DNA of 43,396 nucleotides from Candidatus Kapaibacterium sp. (GTDB lineage: Bacteria > Bacteroidota > Ignavibacteria > Kapaibacteriales > WFXC01). Every line of letters begins with the position of its first letter. Position 1 is the first letter of the stretch. The stretch lies in the NCBI GenBank assembly GCA_015490805.1, contig WFXC01000047.1, forward strand, positions 1-43,396. The letters run 5' to 3'. Positions 1 through 43,396 of this stretch are shown here, piece by piece. The notes under the pieces are model-generated. The model did no database searches and was not told the origin of the DNA. It saw nothing but the letters and a program-made list of their open reading frames with translations. The position numbers and the translations under genes were made by a program.

Positions 1-1340
1 CTTACGCGCGGTTGCGGTCTGGCAGGGTCAGCGACTGTCGGCAGTTGGAGTTGCTGGTAGGACATTCTGTATCGCCCCATATTGCTATCTGTGATTTGCA
101 GGAGCAGCGGTGGAAGGAGATACTCCCCATTCCGCTGGTGGAAGAGGATAGCAGCGGAAAGAAGGTCGGAGCAGAGTATGCAGTCTGGCGGGGAAGCAGC
201 ATTGTAGCGTATAAGGAAGGCGATCCGTGGATATGGCGATCGGACGACAGTGGGCGGACCTGGCAGATAGCATCCCTGGGGGATACGCTGGGGATTGTCC
301 GGATTTTTCCGATGGGACCGATGCAGTTGGGGTTGACCGGGAGAGTGTATGATACAACAACCGTGCCGTATCGTTCCTATAGCCTGCTGATGGTGAGTAC
401 CGATGGAGGCGAAACGTGGCAACACCGCTTTGCTTTTCCCCAGAGTGAAGCCGATGCCCGGTTTGGAGTTGTCAGTTTCGCTGATGCGACAACAGGATGG
501 ATCGTGGTGAATCGATGGCAGACAGGGAAAGTAGAGCTATGGCGGACTACCGATGGAGGAGAGTCGTGGCGGCGGTGGGATGTGCGGGATGTGTTCCAGC
601 CGGAGGACAAACAGTGGCGATCGGTCGGGATTCTGGCTATGCAGGCGTATGATACTGAGCGGGTAGAATGTGTGGTGTGGGCGATGGTATACGAGGGAGG
701 AGTGTATCAGAAGCAGGTTTTGCAGTTGGTACAATCAACGGATGGGGGCAACACCTGGGAGCTTGAATGGACGAATGAGGATTGGGGCATTGATGCTGGT
801 TATCCGGGAGCAAATATTGCATCCAATGGGTGGGAGCATCGGGGGATACTGTTGCAAGGTGACTTCGGAGGTGTCGTGATCTACACGCACAACGGAGGAA
901 AACAGTGGCGGTTGTGGAACTTACCGAAGGAAGGGGGATTTCCCCGGCTGATTGATTTTACCGCTCGGTGTATGGTCATTACCCGCAACGCACCTGGGTA
1001 CATTGAAGGTTTCGATCCCCGACCGGCCCACGTGCTCTACGTCACGTTCTTCAGTGTGACAGATGTTGCCGAAGAGTGGGAGGATGAGGGAAGCGGGGAT
1101 GCGTTTGGGGTTCGCGTTCAGGTGGATCGAGCCAGTCAGATGCTGGTGATCCAATACGCACCAGAAGTTCGAGGATCTGTGAAGCAGGTAGCGCTCTATT
1201 CGCTCAAGGGTAAGCAGGTAGTTCGCTACAATCGAGCGGTCGGGAATGTGTCGCTGCGGGGCATCAGCCGCGGGATGTACTACGTGGTCATCTCGCTTTC
1301 GCAGGGACGCTTTGCCATCGCGCCGGTGGCAGTGCCGTAG
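1..1340 (+). CDS. Secreted Asp-box (BNR-repeat) protein with T9SS-like C-terminal domain, 5' end missing
   Basis: The frame is open at the left edge (first full codon at base 3), so the N-terminus and any signal peptide lie outside the window. Four Asp-box motifs of the S/T-x-D/N-G-G-x-x-W type are visible (STDGGETW, TTDGGESW, STDGGNTW, THNGGKQW), spaced as in sortilin/Ycf48-like beta-propellers. The last 70 residues have a T9SS type A sorting-domain pattern: a VALYSLKGKQV strand followed by SRGMYYVVIS. From family knowledge, such proteins are exported through the outer membrane and either anchored at the surface or released. The ligand or function of the propeller cannot be read from the sequence. 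The gene runs toward a convergent neighbour, with a palindromic repeat cluster between them. The propeller call is firm; the sorting-domain call is good but lacks the usual basic tail. Confidence 0.85.
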   Translation, partial: YARLRSGRVSDCRQLELLVGHSVSPHIAICDLQEQRWKEILPIPLVEEDSSGKKVGAEYAVWRGSSIVAYKEGDPWIWRSDDSGRTWQIASLGDTLGIVRIFPMGPMQLGLTGRVYDTTTVPYRSYSLLMVSTDGGETWQHRFAFPQSEADARFGVVSFADATTGWIVVNRWQTGKVELWRTTDGGESWRRWDVRDVFQPEDKQWRSVGILAMQAYDTERVECVVWAMVYEGGVYQKQVLQLVQSTDGGNTWELEWTNEDWGIDAGYPGANIASNGWEHRGILLQGDFGGVVIYTHNGGKQWRLWNLPKEGGFPRLIDFTARCMVITRNAPGYIEGFDPRPAHVLYVTFFSVTDVAEEWEDEGSGDAFGVRVQVDRASQMLVIQYAPEVRGSVKQVALYSLKGKQVVRYNRAVGNVSLRGISRGMYYVVISLSQGRFAIAPVAVP

Positions 1341-1363
1341 CGGCAAGGTGTTGCGATGACCTC

Positions 1364-1676
1364 CTGGGAGCGCCAGCTTGCGCCGGCAAAATATGAACGC
1401 TGAAGCGTGTGCACTCCAGTCGCAACCCACTGGGAGCGCCGACTTCAGTCGGCAAAGGATACACACTAAAGTGTGCGCTCCCAGTACCCCCCTGGGAGCG
1501 CCGGCTTTAGCCGGCAAAAATGCACCCTAAAGGGTGCGTTCCCGGTGAATGCACGCTGAAGCGTGTGCTCCCAGTAGATGCACGCTGAAGTGAGCGCTCC
1601 CAGCACAGGGAACGCCACACTTGGGAGCGCCGACTTTCGCCGGCACGAACTGGGAGCACCGACTTGAGTTGGTAAA
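1364..1676. repeat. Cluster 1 of covarying palindromic repeats (REPIN-like), about 10 units
   Basis: About ten units of 24-27 bases are packed between two convergent genes. P-type units read CTGGGAGCGCC, then an arm, a short core, the complementary arm, and AAA (1364-1390, 1430-1456, 1492-1518, 1621-1646, 1650-1676). Q-type units lie inverted (1395-1419, 1461-1484, 1521-1545, 1550-1574, 1579-1603) and end in GCTCCCAG. The arms covary: CCGGC/GCCGG and CCGAC/GTCGG in P; CACGCT/AGCGTG, CACACT/AGTGTG and CACCCT/AGGGTG in Q. A P unit followed by an inverted Q unit can also pair through the CTGGGAGCGC and GCGCTCCCAG flanks, giving a larger two-hairpin structure. Reading frames across this region are low-complexity repeat translations, not genes. 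Confidence 0.85.
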
Positions 1677-1687
1677 GAAGTGGATGG

Positions 1688-2700
1688 CTATGGCTGTACG
1701 CCGGGAATGATGTTCAGCTCATCTAATTCCCGGTCGGAGCGAGCGACGTAGGGGATGTATTCTCGGTATTGGGCACGTTTTCGGTAGTCGTCGATTCGCT
1801 GGCGGTTCGCTCCAGTGTAGCCGCTGCCGTCGTCAACGTAATCGACGCTCAGAATGGGTTTCTGGTGGTCAAGCACGCGGTCCAGCGGCGGAAAGCGGTG
1901 CTCGGCAATCCACGCGCTATCCTCTGAACTCCATCGGTGTGTTGCGTCGTAGAAAAGATCTTCGGCCGCCCATCCAGAAATGGCATTGAGCAGTTCTCCA
2001 TTGTCGAACGCAAGAATTTGCTCGCCGTTCTGCGGAATGATGTAAAACGGTTGCTGTGTTTTGCTCCGGGCATAGTGTGCCAGATCCAGGATGAGGGTAA
2101 TCATTCGGCGAGCTGCGTCGGCTTTTGAAAGAACCGTATCTTCACCATTATGAGAATCCGACCAGTATTCGACCACGTCCACGCGGTCCAGATAGATGCC
2201 AGCAAAACCCTGCTGCACAATTTTATCGAGATAGGCATACAAGATGTTTTTCCATTCGGTGTACCAGAAACGAACAGGGTAATTCCCTTCCCATTCCGGA
2301 TTTTCACGTCCCAGCCACACTGGTGGATGATCGAACCAGCGGTCATCCCAGTAGAACCGGTAATCCTCTGCTTCTCCAATGCTGAGGTAGGCGATGGGAA
2401 TTGTTCCTGAACGCCGAATGTGTTGAATTGCGAAGCCGGATATCGCGTTGCTTCCGAGCCATCGCGGGCGTAATCCATCACAACCAGATCGAATCCCGCT
2501 TGTGCAATCGCTGCTGGATCAGCATCCTGCAGTTGATATGCCCAGGTGCGGATCTCCAGCTTCCCGGTCGGTGGCGGCTCTACCGGCAACTCGATGGTGT
2601 AGAAACACCGGGGGAGAAAAACAAGCAAAACCAGGAGGATCAGCGTCATCATTCGGCTGCTCATCTCCCGATGCTGGTTTGTTGTGATAGATCCGGTCAT
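1688..2700 (-). pseudogene. Frameshifted GH114/TM1410-like lipoprotein, paralogue of the adjacent gene
   Basis: Two overlapping minus-strand frames together make one protein colinear with the intact neighbour at 2809-3810. The upstream frame (from 2700) supplies a hydrophobic leader ending in a lipobox-like LPRC and the first strands (WAYQLQDADPAAIAQAGF, VVMDYARDGS). The downstream frame supplies IQHIRRSGTIPIAYLS and everything after it, including GIYLDRVD and the shared C-terminus DELNIIPGVQP. The switch falls at about 2424-2430, where the intact paralogue implies one more A in a short A run, so one base is missing. From family knowledge, these are TIM-barrel extracellular proteins related to endo-alpha-1,4-polygalactosaminidases. 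It could be a real pseudogene or a sequencing indel; everything downstream of the shift is well preserved, which suggests a recent event or an error. Confidence 0.8.
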
Positions 2701-2808
2701 TGAGACGCTCCAGTTCTGAGTTCTACAGCCCGGCTGTTGTATGCGCTATCCTGCAGTTCTCGACCAATCAATGTTTTTGACGATCAATGTTTGCCATTGC
2801 ACCCTGTT

Positions 2809-3810
2809 CTATGGTTGCACACCGTCGATGATGTTGAGCTCGTCCAGCATTTGATCTGATCGTGCCGCGTAGGGGAGATAGCCGCGCGAAAGGGCACGGC
2901 TGCGGTAATCCTCAATGCGCTCTTTGTTGCTCCCCTGATAACCGCTGCCATCGTCGACGTAGTCCACGCTGAAGACGGGTTTACCTGCTGCCACCAGTTG
3001 ATCCAGATAGGGGAAACGATGGATCTGGAGCCACTGCTGGTCTCCAGCACCCCAGGGATGGATGGTGTTGTAGAACAGACTTTCCGCAACCCAGCCGTCG
3101 ATGAGCATCTGGAGCGAGTCGTTATCGTAACGGAGAATCTCTTCGCCATTCAGAGGGAGAACCCGGAAGTTCGGGCCCGCTTTTTGCCGGACATACTGAA
3201 TCAGGTTGATCAGAAGCGTTCGCATACGCTCGGCGGTCGTCGATTCCGGATAGTGTTCGCCTGTGCCGTTGCTGGCGCTGGACCAGAACAGGAATTTGTC
3301 CACGCCGTCAAGAAAGATGCCGGCGAAGCCCTGGGCAATGATACGATCGACATACTGTCGCAGGATAGCCTGCCACTCAGGATGCCAGAAGCGAACGATG
3401 TAGGCGTCGGGCCAATTCGGATTTGCAGGACCCAGCCATTCCGGAGGGTCCTGATCCCATTCCGGTTTCCAGTAAAAGCGATATGGCGCTGCTTCGCCAA
3501 CGCTTAGGTATGCAATGGGAATGGTGCCCGCATCTTTGATTTGTTGAATCTCTGAAGGCGTGTACTGGCGCTGCGCCGTGCCATCCCACGAGTAGTCCAT
3601 TATGACCAACTGGAAACCACTGCTGGCAACTTCCGCTGGATGAGCAGCCTGAAGTTGAATTGCCCAGTTCTCCACCCTGAGCGGAGTCCGCAGGGGAGGA
3701 AGCGTCGGCGTATCGGAGCAGGCGAAAAATCCTGTGCTTCCCAAGAGAATTGCCAGCACAGTCAGAGCAGCAGACAGAAAGCGTCGCATTCTTGTTCCGG
3801 TCTCCATCAT
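2809..3810 (-). CDS. GH114/TM1410-like TIM-barrel lipoprotein
   Basis: This protein of 333 residues has a hydrophobic N-terminal leader followed by a cysteine in a lipobox-like context (GFFAC). It is therefore probably a lipoprotein exported to the periplasm or outer membrane. The mature part carries landmarks of the MJ1477/TM1410 extracellular family, allied to glycoside hydrolase family 114: NWAIQLQAA, LVIMDYSWDG, GTIPIAYLSVGEA, GFAGIFLDGVD and NGEEIL. The Asp in FLDGVD and the Glu in NGEE are the likely active-site acids by analogy. Family members hydrolyse alpha-1,4-linked galactosamine polymers, but the substrate here is unproven. The ATG at 3810 overlaps the nadE stop by four bases, suggesting translational coupling; ATGs at 3807 and 3792 are alternatives. 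A frameshifted paralogue follows 108 bases downstream. Confidence 0.82.
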   Translation of the reverse strand: MMETGTRMRRFLSAALTVLAILLGSTGFFACSDTPTLPPLRTPLRVENWAIQLQAAHPAEVASSGFQLVIMDYSWDGTAQRQYTPSEIQQIKDAGTIPIAYLSVGEAAPYRFYWKPEWDQDPPEWLGPANPNWPDAYIVRFWHPEWQAILRQYVDRIIAQGFAGIFLDGVDKFLFWSSASNGTGEHYPESTTAERMRTLLINLIQYVRQKAGPNFRVLPLNGEEILRYDNDSLQMLIDGWVAESLFYNTIHPWGAGDQQWLQIHRFPYLDQLVAAGKPVFSVDYVDDGSGYQGSNKERIEDYRSRALSRGYLPYAARSDQMLDELNIIDGVQP

Positions 3811-5828
3811 TTGTTCGACGATGATTGTACCCTTGTCTCAGAATGAGCGGAGCGTTTACCGCGTCGCCGAATCCGTTGACGTAATTGCTGCACTTCCTGG
3901 AGCCAGAGGGTGACGGTAGCATCGCTGGGCATTCGCCAGTCGGTGCGTGGTGAGAGCGAGACGCTGCCGACCTTTGGTCCATCAGGCAGAACGCTCCGTT
4001 TGAACTGGTGATGGAAGAAGCGGGAGTAGAAGGTTTCCATCCACCTCAGTAGATCCGTGGTGGAAAAATCTCCCCGAAATGCTCGCTGTGCAAGGAAGAA
4101 AATTTTTGACGGTGCAAAGTGATAGCGGAGCATAAAGTAAAGGAAAAAGTCGTGGACGATGTAGGGTCCTAAGATTTGCTCTGTGCGCTGAACGATGCGC
4201 TGCTTCTTTGTCTTCGGCAACAGTTCGGGGGAAATGGGCGTTTCCAGAATATCGTACAGCACCGTGGCGACCGGTTCGCCAGCGAATTCTTCATCCGCAC
4301 ACCATCGGACCAGGTATTGCACCAGCGTTTTGGGAACGCCAGCATTGACATTGTACATCGACATATGATCCCCATTAAACGTGCACCAGCCCAGCGCCAG
4401 TTCTGAAAGGTCGCCGGTACCAACGACCAGCCCGCCCAATTTGTTTGCCAGGTCCATCAGGATCTGAGTGCGTTCTCGTGCCTGTGCGTTTTCAACGGTG
4501 ACATCGGCATTCTCCAGCGGATGATCAATGTCACGCAGGTGGACGGCAACGGCATCGTGGATGGGAATGATGTGGCAACGGGTTTGCAGGTATTCCGCCA
4601 GCAACTGGGCATTGCGTTGCGTCCGTTCGGAACTTCCCGGTCCCGGCATAATGACGGCGTGAATCCCGTGTCGGTCCCATCCCAGAGTGTCGAAGGCTTT
4701 TACGGCAACCAGTAACGCTAAGGTCGAGTCCAGTCCTCCGGAAACTCCCAGAACAACCGTTTGACTGCCAACGTGCAGCAGACGGCGCGCCAGCCCCGTT
4801 TTCTGAATCGCAAAAACTTCTCGACAGTGGAGCTCACGCTGCTGTTTCCTGCGTGGAACGAAAGGACGTTTGACCAGAGGACGGAGTAGCGACAGTGTAT
4901 GCCAGGAGCGGTGCGGGAGTTCCCACAGAATTTTTCGGTAGGATTTCTCAGCGTTTGCAAATTTGTAACTGGGATGATACAGGCGCTCGTGCACCAGCCG
5001 TTCCACGTCCCAATCAGCAAGGATGAGGGTGCTGGAAAAGGAAAATCGTTCAGATTCTGCTAAGATTTGCCCGTTTTCCGCTATGAGGGAATGGCCGGAA
5101 AAAACTGTGTCGGTGGTTGATTCCCACGGTCCAGCCGATGCATAAGCGTAGCCCGCCAGCAACCGGGCAGATTGGTTGGCGATAAGGTCGCGCCGATACG
5201 CCGCTTTGCCCAGCAGTTCGTTACTGGAGGAGAGGTTGAAAAAGAGCGTTGCGCCAGCGACAGCCATATCATTGCTGGGCGGAATGGGTGCCCAGAGATC
5301 CTCGCAGATTTCAATACCAAAGACGGCGCGAGGTTCCTGCCGGGCTTGAAAGAGAAGATCCGTGCCAAAAGGAATGTCAGAGATACCGGCAATCGTGATG
5401 GTGCTACCCGGAGGAACGGAGGTACCAGAGACAAACCACCGTTCTTCATAAAATTCCTGTGAGTTTGGTAGAAAGGTCTTGGGAACAACACCGAGGATTT
5501 GCCCGTGACCAATGACAACCGCACAATTGTACAGACGGTTCTGAAACCGCAGCGGGGCACCAACGATCAGCAGAGGATCCCGTTCTGCTGAAACCGCTGC
5601 AAGATGTTCCAGTGCCGTAACAACTGCCTGAAGCAGAAGCTCCTGATAGAAGAGATCCTGACAGGAATAACCCGTCAATGCCAGCTCCGGTACCAGCAGA
5701 ATGTCGGCACTCTGCTGAGCTGCTTGTTCCCAGAGTTGGAGAATGTGTTGCTGGTTGAACGTTACATCGCCGATGCGCAATTCCGGCGATGCAACCGCCA
5801 CGCGAATGTATCCAAATCGCTCATCCAT
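3807..5828 (-). CDS. nadE: Glutamine-dependent NAD+ synthetase
   Basis: This 673-residue two-domain enzyme converts nicotinate adenine dinucleotide to NAD+ using ammonia drawn from glutamine, in the last step of NAD biosynthesis. The N-terminal nitrilase-type glutaminase domain shows the catalytic triad: Glu48 in VPELALTGYS, Lys117 in VVPKTFLPN, and Cys175 in GIEICEDLWAP. The C-terminal synthetase domain has the ATP pyrophosphatase loop SGGLDSTL at about residues 363-370 and later GTGDLSELALGW. Length matches the long glutamine-dependent form (about 680 residues in Mycobacterium). The start at 5828 is preferred over 5834 because AAGGA lies seven bases upstream. Its stop overlaps the start of the lipoprotein gene by four bases. 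A repeat cluster lies upstream. Confidence 0.96.
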   Translation of the reverse strand: MDERFGYIRVAVASPELRIGDVTFNQQHILQLWEQAAQQSADILLVPELALTGYSCQDLFYQELLLQAVVTALEHLAAVSAERDPLLIVGAPLRFQNRLYNCAVVIGHGQILGVVPKTFLPNSQEFYEERWFVSGTSVPPGSTITIAGISDIPFGTDLLFQARQEPRAVFGIEICEDLWAPIPPSNDMAVAGATLFFNLSSSNELLGKAAYRRDLIANQSARLLAGYAYASAGPWESTTDTVFSGHSLIAENGQILAESERFSFSSTLILADWDVERLVHERLYHPSYKFANAEKSYRKILWELPHRSWHTLSLLRPLVKRPFVPRRKQQRELHCREVFAIQKTGLARRLLHVGSQTVVLGVSGGLDSTLALLVAVKAFDTLGWDRHGIHAVIMPGPGSSERTQRNAQLLAEYLQTRCHIIPIHDAVAVHLRDIDHPLENADVTVENAQARERTQILMDLANKLGGLVVGTGDLSELALGWCTFNGDHMSMYNVNAGVPKTLVQYLVRWCADEEFAGEPVATVLYDILETPISPELLPKTKKQRIVQRTEQILGPYIVHDFFLYFMLRYHFAPSKIFFLAQRAFRGDFSTTDLLRWMETFYSRFFHHQFKRSVLPDGPKVGSVSLSPRTDWRMPSDATVTLWLQEVQQLRQRIRRRGKRSAHSETRVQSSSNK

Positions 5829-6045
5829 TTGCATTTCCTTCCGCCACCCTGCTTTTCTGCACAGCAGACGGATAATCTTCTCAAAGGTTTTTTGTTGTAT
5901 CCCTTTGCCAGCGGAGATTGATACTATCGGAGATTTTCACCTTTCTGTTGGAAGGGGACAGGTTTTTCTCCGGTCTCCGGAAGGTGCTTCCATTCCCAGC
6001 TATGGAAAAGAGGTTCAAGGCCATCTCTAAAGGTGCTTCCTGTTG

Positions 6046-6460
6046 TTGGGAGCGCACGCTTCAGCGTGCAGTTTCCGGCTAAAGCCGAGGCCCCCGGTAG
6101 GGCATTTCCCGTGAGCTGGGAGCACACACTTCAGTGTGCATTTTCTTATTCTTGCGCTCTCGGTAGGACAGCGAGAGTCCATACTTTTGTGCGCAAGTCT
6201 CCCTTATCCTAACCCTCTCCCACAGGGAGAAGGAGATTTCTTTGCCGACTAAAGTCGGCGCTCCCAGTTGTGCCGGTGAAGTCGCGCCTCCAGTTCGCTG
6301 GGGGCGCACACTTTAGTGTGCATTTTCTTATTCTTTGCCGACTGAAGTCGGCGCTCCCGGTAAGACATTTCCTGTGCTGGGAGCGCGCGCTTCAGTGTGC
6401 AATCTCCCTTCACTCTCTCCAGAGAGAGGAAATTCCTTTGCCGAAGGACATCGGCCTTCC
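6046..6460. repeat. Cluster 2 of covarying palindromic repeats, opposite composite orientation to cluster 1
   Basis: This is the same family as at 1364-1676, seen from the other strand: Q-type units are now forward and P-type inverted. Forward Q units are near 6046-6070, 6116-6143, 6298-6326 and 6377-6403, with arms CACGCT/AGCGTG, CACACT/AGTGTG and GCGCTT/AGTGTG. Inverted P units are near 6072-6097, 6241-6267, 6270-6293, 6334-6360 and, degenerate, 6437-6460; they include the perfect stems GCCGACTAAAGTCGGC and GCCGACTGAAGTCGGC. The cluster sits upstream of nadE and downstream of trxB, both transcribed leftward. It also hosts a different, purine/pyrimidine-type repeat at 6201-6235. Confidence 0.83.
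6201..6235. repeat. CCCTAACCCTCTCCC-type imperfect palindrome
   Basis: The segment reads CCCTTATCCTAACCCTCTCC, then CACAGGGAGAAGGAG. CTCTCCC and GGGAGAA can form a short stem. It resembles the common bacterial intergenic repeat of the form CCCTAACCCTCTCCC...GGGAGAGGG. A shorter related stretch, CTCTCTCCAGAGAGAGG, lies at 6412-6428 in the same repeat-rich gap. It is separate from the GGGAGCGC family but co-located with it. No function is assigned. Confidence 0.5.
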
Positions 6461-6494
6461 GATGGGTATGGAGCTCTTCTATCCGTAAGGCACA

Positions 6495-6516
6495 GGGGCG
6501 ACGCAGGCGTCGCCCC
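6495..6516. terminator. GC-rich 10-bp hairpin just past trxB
   Basis: GGGGCGACGC and GCGTCGCCCC form a perfect stem with a two-base centre (in practice a 9-bp stem and 4-base loop), 11 bases past the trxB stop in the direction of transcription. No T run follows on the trxB strand, so it is not a canonical intrinsic terminator. It could be a transcript-stabilising hairpin, or another dispersed palindromic repeat of the GGGGCGACGC type. Strand is left open because the structure is symmetric. Confidence 0.45.
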
Positions 6517-6527
6517 TACCCGTAGAG

Positions 6528-7520
6528 TTACGAGGATACTGACTGTGTTTGCTGGTCGGCAGCCGTTTCAGATGATGCTTCGAAATCTGCTTCTTCCAGC
6601 CATCGGGAAGCGTCGATGGCAGCCATACAGCCGGACCCAGCAGCAGTGACTGCCTGGCGGTATCGGGGATCCTGGACATCACCGGCGGCAAAAACGCCGG
6701 GAATGTTGGTGTATGTGGTCTTGCCCCTGGTCAGAATGTACCCCTGATCATCCATTTCCAGCCACGGGCGGAAAATTTCCGTATTCGGTTTATGCCCGAT
6801 GGCGATAAACACGCCGTCGATTTCCTTGATCCATTCCTCTCCTGTTTGCACGTTCCGGAGTCGGACAGCTTTGAGTTTTTTCACACCGTCGGATGATTCG
6901 CCCAAGAACTCCGTAACGATGGTGTTCAGAATGAACTGGATCTTGGGGTTTTCCTGTGCCCGTTTGAGCATAATCTTGGAAGCTCGAAATTGATCCCGCC
7001 GATGAACAATGGTCACGGAGCGGGCGTGGTGGGTTAAATACAGTGCTTCTTCCATTGCTGAATCGCCGCCGCCGACAACGATGACATCCTGATCACGGAA
7101 GAAGAACCCGTCGCAGGTGGCACAGGTTGAAACGCCGTAGCCCATATACTCCTGCTCGCCGGGTACGCCCAGCAATTTGGCAGAGGCACCGGTGGCAATA
7201 ATCACGGCGTCGGCGGTGTATTCTTTGTTCCCAGCCCGCAGTATAAAGGGGCGCCGGGAAAAGTCAACTTCTGTAATGTATTCGTAGATGGACTCTGCGC
7301 CGAAGCGATGCGCCTGCTTACGGAATTTCTCCATCAGTTCTGGTCCCAGAATGCCATCTTCGAAGCCCGGATAGTTTTCCACTTCCGTTGTGATCATCAA
7401 TTGTCCACCCGGTTGATTTCCTTCAAAGATGATCGTCCGGAGCATTGCCCGGGCAGCATAAATAGCAGCCGTGAATCCAGCCGGTCCAGAACCGATGATT
7501 GCTACTGTCTTTGCACTCAT
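6528..7520 (-). CDS. trxB: Thioredoxin-disulfide reductase
   Basis: This 330-residue FAD enzyme transfers electrons from NADPH to thioredoxin in the cytoplasm. Visible motifs are the FAD-binding GSGPAG at about residues 10-15, the redox-active CATC at about 133-136, the NADPH-binding [10 protein letters not shown], and the C-terminal FAD motif [12 protein letters not shown]. Length and motif order match low-molecular-weight bacterial TrxB. The start at 7520 ([10 protein letters not shown]) has GGGAG about ten bases upstream; an in-frame ATG at 7550 would add ten residues but has no ribosome-binding sequence. It is the last gene of a four-gene leftward operon with queG, a Rieske protein and a metallo-hydrolase. 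The C-terminal tail beyond [11 protein letters not shown] is extra and acidic or polar. Confidence 0.96.
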
Positions 7521-7569
7521 CCCTGAAGTTCTCCCTGGTTGGTTTGACATTTCTAAGCAAAATTCAAAT

Positions 7570-8574
7570 CTACGAAGTTTTGCGATGGGATTCCGTGACT
7601 ATGTCCCGTTTGATTTGCTTGTTCCACCACTGGCGGAGCGCACGGGCGGTGCGCTTGAGCCCTGCCAGCTTTGCCCGCTTGACTGGCATACCCTGAAACG
7701 TCTGGTGAAATTCTTCCTCGTCCATCGCTTCGATTTTCTCCAGTGGCAGGGTTGTCCCTACCTGCGGATGAAAGCGCTGTTCGACTGTTGGCTGCTGGAA
7801 ACGGTTCCACGGACAGACGTCCTGGCAAATATCGCAGCCAAACAACCATCCTTCCAGATGCTCAGCGATGGTATCGGGAATGGGAATTTCAGGCTTGACT
7901 TCGATCGTCCAGTATGAAATGCAGCGTCGGGCATCGACGACATAGGGTTGGGTAATGGCGCCGGTTGGACAGGCATCAAGGCAAGCGGTACAGCGACCGC
8001 AGAAATCAGGCATTGGAGCGTCTGGTTCTAAGGGAAGCGAGGTGAGCAGAACACCGATAAAAAACCACGAACCAAACTTCCGGGAAATGACATTCGAATG
8101 TTTTCCCTGCCAGCCAATGCCAGCCTGAACTGCCCATTGCTTTTCGAGCACGGGTCCGGTGTCAACGTAAAATCGGGACTGAACCTCAGGATCAAGGGTG
8201 GTCAGAAAGCGGGCAAGCCGCTTGAGTTTTTTCGACAGAATTTTGTGGTAATCTTTGCCCCACGCATAGCGCGAAATTTTTCCTTCGCCATATCGCAATC
8301 GGTGGCGGTGCGGAGTGTAGTAATTCTGTGCAACGACAATGACTGATTGGGCAGCAGGCAGGATGTGCCGTGGATCACGCCGCTTGTCCTGATTGCGTGC
8401 CATATATTCCAGCAATCCGTGATAGCCGTACTGGAGCCACAGTTGGTAGCGAGCGAAAGATTCTTCCAGTACATCTGCTCTGGCGATCCCGATGTCACTC
8501 AGTTGTAAAGTGGTGAGTGCGTACTCTTTGACCTTCCGGGTCCATTCGGCAGTGTGATCTTTCACCGCAGCCAT
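7570..8574 (-). CDS. queG: Epoxyqueuosine reductase
   Basis: QueG performs the last step of queuosine synthesis, reducing epoxyqueuosine in tRNA with a cobalamin cofactor and two [4Fe-4S] clusters. This 334-residue protein shows [10 protein letters not shown] (Asp138 is the likely catalytic acid), [11 protein letters not shown], and ferredoxin-type cysteines [12 protein letters not shown] (about 192-202), Cys218 and [10 protein letters not shown] (about 247-255). The start is the ATG at 8574, overlapping the Rieske gene end by 13 bases. The same frame is open farther upstream, but that stretch is only Rieske-antiframe coding. It is slightly shorter than E. coli QueG, with little of the C-terminal HEAT-like extension. 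The neighbours are redox proteins, so a shared electron-supply theme is plausible but inferred. Confidence 0.95.
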
Positions 8575-8951
8575 TCGGGCAGCTCGAAGGTGTCTTCCGG
8601 TAGTTGGACAAAGATCCAGCCATCCTGTTCCACAACAGCAAATTCCTGGAGGCGTGCATTTCCTCCGCCTTGAACCGCACCGTTTTCTAAGGAGTAACAC
8701 CAGCCGTGTAGCGGGCAGGTGACTGTGTTGCGATCCAGATCAACCATCCCGTCTGCTAAAACCGGGAGTTTTAAGTGCAGACACATATTGGAAAAGGCTT
8801 TGCATTCTCCACTGGCAAGCCGGAAAATCGCAATTTCTTCTCCTGTTTCTAATTGAGCAGCTCTGGCTCGGGAACTCAGAACTTCTTCAGAGCGGCAAAT
8901 GCGCTGGTAGCGTTTGCCATCAATTTCAAGAATTGGTGTCCACAGACTCAT
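8562..8951 (-). CDS. Rieske [2Fe-2S] ferredoxin-type protein
   Basis: This is a single Rieske domain of about 129 residues. The cluster ligands are the CLH pair in SNMCLHLKLP and, 19 residues later, the CPLH pair in TCPLHGWCYSL. The following LENGAVQGGGNARLQEF is the usual shape of small NirD-like or dioxygenase-ferredoxin proteins. It is soluble, with no signal peptide, and probably a cytoplasmic electron carrier. The start is uncertain: the ATG at 8951 has GAAGAA upstream and is preferred, while 8966 is an alternative; both overlap the upstream hydrolase gene. The redox partner is unknown; queG directly downstream needs reducing power, which makes it a candidate partner by context only. Confidence 0.9.
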   Translation of the reverse strand: MSLWTPILEIDGKRYQRICRSEEVLSSRARAAQLETGEEIAIFRLASGECKAFSNMCLHLKLPVLADGMVDLDRNTVTCPLHGWCYSLENGAVQGGGNARLQEFAVVEQDGWIFVQLPEDTFELPEWLR

Positions 8952-9822
8952 TCGATGGTTCTTCATACGCCGTGATTGTGACTGTTTCGCCCACGCGAAA
9001 TCCCCCTTTGGGGTGAGCATCTAAGGTTCCAGCTTGAATGAAAGCATCGTGCTGAAAGACGATTAACCAGTGTTCTTCATACGCTTGCGGGAACACGGAT
9101 TTTTTCTCCGCCAGTGTGGTCAGCGGGAAATTATCATACGCCATAATGTAGGGGTAAGGAACGTGGGCAGCCGTTGGGCAGAGGTCGGAGGGGAAAAAGA
9201 GGATGCCATCAGGAGTTTCGATCCGTACCGCTTGCAGGGCTTTGGTGTGCCCATAGAAAGTCTGAACAAAAATCCCGCGGAAAATTTCGCCATCGCCTGC
9301 AAGGGTTTCCAGTCGGCCGGCTTCTGCTAAGGGTTCAAAATTTTCTTTCAGGAACGATGCGCGGTCTTTTTCCGTCGGTTCCCGTGCCCATAGAAGTTGT
9401 TCCTCCTGAACGTAGTAGGTGGCATTGGGAAATGTGGGAACGATCTCTCCGGTTTCCAGCAGTGTCGTGGCGCCACCGCAGTGATCAAAATGCAGGTGAG
9501 TCAAAATTACATCGGTGACATCTTCGGGGGAGAGTCCAAAGCGTGCCAGTGATGTTTTCAGGGAATACCGGGAAGTATCGATTTTGTAAATCGAGCGGAA
9601 TTTTTCATTCCCTTTGGGGTCGTTCCCGGTGTCCACTAAGATCACTTTATCCTCCGTTCGGATGAGCAGGCTTCGGGCAGCCATCGGGATGCGGTTTTTC
9701 TCGTCGGCTGGATGATAGGACCGTTCCCAGAGCACTTTGGGTACGACGCCGAACATTGCGCCTCCATCCAGACCAAAGCGTCCGGTTTCCAGCAATTCGA
9801 TCTGGTAAGCACCGAGTTGCAT
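8926..9822 (-). CDS. Metallo-beta-lactamase fold hydrolase
   Basis: This protein of 298 residues contains a complete set of zinc ligands: HLHFDH, then the His in YGHTKA, the Asp in FPSDLCPT, and the His in FQHDAF. The pattern matches the lactonase/YtnP-like branch of the metallo-beta-lactamase superfamily, whose members hydrolyse lactones, esters or related small molecules. The substrate cannot be read from the sequence. No signal peptide is seen with the ATG at 9822 (MQLGAYQIEL), chosen because AAGGA and GGAG lie just upstream; the same frame extends to 9885. It is the first gene of the operon hydrolase-Rieske-queG-trxB and overlaps the Rieske gene. A directly repeated 23-base element lies about 100-190 bases upstream. 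Confidence 0.9.
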   Translation of the reverse strand: MQLGAYQIELLETGRFGLDGGAMFGVVPKVLWERSYHPADEKNRIPMAARSLLIRTEDKVILVDTGNDPKGNEKFRSIYKIDTSRYSLKTSLARFGLSPEDVTDVILTHLHFDHCGGATTLLETGEIVPTFPNATYYVQEEQLLWAREPTEKDRASFLKENFEPLAEAGRLETLAGDGEIFRGIFVQTFYGHTKALQAVRIETPDGILFFPSDLCPTAAHVPYPYIMAYDNFPLTTLAEKKSVFPQAYEEHWLIVFQHDAFIQAGTLDAHPKGGFRVGETVTITAYEEPSNESVDTNS

Positions 9823-9924
9823 CACTCCGCCATCCTTCGTGAAACTTCCATTTTGCCAACTGCAAAAATAGAGAATCCCCCGCATCCGGTAGGCATAGGT
9901 TATCCCAGAGCAAGCCTTAATGCT

Positions 9925-10014
9925 CTCTTTTGGAGTGCTTGTTCAGGGACCAGATTGTGAAGGCTCTCGGTTTACAAACCTAACGCGTCTCCTCTTTTGG
10001 AGTGCTTGTTCAGG
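9925..10014. repeat. Perfect 23-base direct repeat, two copies 67 bases apart
   Basis: The core GGAGTGCTTGTTCAGG is identical, as are seven bases before it, at 9925-9947 and 9992-10014; with one mismatch the match extends to AC on the right. The intervening 44 bases are not repeated. The pair lies upstream of the leftward metallo-hydrolase operon, so tandem binding sites for a regulator are possible. A two-copy CRISPR remnant was considered and not favoured, because the repeat is short and lacks a terminal palindrome. Confidence 0.6.
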
Positions 10015-10394
10015 AACGGAGCGACCGGTGATATTCACGCTGCCTACAGTAAAAAGGGTAGCATAGAGAACACCAGATGAAACATCAGCAAGGCTTACTT
10101 CCACTAAGGGAGTCTCTTCCCTTCGCCGCCGCTCATTGTGCGGCGAACTGTGCACTAATGGCAGTGTGGATTATCATCTTTGTTTTTCTTACTTGCTTTT
10201 TCATTACGGATTTGGCAAGGCTGATGGTGTGTTTTTAAAGCGCTGCGTAAAGCGAGGTCCTTGCTTCTTATCGTGAGGAACGTTGGAAATGCTCATTTTA
10301 ATCAGACTGACGTGTGCTTTGATCCTTACCACGATGGGAAAGCAGTGCCGGTAGGTAATCTAAGTGTGATTATGAGGAAAGTTCGCTTGAGTTT

Positions 10395-10492
10395 GTGCGT
10401 AGAGCGGAAGAATTGAAGGGAAGGTAGATTAACAGGAATATAAGCTGAACAAATTTTCGCCGTGTGTGGAGCGCAGAAACTGAAGGGAAGGT
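10395..10492. repeat. Imperfect 31-base direct repeat, two copies 67 bases apart
   Basis: The segments 10395-10425 and 10462-10492 agree at 25 of 31 positions. Their last 12 bases, TGAAGGGAAGGT, are identical. The start-to-start distance is 67 bases, the same as for the unrelated repeat at 9925-10014. No further copies were seen in this gap. Confidence 0.5.
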
Positions 10493-10562
10493 TGGGAGAT
10501 AAGGAGGGTAATTGCTTGCAGAGACTTAGGGCGCCAAAACAAGAAAATCGGTAACAACATCG

Positions 10563-10568
10563 TATAAT
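10563..10568 (+). promoter_or_regulatory. Possible -10 box (TATAAT) for the antitoxin gene
   Basis: A perfect TATAAT lies about 70 bases before the antitoxin start at 10639. No good -35 hexamer is seen 16-18 bases upstream, so the assignment rests on the -10 alone and on the position in an AT-rich gap. Confidence 0.3.
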
Positions 10569-10638
10569 GCTATGCAGAAAGTTTGAGTGTAACGGAGATT
10601 GTCTTTTGAAGTTGAAAACACTGGAGTGGTATCCTTAA

Positions 10639-10890
10639 ATGGAAAAGGCGAGACAGAACATCAAGAAGACGGAAATTGCGTATGAGAGGGAAATAGAATT
10701 AAAGATACAAGCGTTACCTGAGGATTTGCAGAAAGAAGTTTTAGATTTTGTAGAATTTTTGCTAGGGAAATACAAAAGTGGAGGAGGTAAGATCAGGAAG
10801 TTAAAGTTTGACTGGGAGGGAGGCTTATCGGAGATAGGGAAGCAATATACTTCGGTTGAGTTGCAGCACAAGGCTCTGAGCTGGAGGTAA
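10639..10890 (+). CDS. DUF2281/VapB-like antitoxin
   Basis: This small charged protein of 83 residues has the core LPEDLQKEVLDFVEFLLGKY, typical of the DUF2281 family of antitoxin-like proteins that usually precede PIN-domain toxins. From family knowledge, it would bind and neutralise its toxin partner and repress its own operon. Its stop and the toxin start share one base (TAATG), the usual toxin-antitoxin coupling. The toxin gene that follows is only an N-terminal fragment, so the antitoxin is probably an orphan. Base composition is clearly more AT-rich than in the metabolic genes to the left, as in the restriction-modification genes to the right. Confidence 0.78.
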   Translation: MEKARQNIKKTEIAYEREIELKIQALPEDLQKEVLDFVEFLLGKYKSGGGKIRKLKFDWEGGLSEIGKQYTSVELQHKALSWR

Positions 10891-11036
10891 TGTTTTTGTT
10901 GGATACAAACGTATTTCTGGAAATTCTTCTGGATCAGGAAAAGAAAGAAGAGCGCAAGAAATTTTTGAATGACAATATTGAGGGGCTTAACGCGGGAGAT
11001 TTTCGTATCCTATTTGCGGGCATCGATCGTTGTTAA
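10890..11036 (+). pseudogene. Truncated VapC/PIN-domain toxin remnant
   Basis: The frame of 48 codons starts MFLLDTNVFLEILLDQE, the standard first strand of a PIN-domain nuclease with its first metal-binding Asp. It keeps similarity through FLNDNIEGL and then diverges and stops. A full PIN toxin has about 130 residues with three more conserved acidic residues; none is found in any frame of the next 150 bases. The remnant is therefore very likely non-functional as an RNase. Loss of the toxin body may have accompanied insertion of the restriction-modification genes just downstream; that link is inference. Confidence 0.75.
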
Positions 11037-11193
11037 TGCTTCCTTAATGTATACCTGTCGCTAAACTGTATGATGCTGGATGCGCATTGATGTCTGTGCG
11101 AGTAGGAGCATTTTCTTCATGATAGTTCAGGTTCCGCCAGTTAACAAAGTATAAAATAGAAGTTTGAGTCAGTAGCTTCAAAGAGAAGAAGAA

Positions 11194-12234
11194 ATGAAAA
11201 AAACAAAAAATGTACAGGATATGAGCTTGTTTTCTGAAGCCGAGCCTAATGAGGATAAAGTTGGGAGAACCACGACCGAAAAACTTCATCGTTTGGATTT
11301 GCATAGCGAATTGCGAGAGAAGATACTTCCTTTTTGTCGTTTGCGGTATGGTGAAGTATGGGAAGATCCAGTTAGAGGACACAGAGTAGGAGTGTTAGAT
11401 GCCACTAAATTTGAAGATGTTAAACAAATAATGGGGGACAAGAAAGCGGATCTTGTCATAAACGATCCGCCATATAATGTTGCTGTGGGAAATGCCAATA
11501 CCAGCAATTTGTTCAAAATATCGCTTGATGAATATTTGAAATTCTCGGAGAAGTGGATTAAAAACACCATAGAGATTATGGCACCTGATGCGCACTTGTA
11601 CATTTGGATAGGAGCGGACTATAAGGATAACTTTCAACCTCTTCCGGATTTGATGATTCTCATGCGGCAGTTTAAAGAACTCAGGCCAAGAAATTATATT
11701 ACTGTGAGAAACCAAAGAGGGTATGGGACACAGAAGAACTGGATGTGGGTGAGACAAGAATTGCTTCATTATGCTAAAGGCAATCCGCCGTTTAGAGTAG
11801 TATATACAGACATTCCTAAGATACTTCGCGGGTATTACAAGGTGGTTGGTGGAAGACTCACCGAAAATTTGGAGAGAAGTAGGTCAAGCACATTAAGGCC
11901 GGGAAATGTATGGGTCGACATTCAACAGGTGTTTTACCGAATGGAAGAAAATGTTCCGGGATGTTATGCTCAGAAACCCTTACGGGCAATAGAACGAATC
12001 GTTTTGAGTAGTAGTAAAAAGGAGGACTTAGTTGCAGACTTTTTTGCACATTCGGGAACAACACTGATTGTAGGTGAAATGCATAATAGAATTGTGTATA
12101 CCTTTGACATAGATCCAGTTTTTGCTGAGATAACGATAAGGAGACTGGAACGCTTCAGGAAGATGGGCAAACTTGGATGGCAGTGGAGAAATCCTTTTCC
12201 CGAAATTGAAAGGAAAGAGAGAAGATGGATCTAA
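11194..12234 (+). CDS. Type II DNA methyltransferase, beta-class (N6-adenine or N4-cytosine)
   Basis: This protein of 346 residues transfers methyl groups from S-adenosylmethionine to DNA and protects host sites from the adjacent endonuclease. The catalytic motif DPPYN is at about residues 91-95. The SAM-binding FxGxG-like motif, DFFAHSGTT, is at about 281-289, preceded by QKPLRAIERIV (motif X). The order catalytic-then-SAM defines the beta class, and DPPY favours N6-adenine. The start at 11194 follows AGAAGAAG. The gene overlaps the endonuclease start by ten bases. AT-rich composition and many AAA, AGA and ATA codons set it apart from neighbouring metabolic genes, which suggests horizontal transfer. 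The recognition site cannot be read from the sequence. Confidence 0.93.
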   Translation: MKKTKNVQDMSLFSEAEPNEDKVGRTTTEKLHRLDLHSELREKILPFCRLRYGEVWEDPVRGHRVGVLDATKFEDVKQIMGDKKADLVINDPPYNVAVGNANTSNLFKISLDEYLKFSEKWIKNTIEIMAPDAHLYIWIGADYKDNFQPLPDLMILMRQFKELRPRNYITVRNQRGYGTQKNWMWVRQELLHYAKGNPPFRVVYTDIPKILRGYYKVVGGRLTENLERSRSSTLRPGNVWVDIQQVFYRMEENVPGCYAQKPLRAIERIVLSSSKKEDLVADFFAHSGTTLIVGEMHNRIVYTFDIDPVFAEITIRRLERFRKMGKLGWQWRNPFPEIERKERRWI

Positions 12235-12935
12235 AACAACTGAAGGAATACTTAGAGAGATTGACTGCGTCGTTAAGTGAGAAAAATAGGCAAGTACTGC
12301 AAGCAAGGTTGCAAGGCCTCATTTCAGTGTTTCCTTTCAACGAATATGAATACATTTTGATGTTTTTGCTTGATAAAGGTGTCTTGACTTTTGCGGAGTA
12401 CGAGAAGCTGAGGAAAAGCTACGTTTCTGCTAACCGATATGCTGAGCTTTATGGACTTGCTCCACGCATTTTTGGTGAGATGTGGCATGAACATCTTATG
12501 GAATTGGATCATAGGTTCAGAAAGCCTGACAAGTCTCTTGATCCCAATTACGATGGCCAGTATGATTTATGGATAGAGGGAGTCAGAGTAGAGGTCAAAG
12601 CTTGTAGGGCAGCGAATGCCAAGCAAAGGGGCAATCTTGTTGAAAAAGCCTTGAGGTATAATTCCAAAGAACCTTATTGGATGAATTTTCAGCAGATAAA
12701 AACCGGTATGGCTGATGTTTTCATATTCATTGGGGTATGGTTGGATAAGATTGCATATTGGGTATTGTCAAGTGAGGAGGTTAGAAAAAATAAGTACTAC
12801 AGCTCACAGCATAGAGGAGGAATAGAGTATCAAATTGGAATTACGAATAGGAACATAGCGGAGTTTGATGCTTATCTGACAGAGCCACATAAAATAGGAG
12901 ATGTGGTCATTGAGAAAGGGAAGCAGGAAAAATGA
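12225..12935 (+). CDS. Probable type II restriction endonuclease (PD-(D/E)xK)
   Basis: This protein of 236 residues is encoded directly after, and overlapping, the DNA methyltransferase. A candidate PD-(D/E)xK active site is Asp114 followed by Glu123-Val-Lys125 in YDLWIEGVRVEVKACRA, a D-x8-E-x-K arrangement typical of restriction nucleases. The N-terminal half (residues 1-85) is helical and charged and may bind DNA. It has no close resemblance to a named endonuclease that I recognise, so specificity is unknown. Its role is inferred mainly from the catalytic motif and the R-M gene pair layout. It shares the AT-rich base use of the methyltransferase. A short inverted repeat follows at about 12943-12965. 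Confidence 0.85.
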   Translation: MDLKQLKEYLERLTASLSEKNRQVLQARLQGLISVFPFNEYEYILMFLLDKGVLTFAEYEKLRKSYVSANRYAELYGLAPRIFGEMWHEHLMELDHRFRKPDKSLDPNYDGQYDLWIEGVRVEVKACRAANAKQRGNLVEKALRYNSKEPYWMNFQQIKTGMADVFIFIGVWLDKIAYWVLSSEEVRKNKYYSSQHRGGIEYQIGITNRNIAEFDAYLTEPHKIGDVVIEKGKQEK

Positions 12936-13298
12936 AAAACGCTGGAATCCAGTGTCTCCCAGCTTTCATATTACTGCTTTACATTCCGTGAACAGTTTCT
13001 TCTGAATAGGGCTATTTTGATTTTGAGCGTGTATGCTGGAAACGATGCTTTTCCGCTTATCCTTGAATTTCTAATAGCCAGAGTATTTGTGTCAGCGTTG
13101 TTGAATCTTACTATGCTTCCCACCCCGGCAGGTTTCCCCTTGGTCAATTGCATTTCTGGAAAGTGCCAGGGTGTTTCTGAGGAAAGAATGGCTGGAATGG
13201 CGTTGTCAAAAATTCAGAGTGTCAGTTGCCAATTCACCATAGTTTCGTATTTTTAGGAGCATCGTGTCGAATTTTAAACTGTTGGAAAGGGGAAAGCG
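12936..13298. other. 363-base gap after the restriction-modification pair
   Basis: Nothing with convincing coding character is seen. Frames of 60-80 codons are open on both strands (for example 13017-13256 plus and 12971-13153 minus) but show no recognisable motif. GCTGG...CCCAGCTTT at about 12943-12967 could form a weak stem past the endonuclease stop. The right end carries the ribosome-binding sequence of the next gene (AAAGGGGAAAGCG). Confidence 0.4.
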
Positions 13299-14006
13299 AT
13301 GAAAATGACCAGGTATTTTATTGTGCTGTTCTGTTTAAGCTTTGCCTATCAGTGGGGGAGCGCACAGGATCAGGGAACAGTCGTTTTTAAACTGAAGCTG
13401 GAAGGATCGATCTCGGAACACGAGAAAATGCTCGATGGGTCGACGATGAAGATGGTGTGGAAGGGAGAGAAACTGTATGTCGAGCAAAATGCCAAACAGA
13501 TGAAAATGATTATGGTCGAGGATCCAGAGGAAACGCTGGTGTTGATCGATCGAATGGGGCAAAAAGTAATGATGCGGCATAAAAATACTGCTGCTGAAGA
13601 AGCCGACGATGAGGATGCAGCGGGATATGACATCACCTACACCGATGAAACCAGGACCATCGCAGGGTATCCGTGTAAGAAGGCAATTCTGAAGCCCAGA
13701 AAGGTTCAGAATCAGAAACAAATGCCATTTGCGGACGAGAATCGGGTTCAGTTTGTCGAAGTCTGGTATACCGAGAAGCTGCCGAATTACTTGAAAGGCA
13801 AAGATCTTGGCGAGGGGATGAATAGTGCCGATGTGATGTTCCGGGACTTGAAGGGGTGTCCACTGGAGTACAAGACGGTGACGAGTAAGGTCACAACAAC
13901 GCTGACAGTGCTCGAAATCAATTTCGATCCCGTGCCAGATGAGGTTTTCAATGTCTCGACTGAGGGTTATCAGGAGATGAAACTTTTTATGAATGAGGAA
14001 GAATAG
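13299..14006 (+). CDS. DUF4412/GLPGLI-type secreted protein
   Basis: This protein of 235 residues has a clear signal peptide (positive start, then FIVLFCLSFAYQWGSAQ) with cleavage probably after SAQ. The mature part has long alternating strands and the pattern DETRTIAGYPCKKAIL followed by VEVWYTEKLP. That is the hallmark of DUF4412/GLPGLI proteins, periplasmic or outer-membrane-linked proteins of Bacteroidota-like bacteria with no proven function. Met- and Lys-rich stretches (KQMKMIMVED) are notable. The ATG is preceded by AAAGGGG at a good distance. It stands alone between the R-M island and a convergent HEAT protein gene. Confidence 0.85.
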   Translation: MKMTRYFIVLFCLSFAYQWGSAQDQGTVVFKLKLEGSISEHEKMLDGSTMKMVWKGEKLYVEQNAKQMKMIMVEDPEETLVLIDRMGQKVMMRHKNTAAEEADDEDAAGYDITYTDETRTIAGYPCKKAILKPRKVQNQKQMPFADENRVQFVEVWYTEKLPNYLKGKDLGEGMNSADVMFRDLKGCPLEYKTVTSKVTTTLTVLEINFDPVPDEVFNVSTEGYQEMKLFMNEEE

Positions 14007-14270
14007 CGCGTTTGCCCTGGTACCAGTTCTGCTGAGCAACATTGTCTGCTGAAGTATATGGTTTGCCGCGATTGCCTGGATAATTTCGTGCAGATAGAGC
14101 ACCGTGTGTTTCCTTGCAGGGAAGATGGAAGCGGCGGTCTTGATAAGTAAAGGTGGGCAGAAGATCCGTTTTGCGGTTTCGATGAGATTGCTTTGCTGTT
14201 GCTCCTCTAATTCTGCAAAGTATAGGAAGGATCCGAGTGGCAAGTGGCGATCAGAGAGTAGATTGACTGT
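14007..14270. other. 264-base intergenic region between convergent genes
   Basis: No terminator hairpin is obvious. On the minus strand a frame runs unbroken from about 14264 through this gap and into the antisense of the DUF4412 gene. Its gap-encoded part (for example LGSFLYFAELEEQQQ and HTVLYLHEIIQAIAAN) has protein-like composition, but it has no good start codon, only TTG at 14243, and matches no family I recognise. It is treated as unexplained rather than as a gene. Confidence 0.35.
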
Positions 14271-17093
14271 TTAGTTGCAGGGTGGCGGCTGGCGACCAAA
14301 CAAACTGCCCACAGCTTCTGCTACGGCGCTGCAGTCGACGGGATCAGCTATGTGGCGAAGGAGCAGCGCAGGAATGCGTGTCCGAAAAGCGGCTTTCCGT
14401 AGCGCTGGGTGATTGCCCAGATGCCAGATGCCAGCAAGGTGTACGAGAGGAGTCAGGCGAGGATCACGAACACCAGCCGGGATGCGTGCCAGCATCGCTT
14501 CGATCCAGGGAAGATCTGCTGCCGAGGGTTTCGGCAGAGAAAAAGTTCCGGAGAACCCCATTGCGCCTTGCTGTGCCGTTTGTGCTTCCAGCTTCCGCAA
14601 GTTTTGCCACACCCGATGAAGTGCTTCTGGACGGTTCCAGAACATCGCTATGAGCCGCTGCACGCCGGCGAATTCCCAGCGTTTCAGCAGTTCCATTCCC
14701 CACTCCAATCCTTCGCCCTGAAGCAGCGCTTCCGTCCAGAGTTGAAAAACGGTGTCCTGAAACTCTTTGGGAATCGCACTGGTAAGCTGCAAGAGCCAGA
14801 GCCGGTGAGACAGAGACAGATCAGGAGCAGTCAGTGCATACTGAACCAGCCAGGGATCCAGAAGTTCAGGAGTTATCAGGCGAGTCAGGATGATCAGTGA
14901 CGGAGGATCTTCTTCAGCGTGAACAAGGGATGCGATAAATTGATCCAGTTTGCCAATCCCAGAGGACGGCAAAGGAGCCCATTCGGAAGGTGGGTATGCA
15001 GCCAGCCGATGCAAAAGCATTCGGGCGACGATTGAATCGGCAGGTGGCCCTTCTGCTAACGCCCGTCTCCAGCGAGATGGACCCTCGCGAGATATGATAA
15101 TCTTCAGCAATTGATCGACTGCACCGGGTTCGTGGCGAAGCGCGTGGAGGTAAGCGACTTCCAGTGCCTGCTCAACGTTTTCGTCTGGATCACCCTCTTC
15201 TAAACGGTGCCGCAGGTGTTCAACTAACTTCGGGGTCCAACTCCGTGCAATTGCCAGCGCACTTGCAGCCGCATGCCGCACATATTCACTGGCATCGCGG
15301 GTTACAGCGAGCAGATCAGCCGTAGTGCCGGGATTTTGAGCGGGGATACTGGCAAAGTATTCAGCCGCCGCTCGACGCAGCAGAGGATCGGCATCGCGAA
15401 GCGGTGAGCGCAGGAAGGGCTCTACTTCGTTTCGCCAGGGATCCGGCTTTGCCAGTCTCAACAGTTCGATGGCGCGGCGACGTATGACGTTGGTGGTAGC
15501 ATTGTCCTGCGCAATATGTACCAGCTGAAGCGCAAGGGATGTTGTGAGTTTTGGTCGGAACCCACTGATAAACGTCTGGAACCAGCGGTCTTCTTGCTGG
15601 AGCGCCGCTCTAAGGGCGCGGCTGGCTGTTTCATCTCCGAGCTGGAGCAGAGCGCGAAGAGCTTCTCGATAGACGGCTGGATCTTTATCTTGCAATGCTT
15701 GCTGCAATGCTTTACGGATGCGAAGTTGGAGATCCGGTAGACCTGCAAGCGATTGCGCCAGTTGCTGTCCATACGCCACATTGCCCAGTCGGGCAGCCTC
15801 TTCCTCCTCTGGTGCCAGCGCCAGACTCAGGAGCAGCGCCGCTTGTTGTCGCAACGAAGCTACAGGAGCCTGTAGGGCTTCCAGAACCAATTCCCAGCGT
15901 CCTGCAGCAGCCAGTAGTTGCACGTGCCAGGGAGCAGGATGCGTCCGGTAAGCCTGTTCGACCCGGTCAGCAATGACGGCTGCGTGTTCAAAAAGGGCGC
16001 TCCAGCGATCCCATTCGCAGGGACGGGGGCTGCGAATTGCGGCATCCCAATCCTGCATGTCTTCCGTCACCATTCGAAAGAGCCGGATAATGCCCTCAAC
16101 ACCATCGGCTGCCAGAAGGCGGACAGCTTCGGCGCAACTTTCTCCCTGGAGCACCAGTGTCTCCAGGAGAGATAAAGTTTCCGGTGGTGGCGATGGCAGT
16201 GCTTCCTTGCGATACCACCATAGTCGAACCAGTCGAAGCATTGCCTGCTGCAATTCAGGATCTGAAAGTAGTCCCACTACTTTCTGTTTCTGCTCAAGCG
16301 TCAAGGTTCGTTGTTCCAGCTTTTCCAGAAACAGGCGGCGCCAGCGATCGCGTGTCAGCCAGGAGCGTGCATCTGGTGGTAGCGGTGGCGGATCGATTGC
16401 CCACGCGATGAGCGTATTTGTTCCGGTTTCCGTCGTATCCAGTGCTAAGATTTCCGGTACATTCCACGCGTGAGGACCCCGATAACTCCGCAGCCGATTC
16501 AGAAAAGCAGCAGGAAAACTGCTCGAAAGGTGGGGTTTTGTTTCTGCCAGAAAGGCAATGATGGTTTCAAAAAGTTCTTCGGAATATGCTGCTGATTGTT
16601 CCAGCACCACTGGTAAGACTTCAGCAATCCGCCGCTGGAGTGCTTCATCAAGCATCCACGCCAGGCGAACAATGGGGAACGTCAAACGTTGAAGATCGGA
16701 ATTGTCTGATGCCAGCCAGCTCAATGGTATATCCACGAGCAACGTTTGCGCTACGGAGGAGTCCTGAGCCACTACCGCTGGCGAAATGATCTCATAGATT
16801 TTCTGCAACTGCAAGCGTATGGCAGAGGGAATAGCGGTATCCTGCCAGAAGCGGCGGGTCAGTCGTGCAATCTGGATTTCCCGACCAAATAGCCGACCGT
16901 TGCGGAGTGCCCGGATGATTTCTTCGAGCACAGGCTGGACATCGGCAGCCGTCCGAACCGTTTCCAGCTTTCGGAGTAACAGGTCGTCGTGTTCCATCGG
17001 TTTCACTGAATAGTTTGTCGCAAGGAAAAATCCTATTCCGAAAACAACCCACCACGTGATATTTCGGAAACGGTGATAAACCCTCGGTACCAT
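14271..17093 (-). CDS. Large HEAT/ARM-repeat protein with N-terminal membrane or signal segment
   Basis: This protein of 940 residues has a basic start, a hydrophobic segment (ITWWVVFGIGFFLATNY) and then almost entirely helical repeats. HEAT-like units are clearest in the middle, for example IRRRAIELLRLAKPDPW, LLRRAAAEYFASIP and VRHAAASALAIARSW, with the typical Arg and Ala positions. Such solenoids act as protein-protein scaffolds, and this one is likely exported or membrane-anchored. No enzymatic motif is seen. The ATG at 17093 is preferred because CGGAG lies seven bases upstream; the longer ATG at 17117 has none. It is monocistronic between a convergent DUF4412 gene and a repeat cluster. 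Confidence 0.8.
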   Translation of the reverse strand: MVPRVYHRFRNITWWVVFGIGFFLATNYSVKPMEHDDLLLRKLETVRTAADVQPVLEEIIRALRNGRLFGREIQIARLTRRFWQDTAIPSAIRLQLQKIYEIISPAVVAQDSSVAQTLLVDIPLSWLASDNSDLQRLTFPIVRLAWMLDEALQRRIAEVLPVVLEQSAAYSEELFETIIAFLAETKPHLSSSFPAAFLNRLRSYRGPHAWNVPEILALDTTETGTNTLIAWAIDPPPLPPDARSWLTRDRWRRLFLEKLEQRTLTLEQKQKVVGLLSDPELQQAMLRLVRLWWYRKEALPSPPPETLSLLETLVLQGESCAEAVRLLAADGVEGIIRLFRMVTEDMQDWDAAIRSPRPCEWDRWSALFEHAAVIADRVEQAYRTHPAPWHVQLLAAAGRWELVLEALQAPVASLRQQAALLLSLALAPEEEEAARLGNVAYGQQLAQSLAGLPDLQLRIRKALQQALQDKDPAVYREALRALLQLGDETASRALRAALQQEDRWFQTFISGFRPKLTTSLALQLVHIAQDNATTNVIRRRAIELLRLAKPDPWRNEVEPFLRSPLRDADPLLRRAAAEYFASIPAQNPGTTADLLAVTRDASEYVRHAAASALAIARSWTPKLVEHLRHRLEEGDPDENVEQALEVAYLHALRHEPGAVDQLLKIIISREGPSRWRRALAEGPPADSIVARMLLHRLAAYPPSEWAPLPSSGIGKLDQFIASLVHAEEDPPSLIILTRLITPELLDPWLVQYALTAPDLSLSHRLWLLQLTSAIPKEFQDTVFQLWTEALLQGEGLEWGMELLKRWEFAGVQRLIAMFWNRPEALHRVWQNLRKLEAQTAQQGAMGFSGTFSLPKPSAADLPWIEAMLARIPAGVRDPRLTPLVHLAGIWHLGNHPALRKAAFRTRIPALLLRHIADPVDCSAVAEAVGSLFGRQPPPCN

Positions 17094-17455
17094 TGCTGCG
17101 CTCCGTCGTTGCCCCATTGCCGGATCTTGCTGGAGATGCTACATCACCCGATACCACGTTGCCCTCACACGCACGCTTTATCGGAAACGAAGGACTCTAC
17201 AGCAGATTGATTCCCTGCTGTGGACAGTGTCCAGATGGCACAATTGCTCTGGTAGTCCGCTCTGGTGGATAGTTGGATGCGAATTTACTCAACTGGATCG
17301 GGAGATTACTGTCGGATATGCTGTGTTTGCTCTCTTGCTGAGAAAGCAGAGATACAGTTGGAGTGGGGAGTACCGTTTGTGGTATGGAAAAGGATGCATT
17401 CCTGGTGTTATCGGAAAAGGATAAGGAAGTTGCATCCGGTGACCGGGCGTGGCTT

Positions 17456-17745
17456 CCCGGAGGTGCCGGTTTTCGCTGGCAAAAGATGCACGCCTGAGGG
17501 CATACGTTCCCAGTAAATCCAACAGGGAGCACCGACTTTAGTCGGCATGAGATGTACCCTAAAGGGAGCGCTTCCAGTAGATGCACGCCTAAGAGCATGC
17601 GTTTTCAGCAAACTGGGAGCGCTCCACTGGGAGCGCCGGCTTTCGCCGGCAAGAAGAATGCAGAGAGCAAGCCTCCAGATTGATTCTGGACCACTCAGGG
17701 GTTTGTCCTGCCGGCGGCAGAGCATACTGAAGAGTGTGCTCCCGG
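17456..17745. repeat. Cluster 3 of covarying palindromic repeats, more degenerate
   Basis: This is the same family and orientation as cluster 1: P-type forward, Q-type inverted. P units lie near 17456-17484, 17523-17550 (perfect CCGAC/GTCGG) and 17627-17653 (perfect CCGGC/GCCGG). Q units lie near 17487-17513, 17553-17577, 17582-17608 and 17720-17745, and a lone flank at 17613-17625. Several stems are imperfect, so the copies look older. The cluster lies between the divergent HEAT and barrel genes and fills much of the 829-base gap 17094-17922. The remaining parts of the gap (17094-17455 and 17746-17922) show no gene or motif I can support. Confidence 0.78.
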
Positions 17746-17922
17746 TAGTCGGATGTTGCAATGTGCACTCACAACGAGTGGAGCGTAAAGGCGCGGATGA
17801 CTTGTTCCACGCTCGCACTATAGAATCCGCTTTGCGGCAGGAGGAAGTTGCCGCAATACTGCACGAAAAAAAGCGTTTGCTCGTATCGCGGCAATTGGTT
17901 GAGCAAGGATGCTGATCGGGCA

Positions 17923-18609
17923 ATGGGTCGCTTCGTTTGTTTTTTAGGGATATTGATCCTGTCGGCTTCGGCGTGGGCACAGTCACCGGAATACCGGGGA
18001 GGAGATCACGAATTGCTCATAGCGCCGACAGCATACACAATGCCGAAGGGGGGGATTTATTTGACGAACTATGAACTGTTTTTTTTGAATGCTGGCTTTG
18101 CAGCGACGGATCGCACGCATGTCAGTGCTTTTGTTTTGTTTCCGATTGTTCCAGAATTCTTGCGCTCTCTGTCTATTGGTATGAAGCAGAACTATTGGTA
18201 TTCCTCCCCCTTTGCCAGCGCCATCTGGGGAGCGTACAACTTTGACTTGGGAGTCTTAGCGGTGGGGAATGCTTTTTCTGTTGGAACGATGCGGAGTAAT
18301 GTAACGTTCAACGCTATCCTAATCGCCAGCCTGAAGGAGTCCTTTGGAGCTGGATGGGGATTTTCACTGGGGGGTGCTATTGCGCTAAGCTCATCGATTA
18401 AACTGTTAGGGGAGTACTGGTTTTCGGAAGAAACCTTGCGCGGCACCAGCTCAGGGGAAATCTTAGGACTGGGAATCCGCTTTTACAGCAAACAGTTCTG
18501 CATTGATCTTGGAGGCATTCGCCCGGTAGGGATTACGGTAGAGGATTCAAGTGACTTGATTGCTTTTCCCTATCTCAAAGGGACGTACATTATCCTGCCT
18601 GAAAAGTGA
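17923..18609 (+). CDS. Small outer-membrane beta-barrel-like protein, unknown function
   Basis: This protein of 228 residues has a signal peptide (RFVCFLGILILSASAWAQ) and a mature part of alternating hydrophobic strands rich in Gly, Tyr and Phe. There are repeated amphipathic stretches such as WGFSLGGAIALSSSIKLLGEYWF and IRFYSKQFCIDLGGIRP, typical of outer-membrane barrels. It contains a single cysteine pair at most and no enzymatic motif. The ATG at 17923 is chosen because it directly precedes the signal peptide; an upstream in-frame ATG at 17848 would add non-signal sequence. A strong intrinsic terminator follows nine bases after the stop. The role is not known. Confidence 0.75.
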   Translation: MGRFVCFLGILILSASAWAQSPEYRGGDHELLIAPTAYTMPKGGIYLTNYELFFLNAGFAATDRTHVSAFVLFPIVPEFLRSLSIGMKQNYWYSSPFASAIWGAYNFDLGVLAVGNAFSVGTMRSNVTFNAILIASLKESFGAGWGFSLGGAIALSSSIKLLGEYWFSEETLRGTSSGEILGLGIRFYSKQFCIDLGGIRPVGITVEDSSDLIAFPYLKGTYIILPEK

Positions 18610-18617
18610 TGCGAGAA

Positions 18618-18645
18618 AAAAGCCCCTTCGAGTGAAGGGGCTTTT
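18618..18645. terminator. Bidirectional intrinsic terminator between convergent genes
   Basis: AAAAGCCCCTTC and GAAGGGGCTTTT form a perfect 12-bp stem with loop GAGT. A runs on the left and T runs on the right make it functional in both directions. It lies between the end of the barrel gene (18609) and the end of rpsU (18662). Confidence 0.93.
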
Positions 18646-18661
18646 ACCAAAAATTCCGGAG

Positions 18662-18862
18662 TTAATCGCGTTCTTTTTCCCGGCGGGCACGCTGAATGCG
18701 GCGCAGCGCTTTCATCCGCTCAATTTTGCGCTGTTCAGAAGGTTTTAAATAAAAAGTATGGCGACGATACTCTCGCAAAATTCCGCTCCGTTCGTACTTT
18801 TTCTTGAAGCGCTTGAGTGCCTTATCGATCGGCTCGTTGTCCTGTACTGTTACTCCGATCAC
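18662..18862 (-). CDS. rpsU: 30S ribosomal protein S21
   Basis: This small basic protein of 66 residues has the S21 signature: NEPIDKALKRFKKKYERSG, then REYRRHTFYLKPSEQRK. It binds the small ribosomal subunit near the anti-Shine-Dalgarno region and helps initiation. The start is a GTG at 18862 with AAAGG four bases upstream. The Arg/Lys-rich tail is usual. It is likely co-transcribed with the basic protein gene 41 bases upstream and ends at a bidirectional terminator. Confidence 0.96.
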   Translation of the reverse strand: MIGVTVQDNEPIDKALKRFKKKYERSGILREYRRHTFYLKPSEQRKIERMKALRRIQRARREKERD

Positions 18863-18903
18863 TTTGCCTTTGACCTTTCCGTTTGTGAAACAAACTACTG
18901 TTG

Positions 18904-19431
18904 TTATGAGTGTGTCGAGGAAGCGTGCGATTCAGCAGTTGCATCTGGATTGAATTTTTCAATCAGTTTTTTCGTTTTCAGTTTCTCAAATTCCACGATG
19001 ATGGCGTAACCACCACTGCTGGTAATAGCTTTTTGTCGCACAATGCCAATGTCATTCCATTGCTCGTGGTAGATAACATCGCCGATTTTGAATTCCTTTG
19101 TGGGTGAATACTTGATGGCATCTTCCGGATTGTATTGCTGCAATTGTTCCTGGGAAGATTTCGATTTCAGGAGCTCTAAGTTAACCAGTTGCGAGTGGCG
19201 ACTTTTTGTACACCGTGCCCACTGGTGAGGAACACCTTCGATTTCAAAAGGCTCGCCAATCAGTTCGTGCTTGGTTTCCTTCATCAGGAAGGGTGAAAAC
19301 AGCATAACGTATTTTTTTCGGCGCCGACGTCGCTTCTTTTTCGGTTGCTCTTCCTGCTGTTGTGTTTGTTCCTCACCGTTTGCCGATGCCATTTGCTGCT
19401 CCAATTCTTCAGCCTTTTTCTTCCGTGCCAT
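18904..19431 (-). CDS. Basic protein with C-terminal Tudor/DUF3553-like barrel, upstream of rpsU
   Basis: This protein of 175 residues has three parts: an N-terminal charged segment with Gln/Glu repeats (about 1-30), a run of basic residues KKKRRRRRKK (about 31-40), and a globular C-terminal part. The latter contains EFKIGDVIYHEQWNDIGIV, the F-x-x-G-D-x-I-x-H-x-x-x-x-x-G-x-V pattern of small SH3/Tudor-like barrels (DUF3553, UvrD tail, CarD-like). The polybasic stretch suggests nucleic-acid or ribosome binding. Its position just before rpsU, in the same direction, points to a link with translation or RNA, but that is inference. It has no close named homologue that I recognise. Confidence 0.7.
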   Translation of the reverse strand: MARKKKAEELEQQMASANGEEQTQQQEEQPKKKRRRRRKKYVMLFSPFLMKETKHELIGEPFEIEGVPHQWARCTKSRHSQLVNLELLKSKSSQEQLQQYNPEDAIKYSPTKEFKIGDVIYHEQWNDIGIVRQKAITSSGGYAIIVEFEKLKTKKLIEKFNPDATAESHASSTHS

Positions 19432-19557
19432 AACCCGACGGTACTTTTGTTTTACAAAATTTGCGTAACTTGCAAGTTTTCAAACTTGCTTTGACGATTA
19501 AGTTGGATTTTCATTGAAAAAAGAAAAACGATCGTGGAGCACCAGGAGCAAAATAGG

Positions 19558-20493
19558 GTGCGGTTGAGCGTTGTTATTCCGCTATTCAACGAAGCAGAAT
19601 CATTGCCAGAGTTGGTGGCAAAAGTGGATCATGTATGCCAGTCCATTGCTCCGGATGCTTATGAAATTGTCGCAGTGGACGATGGTTCAACCGATGACTC
19701 CTTTGCGGTTCTCCAGCGGTTGCTGGAGCAGTATCCGCGGTTGCGGGTCGTTCGATTTCGGCGGAATTATGGAAAATCAGCAGCGTTGGCTGTTGGATTT
19801 GATCGAGCCCGCGGAGATGTTATCGTCACGATGGATGCAGATCTCCAGGATGATCCAGAAGAAATTCCCCGATTGCTGGCGAAATTAGAGGAAGGGTATG
19901 ATCTGGTCAGTGGATGGAAAAAGAAGCGGTATGATCCGTGGCATAAAACAGTGCCGTCTAAACTGTTCAATTGGGTGACGTCGATCGTAAGCGGTATTCG
20001 GTTGCACGACTTTAACTGCGGACTCAAGGTGTATCGTAGAGAAGTAGCAAAACGGTTGCGGGTATACGGTGAAATGCATCGGTATTTGCCGGCAATTGCT
20101 CATTTGATGGGATTTCGGGTTACGGAGATTCCAGTGCGTCACCATCCGCGGAAGTATGGGCGTTCCAAATTTGGCGCTGGACGCTTTATCAAGGGTTTTT
20201 TAGATCTCCTGACGGTGGTGCTGACCACCCGGTTTGCCCGCCGTCCGTTGCATTTTTTTGGCTCTATTGGTATTCTGATGGCAGTGGTGGGGTTCGGGAT
20301 TGATTTGTATTTGACCATCGAGTGGATCTTGGGAAAAACATTCTTGAGCAATCGTCCCTTAGCCCTGTTGGGTATCGCTTTGATTATCGTTGGTGTCCAG
20401 TTTATATCGCTGGGATTGCTGGCAGAAATGATTGTGCAGCAGCAAGCGGGTTCAGCAGAAGATTATCTCATAGAGTGGGAGAGTCCGCAATGA
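19558..20493 (+). CDS. Family 2 glycosyltransferase, DPM1/GtrB-like, with two C-terminal membrane helices
   Basis: This protein of 311 residues adds a sugar from a nucleotide donor to a lipid carrier, probably undecaprenyl phosphate. Motifs are VVIPLFNEAESLPEL, VDDGSTDDS, the metal-binding DADLQDDPEEIP, and GLKVYRREV. The C-terminus has two hydrophobic helices (HFFGSIGILMAVVGFGIDLYL and ALLGIALIIVGVQFISLGLL), as in GtrB/ArnC-type enzymes. The GTG at 19558 (MRLSVVIPLF) has AGGAG nine bases upstream; a GTG at 19534 is possible. Its stop overlaps the next start by four bases, so it is coupled to the outer-membrane protein gene. With the GT9 and YfhO genes downstream it suggests envelope glycan assembly. 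Confidence 0.93.
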   Translation: MRLSVVIPLFNEAESLPELVAKVDHVCQSIAPDAYEIVAVDDGSTDDSFAVLQRLLEQYPRLRVVRFRRNYGKSAALAVGFDRARGDVIVTMDADLQDDPEEIPRLLAKLEEGYDLVSGWKKKRYDPWHKTVPSKLFNWVTSIVSGIRLHDFNCGLKVYRREVAKRLRVYGEMHRYLPAIAHLMGFRVTEIPVRHHPRKYGRSKFGAGRFIKGFLDLLTVVLTTRFARRPLHFFGSIGILMAVVGFGIDLYLTIEWILGKTFLSNRPLALLGIALIIVGVQFISLGLLAEMIVQQQAGSAEDYLIEWESPQ

Positions 20494-21212
20494 GCAGATG
20501 GATGGTGTTGACTTGGTGCCTGCTGGTGAGTACGCTGAGCGTACAGGCACAGTATCCGATGCGGGTTTCGGCAGGATTGTCCACCTTCTGGATTAACGGG
20601 GCGAACCCCGCGCGGGAAACCTTAGCTTTTCTGGGCGGAGGTTTTTCCGGAGCGCAGACAGGAGTAGCGGTGAAAGTAGCGTTTCCAGAAGCGATTGCTC
20701 CGTTCTCATCGCTCCCGCTGGATGTTGTACTCTTTGCAGAGACCATTTTCTTCCGCGGGCGAGAGCGGTATCCCTACCCCAATGCGAACCTGTATCGAAG
20801 CTTCGGCATCGATGTTGCTTCGCTGTCCGTAGGACTGGAGCGAACCTTTATCCACTTCTCCTCGTTGACCTCTGCTTTTGCGGGGATGGAAATCCGCGGA
20901 GCTCTGGTCTCACGGGGATTGTTTGAACAGCGATTTGTGCGGTTGAATGGGGAAATTATCGAGCGAAACACGTACACTGTGCGGACGAAGTCGACAGCGT
21001 GGCGTCTGGGCTTGACAATGCGGGTAGGGGTGCGTGGCAAGTTTGATCCTGATTTCGCTATGGAGGCTTCGATTGGGTATTCTGCATTAAACCTGTTGGG
21101 GCGCCAGCCAGAGCGTGGAGAATTGTTAACCCCCGATCCGACATTAGAAGTTCAGGAACGAATTGTCGCTGGTGTCGTTTCATCCATAATGATTCTGTAC
21201 TACTGGCGGTGA
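20490..21212 (+). CDS. Outer-membrane beta-barrel-like protein
   Basis: This protein of 240 residues has a signal peptide (VLTWCLLVSTLSVQAQ) and a mature region of alternating strands with many aromatic and Gly residues, ending in ...SSIMILYYWR. A terminal aromatic-rich strand is common in outer-membrane barrels, although the final residue here is Arg. The ATG at 20490 overlaps the glycosyltransferase stop in ATGA. No catalytic motif is visible. It is probably a co-expressed surface or assembly protein of unknown function. Confidence 0.75.
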   Translation: MSRWMVLTWCLLVSTLSVQAQYPMRVSAGLSTFWINGANPARETLAFLGGGFSGAQTGVAVKVAFPEAIAPFSSLPLDVVLFAETIFFRGRERYPYPNANLYRSFGIDVASLSVGLERTFIHFSSLTSAFAGMEIRGALVSRGLFEQRFVRLNGEIIERNTYTVRTKSTAWRLGLTMRVGVRGKFDPDFAMEASIGYSALNLLGRQPERGELLTPDPTLEVQERIVAGVVSSIMILYYWR

Positions 21213-21221
21213 GAACGGGCG

Positions 21222-22328
21222 ATGGAAATCAAGACAGATTGTCGTTTTTTCCGGGGCGATATTCCGTGTGCGCCCCATAAGGAATACGGGGTGCATTGTG
21301 AGGAGTGTTCTTATTATGAGCCGATTGAGCAGCGCATTTTGATGATCAAGCTGGGCGCAATTGGCGACGTTATCCGAACCACGGCATTACTCCGGCGAAT
21401 TCGGGCAGAGATGCCCGGAGCGAAGATTTATTGGTTAACCTACTATCCTGATGCGGTGCCCCGGCAGTGGGTGGACGAGGTGCTTCCGTTCTCGCTGGAA
21501 TCAGTGCTGTCACTGGAAACGATTCCTTTTGATTGGGTCATCAATCTGGACAAAGATCACTATGCGTGCGCGCTGACGCGTCGGCTACAGTATCAGCGAC
21601 TTTCCGGATTTACGGTCCGGGATGGCGTGATTGTTCCAGCAGATCATCGAGCTGAGCCGAAGTATCTTACCGGATTGTTTGATGATATCAGTCAGCAGAA
21701 TCCTCATTCGTATCTGGAGGAAATTTTTTATATCTGCGGCTGGGAGTTTCGGGGTGAGGAATACGTCATCGAGCCAGAGCCTGCCTCCGTGGTGATTCCG
21801 AATGAGGGAAAACCAGTTATTGCAATGAACCCCGGTTGTGGCAAGCGGTGGATTTCCCGACAGTGGCCGCCTGATCGATGGAAAGCGTTGATTCGGCTGT
21901 GCCAGAAAGAGCAGTTGTTCCCGATGGTGGTGGGGGGCAAAGAAGATGAAGAGCTCAATCGGCACATCGCTGATGAAACCGGCGCTTTTTATCCCGGAAC
22001 ATTTCCGTTGCGCCAGTTCTTTGATCTGGTTGCCCGCGCAGATGTGTTGGTAACCCCCGTGACGATGGCACTGCACGTAGCGCTGGGGGTCAAAACACCG
22101 GTGGTGGTTTTTGTGAATATTTTTAATCCGGCGGAATTTGAGCTTTATAATCGCGGCATTTTGCTCCTGCCGGAGAAACCGTGCCGCTGCTACTTCCGCC
22201 AGCGGTGTGTCAATCCAGATTATTTTTGCCTGGATTATTTGTCTCCAGAGACGGTGCTGGAAGCAGTAATGCAGTTGGTCGAAAAGAGCACCGGTTCACA
22301 ACTGGAAGCTTCATCCTCTGCGCGTTAA
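21222..22328 (+). CDS. Family 9 glycosyltransferase (heptosyltransferase-like) with N- and C-terminal cysteine clusters
   Basis: This protein of 368 residues has the GT9 hallmarks IKLGAIGDVIRTTALL and, later, NPGCGKRWISRQWPPDRW followed by VLVTPVTMALHVALGVKTPVV. GT9 enzymes add heptose or other sugars to lipopolysaccharide-type acceptors at the inner face of the cytoplasmic membrane. Unlike E. coli WaaC/WaaF, it begins with a cysteine-rich lead (Cys7, Cys16, Cys26, Cys29 in C-x8-C-x9-C-x2-C) and has a second cluster near the end (Cys321, Cys323, Cys329, Cys336). These may bind zinc or an iron-sulfur centre, which is inference. The gene starts nine bases after the barrel gene. Confidence 0.9.
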   Translation: MEIKTDCRFFRGDIPCAPHKEYGVHCEECSYYEPIEQRILMIKLGAIGDVIRTTALLRRIRAEMPGAKIYWLTYYPDAVPRQWVDEVLPFSLESVLSLETIPFDWVINLDKDHYACALTRRLQYQRLSGFTVRDGVIVPADHRAEPKYLTGLFDDISQQNPHSYLEEIFYICGWEFRGEEYVIEPEPASVVIPNEGKPVIAMNPGCGKRWISRQWPPDRWKALIRLCQKEQLFPMVVGGKEDEELNRHIADETGAFYPGTFPLRQFFDLVARADVLVTPVTMALHVALGVKTPVVVFVNIFNPAEFELYNRGILLLPEKPCRCYFRQRCVNPDYFCLDYLSPETVLEAVMQLVEKSTGSQLEASSSAR

Positions 22329-22411
22329 TGTCAGGGAGTTGATTGTATCCGAAGTGGTGCGGTATTGCTGGAAAGGAAACAGCGAAGGTATCATAAAGTG
22401 GACGAGAACGA

Positions 22412-24901
22412 ATGGCAAAGAGCAAACGACAAAAACAGCGTTCAGGAGTTCTCGGATGGATGCAGCAACATCCAGATTTTACGCTGTGTCTGGGCATAGC
22501 ATTGCTGGTCTATCTGTTTTTTGCTCCAGTGATTTTTGGCGTTGGGAGCTTTGCCTCGCCGGATATGGTGACCATTATGAGCCTGCGTCCGTATGTATCT
22601 GCTGTTGAAGCGCGAGGAGAATTTCCGCAGTGGATTCCTTACATTTTTAGTGGAATGCCCAGTTATGCTGCGCTGTTGGTGACCGGCACACGGTGGTGGG
22701 ATCTGCTTGCACTGGTGGTTTTTGGAGTTGCAAAATTGATCGGAGCTATTCTTTCCAGTGACACGGCGCGGGTAGCAACCTATTATGCGATTTATGGCAT
22801 TGGGATGTATTGGTTTATGCGGTCGAAGCAGCACGAACGGTTCGTGGCTGCTTTTACAGCGATTGCTGCCGTTTTTTCAACCTTTGTGATTGTCTGGGTT
22901 ATGATCGGTCACAATACCAAGCCGGCAGCGCTGATGACTTATCCATACATTTTGTTGTTGATGGAGCGGCTGCAAGCGAAGCGTTTTCCGTGGCTGTTTG
23001 CGCTTTTGCTGATCTTTGCTCTCCATGTGCTTTCGGGATCGGCTCATATGCAGCTTATTTTTTATGCAATGCTGACGTTCGGACTGTATCTCCTTGTAGA
23101 AATCTTTGCTGCCTGGCGGAAGGGAAACTCTGTATGGATTCCAGTGCGATCTGGTCTCTGGATGGCGGTTGCTGCTGTCATTGCTGTTGGGATGAGTGCC
23201 GATCGGTATCTGTCAATCAAGGAATATACGCCGTATTCGACGCGCGGTTCCGCTTCCATTCTGGCGAAAGATTCTGCACAGGTGTCCGATGGCGGGCTGG
23301 ACTATGAGTATGCGACTAATTGGTCGTTTAGCCCCGAAGAAATGATTACCTTTTTGATCCCGAACTACTTCGGGTTTGGCAAGCTCCCGTACAAAGGATC
23401 ATTGACAGGCAATCGGGAGGTGCACCTGCATACTTACTGGGGGCAGATGCCCTTTACGGATGCAGCCAATTATATGGGCATTGGCGTTTTGATCCTGGCA
23501 ATTCTGGGCGTTATCCTTTACCGCAGGGAGCCACTGATCTGGTTTCTGGTCACCCTTTCCGGATTGTCCCTTTTGTTGTCGTTCGGCAAAAACTTCCCGA
23601 TCCTGTACGATCTGTTTTTCTACTACGTGCCACTGTTTAATAAGTTCCGCACTCCCAGTATGGCGCTGGTCATGCTTCAGTTCGCAGTATCGATTCTGGC
23701 AGGGTATGGGATAACAGGTATTATTCGAGGGATTCAGCAGAAGGAGCAGCAACAGCGGATTCGGAAATTGCTGCAAGGGGCACTTATCTTTTCCATCGTG
23801 TTTTTAGCTGCTGGCGTTCTCTTTGCGCTGCTTGGAAGCGATGCCTATATTGAGGCGGTCAAAAACAGCGCAACGGGGAAGCAGTTGCCCGCCGCTTTGC
23901 ATTCCTTTATCTATCGCCAGATGATTCAGGATTGGCTGGTGACTGCATTGATCGCTGTTGCATTTGTGGCAACGTTTATAGCATACACCAGAAACCGGTT
24001 GCGTCCTCAATGGTTTCTGATTCTCCTGTTTGGATTGTTAATCTTTGATCTGTGGCGAGTTGCTCGTCGACCGATGGAAGTTCCTGAAAAGCCGCTGGAA
24101 GAGACAGTATTTCGGGAAACAGACGTGATCCGCTATCTGAAAAGTGACACCACCTTATTCCGCATTGCTGATTTTACAGCACCGTCACCTAATTATCCGG
24201 CGTACTTTTTCCTCCAGCACGTCCACGGCTACAGCTCTGCTAAAATGCGGATCTATCAGGATTTACTGGATGTGGCGGGCAAAGGAGGGGGAAATGTGAT
24301 TATTAACCCATTTCTGTGGAACTTGCTCAATGTGAAGTACATCGTTGTGGAGCGCGAACTCCAGGATTTTACTCCGGGACTGCAATTAGTTGCCCGGTCA
24401 CAGGAAAAGCGGGCGGTGGTGTATCGGAATCTGCTGGCATTACCGCGCGCATTCTTTGTGGACTCTGTTGCTGTTGCCAAACCCTTAGCGATCCTGGAGC
24501 ATTTGCGAGACGGCGATTTCCGCCCAACGGCTGTTGCCTTTGTGGAAAGTCCACTGGATCAGCCAGTTGAACCTGTGCGGGGAAAAGCCACAGTCCGGAT
24601 AACGCAGTATTCAGAACACCGTATTGTGTTAGAAACCCAGACGGAAGCGCCGCATTTTCTCTTTCTGAGCGAACCGTACTATCCTCCAGCGTGGCATGCT
24701 ACTATCGATGGCAAAACGGTGCCGATTTACAAAACGAACTACGCATTTCGTGGGCTGGTGGTGCCGGCTGGCACCCACCGCATCGAGTTTCGGTATTACT
24801 CCGAAGCTTTCGCGCTGGGTAAAAACATCAGTCTGGGATTGAATGCTGCCTTCCTGATCGCCTTTTTTATTCTGTACCGTTATCAGAAACAGCGTCGTTA
24901 A
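22412..24901 (+). CDS. YfhO-family membrane protein
   Basis: This protein of 829 residues has about a dozen hydrophobic helices, beginning with LCLGIALLVYLFFAPVIF. The first large loop, GSFASPDMVTIMSLRPYVSA followed by EFPQWIPYIFSGMPSYAALL, is characteristic of the YfhO family. The C-terminal 250 residues form an extracytoplasmic beta domain (LSEPYYPPAWHATIDGK, then VVPAGTHRIEFRY) before a last helix. YfhO of Bacillus is a GT-C-like enzyme needed to glycosylate teichoic acid, so a lipid-linked sugar transferase role is likely, though unproven here. It follows GT2 and GT9 genes in the same direction, in keeping with surface glycan assembly. Confidence 0.9.
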   Translation: MAKSKRQKQRSGVLGWMQQHPDFTLCLGIALLVYLFFAPVIFGVGSFASPDMVTIMSLRPYVSAVEARGEFPQWIPYIFSGMPSYAALLVTGTRWWDLLALVVFGVAKLIGAILSSDTARVATYYAIYGIGMYWFMRSKQHERFVAAFTAIAAVFSTFVIVWVMIGHNTKPAALMTYPYILLLMERLQAKRFPWLFALLLIFALHVLSGSAHMQLIFYAMLTFGLYLLVEIFAAWRKGNSVWIPVRSGLWMAVAAVIAVGMSADRYLSIKEYTPYSTRGSASILAKDSAQVSDGGLDYEYATNWSFSPEEMITFLIPNYFGFGKLPYKGSLTGNREVHLHTYWGQMPFTDAANYMGIGVLILAILGVILYRREPLIWFLVTLSGLSLLLSFGKNFPILYDLFFYYVPLFNKFRTPSMALVMLQFAVSILAGYGITGIIRGIQQKEQQQRIRKLLQGALIFSIVFLAAGVLFALLGSDAYIEAVKNSATGKQLPAALHSFIYRQMIQDWLVTALIAVAFVATFIAYTRNRLRPQWFLILLFGLLIFDLWRVARRPMEVPEKPLEETVFRETDVIRYLKSDTTLFRIADFTAPSPNYPAYFFLQHVHGYSSAKMRIYQDLLDVAGKGGGNVIINPFLWNLLNVKYIVVERELQDFTPGLQLVARSQEKRAVVYRNLLALPRAFFVDSVAVAKPLAILEHLRDGDFRPTAVAFVESPLDQPVEPVRGKATVRITQYSEHRIVLETQTEAPHFLFLSEPYYPPAWHATIDGKTVPIYKTNYAFRGLVVPAGTHRIEFRYYSEAFALGKNISLGLNAAFLIAFFILYRYQKQRR

Positions 24902-24942
24902 CCGTCCTTTGCCCAGAGTGAAAAACAAGCGGGGGACGCACG

Positions 24943-25548
24943 ATGGATCTGGCAGAAGTTGAGAAGATCATTCAGGCACAGAAAGACAAAGGGCGTTTTA
25001 TCGTTGAGCTGCCGGAGGAAGTATGGGACACGCTGACGCCTCAGGAGGCAAAGATCTTAGCGCGGAAATTTCAGCGTGGTACGATGGTGAAGTTGCCACG
25101 CGATGAAGTGGAATTTTTTGAGTGGCTTCGGGAAGAAGCACCGGAGGTATGGGAAGATTTGTGGGGTGATGTTGCGGCAGAAGGGGAATTGTACAGCGTG
25201 GGAATGGGATTGCTTCCGGAAATTGTGGCACAGGGATTTCCGATTTGCGACCTGATGTTTGTTCCGAATTTTTACTTTACGTACAAACACATTACCCCTT
25301 CTGAGGGACAGGCGCTGTTGTCGATGATACTGGATAAGGTGGAGAAGGGAGAAGAATTGAGTTTAGCAGAACGTTTTTTATACGAGGTGCAGCAGGCTCC
25401 AATTGATCTGTGGCATTTTGCCTATTTGTACAATGTGAGCGTCGAACAGGCAAAAGAAGCCGTGATGGATTTGATCGAAGGAGGCGCATTACGGCATACG
25501 CCCACGCGTGATGAGCTGTCCGATTACCTTATTTTCGAGGATGAATGA
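24943..25548 (+). CDS. Conserved-looking acidic protein of unknown function, 201 residues
   Basis: This is an acidic, soluble, largely helical protein with no signal peptide or membrane segment. It begins MDLAEVEKIIQAQKDKGRF, has an aromatic middle (VPNFYFTYKHITPSEGQ), and ends with a helix-turn-helix-like stretch, YLYNVSVEQAKEAVMDLIEGGAL. The last 60 residues resemble a small winged-helix or regulatory helical domain, but no family is recognised. GGGGGA precedes the ATG. Its end overlaps the aspartate kinase start by eight bases, so the two are probably translated together. The function is unknown. Confidence 0.8.
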   Translation: MDLAEVEKIIQAQKDKGRFIVELPEEVWDTLTPQEAKILARKFQRGTMVKLPRDEVEFFEWLREEAPEVWEDLWGDVAAEGELYSVGMGLLPEIVAQGFPICDLMFVPNFYFTYKHITPSEGQALLSMILDKVEKGEELSLAERFLYEVQQAPIDLWHFAYLYNVSVEQAKEAVMDLIEGGALRHTPTRDELSDYLIFEDE

Positions 25549-26833
25549 ACCCATCCGGGTGCGGAAATTTGGAGGCACCTCCGTTGGTACGGTCCAGGGA
25601 CTGAAGAATACCATCGATATTCTGGAGCAGTCTGAAGAGGAGATCCAATGGGTTGTTGTGTCGGCGTGTGCAGGCATTACCGACCAGTTGGAGCAGTTGG
25701 CACACCGTGCAGCCTCTGGCAGTGAGAAAGAATGGCAATCAATGCTGGACTCCATTGAGCAGCATCACCAGGCACTTTTGCACCACGTACTTTCTGCTGA
25801 GGAATTTGCTACCGTGTGGCAATCCTTGCAACCGTGGTTCCACCAGTTGCATCGATTAGCTCAGGGCGTTGCCTATTTGCGCGAGTTGACCGAGCGGCAA
25901 TTGGCAGCATTCGTTGCGTTCGGAGAGTTGCTGTCCAGTACCTTTATTGCAGCGATTCTGGAATGTCGAGGCGCTGACGTGCAATGGGTCGATGCACGGA
26001 CACTGCTCCGCACAAGACCAGACCGATGGATTGAAGCGTCTTTACAATGGGAGCTTTCGCAACAGCAGGTGCGACAATTCTGGATGCACCATCGTGATCC
26101 TTCCGCTCGAATTTTTGTCACTCAGGGATATATTGCACGGAATGAGCAGGGGCACACAACGGTTTTTGGACGGGGTGGATCGGACTATTCTGCCGCCGTT
26201 TTTGGTGCCTTGCTGCAGACACCCGTTATTGAGATCTGGACGGATGTTCCCGGTATTCTCACCGCTGATCCTCAGGTTGTCTCGGAGGCGCAGCCCCTTC
26301 CGCAGTTGTCGTTCGCAACGATGCGGCGAATGGCGTTGTTTGGAGCAAAGGTGCTGCATCCGGATACCTTAGGACCGGCGGAGCAGGCACGAATCCCGGT
26401 GTACATTCGCAGTACACTGGATCCAGCAGCGCCTGGTACTGAAATACGGGCGCAAACGCAATGGAATGCGCCAGCATTGTTTGCCCTTGCTCTCCGTTCA
26501 GCACAACCACTGCATTACGGAACAGCAGGGACACCGGAAAACGCAACAGGGTGGCTGCTTCAGCAGTATCCTGATGTGACAGTGATGGTGGGAGGGCAGG
26601 GGATGGCTGCCCGCTCGTGCGATGTCGTAACTTGCTTTGGCTCCTCATTGACGGCAAACGTATTGCAGCAAATTTTCGAACGATTGGGAGATCTTCCAGT
26701 GTCCTTTGTCCAAATGAGTGCTGAATTCGACGTCTGCGTGCTGGGCGTACCGGCGTCTCTGGGAGAAACGGCAGTTCAGCGTTTGCATCCTTTGTGTTTA
26801 CAATCTCTGGAACAACAGTTGTGGCAGGAATGA
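25541..26833 (+). CDS. lysC: Aspartate kinase (monofunctional, LysC-like)
   Basis: This protein of 430 residues phosphorylates aspartate with ATP, the entry to lysine, threonine, methionine and diaminopimelate synthesis. Motifs are KFGGTSVG near the start, GRGGSDYSA, the substrate-binding WTDVPGILTADP, and FGAKVLHP, in the usual order. The C-terminal 120 residues (VTVMVGGQGM and VSFVQMSAEF) look like ACT-type allosteric modules, so feedback control by lysine or a related amino acid is likely. The ATG at 25541 fits the family N-terminus; the frame opens earlier at 25508. It overlaps ddl downstream by four bases (ATGA), joining two suppliers of peptidoglycan precursors. Confidence 0.95.
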   Translation: MNEPIRVRKFGGTSVGTVQGLKNTIDILEQSEEEIQWVVVSACAGITDQLEQLAHRAASGSEKEWQSMLDSIEQHHQALLHHVLSAEEFATVWQSLQPWFHQLHRLAQGVAYLRELTERQLAAFVAFGELLSSTFIAAILECRGADVQWVDARTLLRTRPDRWIEASLQWELSQQQVRQFWMHHRDPSARIFVTQGYIARNEQGHTTVFGRGGSDYSAAVFGALLQTPVIEIWTDVPGILTADPQVVSEAQPLPQLSFATMRRMALFGAKVLHPDTLGPAEQARIPVYIRSTLDPAAPGTEIRAQTQWNAPALFALALRSAQPLHYGTAGTPENATGWLLQQYPDVTVMVGGQGMAARSCDVVTCFGSSLTANVLQQIFERLGDLPVSFVQMSAEFDVCVLGVPASLGETAVQRLHPLCLQSLEQQLWQE

Positions 26834-27870
26834 ACATTGTTGTATTTGCTGGTGGAGTTTCCCGGGAGCGACCGGTGTCATACGTGAGCGGTCGTGAAGT
26901 GGCACTGGCGCTTGAACGAAACGGGCATACGGTGACGGTCGTTGATCCAGCGCTGGGCGCTGACGGTGTCGTTTCCGATGTGCAATCAATGGGAGTATCG
27001 ATTCCTCCGCTTCCTGAGGACAACGCGCTCCCGCGGTATTTAGAAGCGTTGCAATTGCCGGTGGTGCAGCAGGCGGATATTGTGTTTGTGGCGCTACACG
27101 GACGGTATGGAGAGGATGGGACCGTCCAGGCATTACTGGAAATAGCAGGTATCCCGTATACAGGCAGCGGTGTGAGCAGCAGTGCGGCAGCAATGGACAA
27201 GGTTCTCTCCAGACAGATTTTTGACGGCGTTGGCATCCCGCAGCCACCCTGGTGTTCGGTCACAGCGCAGGATGCGGAAGATCCACAACGGCTGGAGCAT
27301 TTGCGTACTATCTATGGCAACGATCTGGTGGTGAAACCCAATGATGAAGGATCCAGCTTTGGAATCACGATCTTACGGGATGGAGATACTGCGGCATTAC
27401 AACAGGCAATTCGGTTCGCGGCACAATTTTCTGAGACGGTACTGGTGGAACGGTATATTCCGGGGCGAGAATTAACTGTTGCAATCGTGGAGGGACTGGA
27501 TCCTTTGCCAGTGGTGGAAATTGTACCGAAAAACGGCTTTTACGATTATGAGCACAAGTATCAGAAGGGGAAAACCGAGTATCTTTGCCCCGCACCTTTA
27601 GAGGAAACAGCCGTCCAGACGTTGCAAAGGCTTGCGCAGCGGGCGCATCAGGCATTGGGGTGTGAGGTCTTTAGCCGGGTGGATTTCCGGATGGATGAGC
27701 AAGGGTTGTTTTTCTGTCTGGAAGTCAACACCATTCCGGGGTTAACGCCGCTCAGCTTGTTGCCAAAAGCAGCCGCCGCAGCCGGCATTTCCTTTGAACA
27801 GTTGTGTCAGATACTCATAGAACGGTCAATGGAACGATTTCGGAGGCGATTCGATGGCAGCCAGTCGTAA
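26830..27870 (+). CDS. ddl: D-alanine--D-alanine ligase
   Basis: This 346-residue ATP-grasp enzyme joins two D-alanines for peptidoglycan precursor synthesis in the cytoplasm. It shows the N-terminal pattern FAGGVSRERPVSYVSG, the loop FVALHGRYGEDGTVQALLE, the site GSGVSSSAAAMDK, the ATP-binding VVKPNDEGSSFG, and the metal-binding CLEVNTIPGLTPLSLLPK. Length is typical. The start at 26830 overlaps the aspartate kinase stop by four bases, and the end overlaps the sugar kinase by 17 bases. The PNDEGSS loop and the terminal N-T-x-P-G-x-T motif leave little doubt about the family. Confidence 0.95.
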   Translation: MNIVVFAGGVSRERPVSYVSGREVALALERNGHTVTVVDPALGADGVVSDVQSMGVSIPPLPEDNALPRYLEALQLPVVQQADIVFVALHGRYGEDGTVQALLEIAGIPYTGSGVSSSAAAMDKVLSRQIFDGVGIPQPPWCSVTAQDAEDPQRLEHLRTIYGNDLVVKPNDEGSSFGITILRDGDTAALQQAIRFAAQFSETVLVERYIPGRELTVAIVEGLDPLPVVEIVPKNGFYDYEHKYQKGKTEYLCPAPLEETAVQTLQRLAQRAHQALGCEVFSRVDFRMDEQGLFFCLEVNTIPGLTPLSLLPKAAAAAGISFEQLCQILIERSMERFRRRFDGSQS

Positions 27871-28930
27871 AGATTTTCATCTCTTTGGCCTTGGCAATGC
27901 TTTGTTGGACATCCAGGTAGCGGTGGATGAGGATCTGTTGCGCCAGTTGCAGGTGCCGAAGGGCACAATGGCGCTGGTGGATCACGAGGAGCAGCGAGAT
28001 CTCATAGCGCAGCTTCAGCAGCAGATTGTACAGCGCAGTAGCGGTGGATCAGCGGCGAACACCATCATTACCTTTGCACGGCTGGGGGGACGTGCCGCTT
28101 ATGGTACCATTCTTGGGAATGATGAATTGGCAGATTTCATCGCACAGGAATTTGCTGCGCTGGATATTGCGCTGTTTGCACCGCGCCATTCCGAACTTCC
28201 AACCGGCAGTTGCCTGGTGCTGATTACCCCGGATGCAGAACGTACAATGAAGACGGCGCTGGCAGCCAATCTCCATTTTTCGCCAGAACACGTGGTCGAA
28301 GAAGCGCTGCAACGGTCGGAGTGGCTGTATGTGGAAGGGTATAAGTTTTCCGAACAGTTGGGCGCAGAAGCGATCGACCGGGCAATTTTCTATGCACAAC
28401 GGCACGAGACAGAGGTCGCTGTAACGGTTTCCGATGTGTTTATCATTGAGCATTTCCGCCAGGAAATAGAACAATCCCTGAAAGCCGCGCGAATCGTGTT
28501 TTGTAATGAGCAGGAAGCAATGGCACTCACAGAGCAGGGAACGCCAGAGCAGGCATTTCGCATGCTCAGCCGCCGCGTTGACCGCGTTATTATGACTCGA
28601 GGGGCTGAAGGATCGTGGATCTGGTGGGAAGGACGGGAGTATCGGATCCCGGCATATCCTGCGAATCCCGTGGATACAACGGGGGCTGGCGATACGTATG
28701 CTGCCGCTTTCTTGTTTGCGATGGTACAGGGCAAATCACCGGAAGTTGCTGGACATTTCGCATCACTGGCAGGGGCACGGGTTGTGTCGCAGTTCGGTGC
28801 ACGGCTTTCATCGGAGCATATTCAGGAGCTGAAACAGTTGTTCCCGGTGATGGAGCAAACGCTGCAGTATGGGGAAACACATAAGCGGCAAGCGCAGCCT
28901 GTGCAGCCGCCGGAAGACGGGGCAAAGTAG
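27854..28930 (+). CDS. PfkB-family carbohydrate/adenosine kinase
   Basis: This protein of 358 residues has the ribokinase-fold signatures GLGNALLDIQV at the start, GGSAANT (about residues 65-71), and the catalytic anion-hole motif DTTGAGDTYAAAF (about 275-287). The overall pattern resembles the adenosine-kinase-like subgroup common in Chlorobiota- and Bacteroidota-type genomes; the exact substrate (adenosine, inosine or a sugar) is not fixed by the sequence. GGAGG seven bases before the ATG at 27854 supports this start despite the 17-base overlap with ddl. The polar tail after the kinase domain (HKRQAQPVQPPEDGAK) is likely disordered. Confidence 0.92.
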   Translation: MAASRKDFHLFGLGNALLDIQVAVDEDLLRQLQVPKGTMALVDHEEQRDLIAQLQQQIVQRSSGGSAANTIITFARLGGRAAYGTILGNDELADFIAQEFAALDIALFAPRHSELPTGSCLVLITPDAERTMKTALAANLHFSPEHVVEEALQRSEWLYVEGYKFSEQLGAEAIDRAIFYAQRHETEVAVTVSDVFIIEHFRQEIEQSLKAARIVFCNEQEAMALTEQGTPEQAFRMLSRRVDRVIMTRGAEGSWIWWEGREYRIPAYPANPVDTTGAGDTYAAAFLFAMVQGKSPEVAGHFASLAGARVVSQFGARLSSEHIQELKQLFPVMEQTLQYGETHKRQAQPVQPPEDGAK

Positions 28931-28932
28931 CG

Positions 28933-30321
28933 ATGGGAAACCGCTGGCAGAACATCGGGGAATACGACCGGGGAATGAGGTGGCGCATTTTCCTGTGCTG
29001 GATCATCGGATTGCTCTATGGCATCAGTGATACTCCGACACTGCTGTGGGCGCAGCAGGGGATGCGTTTTGCAGAGCTGAAACAGCGGTTGTTGCCGTAC
29101 TTTGCGGAGGAAATGATCTGGGATATTCACAAGCAATTGCCACAGCGCGAGGATTACCGGATTTGGGGATGGGATGTCGGCGACTTTTCCGGTGATCGTT
29201 ATCCGGACGTAGCCATTTCTATTAAGCGGGCTTCGCAGAAGAAGAAAATCGCAGAGGTCTTGTTGTTTGTGGACATCGATGGATTTCTGGTTGAAGTGGG
29301 ACAGTTCCAGAAGCCATATACCCAGTTGCCGATTGAAGTTGGCGTTGCTATTAAAGACACGACCTGCTACATCGTGAGCCGCCAGTCTTCTGCTTACTGG
29401 CAGGTGTCGGGCTACCGATTTCTGCACGGAACGCTCATTACGGTGATGCAGATGAGCAGTCGGGAGCGAAAAGGCGAGATTTACCGGTATCGCGAGGATT
29501 TTACGCACCTGCGGATTCAGGAGCAATGGTTCCACCAGCGAACCGGGGCATTGAAAAAAGAGGTGCTGACCGTTGTGGTACCGGTGCACCGTCGTTTCCG
29601 GGTCATCCCATTGGGTGTTCCGCAGATGCCAGAGATTGCGTCGGTGCGCTTTGTTCCCAAAGGTGCTTTTTACTGGCGGGGCGCTGAAGATGCCAGTTTT
29701 CGGTTAAAGGTTGCTTACAATCAGCGGTTTCTCTATGTATTGGTCGATGTCCGGGATGACACGGTTGTCACGGAGCGGAAGCCGCAGAGTTTAGCGGATC
29801 ACGTAGCGCTATGGTTCGATATGCAGTCGGTGCGAGAAGTGGAACCCGGCGAACCTATTCGTACCGTCCCGCTGAAAAACGGATCGGATTCCGGGCTGAT
29901 GGTCATCGAGCTTTTTCCCGGTGATTTCAAGCAATTGAAGCCATCAGTGCGGGTGCAGAGCACAGAGGATCTGGATTCGCTGCAGCGACAGGCGCTGGAT
30001 CAAATCCGGATCGTCGCTCGCCCGACGAACCAGGGCTATCAACTCAAGGTTCGCATTCCCTTCCAGTTGCTGGGGTTCTGGGCAGCGCCGCTCCGTCCTC
30101 AGAAGTTGACGCTCCTGCGCGCTGCCGTGGCTGTGTACGATGTCGATAACCGATTCCGCCCGGAGGAAGAAACAATGATTGTCAGCAGCACGCATTTTGA
30201 TCCTTTTAACAGCGCTACCTATAGCCTGTTTTGCCTCATTCCGGAGACAGCCCAGTATGGTTCTTTCCGCAATATCTATCTGGATCAGTTAGTGGCGCGG
30301 CTCAATGAACTGGGATTTTGA
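28933..30321 (+). CDS. Secreted protein with C-terminal CBM9-like domain
   Basis: This protein of 462 residues has an N-terminal hydrophobic segment (IFLCWIIGLLYGISD) ending near WAQQ, so it is likely exported; the start may instead be the ATG at 28975, nearer the signal peptide. The middle, WGWDVGDFSGDRYPDVAIS, reads like an FG-GAP or EF-type Asp-rich turn. The last 200 residues match the family 9 carbohydrate-binding fold: FYWRGAEDASFRLKVAYN, then DHVALWFDM and YQLKVRIPFQLLGF. A role in binding or sensing a surface glycan is plausible but unproven. It follows the PfkB kinase by two bases and is the penultimate gene of the long plus-strand run. Confidence 0.75.
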   Translation: MGNRWQNIGEYDRGMRWRIFLCWIIGLLYGISDTPTLLWAQQGMRFAELKQRLLPYFAEEMIWDIHKQLPQREDYRIWGWDVGDFSGDRYPDVAISIKRASQKKKIAEVLLFVDIDGFLVEVGQFQKPYTQLPIEVGVAIKDTTCYIVSRQSSAYWQVSGYRFLHGTLITVMQMSSRERKGEIYRYREDFTHLRIQEQWFHQRTGALKKEVLTVVVPVHRRFRVIPLGVPQMPEIASVRFVPKGAFYWRGAEDASFRLKVAYNQRFLYVLVDVRDDTVVTERKPQSLADHVALWFDMQSVREVEPGEPIRTVPLKNGSDSGLMVIELFPGDFKQLKPSVRVQSTEDLDSLQRQALDQIRIVARPTNQGYQLKVRIPFQLLGFWAAPLRPQKLTLLRAAVAVYDVDNRFRPEEETMIVSSTHFDPFNSATYSLFCLIPETAQYGSFRNIYLDQLVARLNELGF

Positions 30322-30447
30322 GGCCTTCCTTCGATGCTTTGTCCTTCAGTGGAGATGCGGATCGGGCGCTGAGCCGCAGAAACGGGAAATGGAACGATGA
30401 AAACAGGCATATCAAACTTTGCATTTGCGCGATGGTAAAGAGTGGGA

Positions 30448-31407
30448 ATGAGACCAATGCGATTGTGGCTACTCGGTAGCTTGCTGATATTCGGCGTTTC
30501 GGGACTCATTGCTAAGGTGGAATTCCTCGAAATCACGGCGCCAGATGGATGGCGATTGCGAGGATCGTTAATGCTTCCGGATACTGGCAATCAGTATCCG
30601 GTAGTCCTCTTCATTCCCGGCTCTGGTCCCGTTGATCGGGATGGAAATCTTACAAACCTTCCCGGCAAAAGTGATGCGTACAAATTGCTGGCAATGGTGC
30701 TGGCGGATTCTGGCGTGGCATCGCTTCGGTACGACAAACGGGGTATTGGGGAAAGTGGATCGAAAACGTTTCGGGAAGATTCGGTTCGATTCGAACACTT
30801 CATTGGTGATGCCGTTGCGTGGGTACAGAAACTGCGACAGGATCAGCGATTTACGCACATCTATTTGCTGGGACATAGCCAGGGTGGGTTGGTTGCTTTG
30901 CTGACAGCACAGCAGATACCGGTCGATGGGATTATTCTGGTGGCGCCGCAACCTTTGCCGGTGGATCAGTTGATCCTGCAACAAATGAAGCAGCGAGCAC
31001 CATTTCTTGTGCCAGCAACACAACAGATCCTGGATTCTCTCCGAACCGGCCATCTGGTCGACTCCATCCCACCCCTGCTCCTGTCGCTGTTCCGTCCCGG
31101 TGTGCAACCTTTCCTTCAATCGTGGATGCGATATGATCCACGCACAGAAATTCAGAAAGTCGGGGTGCCGATTCTGGTACTGTGCGGTACCACCGATCTT
31201 CAGGTGCGGTGTGACGATGTTCGAGCCTTCGCAACCCGCAATGCCGGGGCAGAATATGTGGAGATTCCGGCAATGAACCACCTGATGAAGCACATTGAGA
31301 CAACGGATCTTGCAGCACAACAAAAAAGCTTTGTGGATCCATCGATCCCCTTAGCGCCGGAGCTTATACAGCAAATTCTGCATTTTATCCGCTCCCATTC
31401 TCCGTAG
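30448..31407 (+). CDS. Secreted alpha/beta hydrolase
   Basis: This protein of about 319 residues has a signal-like leader (LWLLGSLLIFGVSGLIA) and a serine-hydrolase core. Features are the oxyanion region VVLFIPGSGPVDRDGN, the nucleophile in GHSQGG, the acid in CGTTDLQV, and the His in PAMNHLMK, in the standard order. The pattern fits periplasmic dienelactone-hydrolase/YitV-type esterases (alpha/beta hydrolase, S9-like). The substrate is not known. Start choice is uncertain: 30448 is used, with ATG at 30457 and GTG at 30442 as alternatives. It converges with the permease gene on the other strand, with only 20 bases between them and no clear terminator. Confidence 0.9.
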   Translation: MRPMRLWLLGSLLIFGVSGLIAKVEFLEITAPDGWRLRGSLMLPDTGNQYPVVLFIPGSGPVDRDGNLTNLPGKSDAYKLLAMVLADSGVASLRYDKRGIGESGSKTFREDSVRFEHFIGDAVAWVQKLRQDQRFTHIYLLGHSQGGLVALLTAQQIPVDGIILVAPQPLPVDQLILQQMKQRAPFLVPATQQILDSLRTGHLVDSIPPLLLSLFRPGVQPFLQSWMRYDPRTEIQKVGVPILVLCGTTDLQVRCDDVRAFATRNAGAEYVEIPAMNHLMKHIETTDLAAQQKSFVDPSIPLAPELIQQILHFIRSHSP

Positions 31408-31427
31408 CCTTTCTGTGGAGACAAAAA

Positions 31428-32225
31428 TCAACTGTTAACACTGCTGTAGTGACGCAGCGCAAAGTCAAAGAATCGGAGCGTTAGCCACAGCAGTACAGCG
31501 ACAAGGGGGATAGTCCACCATATATCCAGTATCGTCAATTTTCCCAGCAGGACCTGCGCAGGAACGGAAGCAATGAGCGCTAAGGGGAAAATGGTATAGA
31601 GCATTCGCTGGAACGTTCGATGGTAGATGACATCGGGTTTGTCACCTAACTGCGATATGTTGTAGAAAACGAACTGGATGCCTTCGGTAGCAACAAGGAA
31701 GATGGAGAGCGCGGCGAAGAAAAGCTGGAGGAAGTACGTTACCAGCGTCCCCAGAGCAAGAAACAGCAGGAAAGCCAGGGTGTGATCCAGTGGAAAGGGA
31801 TCTGGATGCACACTAATTGCAAACAACAGGAAGCCGATCGCAAATAGAAGATTTGCCAGCGATGGAATATTCACATAACGGAGCATCGTGCTGAAGGCGG
31901 GATGGACGGGACGGAGGAGGAAAAAATCTAATTCGCCAGTTCGGACATATTCAGGGAAGCGCCAGAAGTTCGAGGAAAAAAGTACCATATCAATCGCATC
32001 GGTGACGTAGAGCGTGCCCAGGAACACCAGCATATCGGCGTGAGAAAAGCCAGCAATTGCCGTTGTGTGGAGGTAGAGTACTTCAAATAGTCCAAGTTGC
32101 ACGGCGTACCAGAGAATGTCCATAATGAAAGTGAGAACGAAGTGCGAGCGGAATTCCATTTCACGCATCAGGCAGTTTTGGAGGAAAGCCCCCCAGAGGC
32201 GCAGGTACCGCACCACCGTTTTCAT
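31428..32225 (-). CDS. ABC-2 type permease (DUF990 family), second of a pair
   Basis: This protein of 265 residues has about six hydrophobic helices and the family mark VRTGELDFFLLRPVHPAF in the first cytoplasmic loop. That loop defines the ABC2_membrane_6 (DUF990) permeases. These act as heterodimers with an ATPase to export an unknown substrate. The ATG at 32225 overlaps the first permease stop in ATGA; the open frame farther upstream is the antiframe of the neighbour. No ATPase gene is found beside the pair, so it must be encoded elsewhere. Confidence 0.9.
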   Translation of the reverse strand: MKTVVRYLRLWGAFLQNCLMREMEFRSHFVLTFIMDILWYAVQLGLFEVLYLHTTAIAGFSHADMLVFLGTLYVTDAIDMVLFSSNFWRFPEYVRTGELDFFLLRPVHPAFSTMLRYVNIPSLANLLFAIGFLLFAISVHPDPFPLDHTLAFLLFLALGTLVTYFLQLFFAALSIFLVATEGIQFVFYNISQLGDKPDVIYHRTFQRMLYTIFPLALIASVPAQVLLGKLTILDIWWTIPLVAVLLWLTLRFFDFALRHYSSVNS

Positions 32226-33031
32226 CCTCCGAACGCTCCATACCGTAACAGTCCCTTTTGCCAGATCCAGTGTGCAAGCAACAGCAGCAGCCCGATATGG
32301 AAAAGTACCACAGGGAAGTATGGCAACAGTTCTGTGGGATGTTGCTGTCCGGTCATCAGCGTTGCAGGAACATAGGCGATGTACTGGAATGGCAGCCAGT
32401 GGGCGATCTGCTGGATCGGTGCTGGCAGCACGCTCATTGGGAACACCTGTCCTGAGAGAAACCAGAGCAGCAGGTCTTTCATCACCTGGAAGGTCCATAC
32501 TTCATCGAACCAGAAAGCCAGCAGGGCGATGATCAGAGTAAAAAGAAAATTCAGCACCATTCCGCAGAGAAGGAAGGGAATGGCAGCGCAAATGCCGGCA
32601 AAACTCAGGCTTAAATTTGCTGCATACAGGATCGGGAATCCAAAAACAGCAGCGATGATCAGGAGAAATGCCCAGCCGCTGAGCCGTTCACCGAGGGAGA
32701 AGCTGGCGACAAAGCCAAAGAACGAAAAAGGCTTAATGAGGTATTTGTTGAGTTCTCCGCTGCGAATTTCGGCTGCAATTTCCCGCTCTTTGCGGTAAGC
32801 ACGCGTGAGCACCGAACAGAGCGTTGCGCAGCCGATGTAGAAAAGCATTGCTTTCCGGTCGAATGCTCCGATCCGGGGATGGTCGATCGCATCATAGACA
32901 GCGTTCCAGAGGAAAATATGGATCGCTGCACCGATGATCAGCCCCAGGGAGCTGGAAATGAGGAAATTGACGCGATACTCCATTGACTGCGAAAGAGCAG
33001 TCCGAACGATTGCTCTGTAGGTTCGCAGCAT
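32222..33031 (-). CDS. ABC-2 type permease (DUF990 family), first of a pair
   Basis: This protein of 269 residues has six hydrophobic helices and the loop EIRSGELNKYLIKPFSFFG, the counterpart of the RTGELDFFLLRP loop in the next gene. The two form a heterodimeric permease of the DUF990 type. In other bacteria such pairs follow an ABC ATPase gene; here the gene upstream is a CDGSH protein, so the energising subunit is missing from the locus. Its stop and the next start overlap as ATGA, which suggests equal production of both subunits. Confidence 0.9.
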   Translation of the reverse strand: MLRTYRAIVRTALSQSMEYRVNFLISSSLGLIIGAAIHIFLWNAVYDAIDHPRIGAFDRKAMLFYIGCATLCSVLTRAYRKEREIAAEIRSGELNKYLIKPFSFFGFVASFSLGERLSGWAFLLIIAAVFGFPILYAANLSLSFAGICAAIPFLLCGMVLNFLFTLIIALLAFWFDEVWTFQVMKDLLLWFLSGQVFPMSVLPAPIQQIAHWLPFQYIAYVPATLMTGQQHPTELLPYFPVVLFHIGLLLLLAHWIWQKGLLRYGAFGG

Positions 33032-33043
33032 CCAAATGTCAGT

Positions 33044-33283
33044 TTACGGGAGCGTTTTGTGCGTTCCGTCACAGTACGGCGGCGTCTGTGTGTGTTTGCA
33101 GCCACAAAGAGCAACTTTGCGTTTTTCCGTAATCTCAAATTTGACCGGTGTAATACCCGTTCCTTTGTGACTGCCATCGCAAAATGGCTGGTTTTTTGAC
33201 CGTCCGCAGGCACACCACCAGTATGTGCCGGGCTCTAACTCCAGAACGTACGGCGATCGCTGAGCAATGAGAACATCAGCCAT
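33044..33283 (-). CDS. Double CDGSH-type iron-sulfur protein
   Basis: This protein of 79 residues has two complete CDGSH motifs: Cys24, Cys26, Cys35 and His39 in [16 protein letters not shown]; and Cys60, Cys62, Cys71 and His75 in [16 protein letters not shown]. Each would bind a [2Fe-2S] cluster with one His ligand, as in mitoNEET-type proteins. Bacterial tandem forms are soluble and monomeric-like. The start at 33283 is favoured by GAGGGATAC just upstream. It lies 12 bases before the permease pair and may be co-transcribed, though no functional link is known. Confidence 0.93.
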
Positions 33284-33463
33284 TGTATCCCTCGCATTTG
33301 TTTGACAGAACATCCCATTTCAATGGCAATAAGAAATGCCAGAGGGGACTTTTATTGTACGGCTGGACGACACAAAAATAGGACAACAGATACTTCCGGT
33401 GCATTGTGCTTTTATGTGAGTTCGGGAGTATCCGACAGTATGGCGCTGGATATCTTCATTGTG

Positions 33464-33721
33464 CTAAGCTGGACGCTCGAAAAAAGCGCGAATGGCTGCT
33501 GCTGCCTGATCTTCGTCTGGACCGGAGACCCGAAGCGTCAGGATCGCACCGGGTTCGGCTGCCAGACTCAGAAGGCTCATAATGCTTTTCGCATTTGCAA
33601 CCAGCGCATTTTTTGCCAGTTGGATATCTGATTGAAACCGGGCAGCCAGTTTAACCAGCTCCGCAGCAGGGCGAGCGTGCAGCCCTTCAGCGAGTTTTAC
33701 TTCAATGGTTTGCTCAATCAT
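33464..33721 (-). CDS. ptsH: Phosphocarrier protein HPr
   Basis: This protein of 85 residues is an HPr, with the active His15 in GLHARPAAE and a Ser46 in NAKSIMSLLS that HPr kinase could phosphorylate. Both sites are intact, so it can serve in phosphotransfer and in Ser46-based regulation. No enzyme I or PTS permease gene is nearby. The start overlaps the polyprenyl synthase stop in ATGA, so it is the last gene of a leftward operon with that enzyme and an ABC exporter. A regulatory role, as in other organisms with an incomplete PTS, is likely but inferred. Confidence 0.95.
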   Translation of the reverse strand: MIEQTIEVKLAEGLHARPAAELVKLAARFQSDIQLAKNALVANAKSIMSLLSLAAEPGAILTLRVSGPDEDQAAAAIRAFFERPA

Positions 33722-34713
33722 TTGATACGGTCTACCAGGCTTTGGGTCAGATATTCTAAGGTCTGGCGCGCTGGCGTGAAGGGGAGTTCCTGGAGTGCTT
33801 CAATCGCTTGCTGCGTATGTTGATGGATCGCATCTATTGCCTGTTTATCGATGCAATATTTGCGGAATGTGTCGATCATCGCAGGGACGTGCTCTGTTGA
33901 GATGCCTCCATTTTCCAGAAATTGCTGGAGAATAGCAGGAATCGTGTTATCGCGCTGAGCAGCTTCGTATAAGGCGGCGATGAGAAAGGTACGCTTTCCT
34001 TCCTGTAGGTCCTTGCCCTGCGGTTTGCCGAAAGTTTCTGTATCACCGAACACATCCAGATAATCATCCCGAATCTGGAAGGCAATCCCAAGGTGATGTC
34101 CAAAGCGCTGGAGCGTTGGGATTGCGCTGGAGTTGTTGGCACAAAGTGCTCCCAGCACTGCGGCTGTTTGCAAAATGCGGCAGGTCTTGAGTTCGATCAT
34201 TTCCAGATATTCCTTGATCGATGGTGGCTGATTTTCCAGTGCCAGATCCGCTGCCTGTCCTTCGCATACATCATACAAGCCCGTAGTGAGCTGCGCTGCC
34301 AGCGCAGTTGCCTGTTCCGGTGTGTACGCCCCCAGGATCAAGTGGTAGGCAAACGGTACTAAGAGGTCGCCAGTCAGAATGGCTGTGTTGAGGTCCCACT
34401 GACGATGAACCGTGGGTTTGCCGCGCCGTAGATCAGATTGGTCCATAATGTCATCGTGAATGAGGGTGAAAGTGTGGATCAATTCGATGGCTAATGCGGC
34501 TGGTAACGCCGCCTGGTGCGATGCACCACTGGCTTCGCAGCTCAGCAAGGTAAGCAGTGGACGCAGCCGCTTGCCACCTCCTTGTAGACTGTACAGTGCT
34601 GGATCTGCAAGTCTGGAGTGGAAGTTTGTTGTAAACATCTGATCGAGAAATGCCTGAAACGTTGAGAGCAATTGTTCCAGGTAGCGAGATCCCATTGCCT
34701 GTTCTTTGCTCAT
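33718..34713 (-). CDS. Polyprenyl diphosphate synthase
   Basis: This protein of 331 residues condenses isopentenyl diphosphate with allylic primers. The first Asp-rich motif is LIHDDIMDQSDLRRGKPT and the second is IRDDYLDVFGD, with the lysine-bearing GKPQGKDLQEGKRT following. A DDxxD first motif is usual for long-chain and GGPP-type enzymes. A Phe lies five residues before the first Asp (HTFTLIHDD), which tends to shorten product length, so farnesyl- or geranylgeranyl diphosphate is a reasonable guess, not a certainty. It is coupled by ATGA overlaps to both neighbours, the ABC exporter upstream and HPr downstream. Confidence 0.93.
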   Translation of the reverse strand: MSKEQAMGSRYLEQLLSTFQAFLDQMFTTNFHSRLADPALYSLQGGGKRLRPLLTLLSCEASGASHQAALPAALAIELIHTFTLIHDDIMDQSDLRRGKPTVHRQWDLNTAILTGDLLVPFAYHLILGAYTPEQATALAAQLTTGLYDVCEGQAADLALENQPPSIKEYLEMIELKTCRILQTAAVLGALCANNSSAIPTLQRFGHHLGIAFQIRDDYLDVFGDTETFGKPQGKDLQEGKRTFLIAALYEAAQRDNTIPAILQQFLENGGISTEHVPAMIDTFRKYCIDKQAIDAIHQHTQQAIEALQELPFTPARQTLEYLTQSLVDRIK

Positions 34714-36476
34714 TGGACCTTCACCATTGGCTCTTCTGAAATTTCTTCTTCCAGCGTTTGCAAAGCAAAGAGTTCTGCGTAAATGCCATTGCGTTGAAGC
34801 AAATCCTGATGCGTTCCTGCTTCAACAATGGTACCACGATCGATAACGAGTATCCAGTCTGCGTCTTTGATCGTTGAAATGCGGTGAGCAATGAGAATGC
34901 TGGTGCGATTTTGCAGAAAAGAGCGGAGCTGTTGCAAAATGCGCTCCTCTGTTTCGGTGTCCACAGCCGAAAGCGCGTCATCCAGAATCAGAATAGCGGG
35001 ATTGCGCAACAGCGCCCGTGCCAGCGCAATCCGCTGTTTCTGTCCTCCTGATAATGTGATCCCTCGTTCTCCAACAACGGTGTTGTAGCCTTCGGGAAAG
35101 CGTTCAATGTCTTTGTGAATATCCGCCATTATGGCAGCCTGGATAATTTCTTTGTCGGAGGCATCGGGTTTGCCAAAACGGATGTTTTCTGCGATCGTTG
35201 TGGAAAATAAAAACGGTTCCTGGGGAACAATGCCGAAGAAAGAACGCAGGGTGTGCAATGGATAACCGGCCAATGGACGTCCGTCCAGCAGGATCGTTCC
35301 GCTGGTTGGCTCGTACAATCGCGGTAGCAACTGTACCAGCGTCGTTTTGCCACTACCAGTCAAACCAATGATGCCAAGGGTTGTTCCCGGCTTGATATGA
35401 AGGCAGATGTTGCGGAGCACCCACGGTTGTTCTGGATGATACCGAAAGCTGACATTCTGATACTCGATTTCTCCGGTAATCAATGGCTTTGGCGTGGATT
35501 GTATCGAGAATTGCGGGATTTCAGGTTTCTCAGCCAGCAAGGTGGCAATGCGTTCAGCAGAGGCGCTGGCACGCTGGATAGCGTTGACCACCCAGCCGAT
35601 GGCAATGACGGGCCAGATTAACTGGTTGAGGTAAATAAAAAACTGTGCCAGATCACCGTAGCTGATTGTTCCATTGGCAACGTAGAGTCCCCCAATACCC
35701 AGCACGGCAATTTGCGAGAGGCCGACCAGTACCATCATCAATGGCATTGATAAGCCCTGGACTTTTGCCAGGTGGAGATTGAGGCGATAATAGTCGTGGG
35801 CTTGTTTGTCAAAAACGCTTCGTTCATAACTTTCACGACCGTAGGCACGAATGACTCGAATGCCGGAGAGCATTTCCTGGGCGGTGGTGCTGAGTTGCGC
35901 AAATTGCTCCTGTACCCGTCGGAATGAACGATGTACTTTTTTGCCAATGATGTAAGTAGCTACCGAGATCAATGGCAGGGGGAGAATCACTAACGCAGTA
36001 ACCGTCAGGTTCAGACTGATCATCATAATCAGGGCAAACAGGGCAGTCGTAATCGTATTGGCTGTGTACATCACGGATGGACCAATAAATTCTCGCACCG
36101 CTGCGATGTCATTGGTCAGGTGTGCCATCAGCGATCCGGTGGGATGGTGGGTGTAAAATCGCATTGGCAATTTTTCCAGGTGCAGCAGTACGTCATTTCG
36201 CAGGTCGTATTCAATTTTGCGGGATGCAACGATGATCGTTTTGCGGGTTGCAAACATCAACCCGCCGCTGGCAGCAACACATCCCAAGAGCAGCGCTATT
36301 TGCTGGGCAATAGTCCACTGCGTGAAATGTCCCGCTGTGATGAGATCAATGGTGCTTCCAATAACGCGGGGAATGAGTGCCCCAAAAACGTTTGAGAGGG
36401 TCACAAAGAGGAAGCCCCAGAGAAAGAGGGAGCGGTATCGCTGCATATATGGTATGACGTACTTCAGTGCCTGCAC
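34710..36476 (-). CDS. ABC exporter (type IV fold, MsbA/YheI-like) with Asp at the catalytic-base position
   Basis: This protein of 588 residues has an N-terminal domain with six helices and a C-terminal ATPase. The Walker A is GLTGSGKTT, the Q loop VPQEPFLF, the signature LSGGQKQR, Walker B ILILDD (about residues 495-500), and the switch His in IAHR. The residue after Walker B Asp499 is Asp500 instead of the usual catalytic Glu. In YheI/BmrC-like proteins this Asp marks the degenerate half of heterodimeric exporters, so this gene may need a partner encoded elsewhere. The substrate, whether lipid, peptide or drug, cannot be read from the sequence. It is the first gene of the operon with polyprenyl synthase and HPr. 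Confidence 0.93.
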   Translation of the reverse strand: MQALKYVIPYMQRYRSLFLWGFLFVTLSNVFGALIPRVIGSTIDLITAGHFTQWTIAQQIALLLGCVAASGGLMFATRKTIIVASRKIEYDLRNDVLLHLEKLPMRFYTHHPTGSLMAHLTNDIAAVREFIGPSVMYTANTITTALFALIMMISLNLTVTALVILPLPLISVATYIIGKKVHRSFRRVQEQFAQLSTTAQEMLSGIRVIRAYGRESYERSVFDKQAHDYYRLNLHLAKVQGLSMPLMMVLVGLSQIAVLGIGGLYVANGTISYGDLAQFFIYLNQLIWPVIAIGWVVNAIQRASASAERIATLLAEKPEIPQFSIQSTPKPLITGEIEYQNVSFRYHPEQPWVLRNICLHIKPGTTLGIIGLTGSGKTTLVQLLPRLYEPTSGTILLDGRPLAGYPLHTLRSFFGIVPQEPFLFSTTIAENIRFGKPDASDKEIIQAAIMADIHKDIERFPEGYNTVVGERGITLSGGQKQRIALARALLRNPAILILDDALSAVDTETEERILQQLRSFLQNRTSILIAHRISTIKDADWILVIDRGTIVEAGTHQDLLQRNGIYAELFALQTLEEEISEEPMVKVQ

Positions 36477-36785
36477 TGCTCAATTGTGCTGGTTTTGTTG
36501 CAATGATTTTCAAACCTGTGGTGACGAAGCCAGCGAAACTCTATGGTGTTCGTACCGTGACGCAGCTATGTTGCTGCGCACCGGGCAATTGTCATCGGTA
36601 TGGAGGATAGCGGGATGATCAGAGCGAAGGGTTGACATTGCGCTTCTGGATCGGTCACGCGCTTGCTCAGAGAGAAATTGAAGAGTGGAGTGGCAATGAC
36701 ACTGGCAATGCGTGTGCGACCCCAGCACAATTTTTTCCCGAAGCTGGTGTTTTATTACAGGTTTTGGGATGAAGCAAGGGATGCA
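36477..36785. other. 309-base divergent intergenic region
   Basis: It lies between the leftward ABC exporter and the rightward RNA methyltransferase and so must carry promoters for both. A TTGACA occurs at 36632 but has no matching -10 at the right distance. A short inverted repeat CGCAGC/GCTGCG is at 36561-36578. The frame of the methyltransferase is open back to 36663, but this part is not conserved-looking. No RNA gene is seen. Confidence 0.35.
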
Positions 36786-38219
36786 ATGAAGCTGAAAGTC
36801 GGAGATCGGTTTGTTTGTACAGTGGAGAAAGTGGCATACAAAGGCAAAGCGATTGCTCGAATCAACGGCTTTATCTGTTTCGTGACTGGCGGCGTTCCCG
36901 GCGATGTGGTCGAAGTTGAGATCACGCGGAAGAAGCGCTCCTACTGTGAGGGGACGGTGGTTTCTGTGTTAGAGCCGTCGACAGATCGGAAGACGCCTCG
37001 ATGTCGACATTTTGGCAGTTGTGGCGGCTGTAAGTGGCAGCATCTGGCATATCCAGCGCAGTTGCGGTGGAAAACGGAGAATGTTCGGGAAGCATTTGAG
37101 CATTTATCCCACCTGTCTTATGGTGAGCTGCGCAATACACTCCCGTCACCTCGTTTATGGCAGTATCGCAACAAAATGGATTTTTCCTTCGCCCCTGATC
37201 CCTCTGGTCGTACGATTGTAGCAGGATTGCACCAGGCGGGGCGTTTCGATACCGTTGTCAATCTTACTGAGTGCTGGCTGCCATTGCCTCGATCCGTTGC
37301 AATACTGGAACAGGTGCGGTCGAAAGCGCAGGAGTTAGGGATAACTGCTTATAGTACCCGTACGCATACGGGCTTTTTACGGAATCTGGTGGTGCGTACG
37401 GTTAAAGCTTCTGAGCAGATAATGATCCTTCTGGTGACGTCGCCGCCGGAGCATAAAGCGGATCTGTTGCTGCTTGACTGGTTCTTCCACGATTTTGCGA
37501 CGCAGTTTCAATCGGATGATTCTTTGCTGCATATCGTTGCAGAAAACCGTGCTCAGGTGGCGATGGGCAAGATTGAGCGGTGTGAAGGTCCGGGGTACCT
37601 GGAGGAAGTTTTGAACAGCCTCCGTTTCCGGATTTCCCCTTTTGCATTCTTTCAGCCAAACCCGTATCAGGCAGAACAACTGTTTACTGTTGCCCTGGAG
37701 TTTGCGCAGTTGCAGCCAACTGATATTGTGTGGGATTTGTATTGCGGTACCGGTTCTATCACGTTGCACGCAGCCCGCCAGGCGTATCACGTTTTCGGCG
37801 TTGAGCTTGTCGAAAGTGCCATTGCAGATGCTCAACAGAATGCACGGTTGAACCGGCTGGAAAATCTTACTTTTTATGCGGTGGATTTACACGCCGCTGA
37901 AGGACGGAATTTGTTGCGGTCGCTGCCGAAACCGGATGTGGTGATTCTGGATCCGCCACGGGCGGGCATCCATCGACGGGTTATTGCTTCATTGCTGGAG
38001 GTATTGCCGCAACGGATTGTCTATGTGAGCTGCAATCCTACTACCCAAGCACGAGATTGCGGACTGCTCTCGGATCACTACCGCATTGCTGTTATCCAGC
38101 CGGTGGATATGTTCCCGCATACCTACCACATTGAATCGGTCGTCTTATTGGAGCGGAAAGTAAACAATGGGAACAAAGACGGTAATGGCGAAGGAGAAGC
38201 GGACACTCAAAACCATTGA
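36786..38219 (+). CDS. 23S rRNA (uracil-5-)-methyltransferase, RlmD/RumA-type
   Basis: This protein of 477 residues methylates a uridine in 23S rRNA (or tRNA) using SAM. It has an N-terminal TRAM domain (VEKVAYKGKAIARINGF), [4Fe-4S] cysteines Cys73, Cys79 and Cys82 with a fourth near residue 160, and a SAM-binding Rossmann core (WDLYCGTGSITLHAA). The catalytic Cys is in YVSCNPTTQARD, after VILDPPRAG. The iron-sulfur cysteines favour RlmD/RlmC/RumA over TrmA. The start at 36786 has AGGG six bases upstream; earlier in-frame starts give non-conserved extensions. It overlaps trmB by 53 bases, in a small run of RNA-related genes. Confidence 0.92.
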   Translation: MKLKVGDRFVCTVEKVAYKGKAIARINGFICFVTGGVPGDVVEVEITRKKRSYCEGTVVSVLEPSTDRKTPRCRHFGSCGGCKWQHLAYPAQLRWKTENVREAFEHLSHLSYGELRNTLPSPRLWQYRNKMDFSFAPDPSGRTIVAGLHQAGRFDTVVNLTECWLPLPRSVAILEQVRSKAQELGITAYSTRTHTGFLRNLVVRTVKASEQIMILLVTSPPEHKADLLLLDWFFHDFATQFQSDDSLLHIVAENRAQVAMGKIERCEGPGYLEEVLNSLRFRISPFAFFQPNPYQAEQLFTVALEFAQLQPTDIVWDLYCGTGSITLHAARQAYHVFGVELVESAIADAQQNARLNRLENLTFYAVDLHAAEGRNLLRSLPKPDVVILDPPRAGIHRRVIASLLEVLPQRIVYVSCNPTTQARDCGLLSDHYRIAVIQPVDMFPHTYHIESVVLLERKVNNGNKDGNGEGEADTQNH

Positions 38220-38889
38220 TTTTCGGAAGTATCCATTGCCACGGATTCGTCACCATACCAATCCGAATTTCTATTTACCCAAATCACGGCTCAAGGTCGA
38301 TTTAAGCTTTTATCCGCCGGTGCTTGAGACCGTTGACTGGCGTGAACACTTCGCCAACGCGCAGCCACCGAACGTTTTAGATGTAGGTTGTGGATTGGGC
38401 AAATTTTTGCTGGAGTATGCGTTGAACTTTCCGGAGGACAATATCTTAGGGCTGGAGGTGCGTCCGTTTGTGGTGCAGTGGCTGCAAAATATTATTGCAA
38501 CGGAGAGTATTGGGAATGCGGCTGTGTTCTGGTATAGTGTTGCCAATGGGCTGGGATTCCTGGAATCGGAGTCCATTGATAAGCTGTTTTACCTCTTTCC
38601 GGATCCGTGGTTCAAAAAACGGCACTTTAAGCGACGGGCGTTTACCGCTGATTTTGTTCGAGAATGTGCGCGGGTGTTAAAGCCGACGGGGCAGATGTAC
38701 ATTATGACCGATGTTCCGCAGGTTGATGAGTATCACCGGGAAATCCTGGATGCTACCCAGGTGCTGGAGTATCGATATGTCGATGAAACGGAGTGGGATG
38801 TTCCCATCATAACGAATCAAGAGGAGATTTGTCTGAACAATCAGATCCCGTATGTGCGGATGATATGTACCAAACGAGCCAGCAGTTGA
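38167..38889 (+). CDS. trmB: tRNA (guanine-N7-)-methyltransferase
   Basis: This protein of 240 residues makes 7-methylguanosine at position 46 of tRNAs. Motifs are the SAM-binding NVLDVGCGLGKFLLEYA and the family signature LFPDPWFKKRHFKRR, then ARVLKPTGQMYIMTD. The N-terminal extension before the catalytic domain is basic and may help bind tRNA. GGAAAG precedes the ATG at 38167; the ATG at 38185 is an alternative. It overlaps the rRNA methyltransferase by 53 bases at the start and aat by 25 bases at the end. Confidence 0.94.
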   Translation: MGTKTVMAKEKRTLKTIDFRKYPLPRIRHHTNPNFYLPKSRLKVDLSFYPPVLETVDWREHFANAQPPNVLDVGCGLGKFLLEYALNFPEDNILGLEVRPFVVQWLQNIIATESIGNAAVFWYSVANGLGFLESESIDKLFYLFPDPWFKKRHFKRRAFTADFVRECARVLKPTGQMYIMTDVPQVDEYHREILDATQVLEYRYVDETEWDVPIITNQEEICLNNQIPYVRMICTKRASS

Positions 38890-39455
38890 CGCCTGCGCAG
38901 GTCATTGCCGCCTATCGCCGGGGATTTTTCCCAATGGCAGAACCAGATGGAACGATCTTCTGGCATTTCCCTGCTGTTCGGGCTGTTTTTCTTCCGGAGC
39001 TGGGGATGAAAATATCGCGTTCGCTTCGACAAACCCTGCGGAAAAATCTGTATGAAGTTCGCTTTAATACTGCCTTTGCCGATGTGATTGCTGGATGTGC
39101 GGATCGAGAGGAGACGTGGATTTCCCCCGAAATTATTCGTGTGTATACGGAACTGCATCAGATGGGATATGTTCATTCCGTCGAAAGCTGGCATCAGGGG
39201 GAACTGGTTGGCGGGTTGTATGGGGTTACAATTGGCGGTGTGTTCTTCGGTGAGTCAATGTTTACCCGGATGCGAGATGCTTCCAAAGTCGCTTTTGTTG
39301 CATTGATGGAACGACTGCGGAAGCGATCGTTCGTGTTGCTGGATTCACAGTATCCGAATCACCATACGCTGTCGCTGGGAGCGCACCTTGTTTCCAGTGA
39401 GGAATTTCAGTTGTTGTTAGCCTATGGGTTACAGCGACAGTGCCAGTTTCCATAA
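38865..39455 (+). CDS. aat: Leucyl/phenylalanyl-tRNA--protein transferase
   Basis: This protein of 196 residues transfers Leu or Phe from tRNA to N-terminal Arg or Lys of proteins, marking them for ClpS/ClpAP under the N-end rule. The family pattern is YRRGFFPMAEPDGTIFWHFP, later SVESWHQGELVGGLYGVTIGG, and the active-region FGESMFTRMRDASK with LLDSQYPNHHTLSLGA. The start at 38865 fits the family; the frame opens earlier, inside trmB. It ends a three-gene run of tRNA- and rRNA-related functions and converges on gmk with no clear terminator. Confidence 0.95.
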   Translation: MYQTSQQLTPAQVIAAYRRGFFPMAEPDGTIFWHFPAVRAVFLPELGMKISRSLRQTLRKNLYEVRFNTAFADVIAGCADREETWISPEIIRVYTELHQMGYVHSVESWHQGELVGGLYGVTIGGVFFGESMFTRMRDASKVAFVALMERLRKRSFVLLDSQYPNHHTLSLGAHLVSSEEFQLLLAYGLQRQCQFP

Positions 39456-39497
39456 ATGGGGGACTTTTCGGACAGCGGAAGGTCGCTTTACAGCCGA

Positions 39498-40109
39498 TTA
39501 CGACTCCATCTGTTGTTCCAGTAAAGGTGCATAATAACGCTGCATCAGATGATCAGCTTGCGCGAAGGCGTGCTCTAAGTTGTCGTTGATGATCACTTCG
39601 TCGAAAAACTGCTGGTAGTTCATTTCCATTCGTGCCCGCCGCAGTCGCTGTTGTAGCTCTTCTTCACTTTCGGTGCGCCGCTGACGGAGTCGTTGTTCCA
39701 GGGTTACCAGGTCGGGAGGGGCAACAAACACCAGCAGCGTTTCGCTGGGATATGCTTCTCGAATGGAGAGAGCACCTTTGACGTCGACGTCAAAAACGAG
39801 AACTTTGCCCGCTTTCAGGGCTGATTCGACCGTTTCTTTGAGCGTACCGTAGTAGTGTCCAAAAATTTGTTCATATTCCAGCAATTTCCCTTCGCGAATC
39901 AATTGCTCAAAGTGAGAACGATCGAGGAAGAAGTAGTCTTTCCCGTTGACTTCTCCGGGCCGCTGCGGTCGGGTGGTTGCAGAGACAGAAAACTGGAGGA
40001 AAGGGTATTTGCGTAGCAGGTAGTGGGCGATCGTTGTTTTGCCAGCCCCACTGGGAGCAGAGATGACCAGCAGATGCGGAATGCGAGTTGCCTTCCTTTT
40101 ACTCTGCAT
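39498..40109 (-). CDS. gmk: Guanylate kinase
   Basis: This protein of 203 residues converts GMP to GDP with ATP. It shows the P-loop SAPSGAGKTTI near the start, the GMP-binding RPGEVNGKDYFF, and YGTLKETVESAL, then DVDVKGALSIR. Length is typical. The ATG at 40109 overlaps the yicC end by 11 bases; an upstream start at 40136 is possible. The yicC-gmk order is a common bacterial pairing. The lid-region Arg-rich stretch RLRQRRTESEEE is also conserved in kind. Confidence 0.96.
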   Translation of the reverse strand: MQSKRKATRIPHLLVISAPSGAGKTTIAHYLLRKYPFLQFSVSATTRPQRPGEVNGKDYFFLDRSHFEQLIREGKLLEYEQIFGHYYGTLKETVESALKAGKVLVFDVDVKGALSIREAYPSETLLVFVAPPDLVTLEQRLRQRRTESEEELQQRLRRARMEMNYQQFFDEVIINDNLEHAFAQADHLMQRYYAPLLEQQMES

Positions 40110-40980
40110 TTTGGACCTGCTCCCGAATTTTTTCAATTTCCTCCTTCATCTGGACAACCAATTGGGAAATTTCCGCATCGTTCGCTTTCGCCCCAATGGT
40201 ATTGGTTTCCCGGTGCATTTCCTGGATCAGAAAATTTAATTGTCGCCCAACTTCTGTTTTGCGCGTGCGGAGTAACCGATGGGCATATTCCAGGTGACTG
40301 CGCAGACGAACGCATTCTTCAGTGACATCCAGTTTGTCTGCCAGCAATGCAATTTCCATTTCTAATCGGTATTCATCGATTTCGTCGCTTTCAAATAACT
40401 GTGCAATTCGCTGTCGGAGCCGTTCCCGCTCTCTGGGAATGCGCTGGATTGATAATTTTTCTACTTTCTCCAGCAGTTGCTGGATTTTCTTAAGTCGTTG
40501 CTGAATGTCCTTGGTGAGAAACTCTCCCTCTTCACGGCGCATCGTTCGCATAGCGTGGAGTGCTTCCTGCAACAATTTCTGGAATAAAGTCCATTCTGCT
40601 TCGCTTAATTCTGCCGGTTCTGACTGTTCAAAGATGTCCGAAAATCGCAGAAGGTGCTCTAATTTGATTTGTTCCCGGATTTTGAGCTGACTTTGCAACT
40701 GGCGTAAAAGCTGGTAATAAACCGCTGCTCGCTCAGGTTGGTAGCCCAGGGACTGCTGAAATAGATCTGGATTCTGAATGGTAGCGGTAATGGTGATTTT
40801 CCCCCGCACCGCATACCGTTTCACAATACTGCGAATTTCGTTTTCCTTCTCAAAGTATCGCCGGGGCAGCTGGAGCAAAACTTCTAAGAAACGGTGATTC
40901 ACGCTCCGAACTTCTACTACACCCGTAATTCCTTGATGTTCACCTGTCGCACGCCCGAATCCTGTCATACTGATCAGCAT
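40099..40980 (-). CDS. yicC: YicC-family endoribonuclease-like protein
   Basis: This protein of 293 residues starts with MTGFGRATGEHQG, the family's N-terminal mark, and ends with EMHRETNTIGAKANDAEIS, the highly conserved YicC C-terminal motif, followed by a coiled tail. E. coli YicC is reported to be an endoribonuclease acting on small RNA, so an RNase role is likely. A long helical middle (about 100-230) separates the two conserved ends. It precedes gmk with overlap, as in many bacteria. The start at 40980 (MLISMTGF) has an alternative four codons in. A 205-base divergent intergenic region (40981-41185) separates it from the large secreted protein. Confidence 0.94.
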   Translation of the reverse strand: MLISMTGFGRATGEHQGITGVVEVRSVNHRFLEVLLQLPRRYFEKENEIRSIVKRYAVRGKITITATIQNPDLFQQSLGYQPERAAVYYQLLRQLQSQLKIREQIKLEHLLRFSDIFEQSEPAELSEAEWTLFQKLLQEALHAMRTMRREEGEFLTKDIQQRLKKIQQLLEKVEKLSIQRIPRERERLRQRIAQLFESDEIDEYRLEMEIALLADKLDVTEECVRLRSHLEYAHRLLRTRKTEVGRQLNFLIQEMHRETNTIGAKANDAEISQLVVQMKEEIEKIREQVQNAE

Positions 40981-41185
40981 CTTCTTCTATCGTCGGGAAA
41001 CATTCCTACATTCCTAAAAGTAACAAATCTACAAAGATACGAAACTTCAATCGTTACGGGATCGAAGCAACAACGATGCAAAAGCGCTTCGATGTCTCAG
41101 GGTGTAACTTGCTTTCCTTAAAACGTGTTCTAACGAAGAACGCTAAGTTGCAAATAGTCCGTATCACAACAAACAGAGGATCTCA

Positions 41186-43396
41186 ATGAAAAGAGCATTT
41201 GTGTTGTTAGCCGCATTTTTATTGGTAACTTTTCCCGTTTTCAGTGGCAGCGGGCAGAAGCGAGGGGAAGCGGAGATTTTACACCGGAGTGGTAATGGAT
41301 CGTATCCGATGCCGTTTAATCTGGACGGAGCTAATCCGGTCAATCAACCAGCCATATCGACGGGGTATTATATAGTCAACAGCGTGGACGTAGCGTCGGC
41401 GCCGTGGCGACCGAATCCAGCAACGGCGTATGAGCCGTTGGATCGGGATCCACAACTATGGCGGCGGATTGTATCGGGACCGAACCAGTATCCATCGTCG
41501 TTTTGGACGAATCATCCGGAGGGCAAGCCGTATTTTCGCAATCCGAGCAATATGAATGATTCCACTGACAATGCGTTTGCCGGACCGATACCGATCAAGT
41601 TAGCCACACCGTTTTATTTCAACGGGGTACGGTACGACAGTTTTTATGTGTCAACTAACGGATTTATCGTGCTGACCAACCGGCGATATTTTTATGATCG
41701 CAATGGGAATCGGTACATACCGCAGGGGCAGACAACGGCGTATGATCCGAACAGCGATGATCCGCGATCGCGCAGTGGCGATGGGTTAAATGATCCGACG
41801 CCGGACAACTACGGGTATCAGTACATTGCGTTGGGGGCAGCAAACGGCAATGGGACAGCGACCCAGGGAGCACGCAATCCGAACAATGTGCCGTTTAACA
41901 ACGGGTTATTCAACAGTTGGAATGCGGCGATCATAGCACCGTTTTGGGATGATTTGCAGTTGTCGGTGTTCAATCCGGATTTGAACCAGCCGGATGATTT
42001 TGCCAAGGTATATTACAAGCGGTCGCCGCAAGGGGATAAGTTGATCATTTATTTTGTGAACATCACGCCGAGGGGATTGAAGGCAACGCCATTTGGGATA
42101 CCGGTCAACTTTCCAGCAGACATTCGACCGTTTACGGATGATCCGTTTGTGTCAGCGAACGTGCAGATTATCTTAAACAGTGCCGATAGTTCCATCACGT
42201 TTGTGTATGAGAATTTCCAGGGGGTAGTGACCGTTGGATTTCGTCCGGTGTTCAGCAACTGGTTTTTCTTTATGAATTCGACCATTGGGGTGAGGGGGCA
42301 AGCGCGATTTCCGGATGGGAGTCGGTACACGCAGTACACGATGTATTCGCATAATGGGACGCCATATGTGGTTGGGGGGAATCTGAGGAGCATAGATGCG
42401 TTGTTGGGGCGGTCTAATTATGCGATTAAGTTCAAGCAATGGAAGAATGTGTTACGGGTGGTGGATATGAAGTATTTTGTGCGGGATCCGAACACGGGGC
42501 AGTTTACCAAGGAGGTAGAGGATCCGAACAATTTTGAGTTGTTAGTGGGGGATCCGATGTTAGGGGCGATACAGCCGGTAGGGATATTCCAGAATTTGAG
42601 TAATGACATTCAGGGGTCATCGGGGGTCAATTATCAGGAGCAGGGGTTAGATTTTCGGGTGCGGTTTCGGATTTCCAATGATGTGATCAATGACACGATT
42701 GTGTACAACCGGCAGGTGTGTGTGGATCAGGATGCGCTGGAGCTGGGATACACGCATTGGGATAATTTGAGTTATGGGGCACGGTTGATCGATGAGGATG
42801 GCAATCCGATCGATCCGACGCAGACGGGGGTAGAGGGGGTGCCGCCGTATGCGTTTGTGGAAGTGAAGTTTCCGCCGTTTGAGACCAACACGTATTTGCC
42901 GAACCACGTTGGGCGGTTAACGGCGACAGTGATAGCGGAGCCGAAGCAGTGTGCAGGGGGGAGTTTTGGTGGCTATGGAGATATGTGGCCATTTGATGAC
43001 ACAGTACGGGTACGGTTATTTGGGGTGAAGCGGTTAACCAGTTTTTATGACAATGTGAACGATTTCAGTGTTGTCAGGCGGTTGGGGCCAATTCCGTCGG
43101 CGAACAAGTGGGTGAGCATCGATGCGGATGTAGTGGATGGGAATCAAGCGACGTACAATCCGCCGCCGCCGCGAGGTCCGGCGGGATCGAATCCGCTGTT
43201 TCAGATCAATTCGCCGGTGATTCGGTTGAATCGGGATCGGCTGGATGGGTCGCGGGTGCCGCGTGGTGGAGATCAGATTATATCGTTTCCGATCGACATT
43301 CGGGGGAAAGAAGGGGCGGTATTAGCGTTTTCGGTAGAGCGGACGGGGCGACCACCAGCCAACAGTTTTGATCGGGATTGGTCAGCGCAGACGGCA
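41186..43396 (+). CDS. Large secreted protein with nidogen-like N-terminal region, 3' end beyond the window
   Basis: The frame from the ATG at 41186 is open for 737 codons to the right edge, so the gene is incomplete. AGAGG lies six bases before the ATG, and a signal peptide follows (AFVLLAAFLLVTFPVFSGSG). The region of residues about 140-300 (FNGVRYDSFYVSTNGFIVL, then NAAIIAPFWDDLQLS and KLIIYFVN) has the shape of extracellular NIDO-like modules. The rest is a beta-rich, Asn/Asp/Pro-rich sequence with few cysteines. Codon use is extreme: Pro is nearly always CCG, Arg mostly CGG, Gly mostly GGG, Thr ACG and Leu TTG or TTA. It is very likely a surface or secreted adhesin-type protein that may end in a T9SS sorting domain beyond the edge; that last point is inference. 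Confidence 0.88.
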   Translation, partial: MKRAFVLLAAFLLVTFPVFSGSGQKRGEAEILHRSGNGSYPMPFNLDGANPVNQPAISTGYYIVNSVDVASAPWRPNPATAYEPLDRDPQLWRRIVSGPNQYPSSFWTNHPEGKPYFRNPSNMNDSTDNAFAGPIPIKLATPFYFNGVRYDSFYVSTNGFIVLTNRRYFYDRNGNRYIPQGQTTAYDPNSDDPRSRSGDGLNDPTPDNYGYQYIALGAANGNGTATQGARNPNNVPFNNGLFNSWNAAIIAPFWDDLQLSVFNPDLNQPDDFAKVYYKRSPQGDKLIIYFVNITPRGLKATPFGIPVNFPADIRPFTDDPFVSANVQIILNSADSSITFVYENFQGVVTVGFRPVFSNWFFFMNSTIGVRGQARFPDGSRYTQYTMYSHNGTPYVVGGNLRSIDALLGRSNYAIKFKQWKNVLRVVDMKYFVRDPNTGQFTKEVEDPNNFELLVGDPMLGAIQPVGIFQNLSNDIQGSSGVNYQEQGLDFRVRFRISNDVINDTIVYNRQVCVDQDALELGYTHWDNLSYGARLIDEDGNPIDPTQTGVEGVPPYAFVEVKFPPFETNTYLPNHVGRLTATVIAEPKQCAGGSFGGYGDMWPFDDTVRVRLFGVKRLTSFYDNVNDFSVVRRLGPIPSANKWVSIDADVVDGNQATYNPPPPRGPAGSNPLFQINSPVIRLNRDRLDGSRVPRGGDQIISFPIDIRGKEGAVLAFSVERTGRPPANSFDRDWSAQTA

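Follow-up and report, generated by a model that had tools for sequence, protein, structure and literature searches.

A family of short palindromic repeats, present in hundreds of copies in three members of the Candidatus Kapaibacterium lineage, is organized as head-to-head pairs of two distinct hairpin units, which we term P and Q. The most probable reading, to which we assign roughly three chances in four, is that these constitute a new GGAG-headed REP family, arranged as REPINs or BIMEs and spread by a RAYT that is now lost, unassembled or acting in trans. The stretch of DNA analysed here (the window; 43,396 nucleotides) is contig 47 of a 2.67 Mb genome in 48 contigs that is 97% complete (G000), and it was compared with two genus-mates (G001 and G002; Candidatus Kapaibacterium sp., JALWUI and JALWJX), all three genomes being nearly complete drafts. 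Unit anatomy was derived from stretches totaling 825 kb, or 31% of the G000 genome, and doublets of the second species were counted in a 379-kb sample of G002. Genome-wide copies were sought with the pattern CTGGGAGCGCNNNCTTNNGNNNGC, allowing up to 2 mismatches and using the reversed pattern as a control, and gene positions for unit context were predicted by a simple codon-usage method.

In the window the units form three clusters, at 1364-1673, 6046-6460 and 17454-17750 (Table 1), in agreement with the first-pass annotation of this DNA, which had noted about ten palindromes in the first and more in two others. The first comprises ten palindromic units with CTGGGAGCGC as their constant part and a centre resembling CTTYAG, and the arm variants named earlier are all present, including the G-T wobble CCGAC/GTTGG. 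The window drew no matches to Rfam RNA families at the gathering score. A CRISPR interpretation was set aside because the units are inverted pairs and not spaced direct repeats.

Table 1. P and Q units of the window and RAYT genes discussed in the text
Location	Strand	Feature	Remarks
1364..1418	P +; Q -	Head-to-head doublet, P facing decayed Q	P 1364-1387; Q about 1395-1418
1430..1484	P +; Q -	Head-to-head P>/<Q doublet	P 1430-1453; Q 1461-1484; CTGGGAGC at one end, GCTCCCAG at the other; clover fold
1492..1545	P +; Q -	Head-to-head P>/<Q doublet	P 1492-1515; Q 1522-1545; fold z -3.31
1551..1603	-	Two tandem Q units	1551-1574, 1580-1603; 29-bp period with Q of doublet 1492..1545
1621..1673	+	Two tandem P units	1621-1644, 1650-1673; second with G-T wobble arm
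6046..6095	Q +; P -	Q facing decayed P	Q 6046-6069; P about 6074-6095
6116..6267	Q +; P -	Q and P, other repeat DNA between	Q 6116-6139; P 6244-6267
6298..6360	Q +; P -	Head-to-head Q>/<P doublet, longer spacer	Q 6298-6321; P 6337-6360; z -3.94
6377..6400	+	Q unit	
17454..17577	P +; doublet +, -	Start of cluster 3: decayed P, then P>/<Q doublet	P 17454-17485; doublet 17523-17546 (+), 17554-17577 (-)
17627..17650	+	P unit	
17722..17745	-	Decayed Q unit	
L317:1108-1746; L316:1072-1908; L329:1339-2010; L336:1366-2010; L344		RAYT-like HUH genes in or beside type I restriction operons	
L228:162-1042; L225:1326-2197; L239; L246		RAYT genes of other bacteria flanked by GGAG-headed hairpins	Stems quite different, e.g. 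TGGGAGCGCCAGACATRGTCTGGCG

In each unit a short CYGGGAGC head precedes a hairpin of 7 bp whose loop is TY; in 201 units found without using the bases that precede GGGAGC, these bases were CT in 121 and CC in 40. The 825-kb sample contained 231 units, against 9 for the reversed pattern, and they divide almost evenly into 115 P and 113 Q, with 3 being unclear. The earlier proposal that P and Q face each other was fully confirmed, with head-to-head pairs no more than 30 bp apart joining a P to a Q in 63/63 genuine cases of the G000 sample, mostly at a spacing of 6-9 bp, and in 31/31 close pairs of the G002 sample. Two apparent Q-Q pairs in the former arose from a single palindrome scored on each strand. 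Neighbouring units on the same strand belong to one class (P-P or Q-Q) in 41 of 44 instances, and in 40 of 43 clusters all P units lie on one strand and all Q units on the other. Given this strand coherence and the uniform P-Q composition of the head-to-head pairs, every cluster amounts to an array built from a directional P-Q module, and such arrays reach 10 units. The doublet at 1430..1484 folds as a clover in which the two outer flanks are paired (-15.5 kcal/mol, z -5.07), and two decayed doublets fold weakly. The P hairpin is followed by an A tract and not by a T tract, and the Q hairpin by ATTTT.

Two other repeats were noted in the same neighbourhoods. Palindromes of a GTAG-tagged, double-foot type (GTAGGGGCGA..TCGCCCCTAC; 6494-6521 in the window) are embedded in most P/Q clusters, with 22 of the 28 in the sample lying within 300 bp of a cluster, a zone that makes up 4.3% of the area. 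A third repeat, CCCTCACCCTAACCCTCTCCC..GGGAGAGGG (6201-6236 and 6405-6432 in the window), also occurs inside the clusters, and 14 of 21 copies lie within 300 bp of one.

The arms of the hairpins vary in a coordinated manner. Over the 7-bp stem of 129 distinct units, 89.5% of cells are paired, versus 73.2% upon shuffling (0/500) and 19-39% with slid partners, and the covariation score is 0.423 versus 0.154, though these counts do not represent independent events because the copies are related. The difference between P and Q accounts for most of the two-sided arm change. Within the classes, the pair next to the CTTYAG core is matched in 89/95 P units (73.6 when shuffled, 0/5000) and 74/93 Q units (44.0 when shuffled, 0/5000), and at the two outer variable pairs covariation is weak or absent. 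The compensatory change reported earlier is hence borne out for the stem overall, but within a class it is strong only beside the core. G-T pairs occur in the stems, and arm types seen on the same frame outside the genus (AGA/TCT, GGA/TCC and CAG/CTG) add independent support for covariation. Selection for the hairpin, as originally suggested, is a reasonable reading, limited by the shared ancestry of the copies. Random arm mismatches lacking compensation, which the first-pass annotation had named as evidence against its reading, did not occur, and neither did its other adverse outcome, namely copies restricted to the window with no pairing preference.

The search of the whole genome and of relatives, which that annotation had proposed as a check, recovered the units at 569 places in G000 (275+294), as against 0 for the reversed pattern, and at 507 (G001) and 321 places in the two genus-mates. 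Outside the genus, no units above background were detected in 58 genomes from other families of the order, where matches were merely scattered, or in 295 other genomes of the phylum, none of which had more than 3 matches. The exact P core is also found in Verrucomicrobia, Calditrichaeota, Armatimonadota, Thiohalocapsa and unclassified bacteria, reaching at most about 60 copies by a looser pattern and lying near the control count in some of them.

Almost all units (221/224) are situated outside predicted genes, with convergent gaps being enriched for them (16/37 vs 39/225, p 3.7e-5) and divergent gaps depleted. Their number at a given site differs between species (10 vs 2 in one comparison): at the site of the first window cluster there are 9 units in G000, about 14 in G001 and 2 in G002, and at C14:39330-39534 seven units directly follow a stop codon in G000 at a site where G002 has none. 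Of 14 anchored G000 clusters, 10 have recognizable units in G002 and the rest lack units or retain decayed remains, a shared fraction that is an overestimate because the G002 contigs were partly chosen for carrying units. An initial impression that all sites are common to the species (13/13) was discarded on similar grounds, the loci having been chosen for carrying units, and sites picked from G000 were empty in its mates. The aligned interspecies sites contained neither an exact empty site showing a clean edge of insertion nor clean target duplications, and exact insertion borders are unreadable because the flanks diverge. One segment of about 2 kb in G001 (L251:2902-4938) that is absent from the genome of the window seems to carry two genes, one of them DNA methyltransferase-like.

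We searched the three Kapaibacterium genomes for a transposase with several profiles. The Pfam Y1_Tnp model gave 0 matches in G000, G001 and G002. The RAYT model NF047646 identified two RAYT-like genes in G000 (C44 and C38; scores of 56.2 and 45.4 bits, where the cut-off is 80) and two in G002 (C109 and C23), with no RAYT-like match in G001, and the view that there is no Y1 enzyme at all was therefore rejected, Y1_Tnp alone having missed these genes. All of them sit in type I restriction loci and display HUH and tyrosine motifs (NHIH, WQRNY and YI(V/L)ENP), between which lies an in-frame palindrome of the GTAGGGGCG type in intact or decayed form. The subclass 2.4 of TnpAREP is defined by NH[IFV]H, WQ, YIxNNP and an in-frame double-foot REP between the HUH and Y motifs (PMC6006769), and the restriction-locus genes fit this subclass, with ENP in place of NNP as a small departure, an assignment made from the motifs and the internal repeat. 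The same in-frame palindrome (GTAGGGGCG..CGCCCCTAC) between HUH and tyrosine was noted in the restriction-operon loci of Table 1, where it reads VGATGRSPLQ, GGATHASPLR or VGATRRVAPT, in agreement with subclass 2.4; the repeat itself is not new, having already been described for that subclass (PMC6006769). No P/Q units occur on either side within 1.5 kb of the four Kapaibacterium genes, and ownership of the units by these genes was dismissed as unproven, as they carry internal GTAG double-foot repeats and no P/Q flanks. A profile built from five RAYTs, including those of L357 and L374 described below, scored 3.5e-101 and 2.7e-100 in the verrucomicrobial genomes used to build it and matched only the restriction-locus genes in Kapaibacterium. 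A cognate RAYT flanked by P/Q units was not found in G000, G001 or G002 using Y1_Tnp, NF047646 or the RAYT profile, and it should be noted that these are draft genomes and that RAYT genes lying between repeats tend toward contig ends or outside bins.

A different picture is seen in two Verrucomicrobia, a Verrucomicrobiaceae MAG (L357) and Verrucomicrobiia Tous-C4TDCM (L374), where doublets of the P core lie on both sides of RAYT genes coding for proteins of 211 and 204 aa, which score 85.0 and 84.5 bits with NF047646 (cut-off 80). Since genuine RAYT genes are bordered by this P core in both, the suggestion that the doublets are moved by a RAYT is supported for the family, but in the three Kapaibacterium genomes no cognate enzyme was found. 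The doublets in L357 and L374 are P-like on both sides, with no Q class seen. A P-core copy in Thiohalocapsa, about 0.8 kb from a RAYT gene and on one side only, was not counted as a REPtron. In many genomes of other phyla RAYT loci have GGAG hairpins of different sequence, or none, and the loci of this kind in Table 1 suggest that GGAG may be a regular alternative REP head.

As short, high-copy palindromes located mostly outside genes, the units conform to the general definition of REPs, and as two inverted REPs at a short fixed distance, pairable and in tandem clusters, the doublets conform to that of REPINs or BIMEs, so that the original diagnosis of REP/REPIN-like doublets is strongly supported by their copy number, extragenic position, strictly heterotypic head-to-head pairing and clover fold. 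What they lack is a GTAG or GT[AG]G head by the stem, which is GGGAGC instead. Degenerate heads are on record for some REP families, GGAG not being among those given (PMC3733652), and because of this head we do not file the family in the GTAG super-family; the wider definition of REPs does not need a GTAG head. A RAYT flanked by its REP in the same genome, the hallmark of a REPtron, was not encountered in the three drafts, and it is the same core in L357 and L374 that flanks RAYT genes. These verrucomicrobial REPtrons share with Kapaibacterium an identical P core, GGGAGCGCCGRCTTYAGYCGGC, or one-base variants of it, and head-to-head doublets, but differ in their P-like composition and in flanking a RAYT gene. 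The REP families of Pseudomonas and Xanthomonas RAYTs (GTAG-1 type; TGTGGGAGCGGGC..GCCCGCGAA in P. putida and GTAGGAGCGCGC.. in X. campestris) are alike in having GGAGCG by the stem, a short hairpin, hundreds of extragenic copies, inverted doublets and tandem BIME-like clusters (PMC2817692, PMC3116915), and unlike in their GT[AG]G head, as opposed to the CYGGGAGC head, strictly heterotypic doublets and missing cognate RAYT observed here. Two different facing hairpins and mosaic clusters are also known from E. coli BIMEs, with their Y and Z REPs, and from other heterodimer REPs (PMC3733652), although in E. coli the units are long with bulges, carry a GTAG head and usually have a resident RAYT. 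CGTC-tagged REPs resemble the family as palindromic repeats lacking a dedicated host transposase (PMC3733652), but have another tag and stem, and the P/Q core has a RAYT in another phylum. The CTTYAG centre and TY loop recur in the Thioalkalivibrio GTAGGTCGGCCTTCAGGCCGAC and H. influenzae GTAGGGTGGGCTTYAGCCCACC REPs (PMC2817692), which, unlike the P/Q units, have the GTAG head directly at the stem foot.

The placement of the units could also be explained if they were kept as RNA hairpins at gene ends, serving as bidirectional terminators or as 3'-end stabilizers of mRNA, with copying being secondary. Their abundance between convergent genes and scarcity between divergent ones, the ATTTT after Q hairpins, the G-T pairs in the stems and the terminator-like calls at 1537-1522, 6122-6139 and 6304-6321 (27 in total in 18.5 kb, vs 18.7 expected) are in keeping with this. 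However, placement after genes is a general REP pattern (PMC3733652), the P hairpin lacks a T tract, and a terminator role leaves unexplained the strict P-Q pairing, the long arrays, the conserved 5' head and the presence of the same core beside RAYT genes in another phylum, which makes this explanation quite unlikely. Non-autonomous MITEs of an ordinary (DDE) insertion sequence would likewise appear as short inverted-repeat elements at high copy between genes, but no insertion sequence with matching terminal repeats was met, clean target duplications are missing from the aligned sites, and the unit structure, TY loop and head are REP-like, as is the association of the core with RAYT genes; such an origin is very improbable.

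A closer alternative is that the doublets are still being copied at present, in trans, either by a cognate RAYT missing from the assemblies or by the RAYT-like proteins of the restriction loci (TnpAREP subclass 2.4). The presence of RAYT-like HUH genes in G000 and G002, the GTAG double-foot repeats among the P/Q clusters and the rapid turnover between species all speak for it, but G001 has 507 units and no RAYT-like match, the four genes are devoid of P/Q flanks within 1.5 kb and their internal repeat has a GTAG head, and we regard it as rather unlikely. It is possible, if doubtful, that a REPIN population persists across the genus as strict GGAG-headed P-Q heterodimers that turn over with no resident cognate RAYT, through a benefit to the host or through an in-trans TnpAREP of another subclass.

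If, as we favor, the family consists of REPINs spread by a RAYT, the replicating entity would probably be the doublet of about 54 bp, in which a P hairpin faces a Q hairpin head to head and the two heads would pair with each other in single-stranded DNA. Judging by the homologous REPtrons of Verrucomicrobia, a RAYT, i.e. an HUH Y1 single-strand transposase, would have recognized the head and hairpin and inserted copies of the doublets into single-stranded DNA, for the most part at extragenic positions, where they may then have multiplied and decayed locally as tandem arrays. Points against this scenario are the GGAG rather than GT[AG]G head, the lack of a clean empty site and the Verrucomicrobia with no Q class seen. 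The Kapaibacterium family is probably a persisting population, in which past mobilization and loss of the RAYT would have been followed by change mainly through local duplication, deletion and recombination, the exception being that a RAYT missing from the assemblies, or active in trans, may still serve it. E. coli genomes lacking a RAYT keep REPINs, in smaller number (PMC8049555), and persistence without the enzyme is therefore known in principle.

We found no REP/REPIN family described for Kapaibacteria in the literature, and the earlier call for a proper description of this family from the FCB group is justified, although the kind of element itself is already known. With the P/Q units, Kapaibacteria gain a large family of REPs and REPINs whose head is unusual, and the REPs of this lineage are tied to RAYT genes in a distant phylum. 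The units provide a natural setting in which to ask for how long a REPIN population can outlast its transposase, and why facing units stay different.
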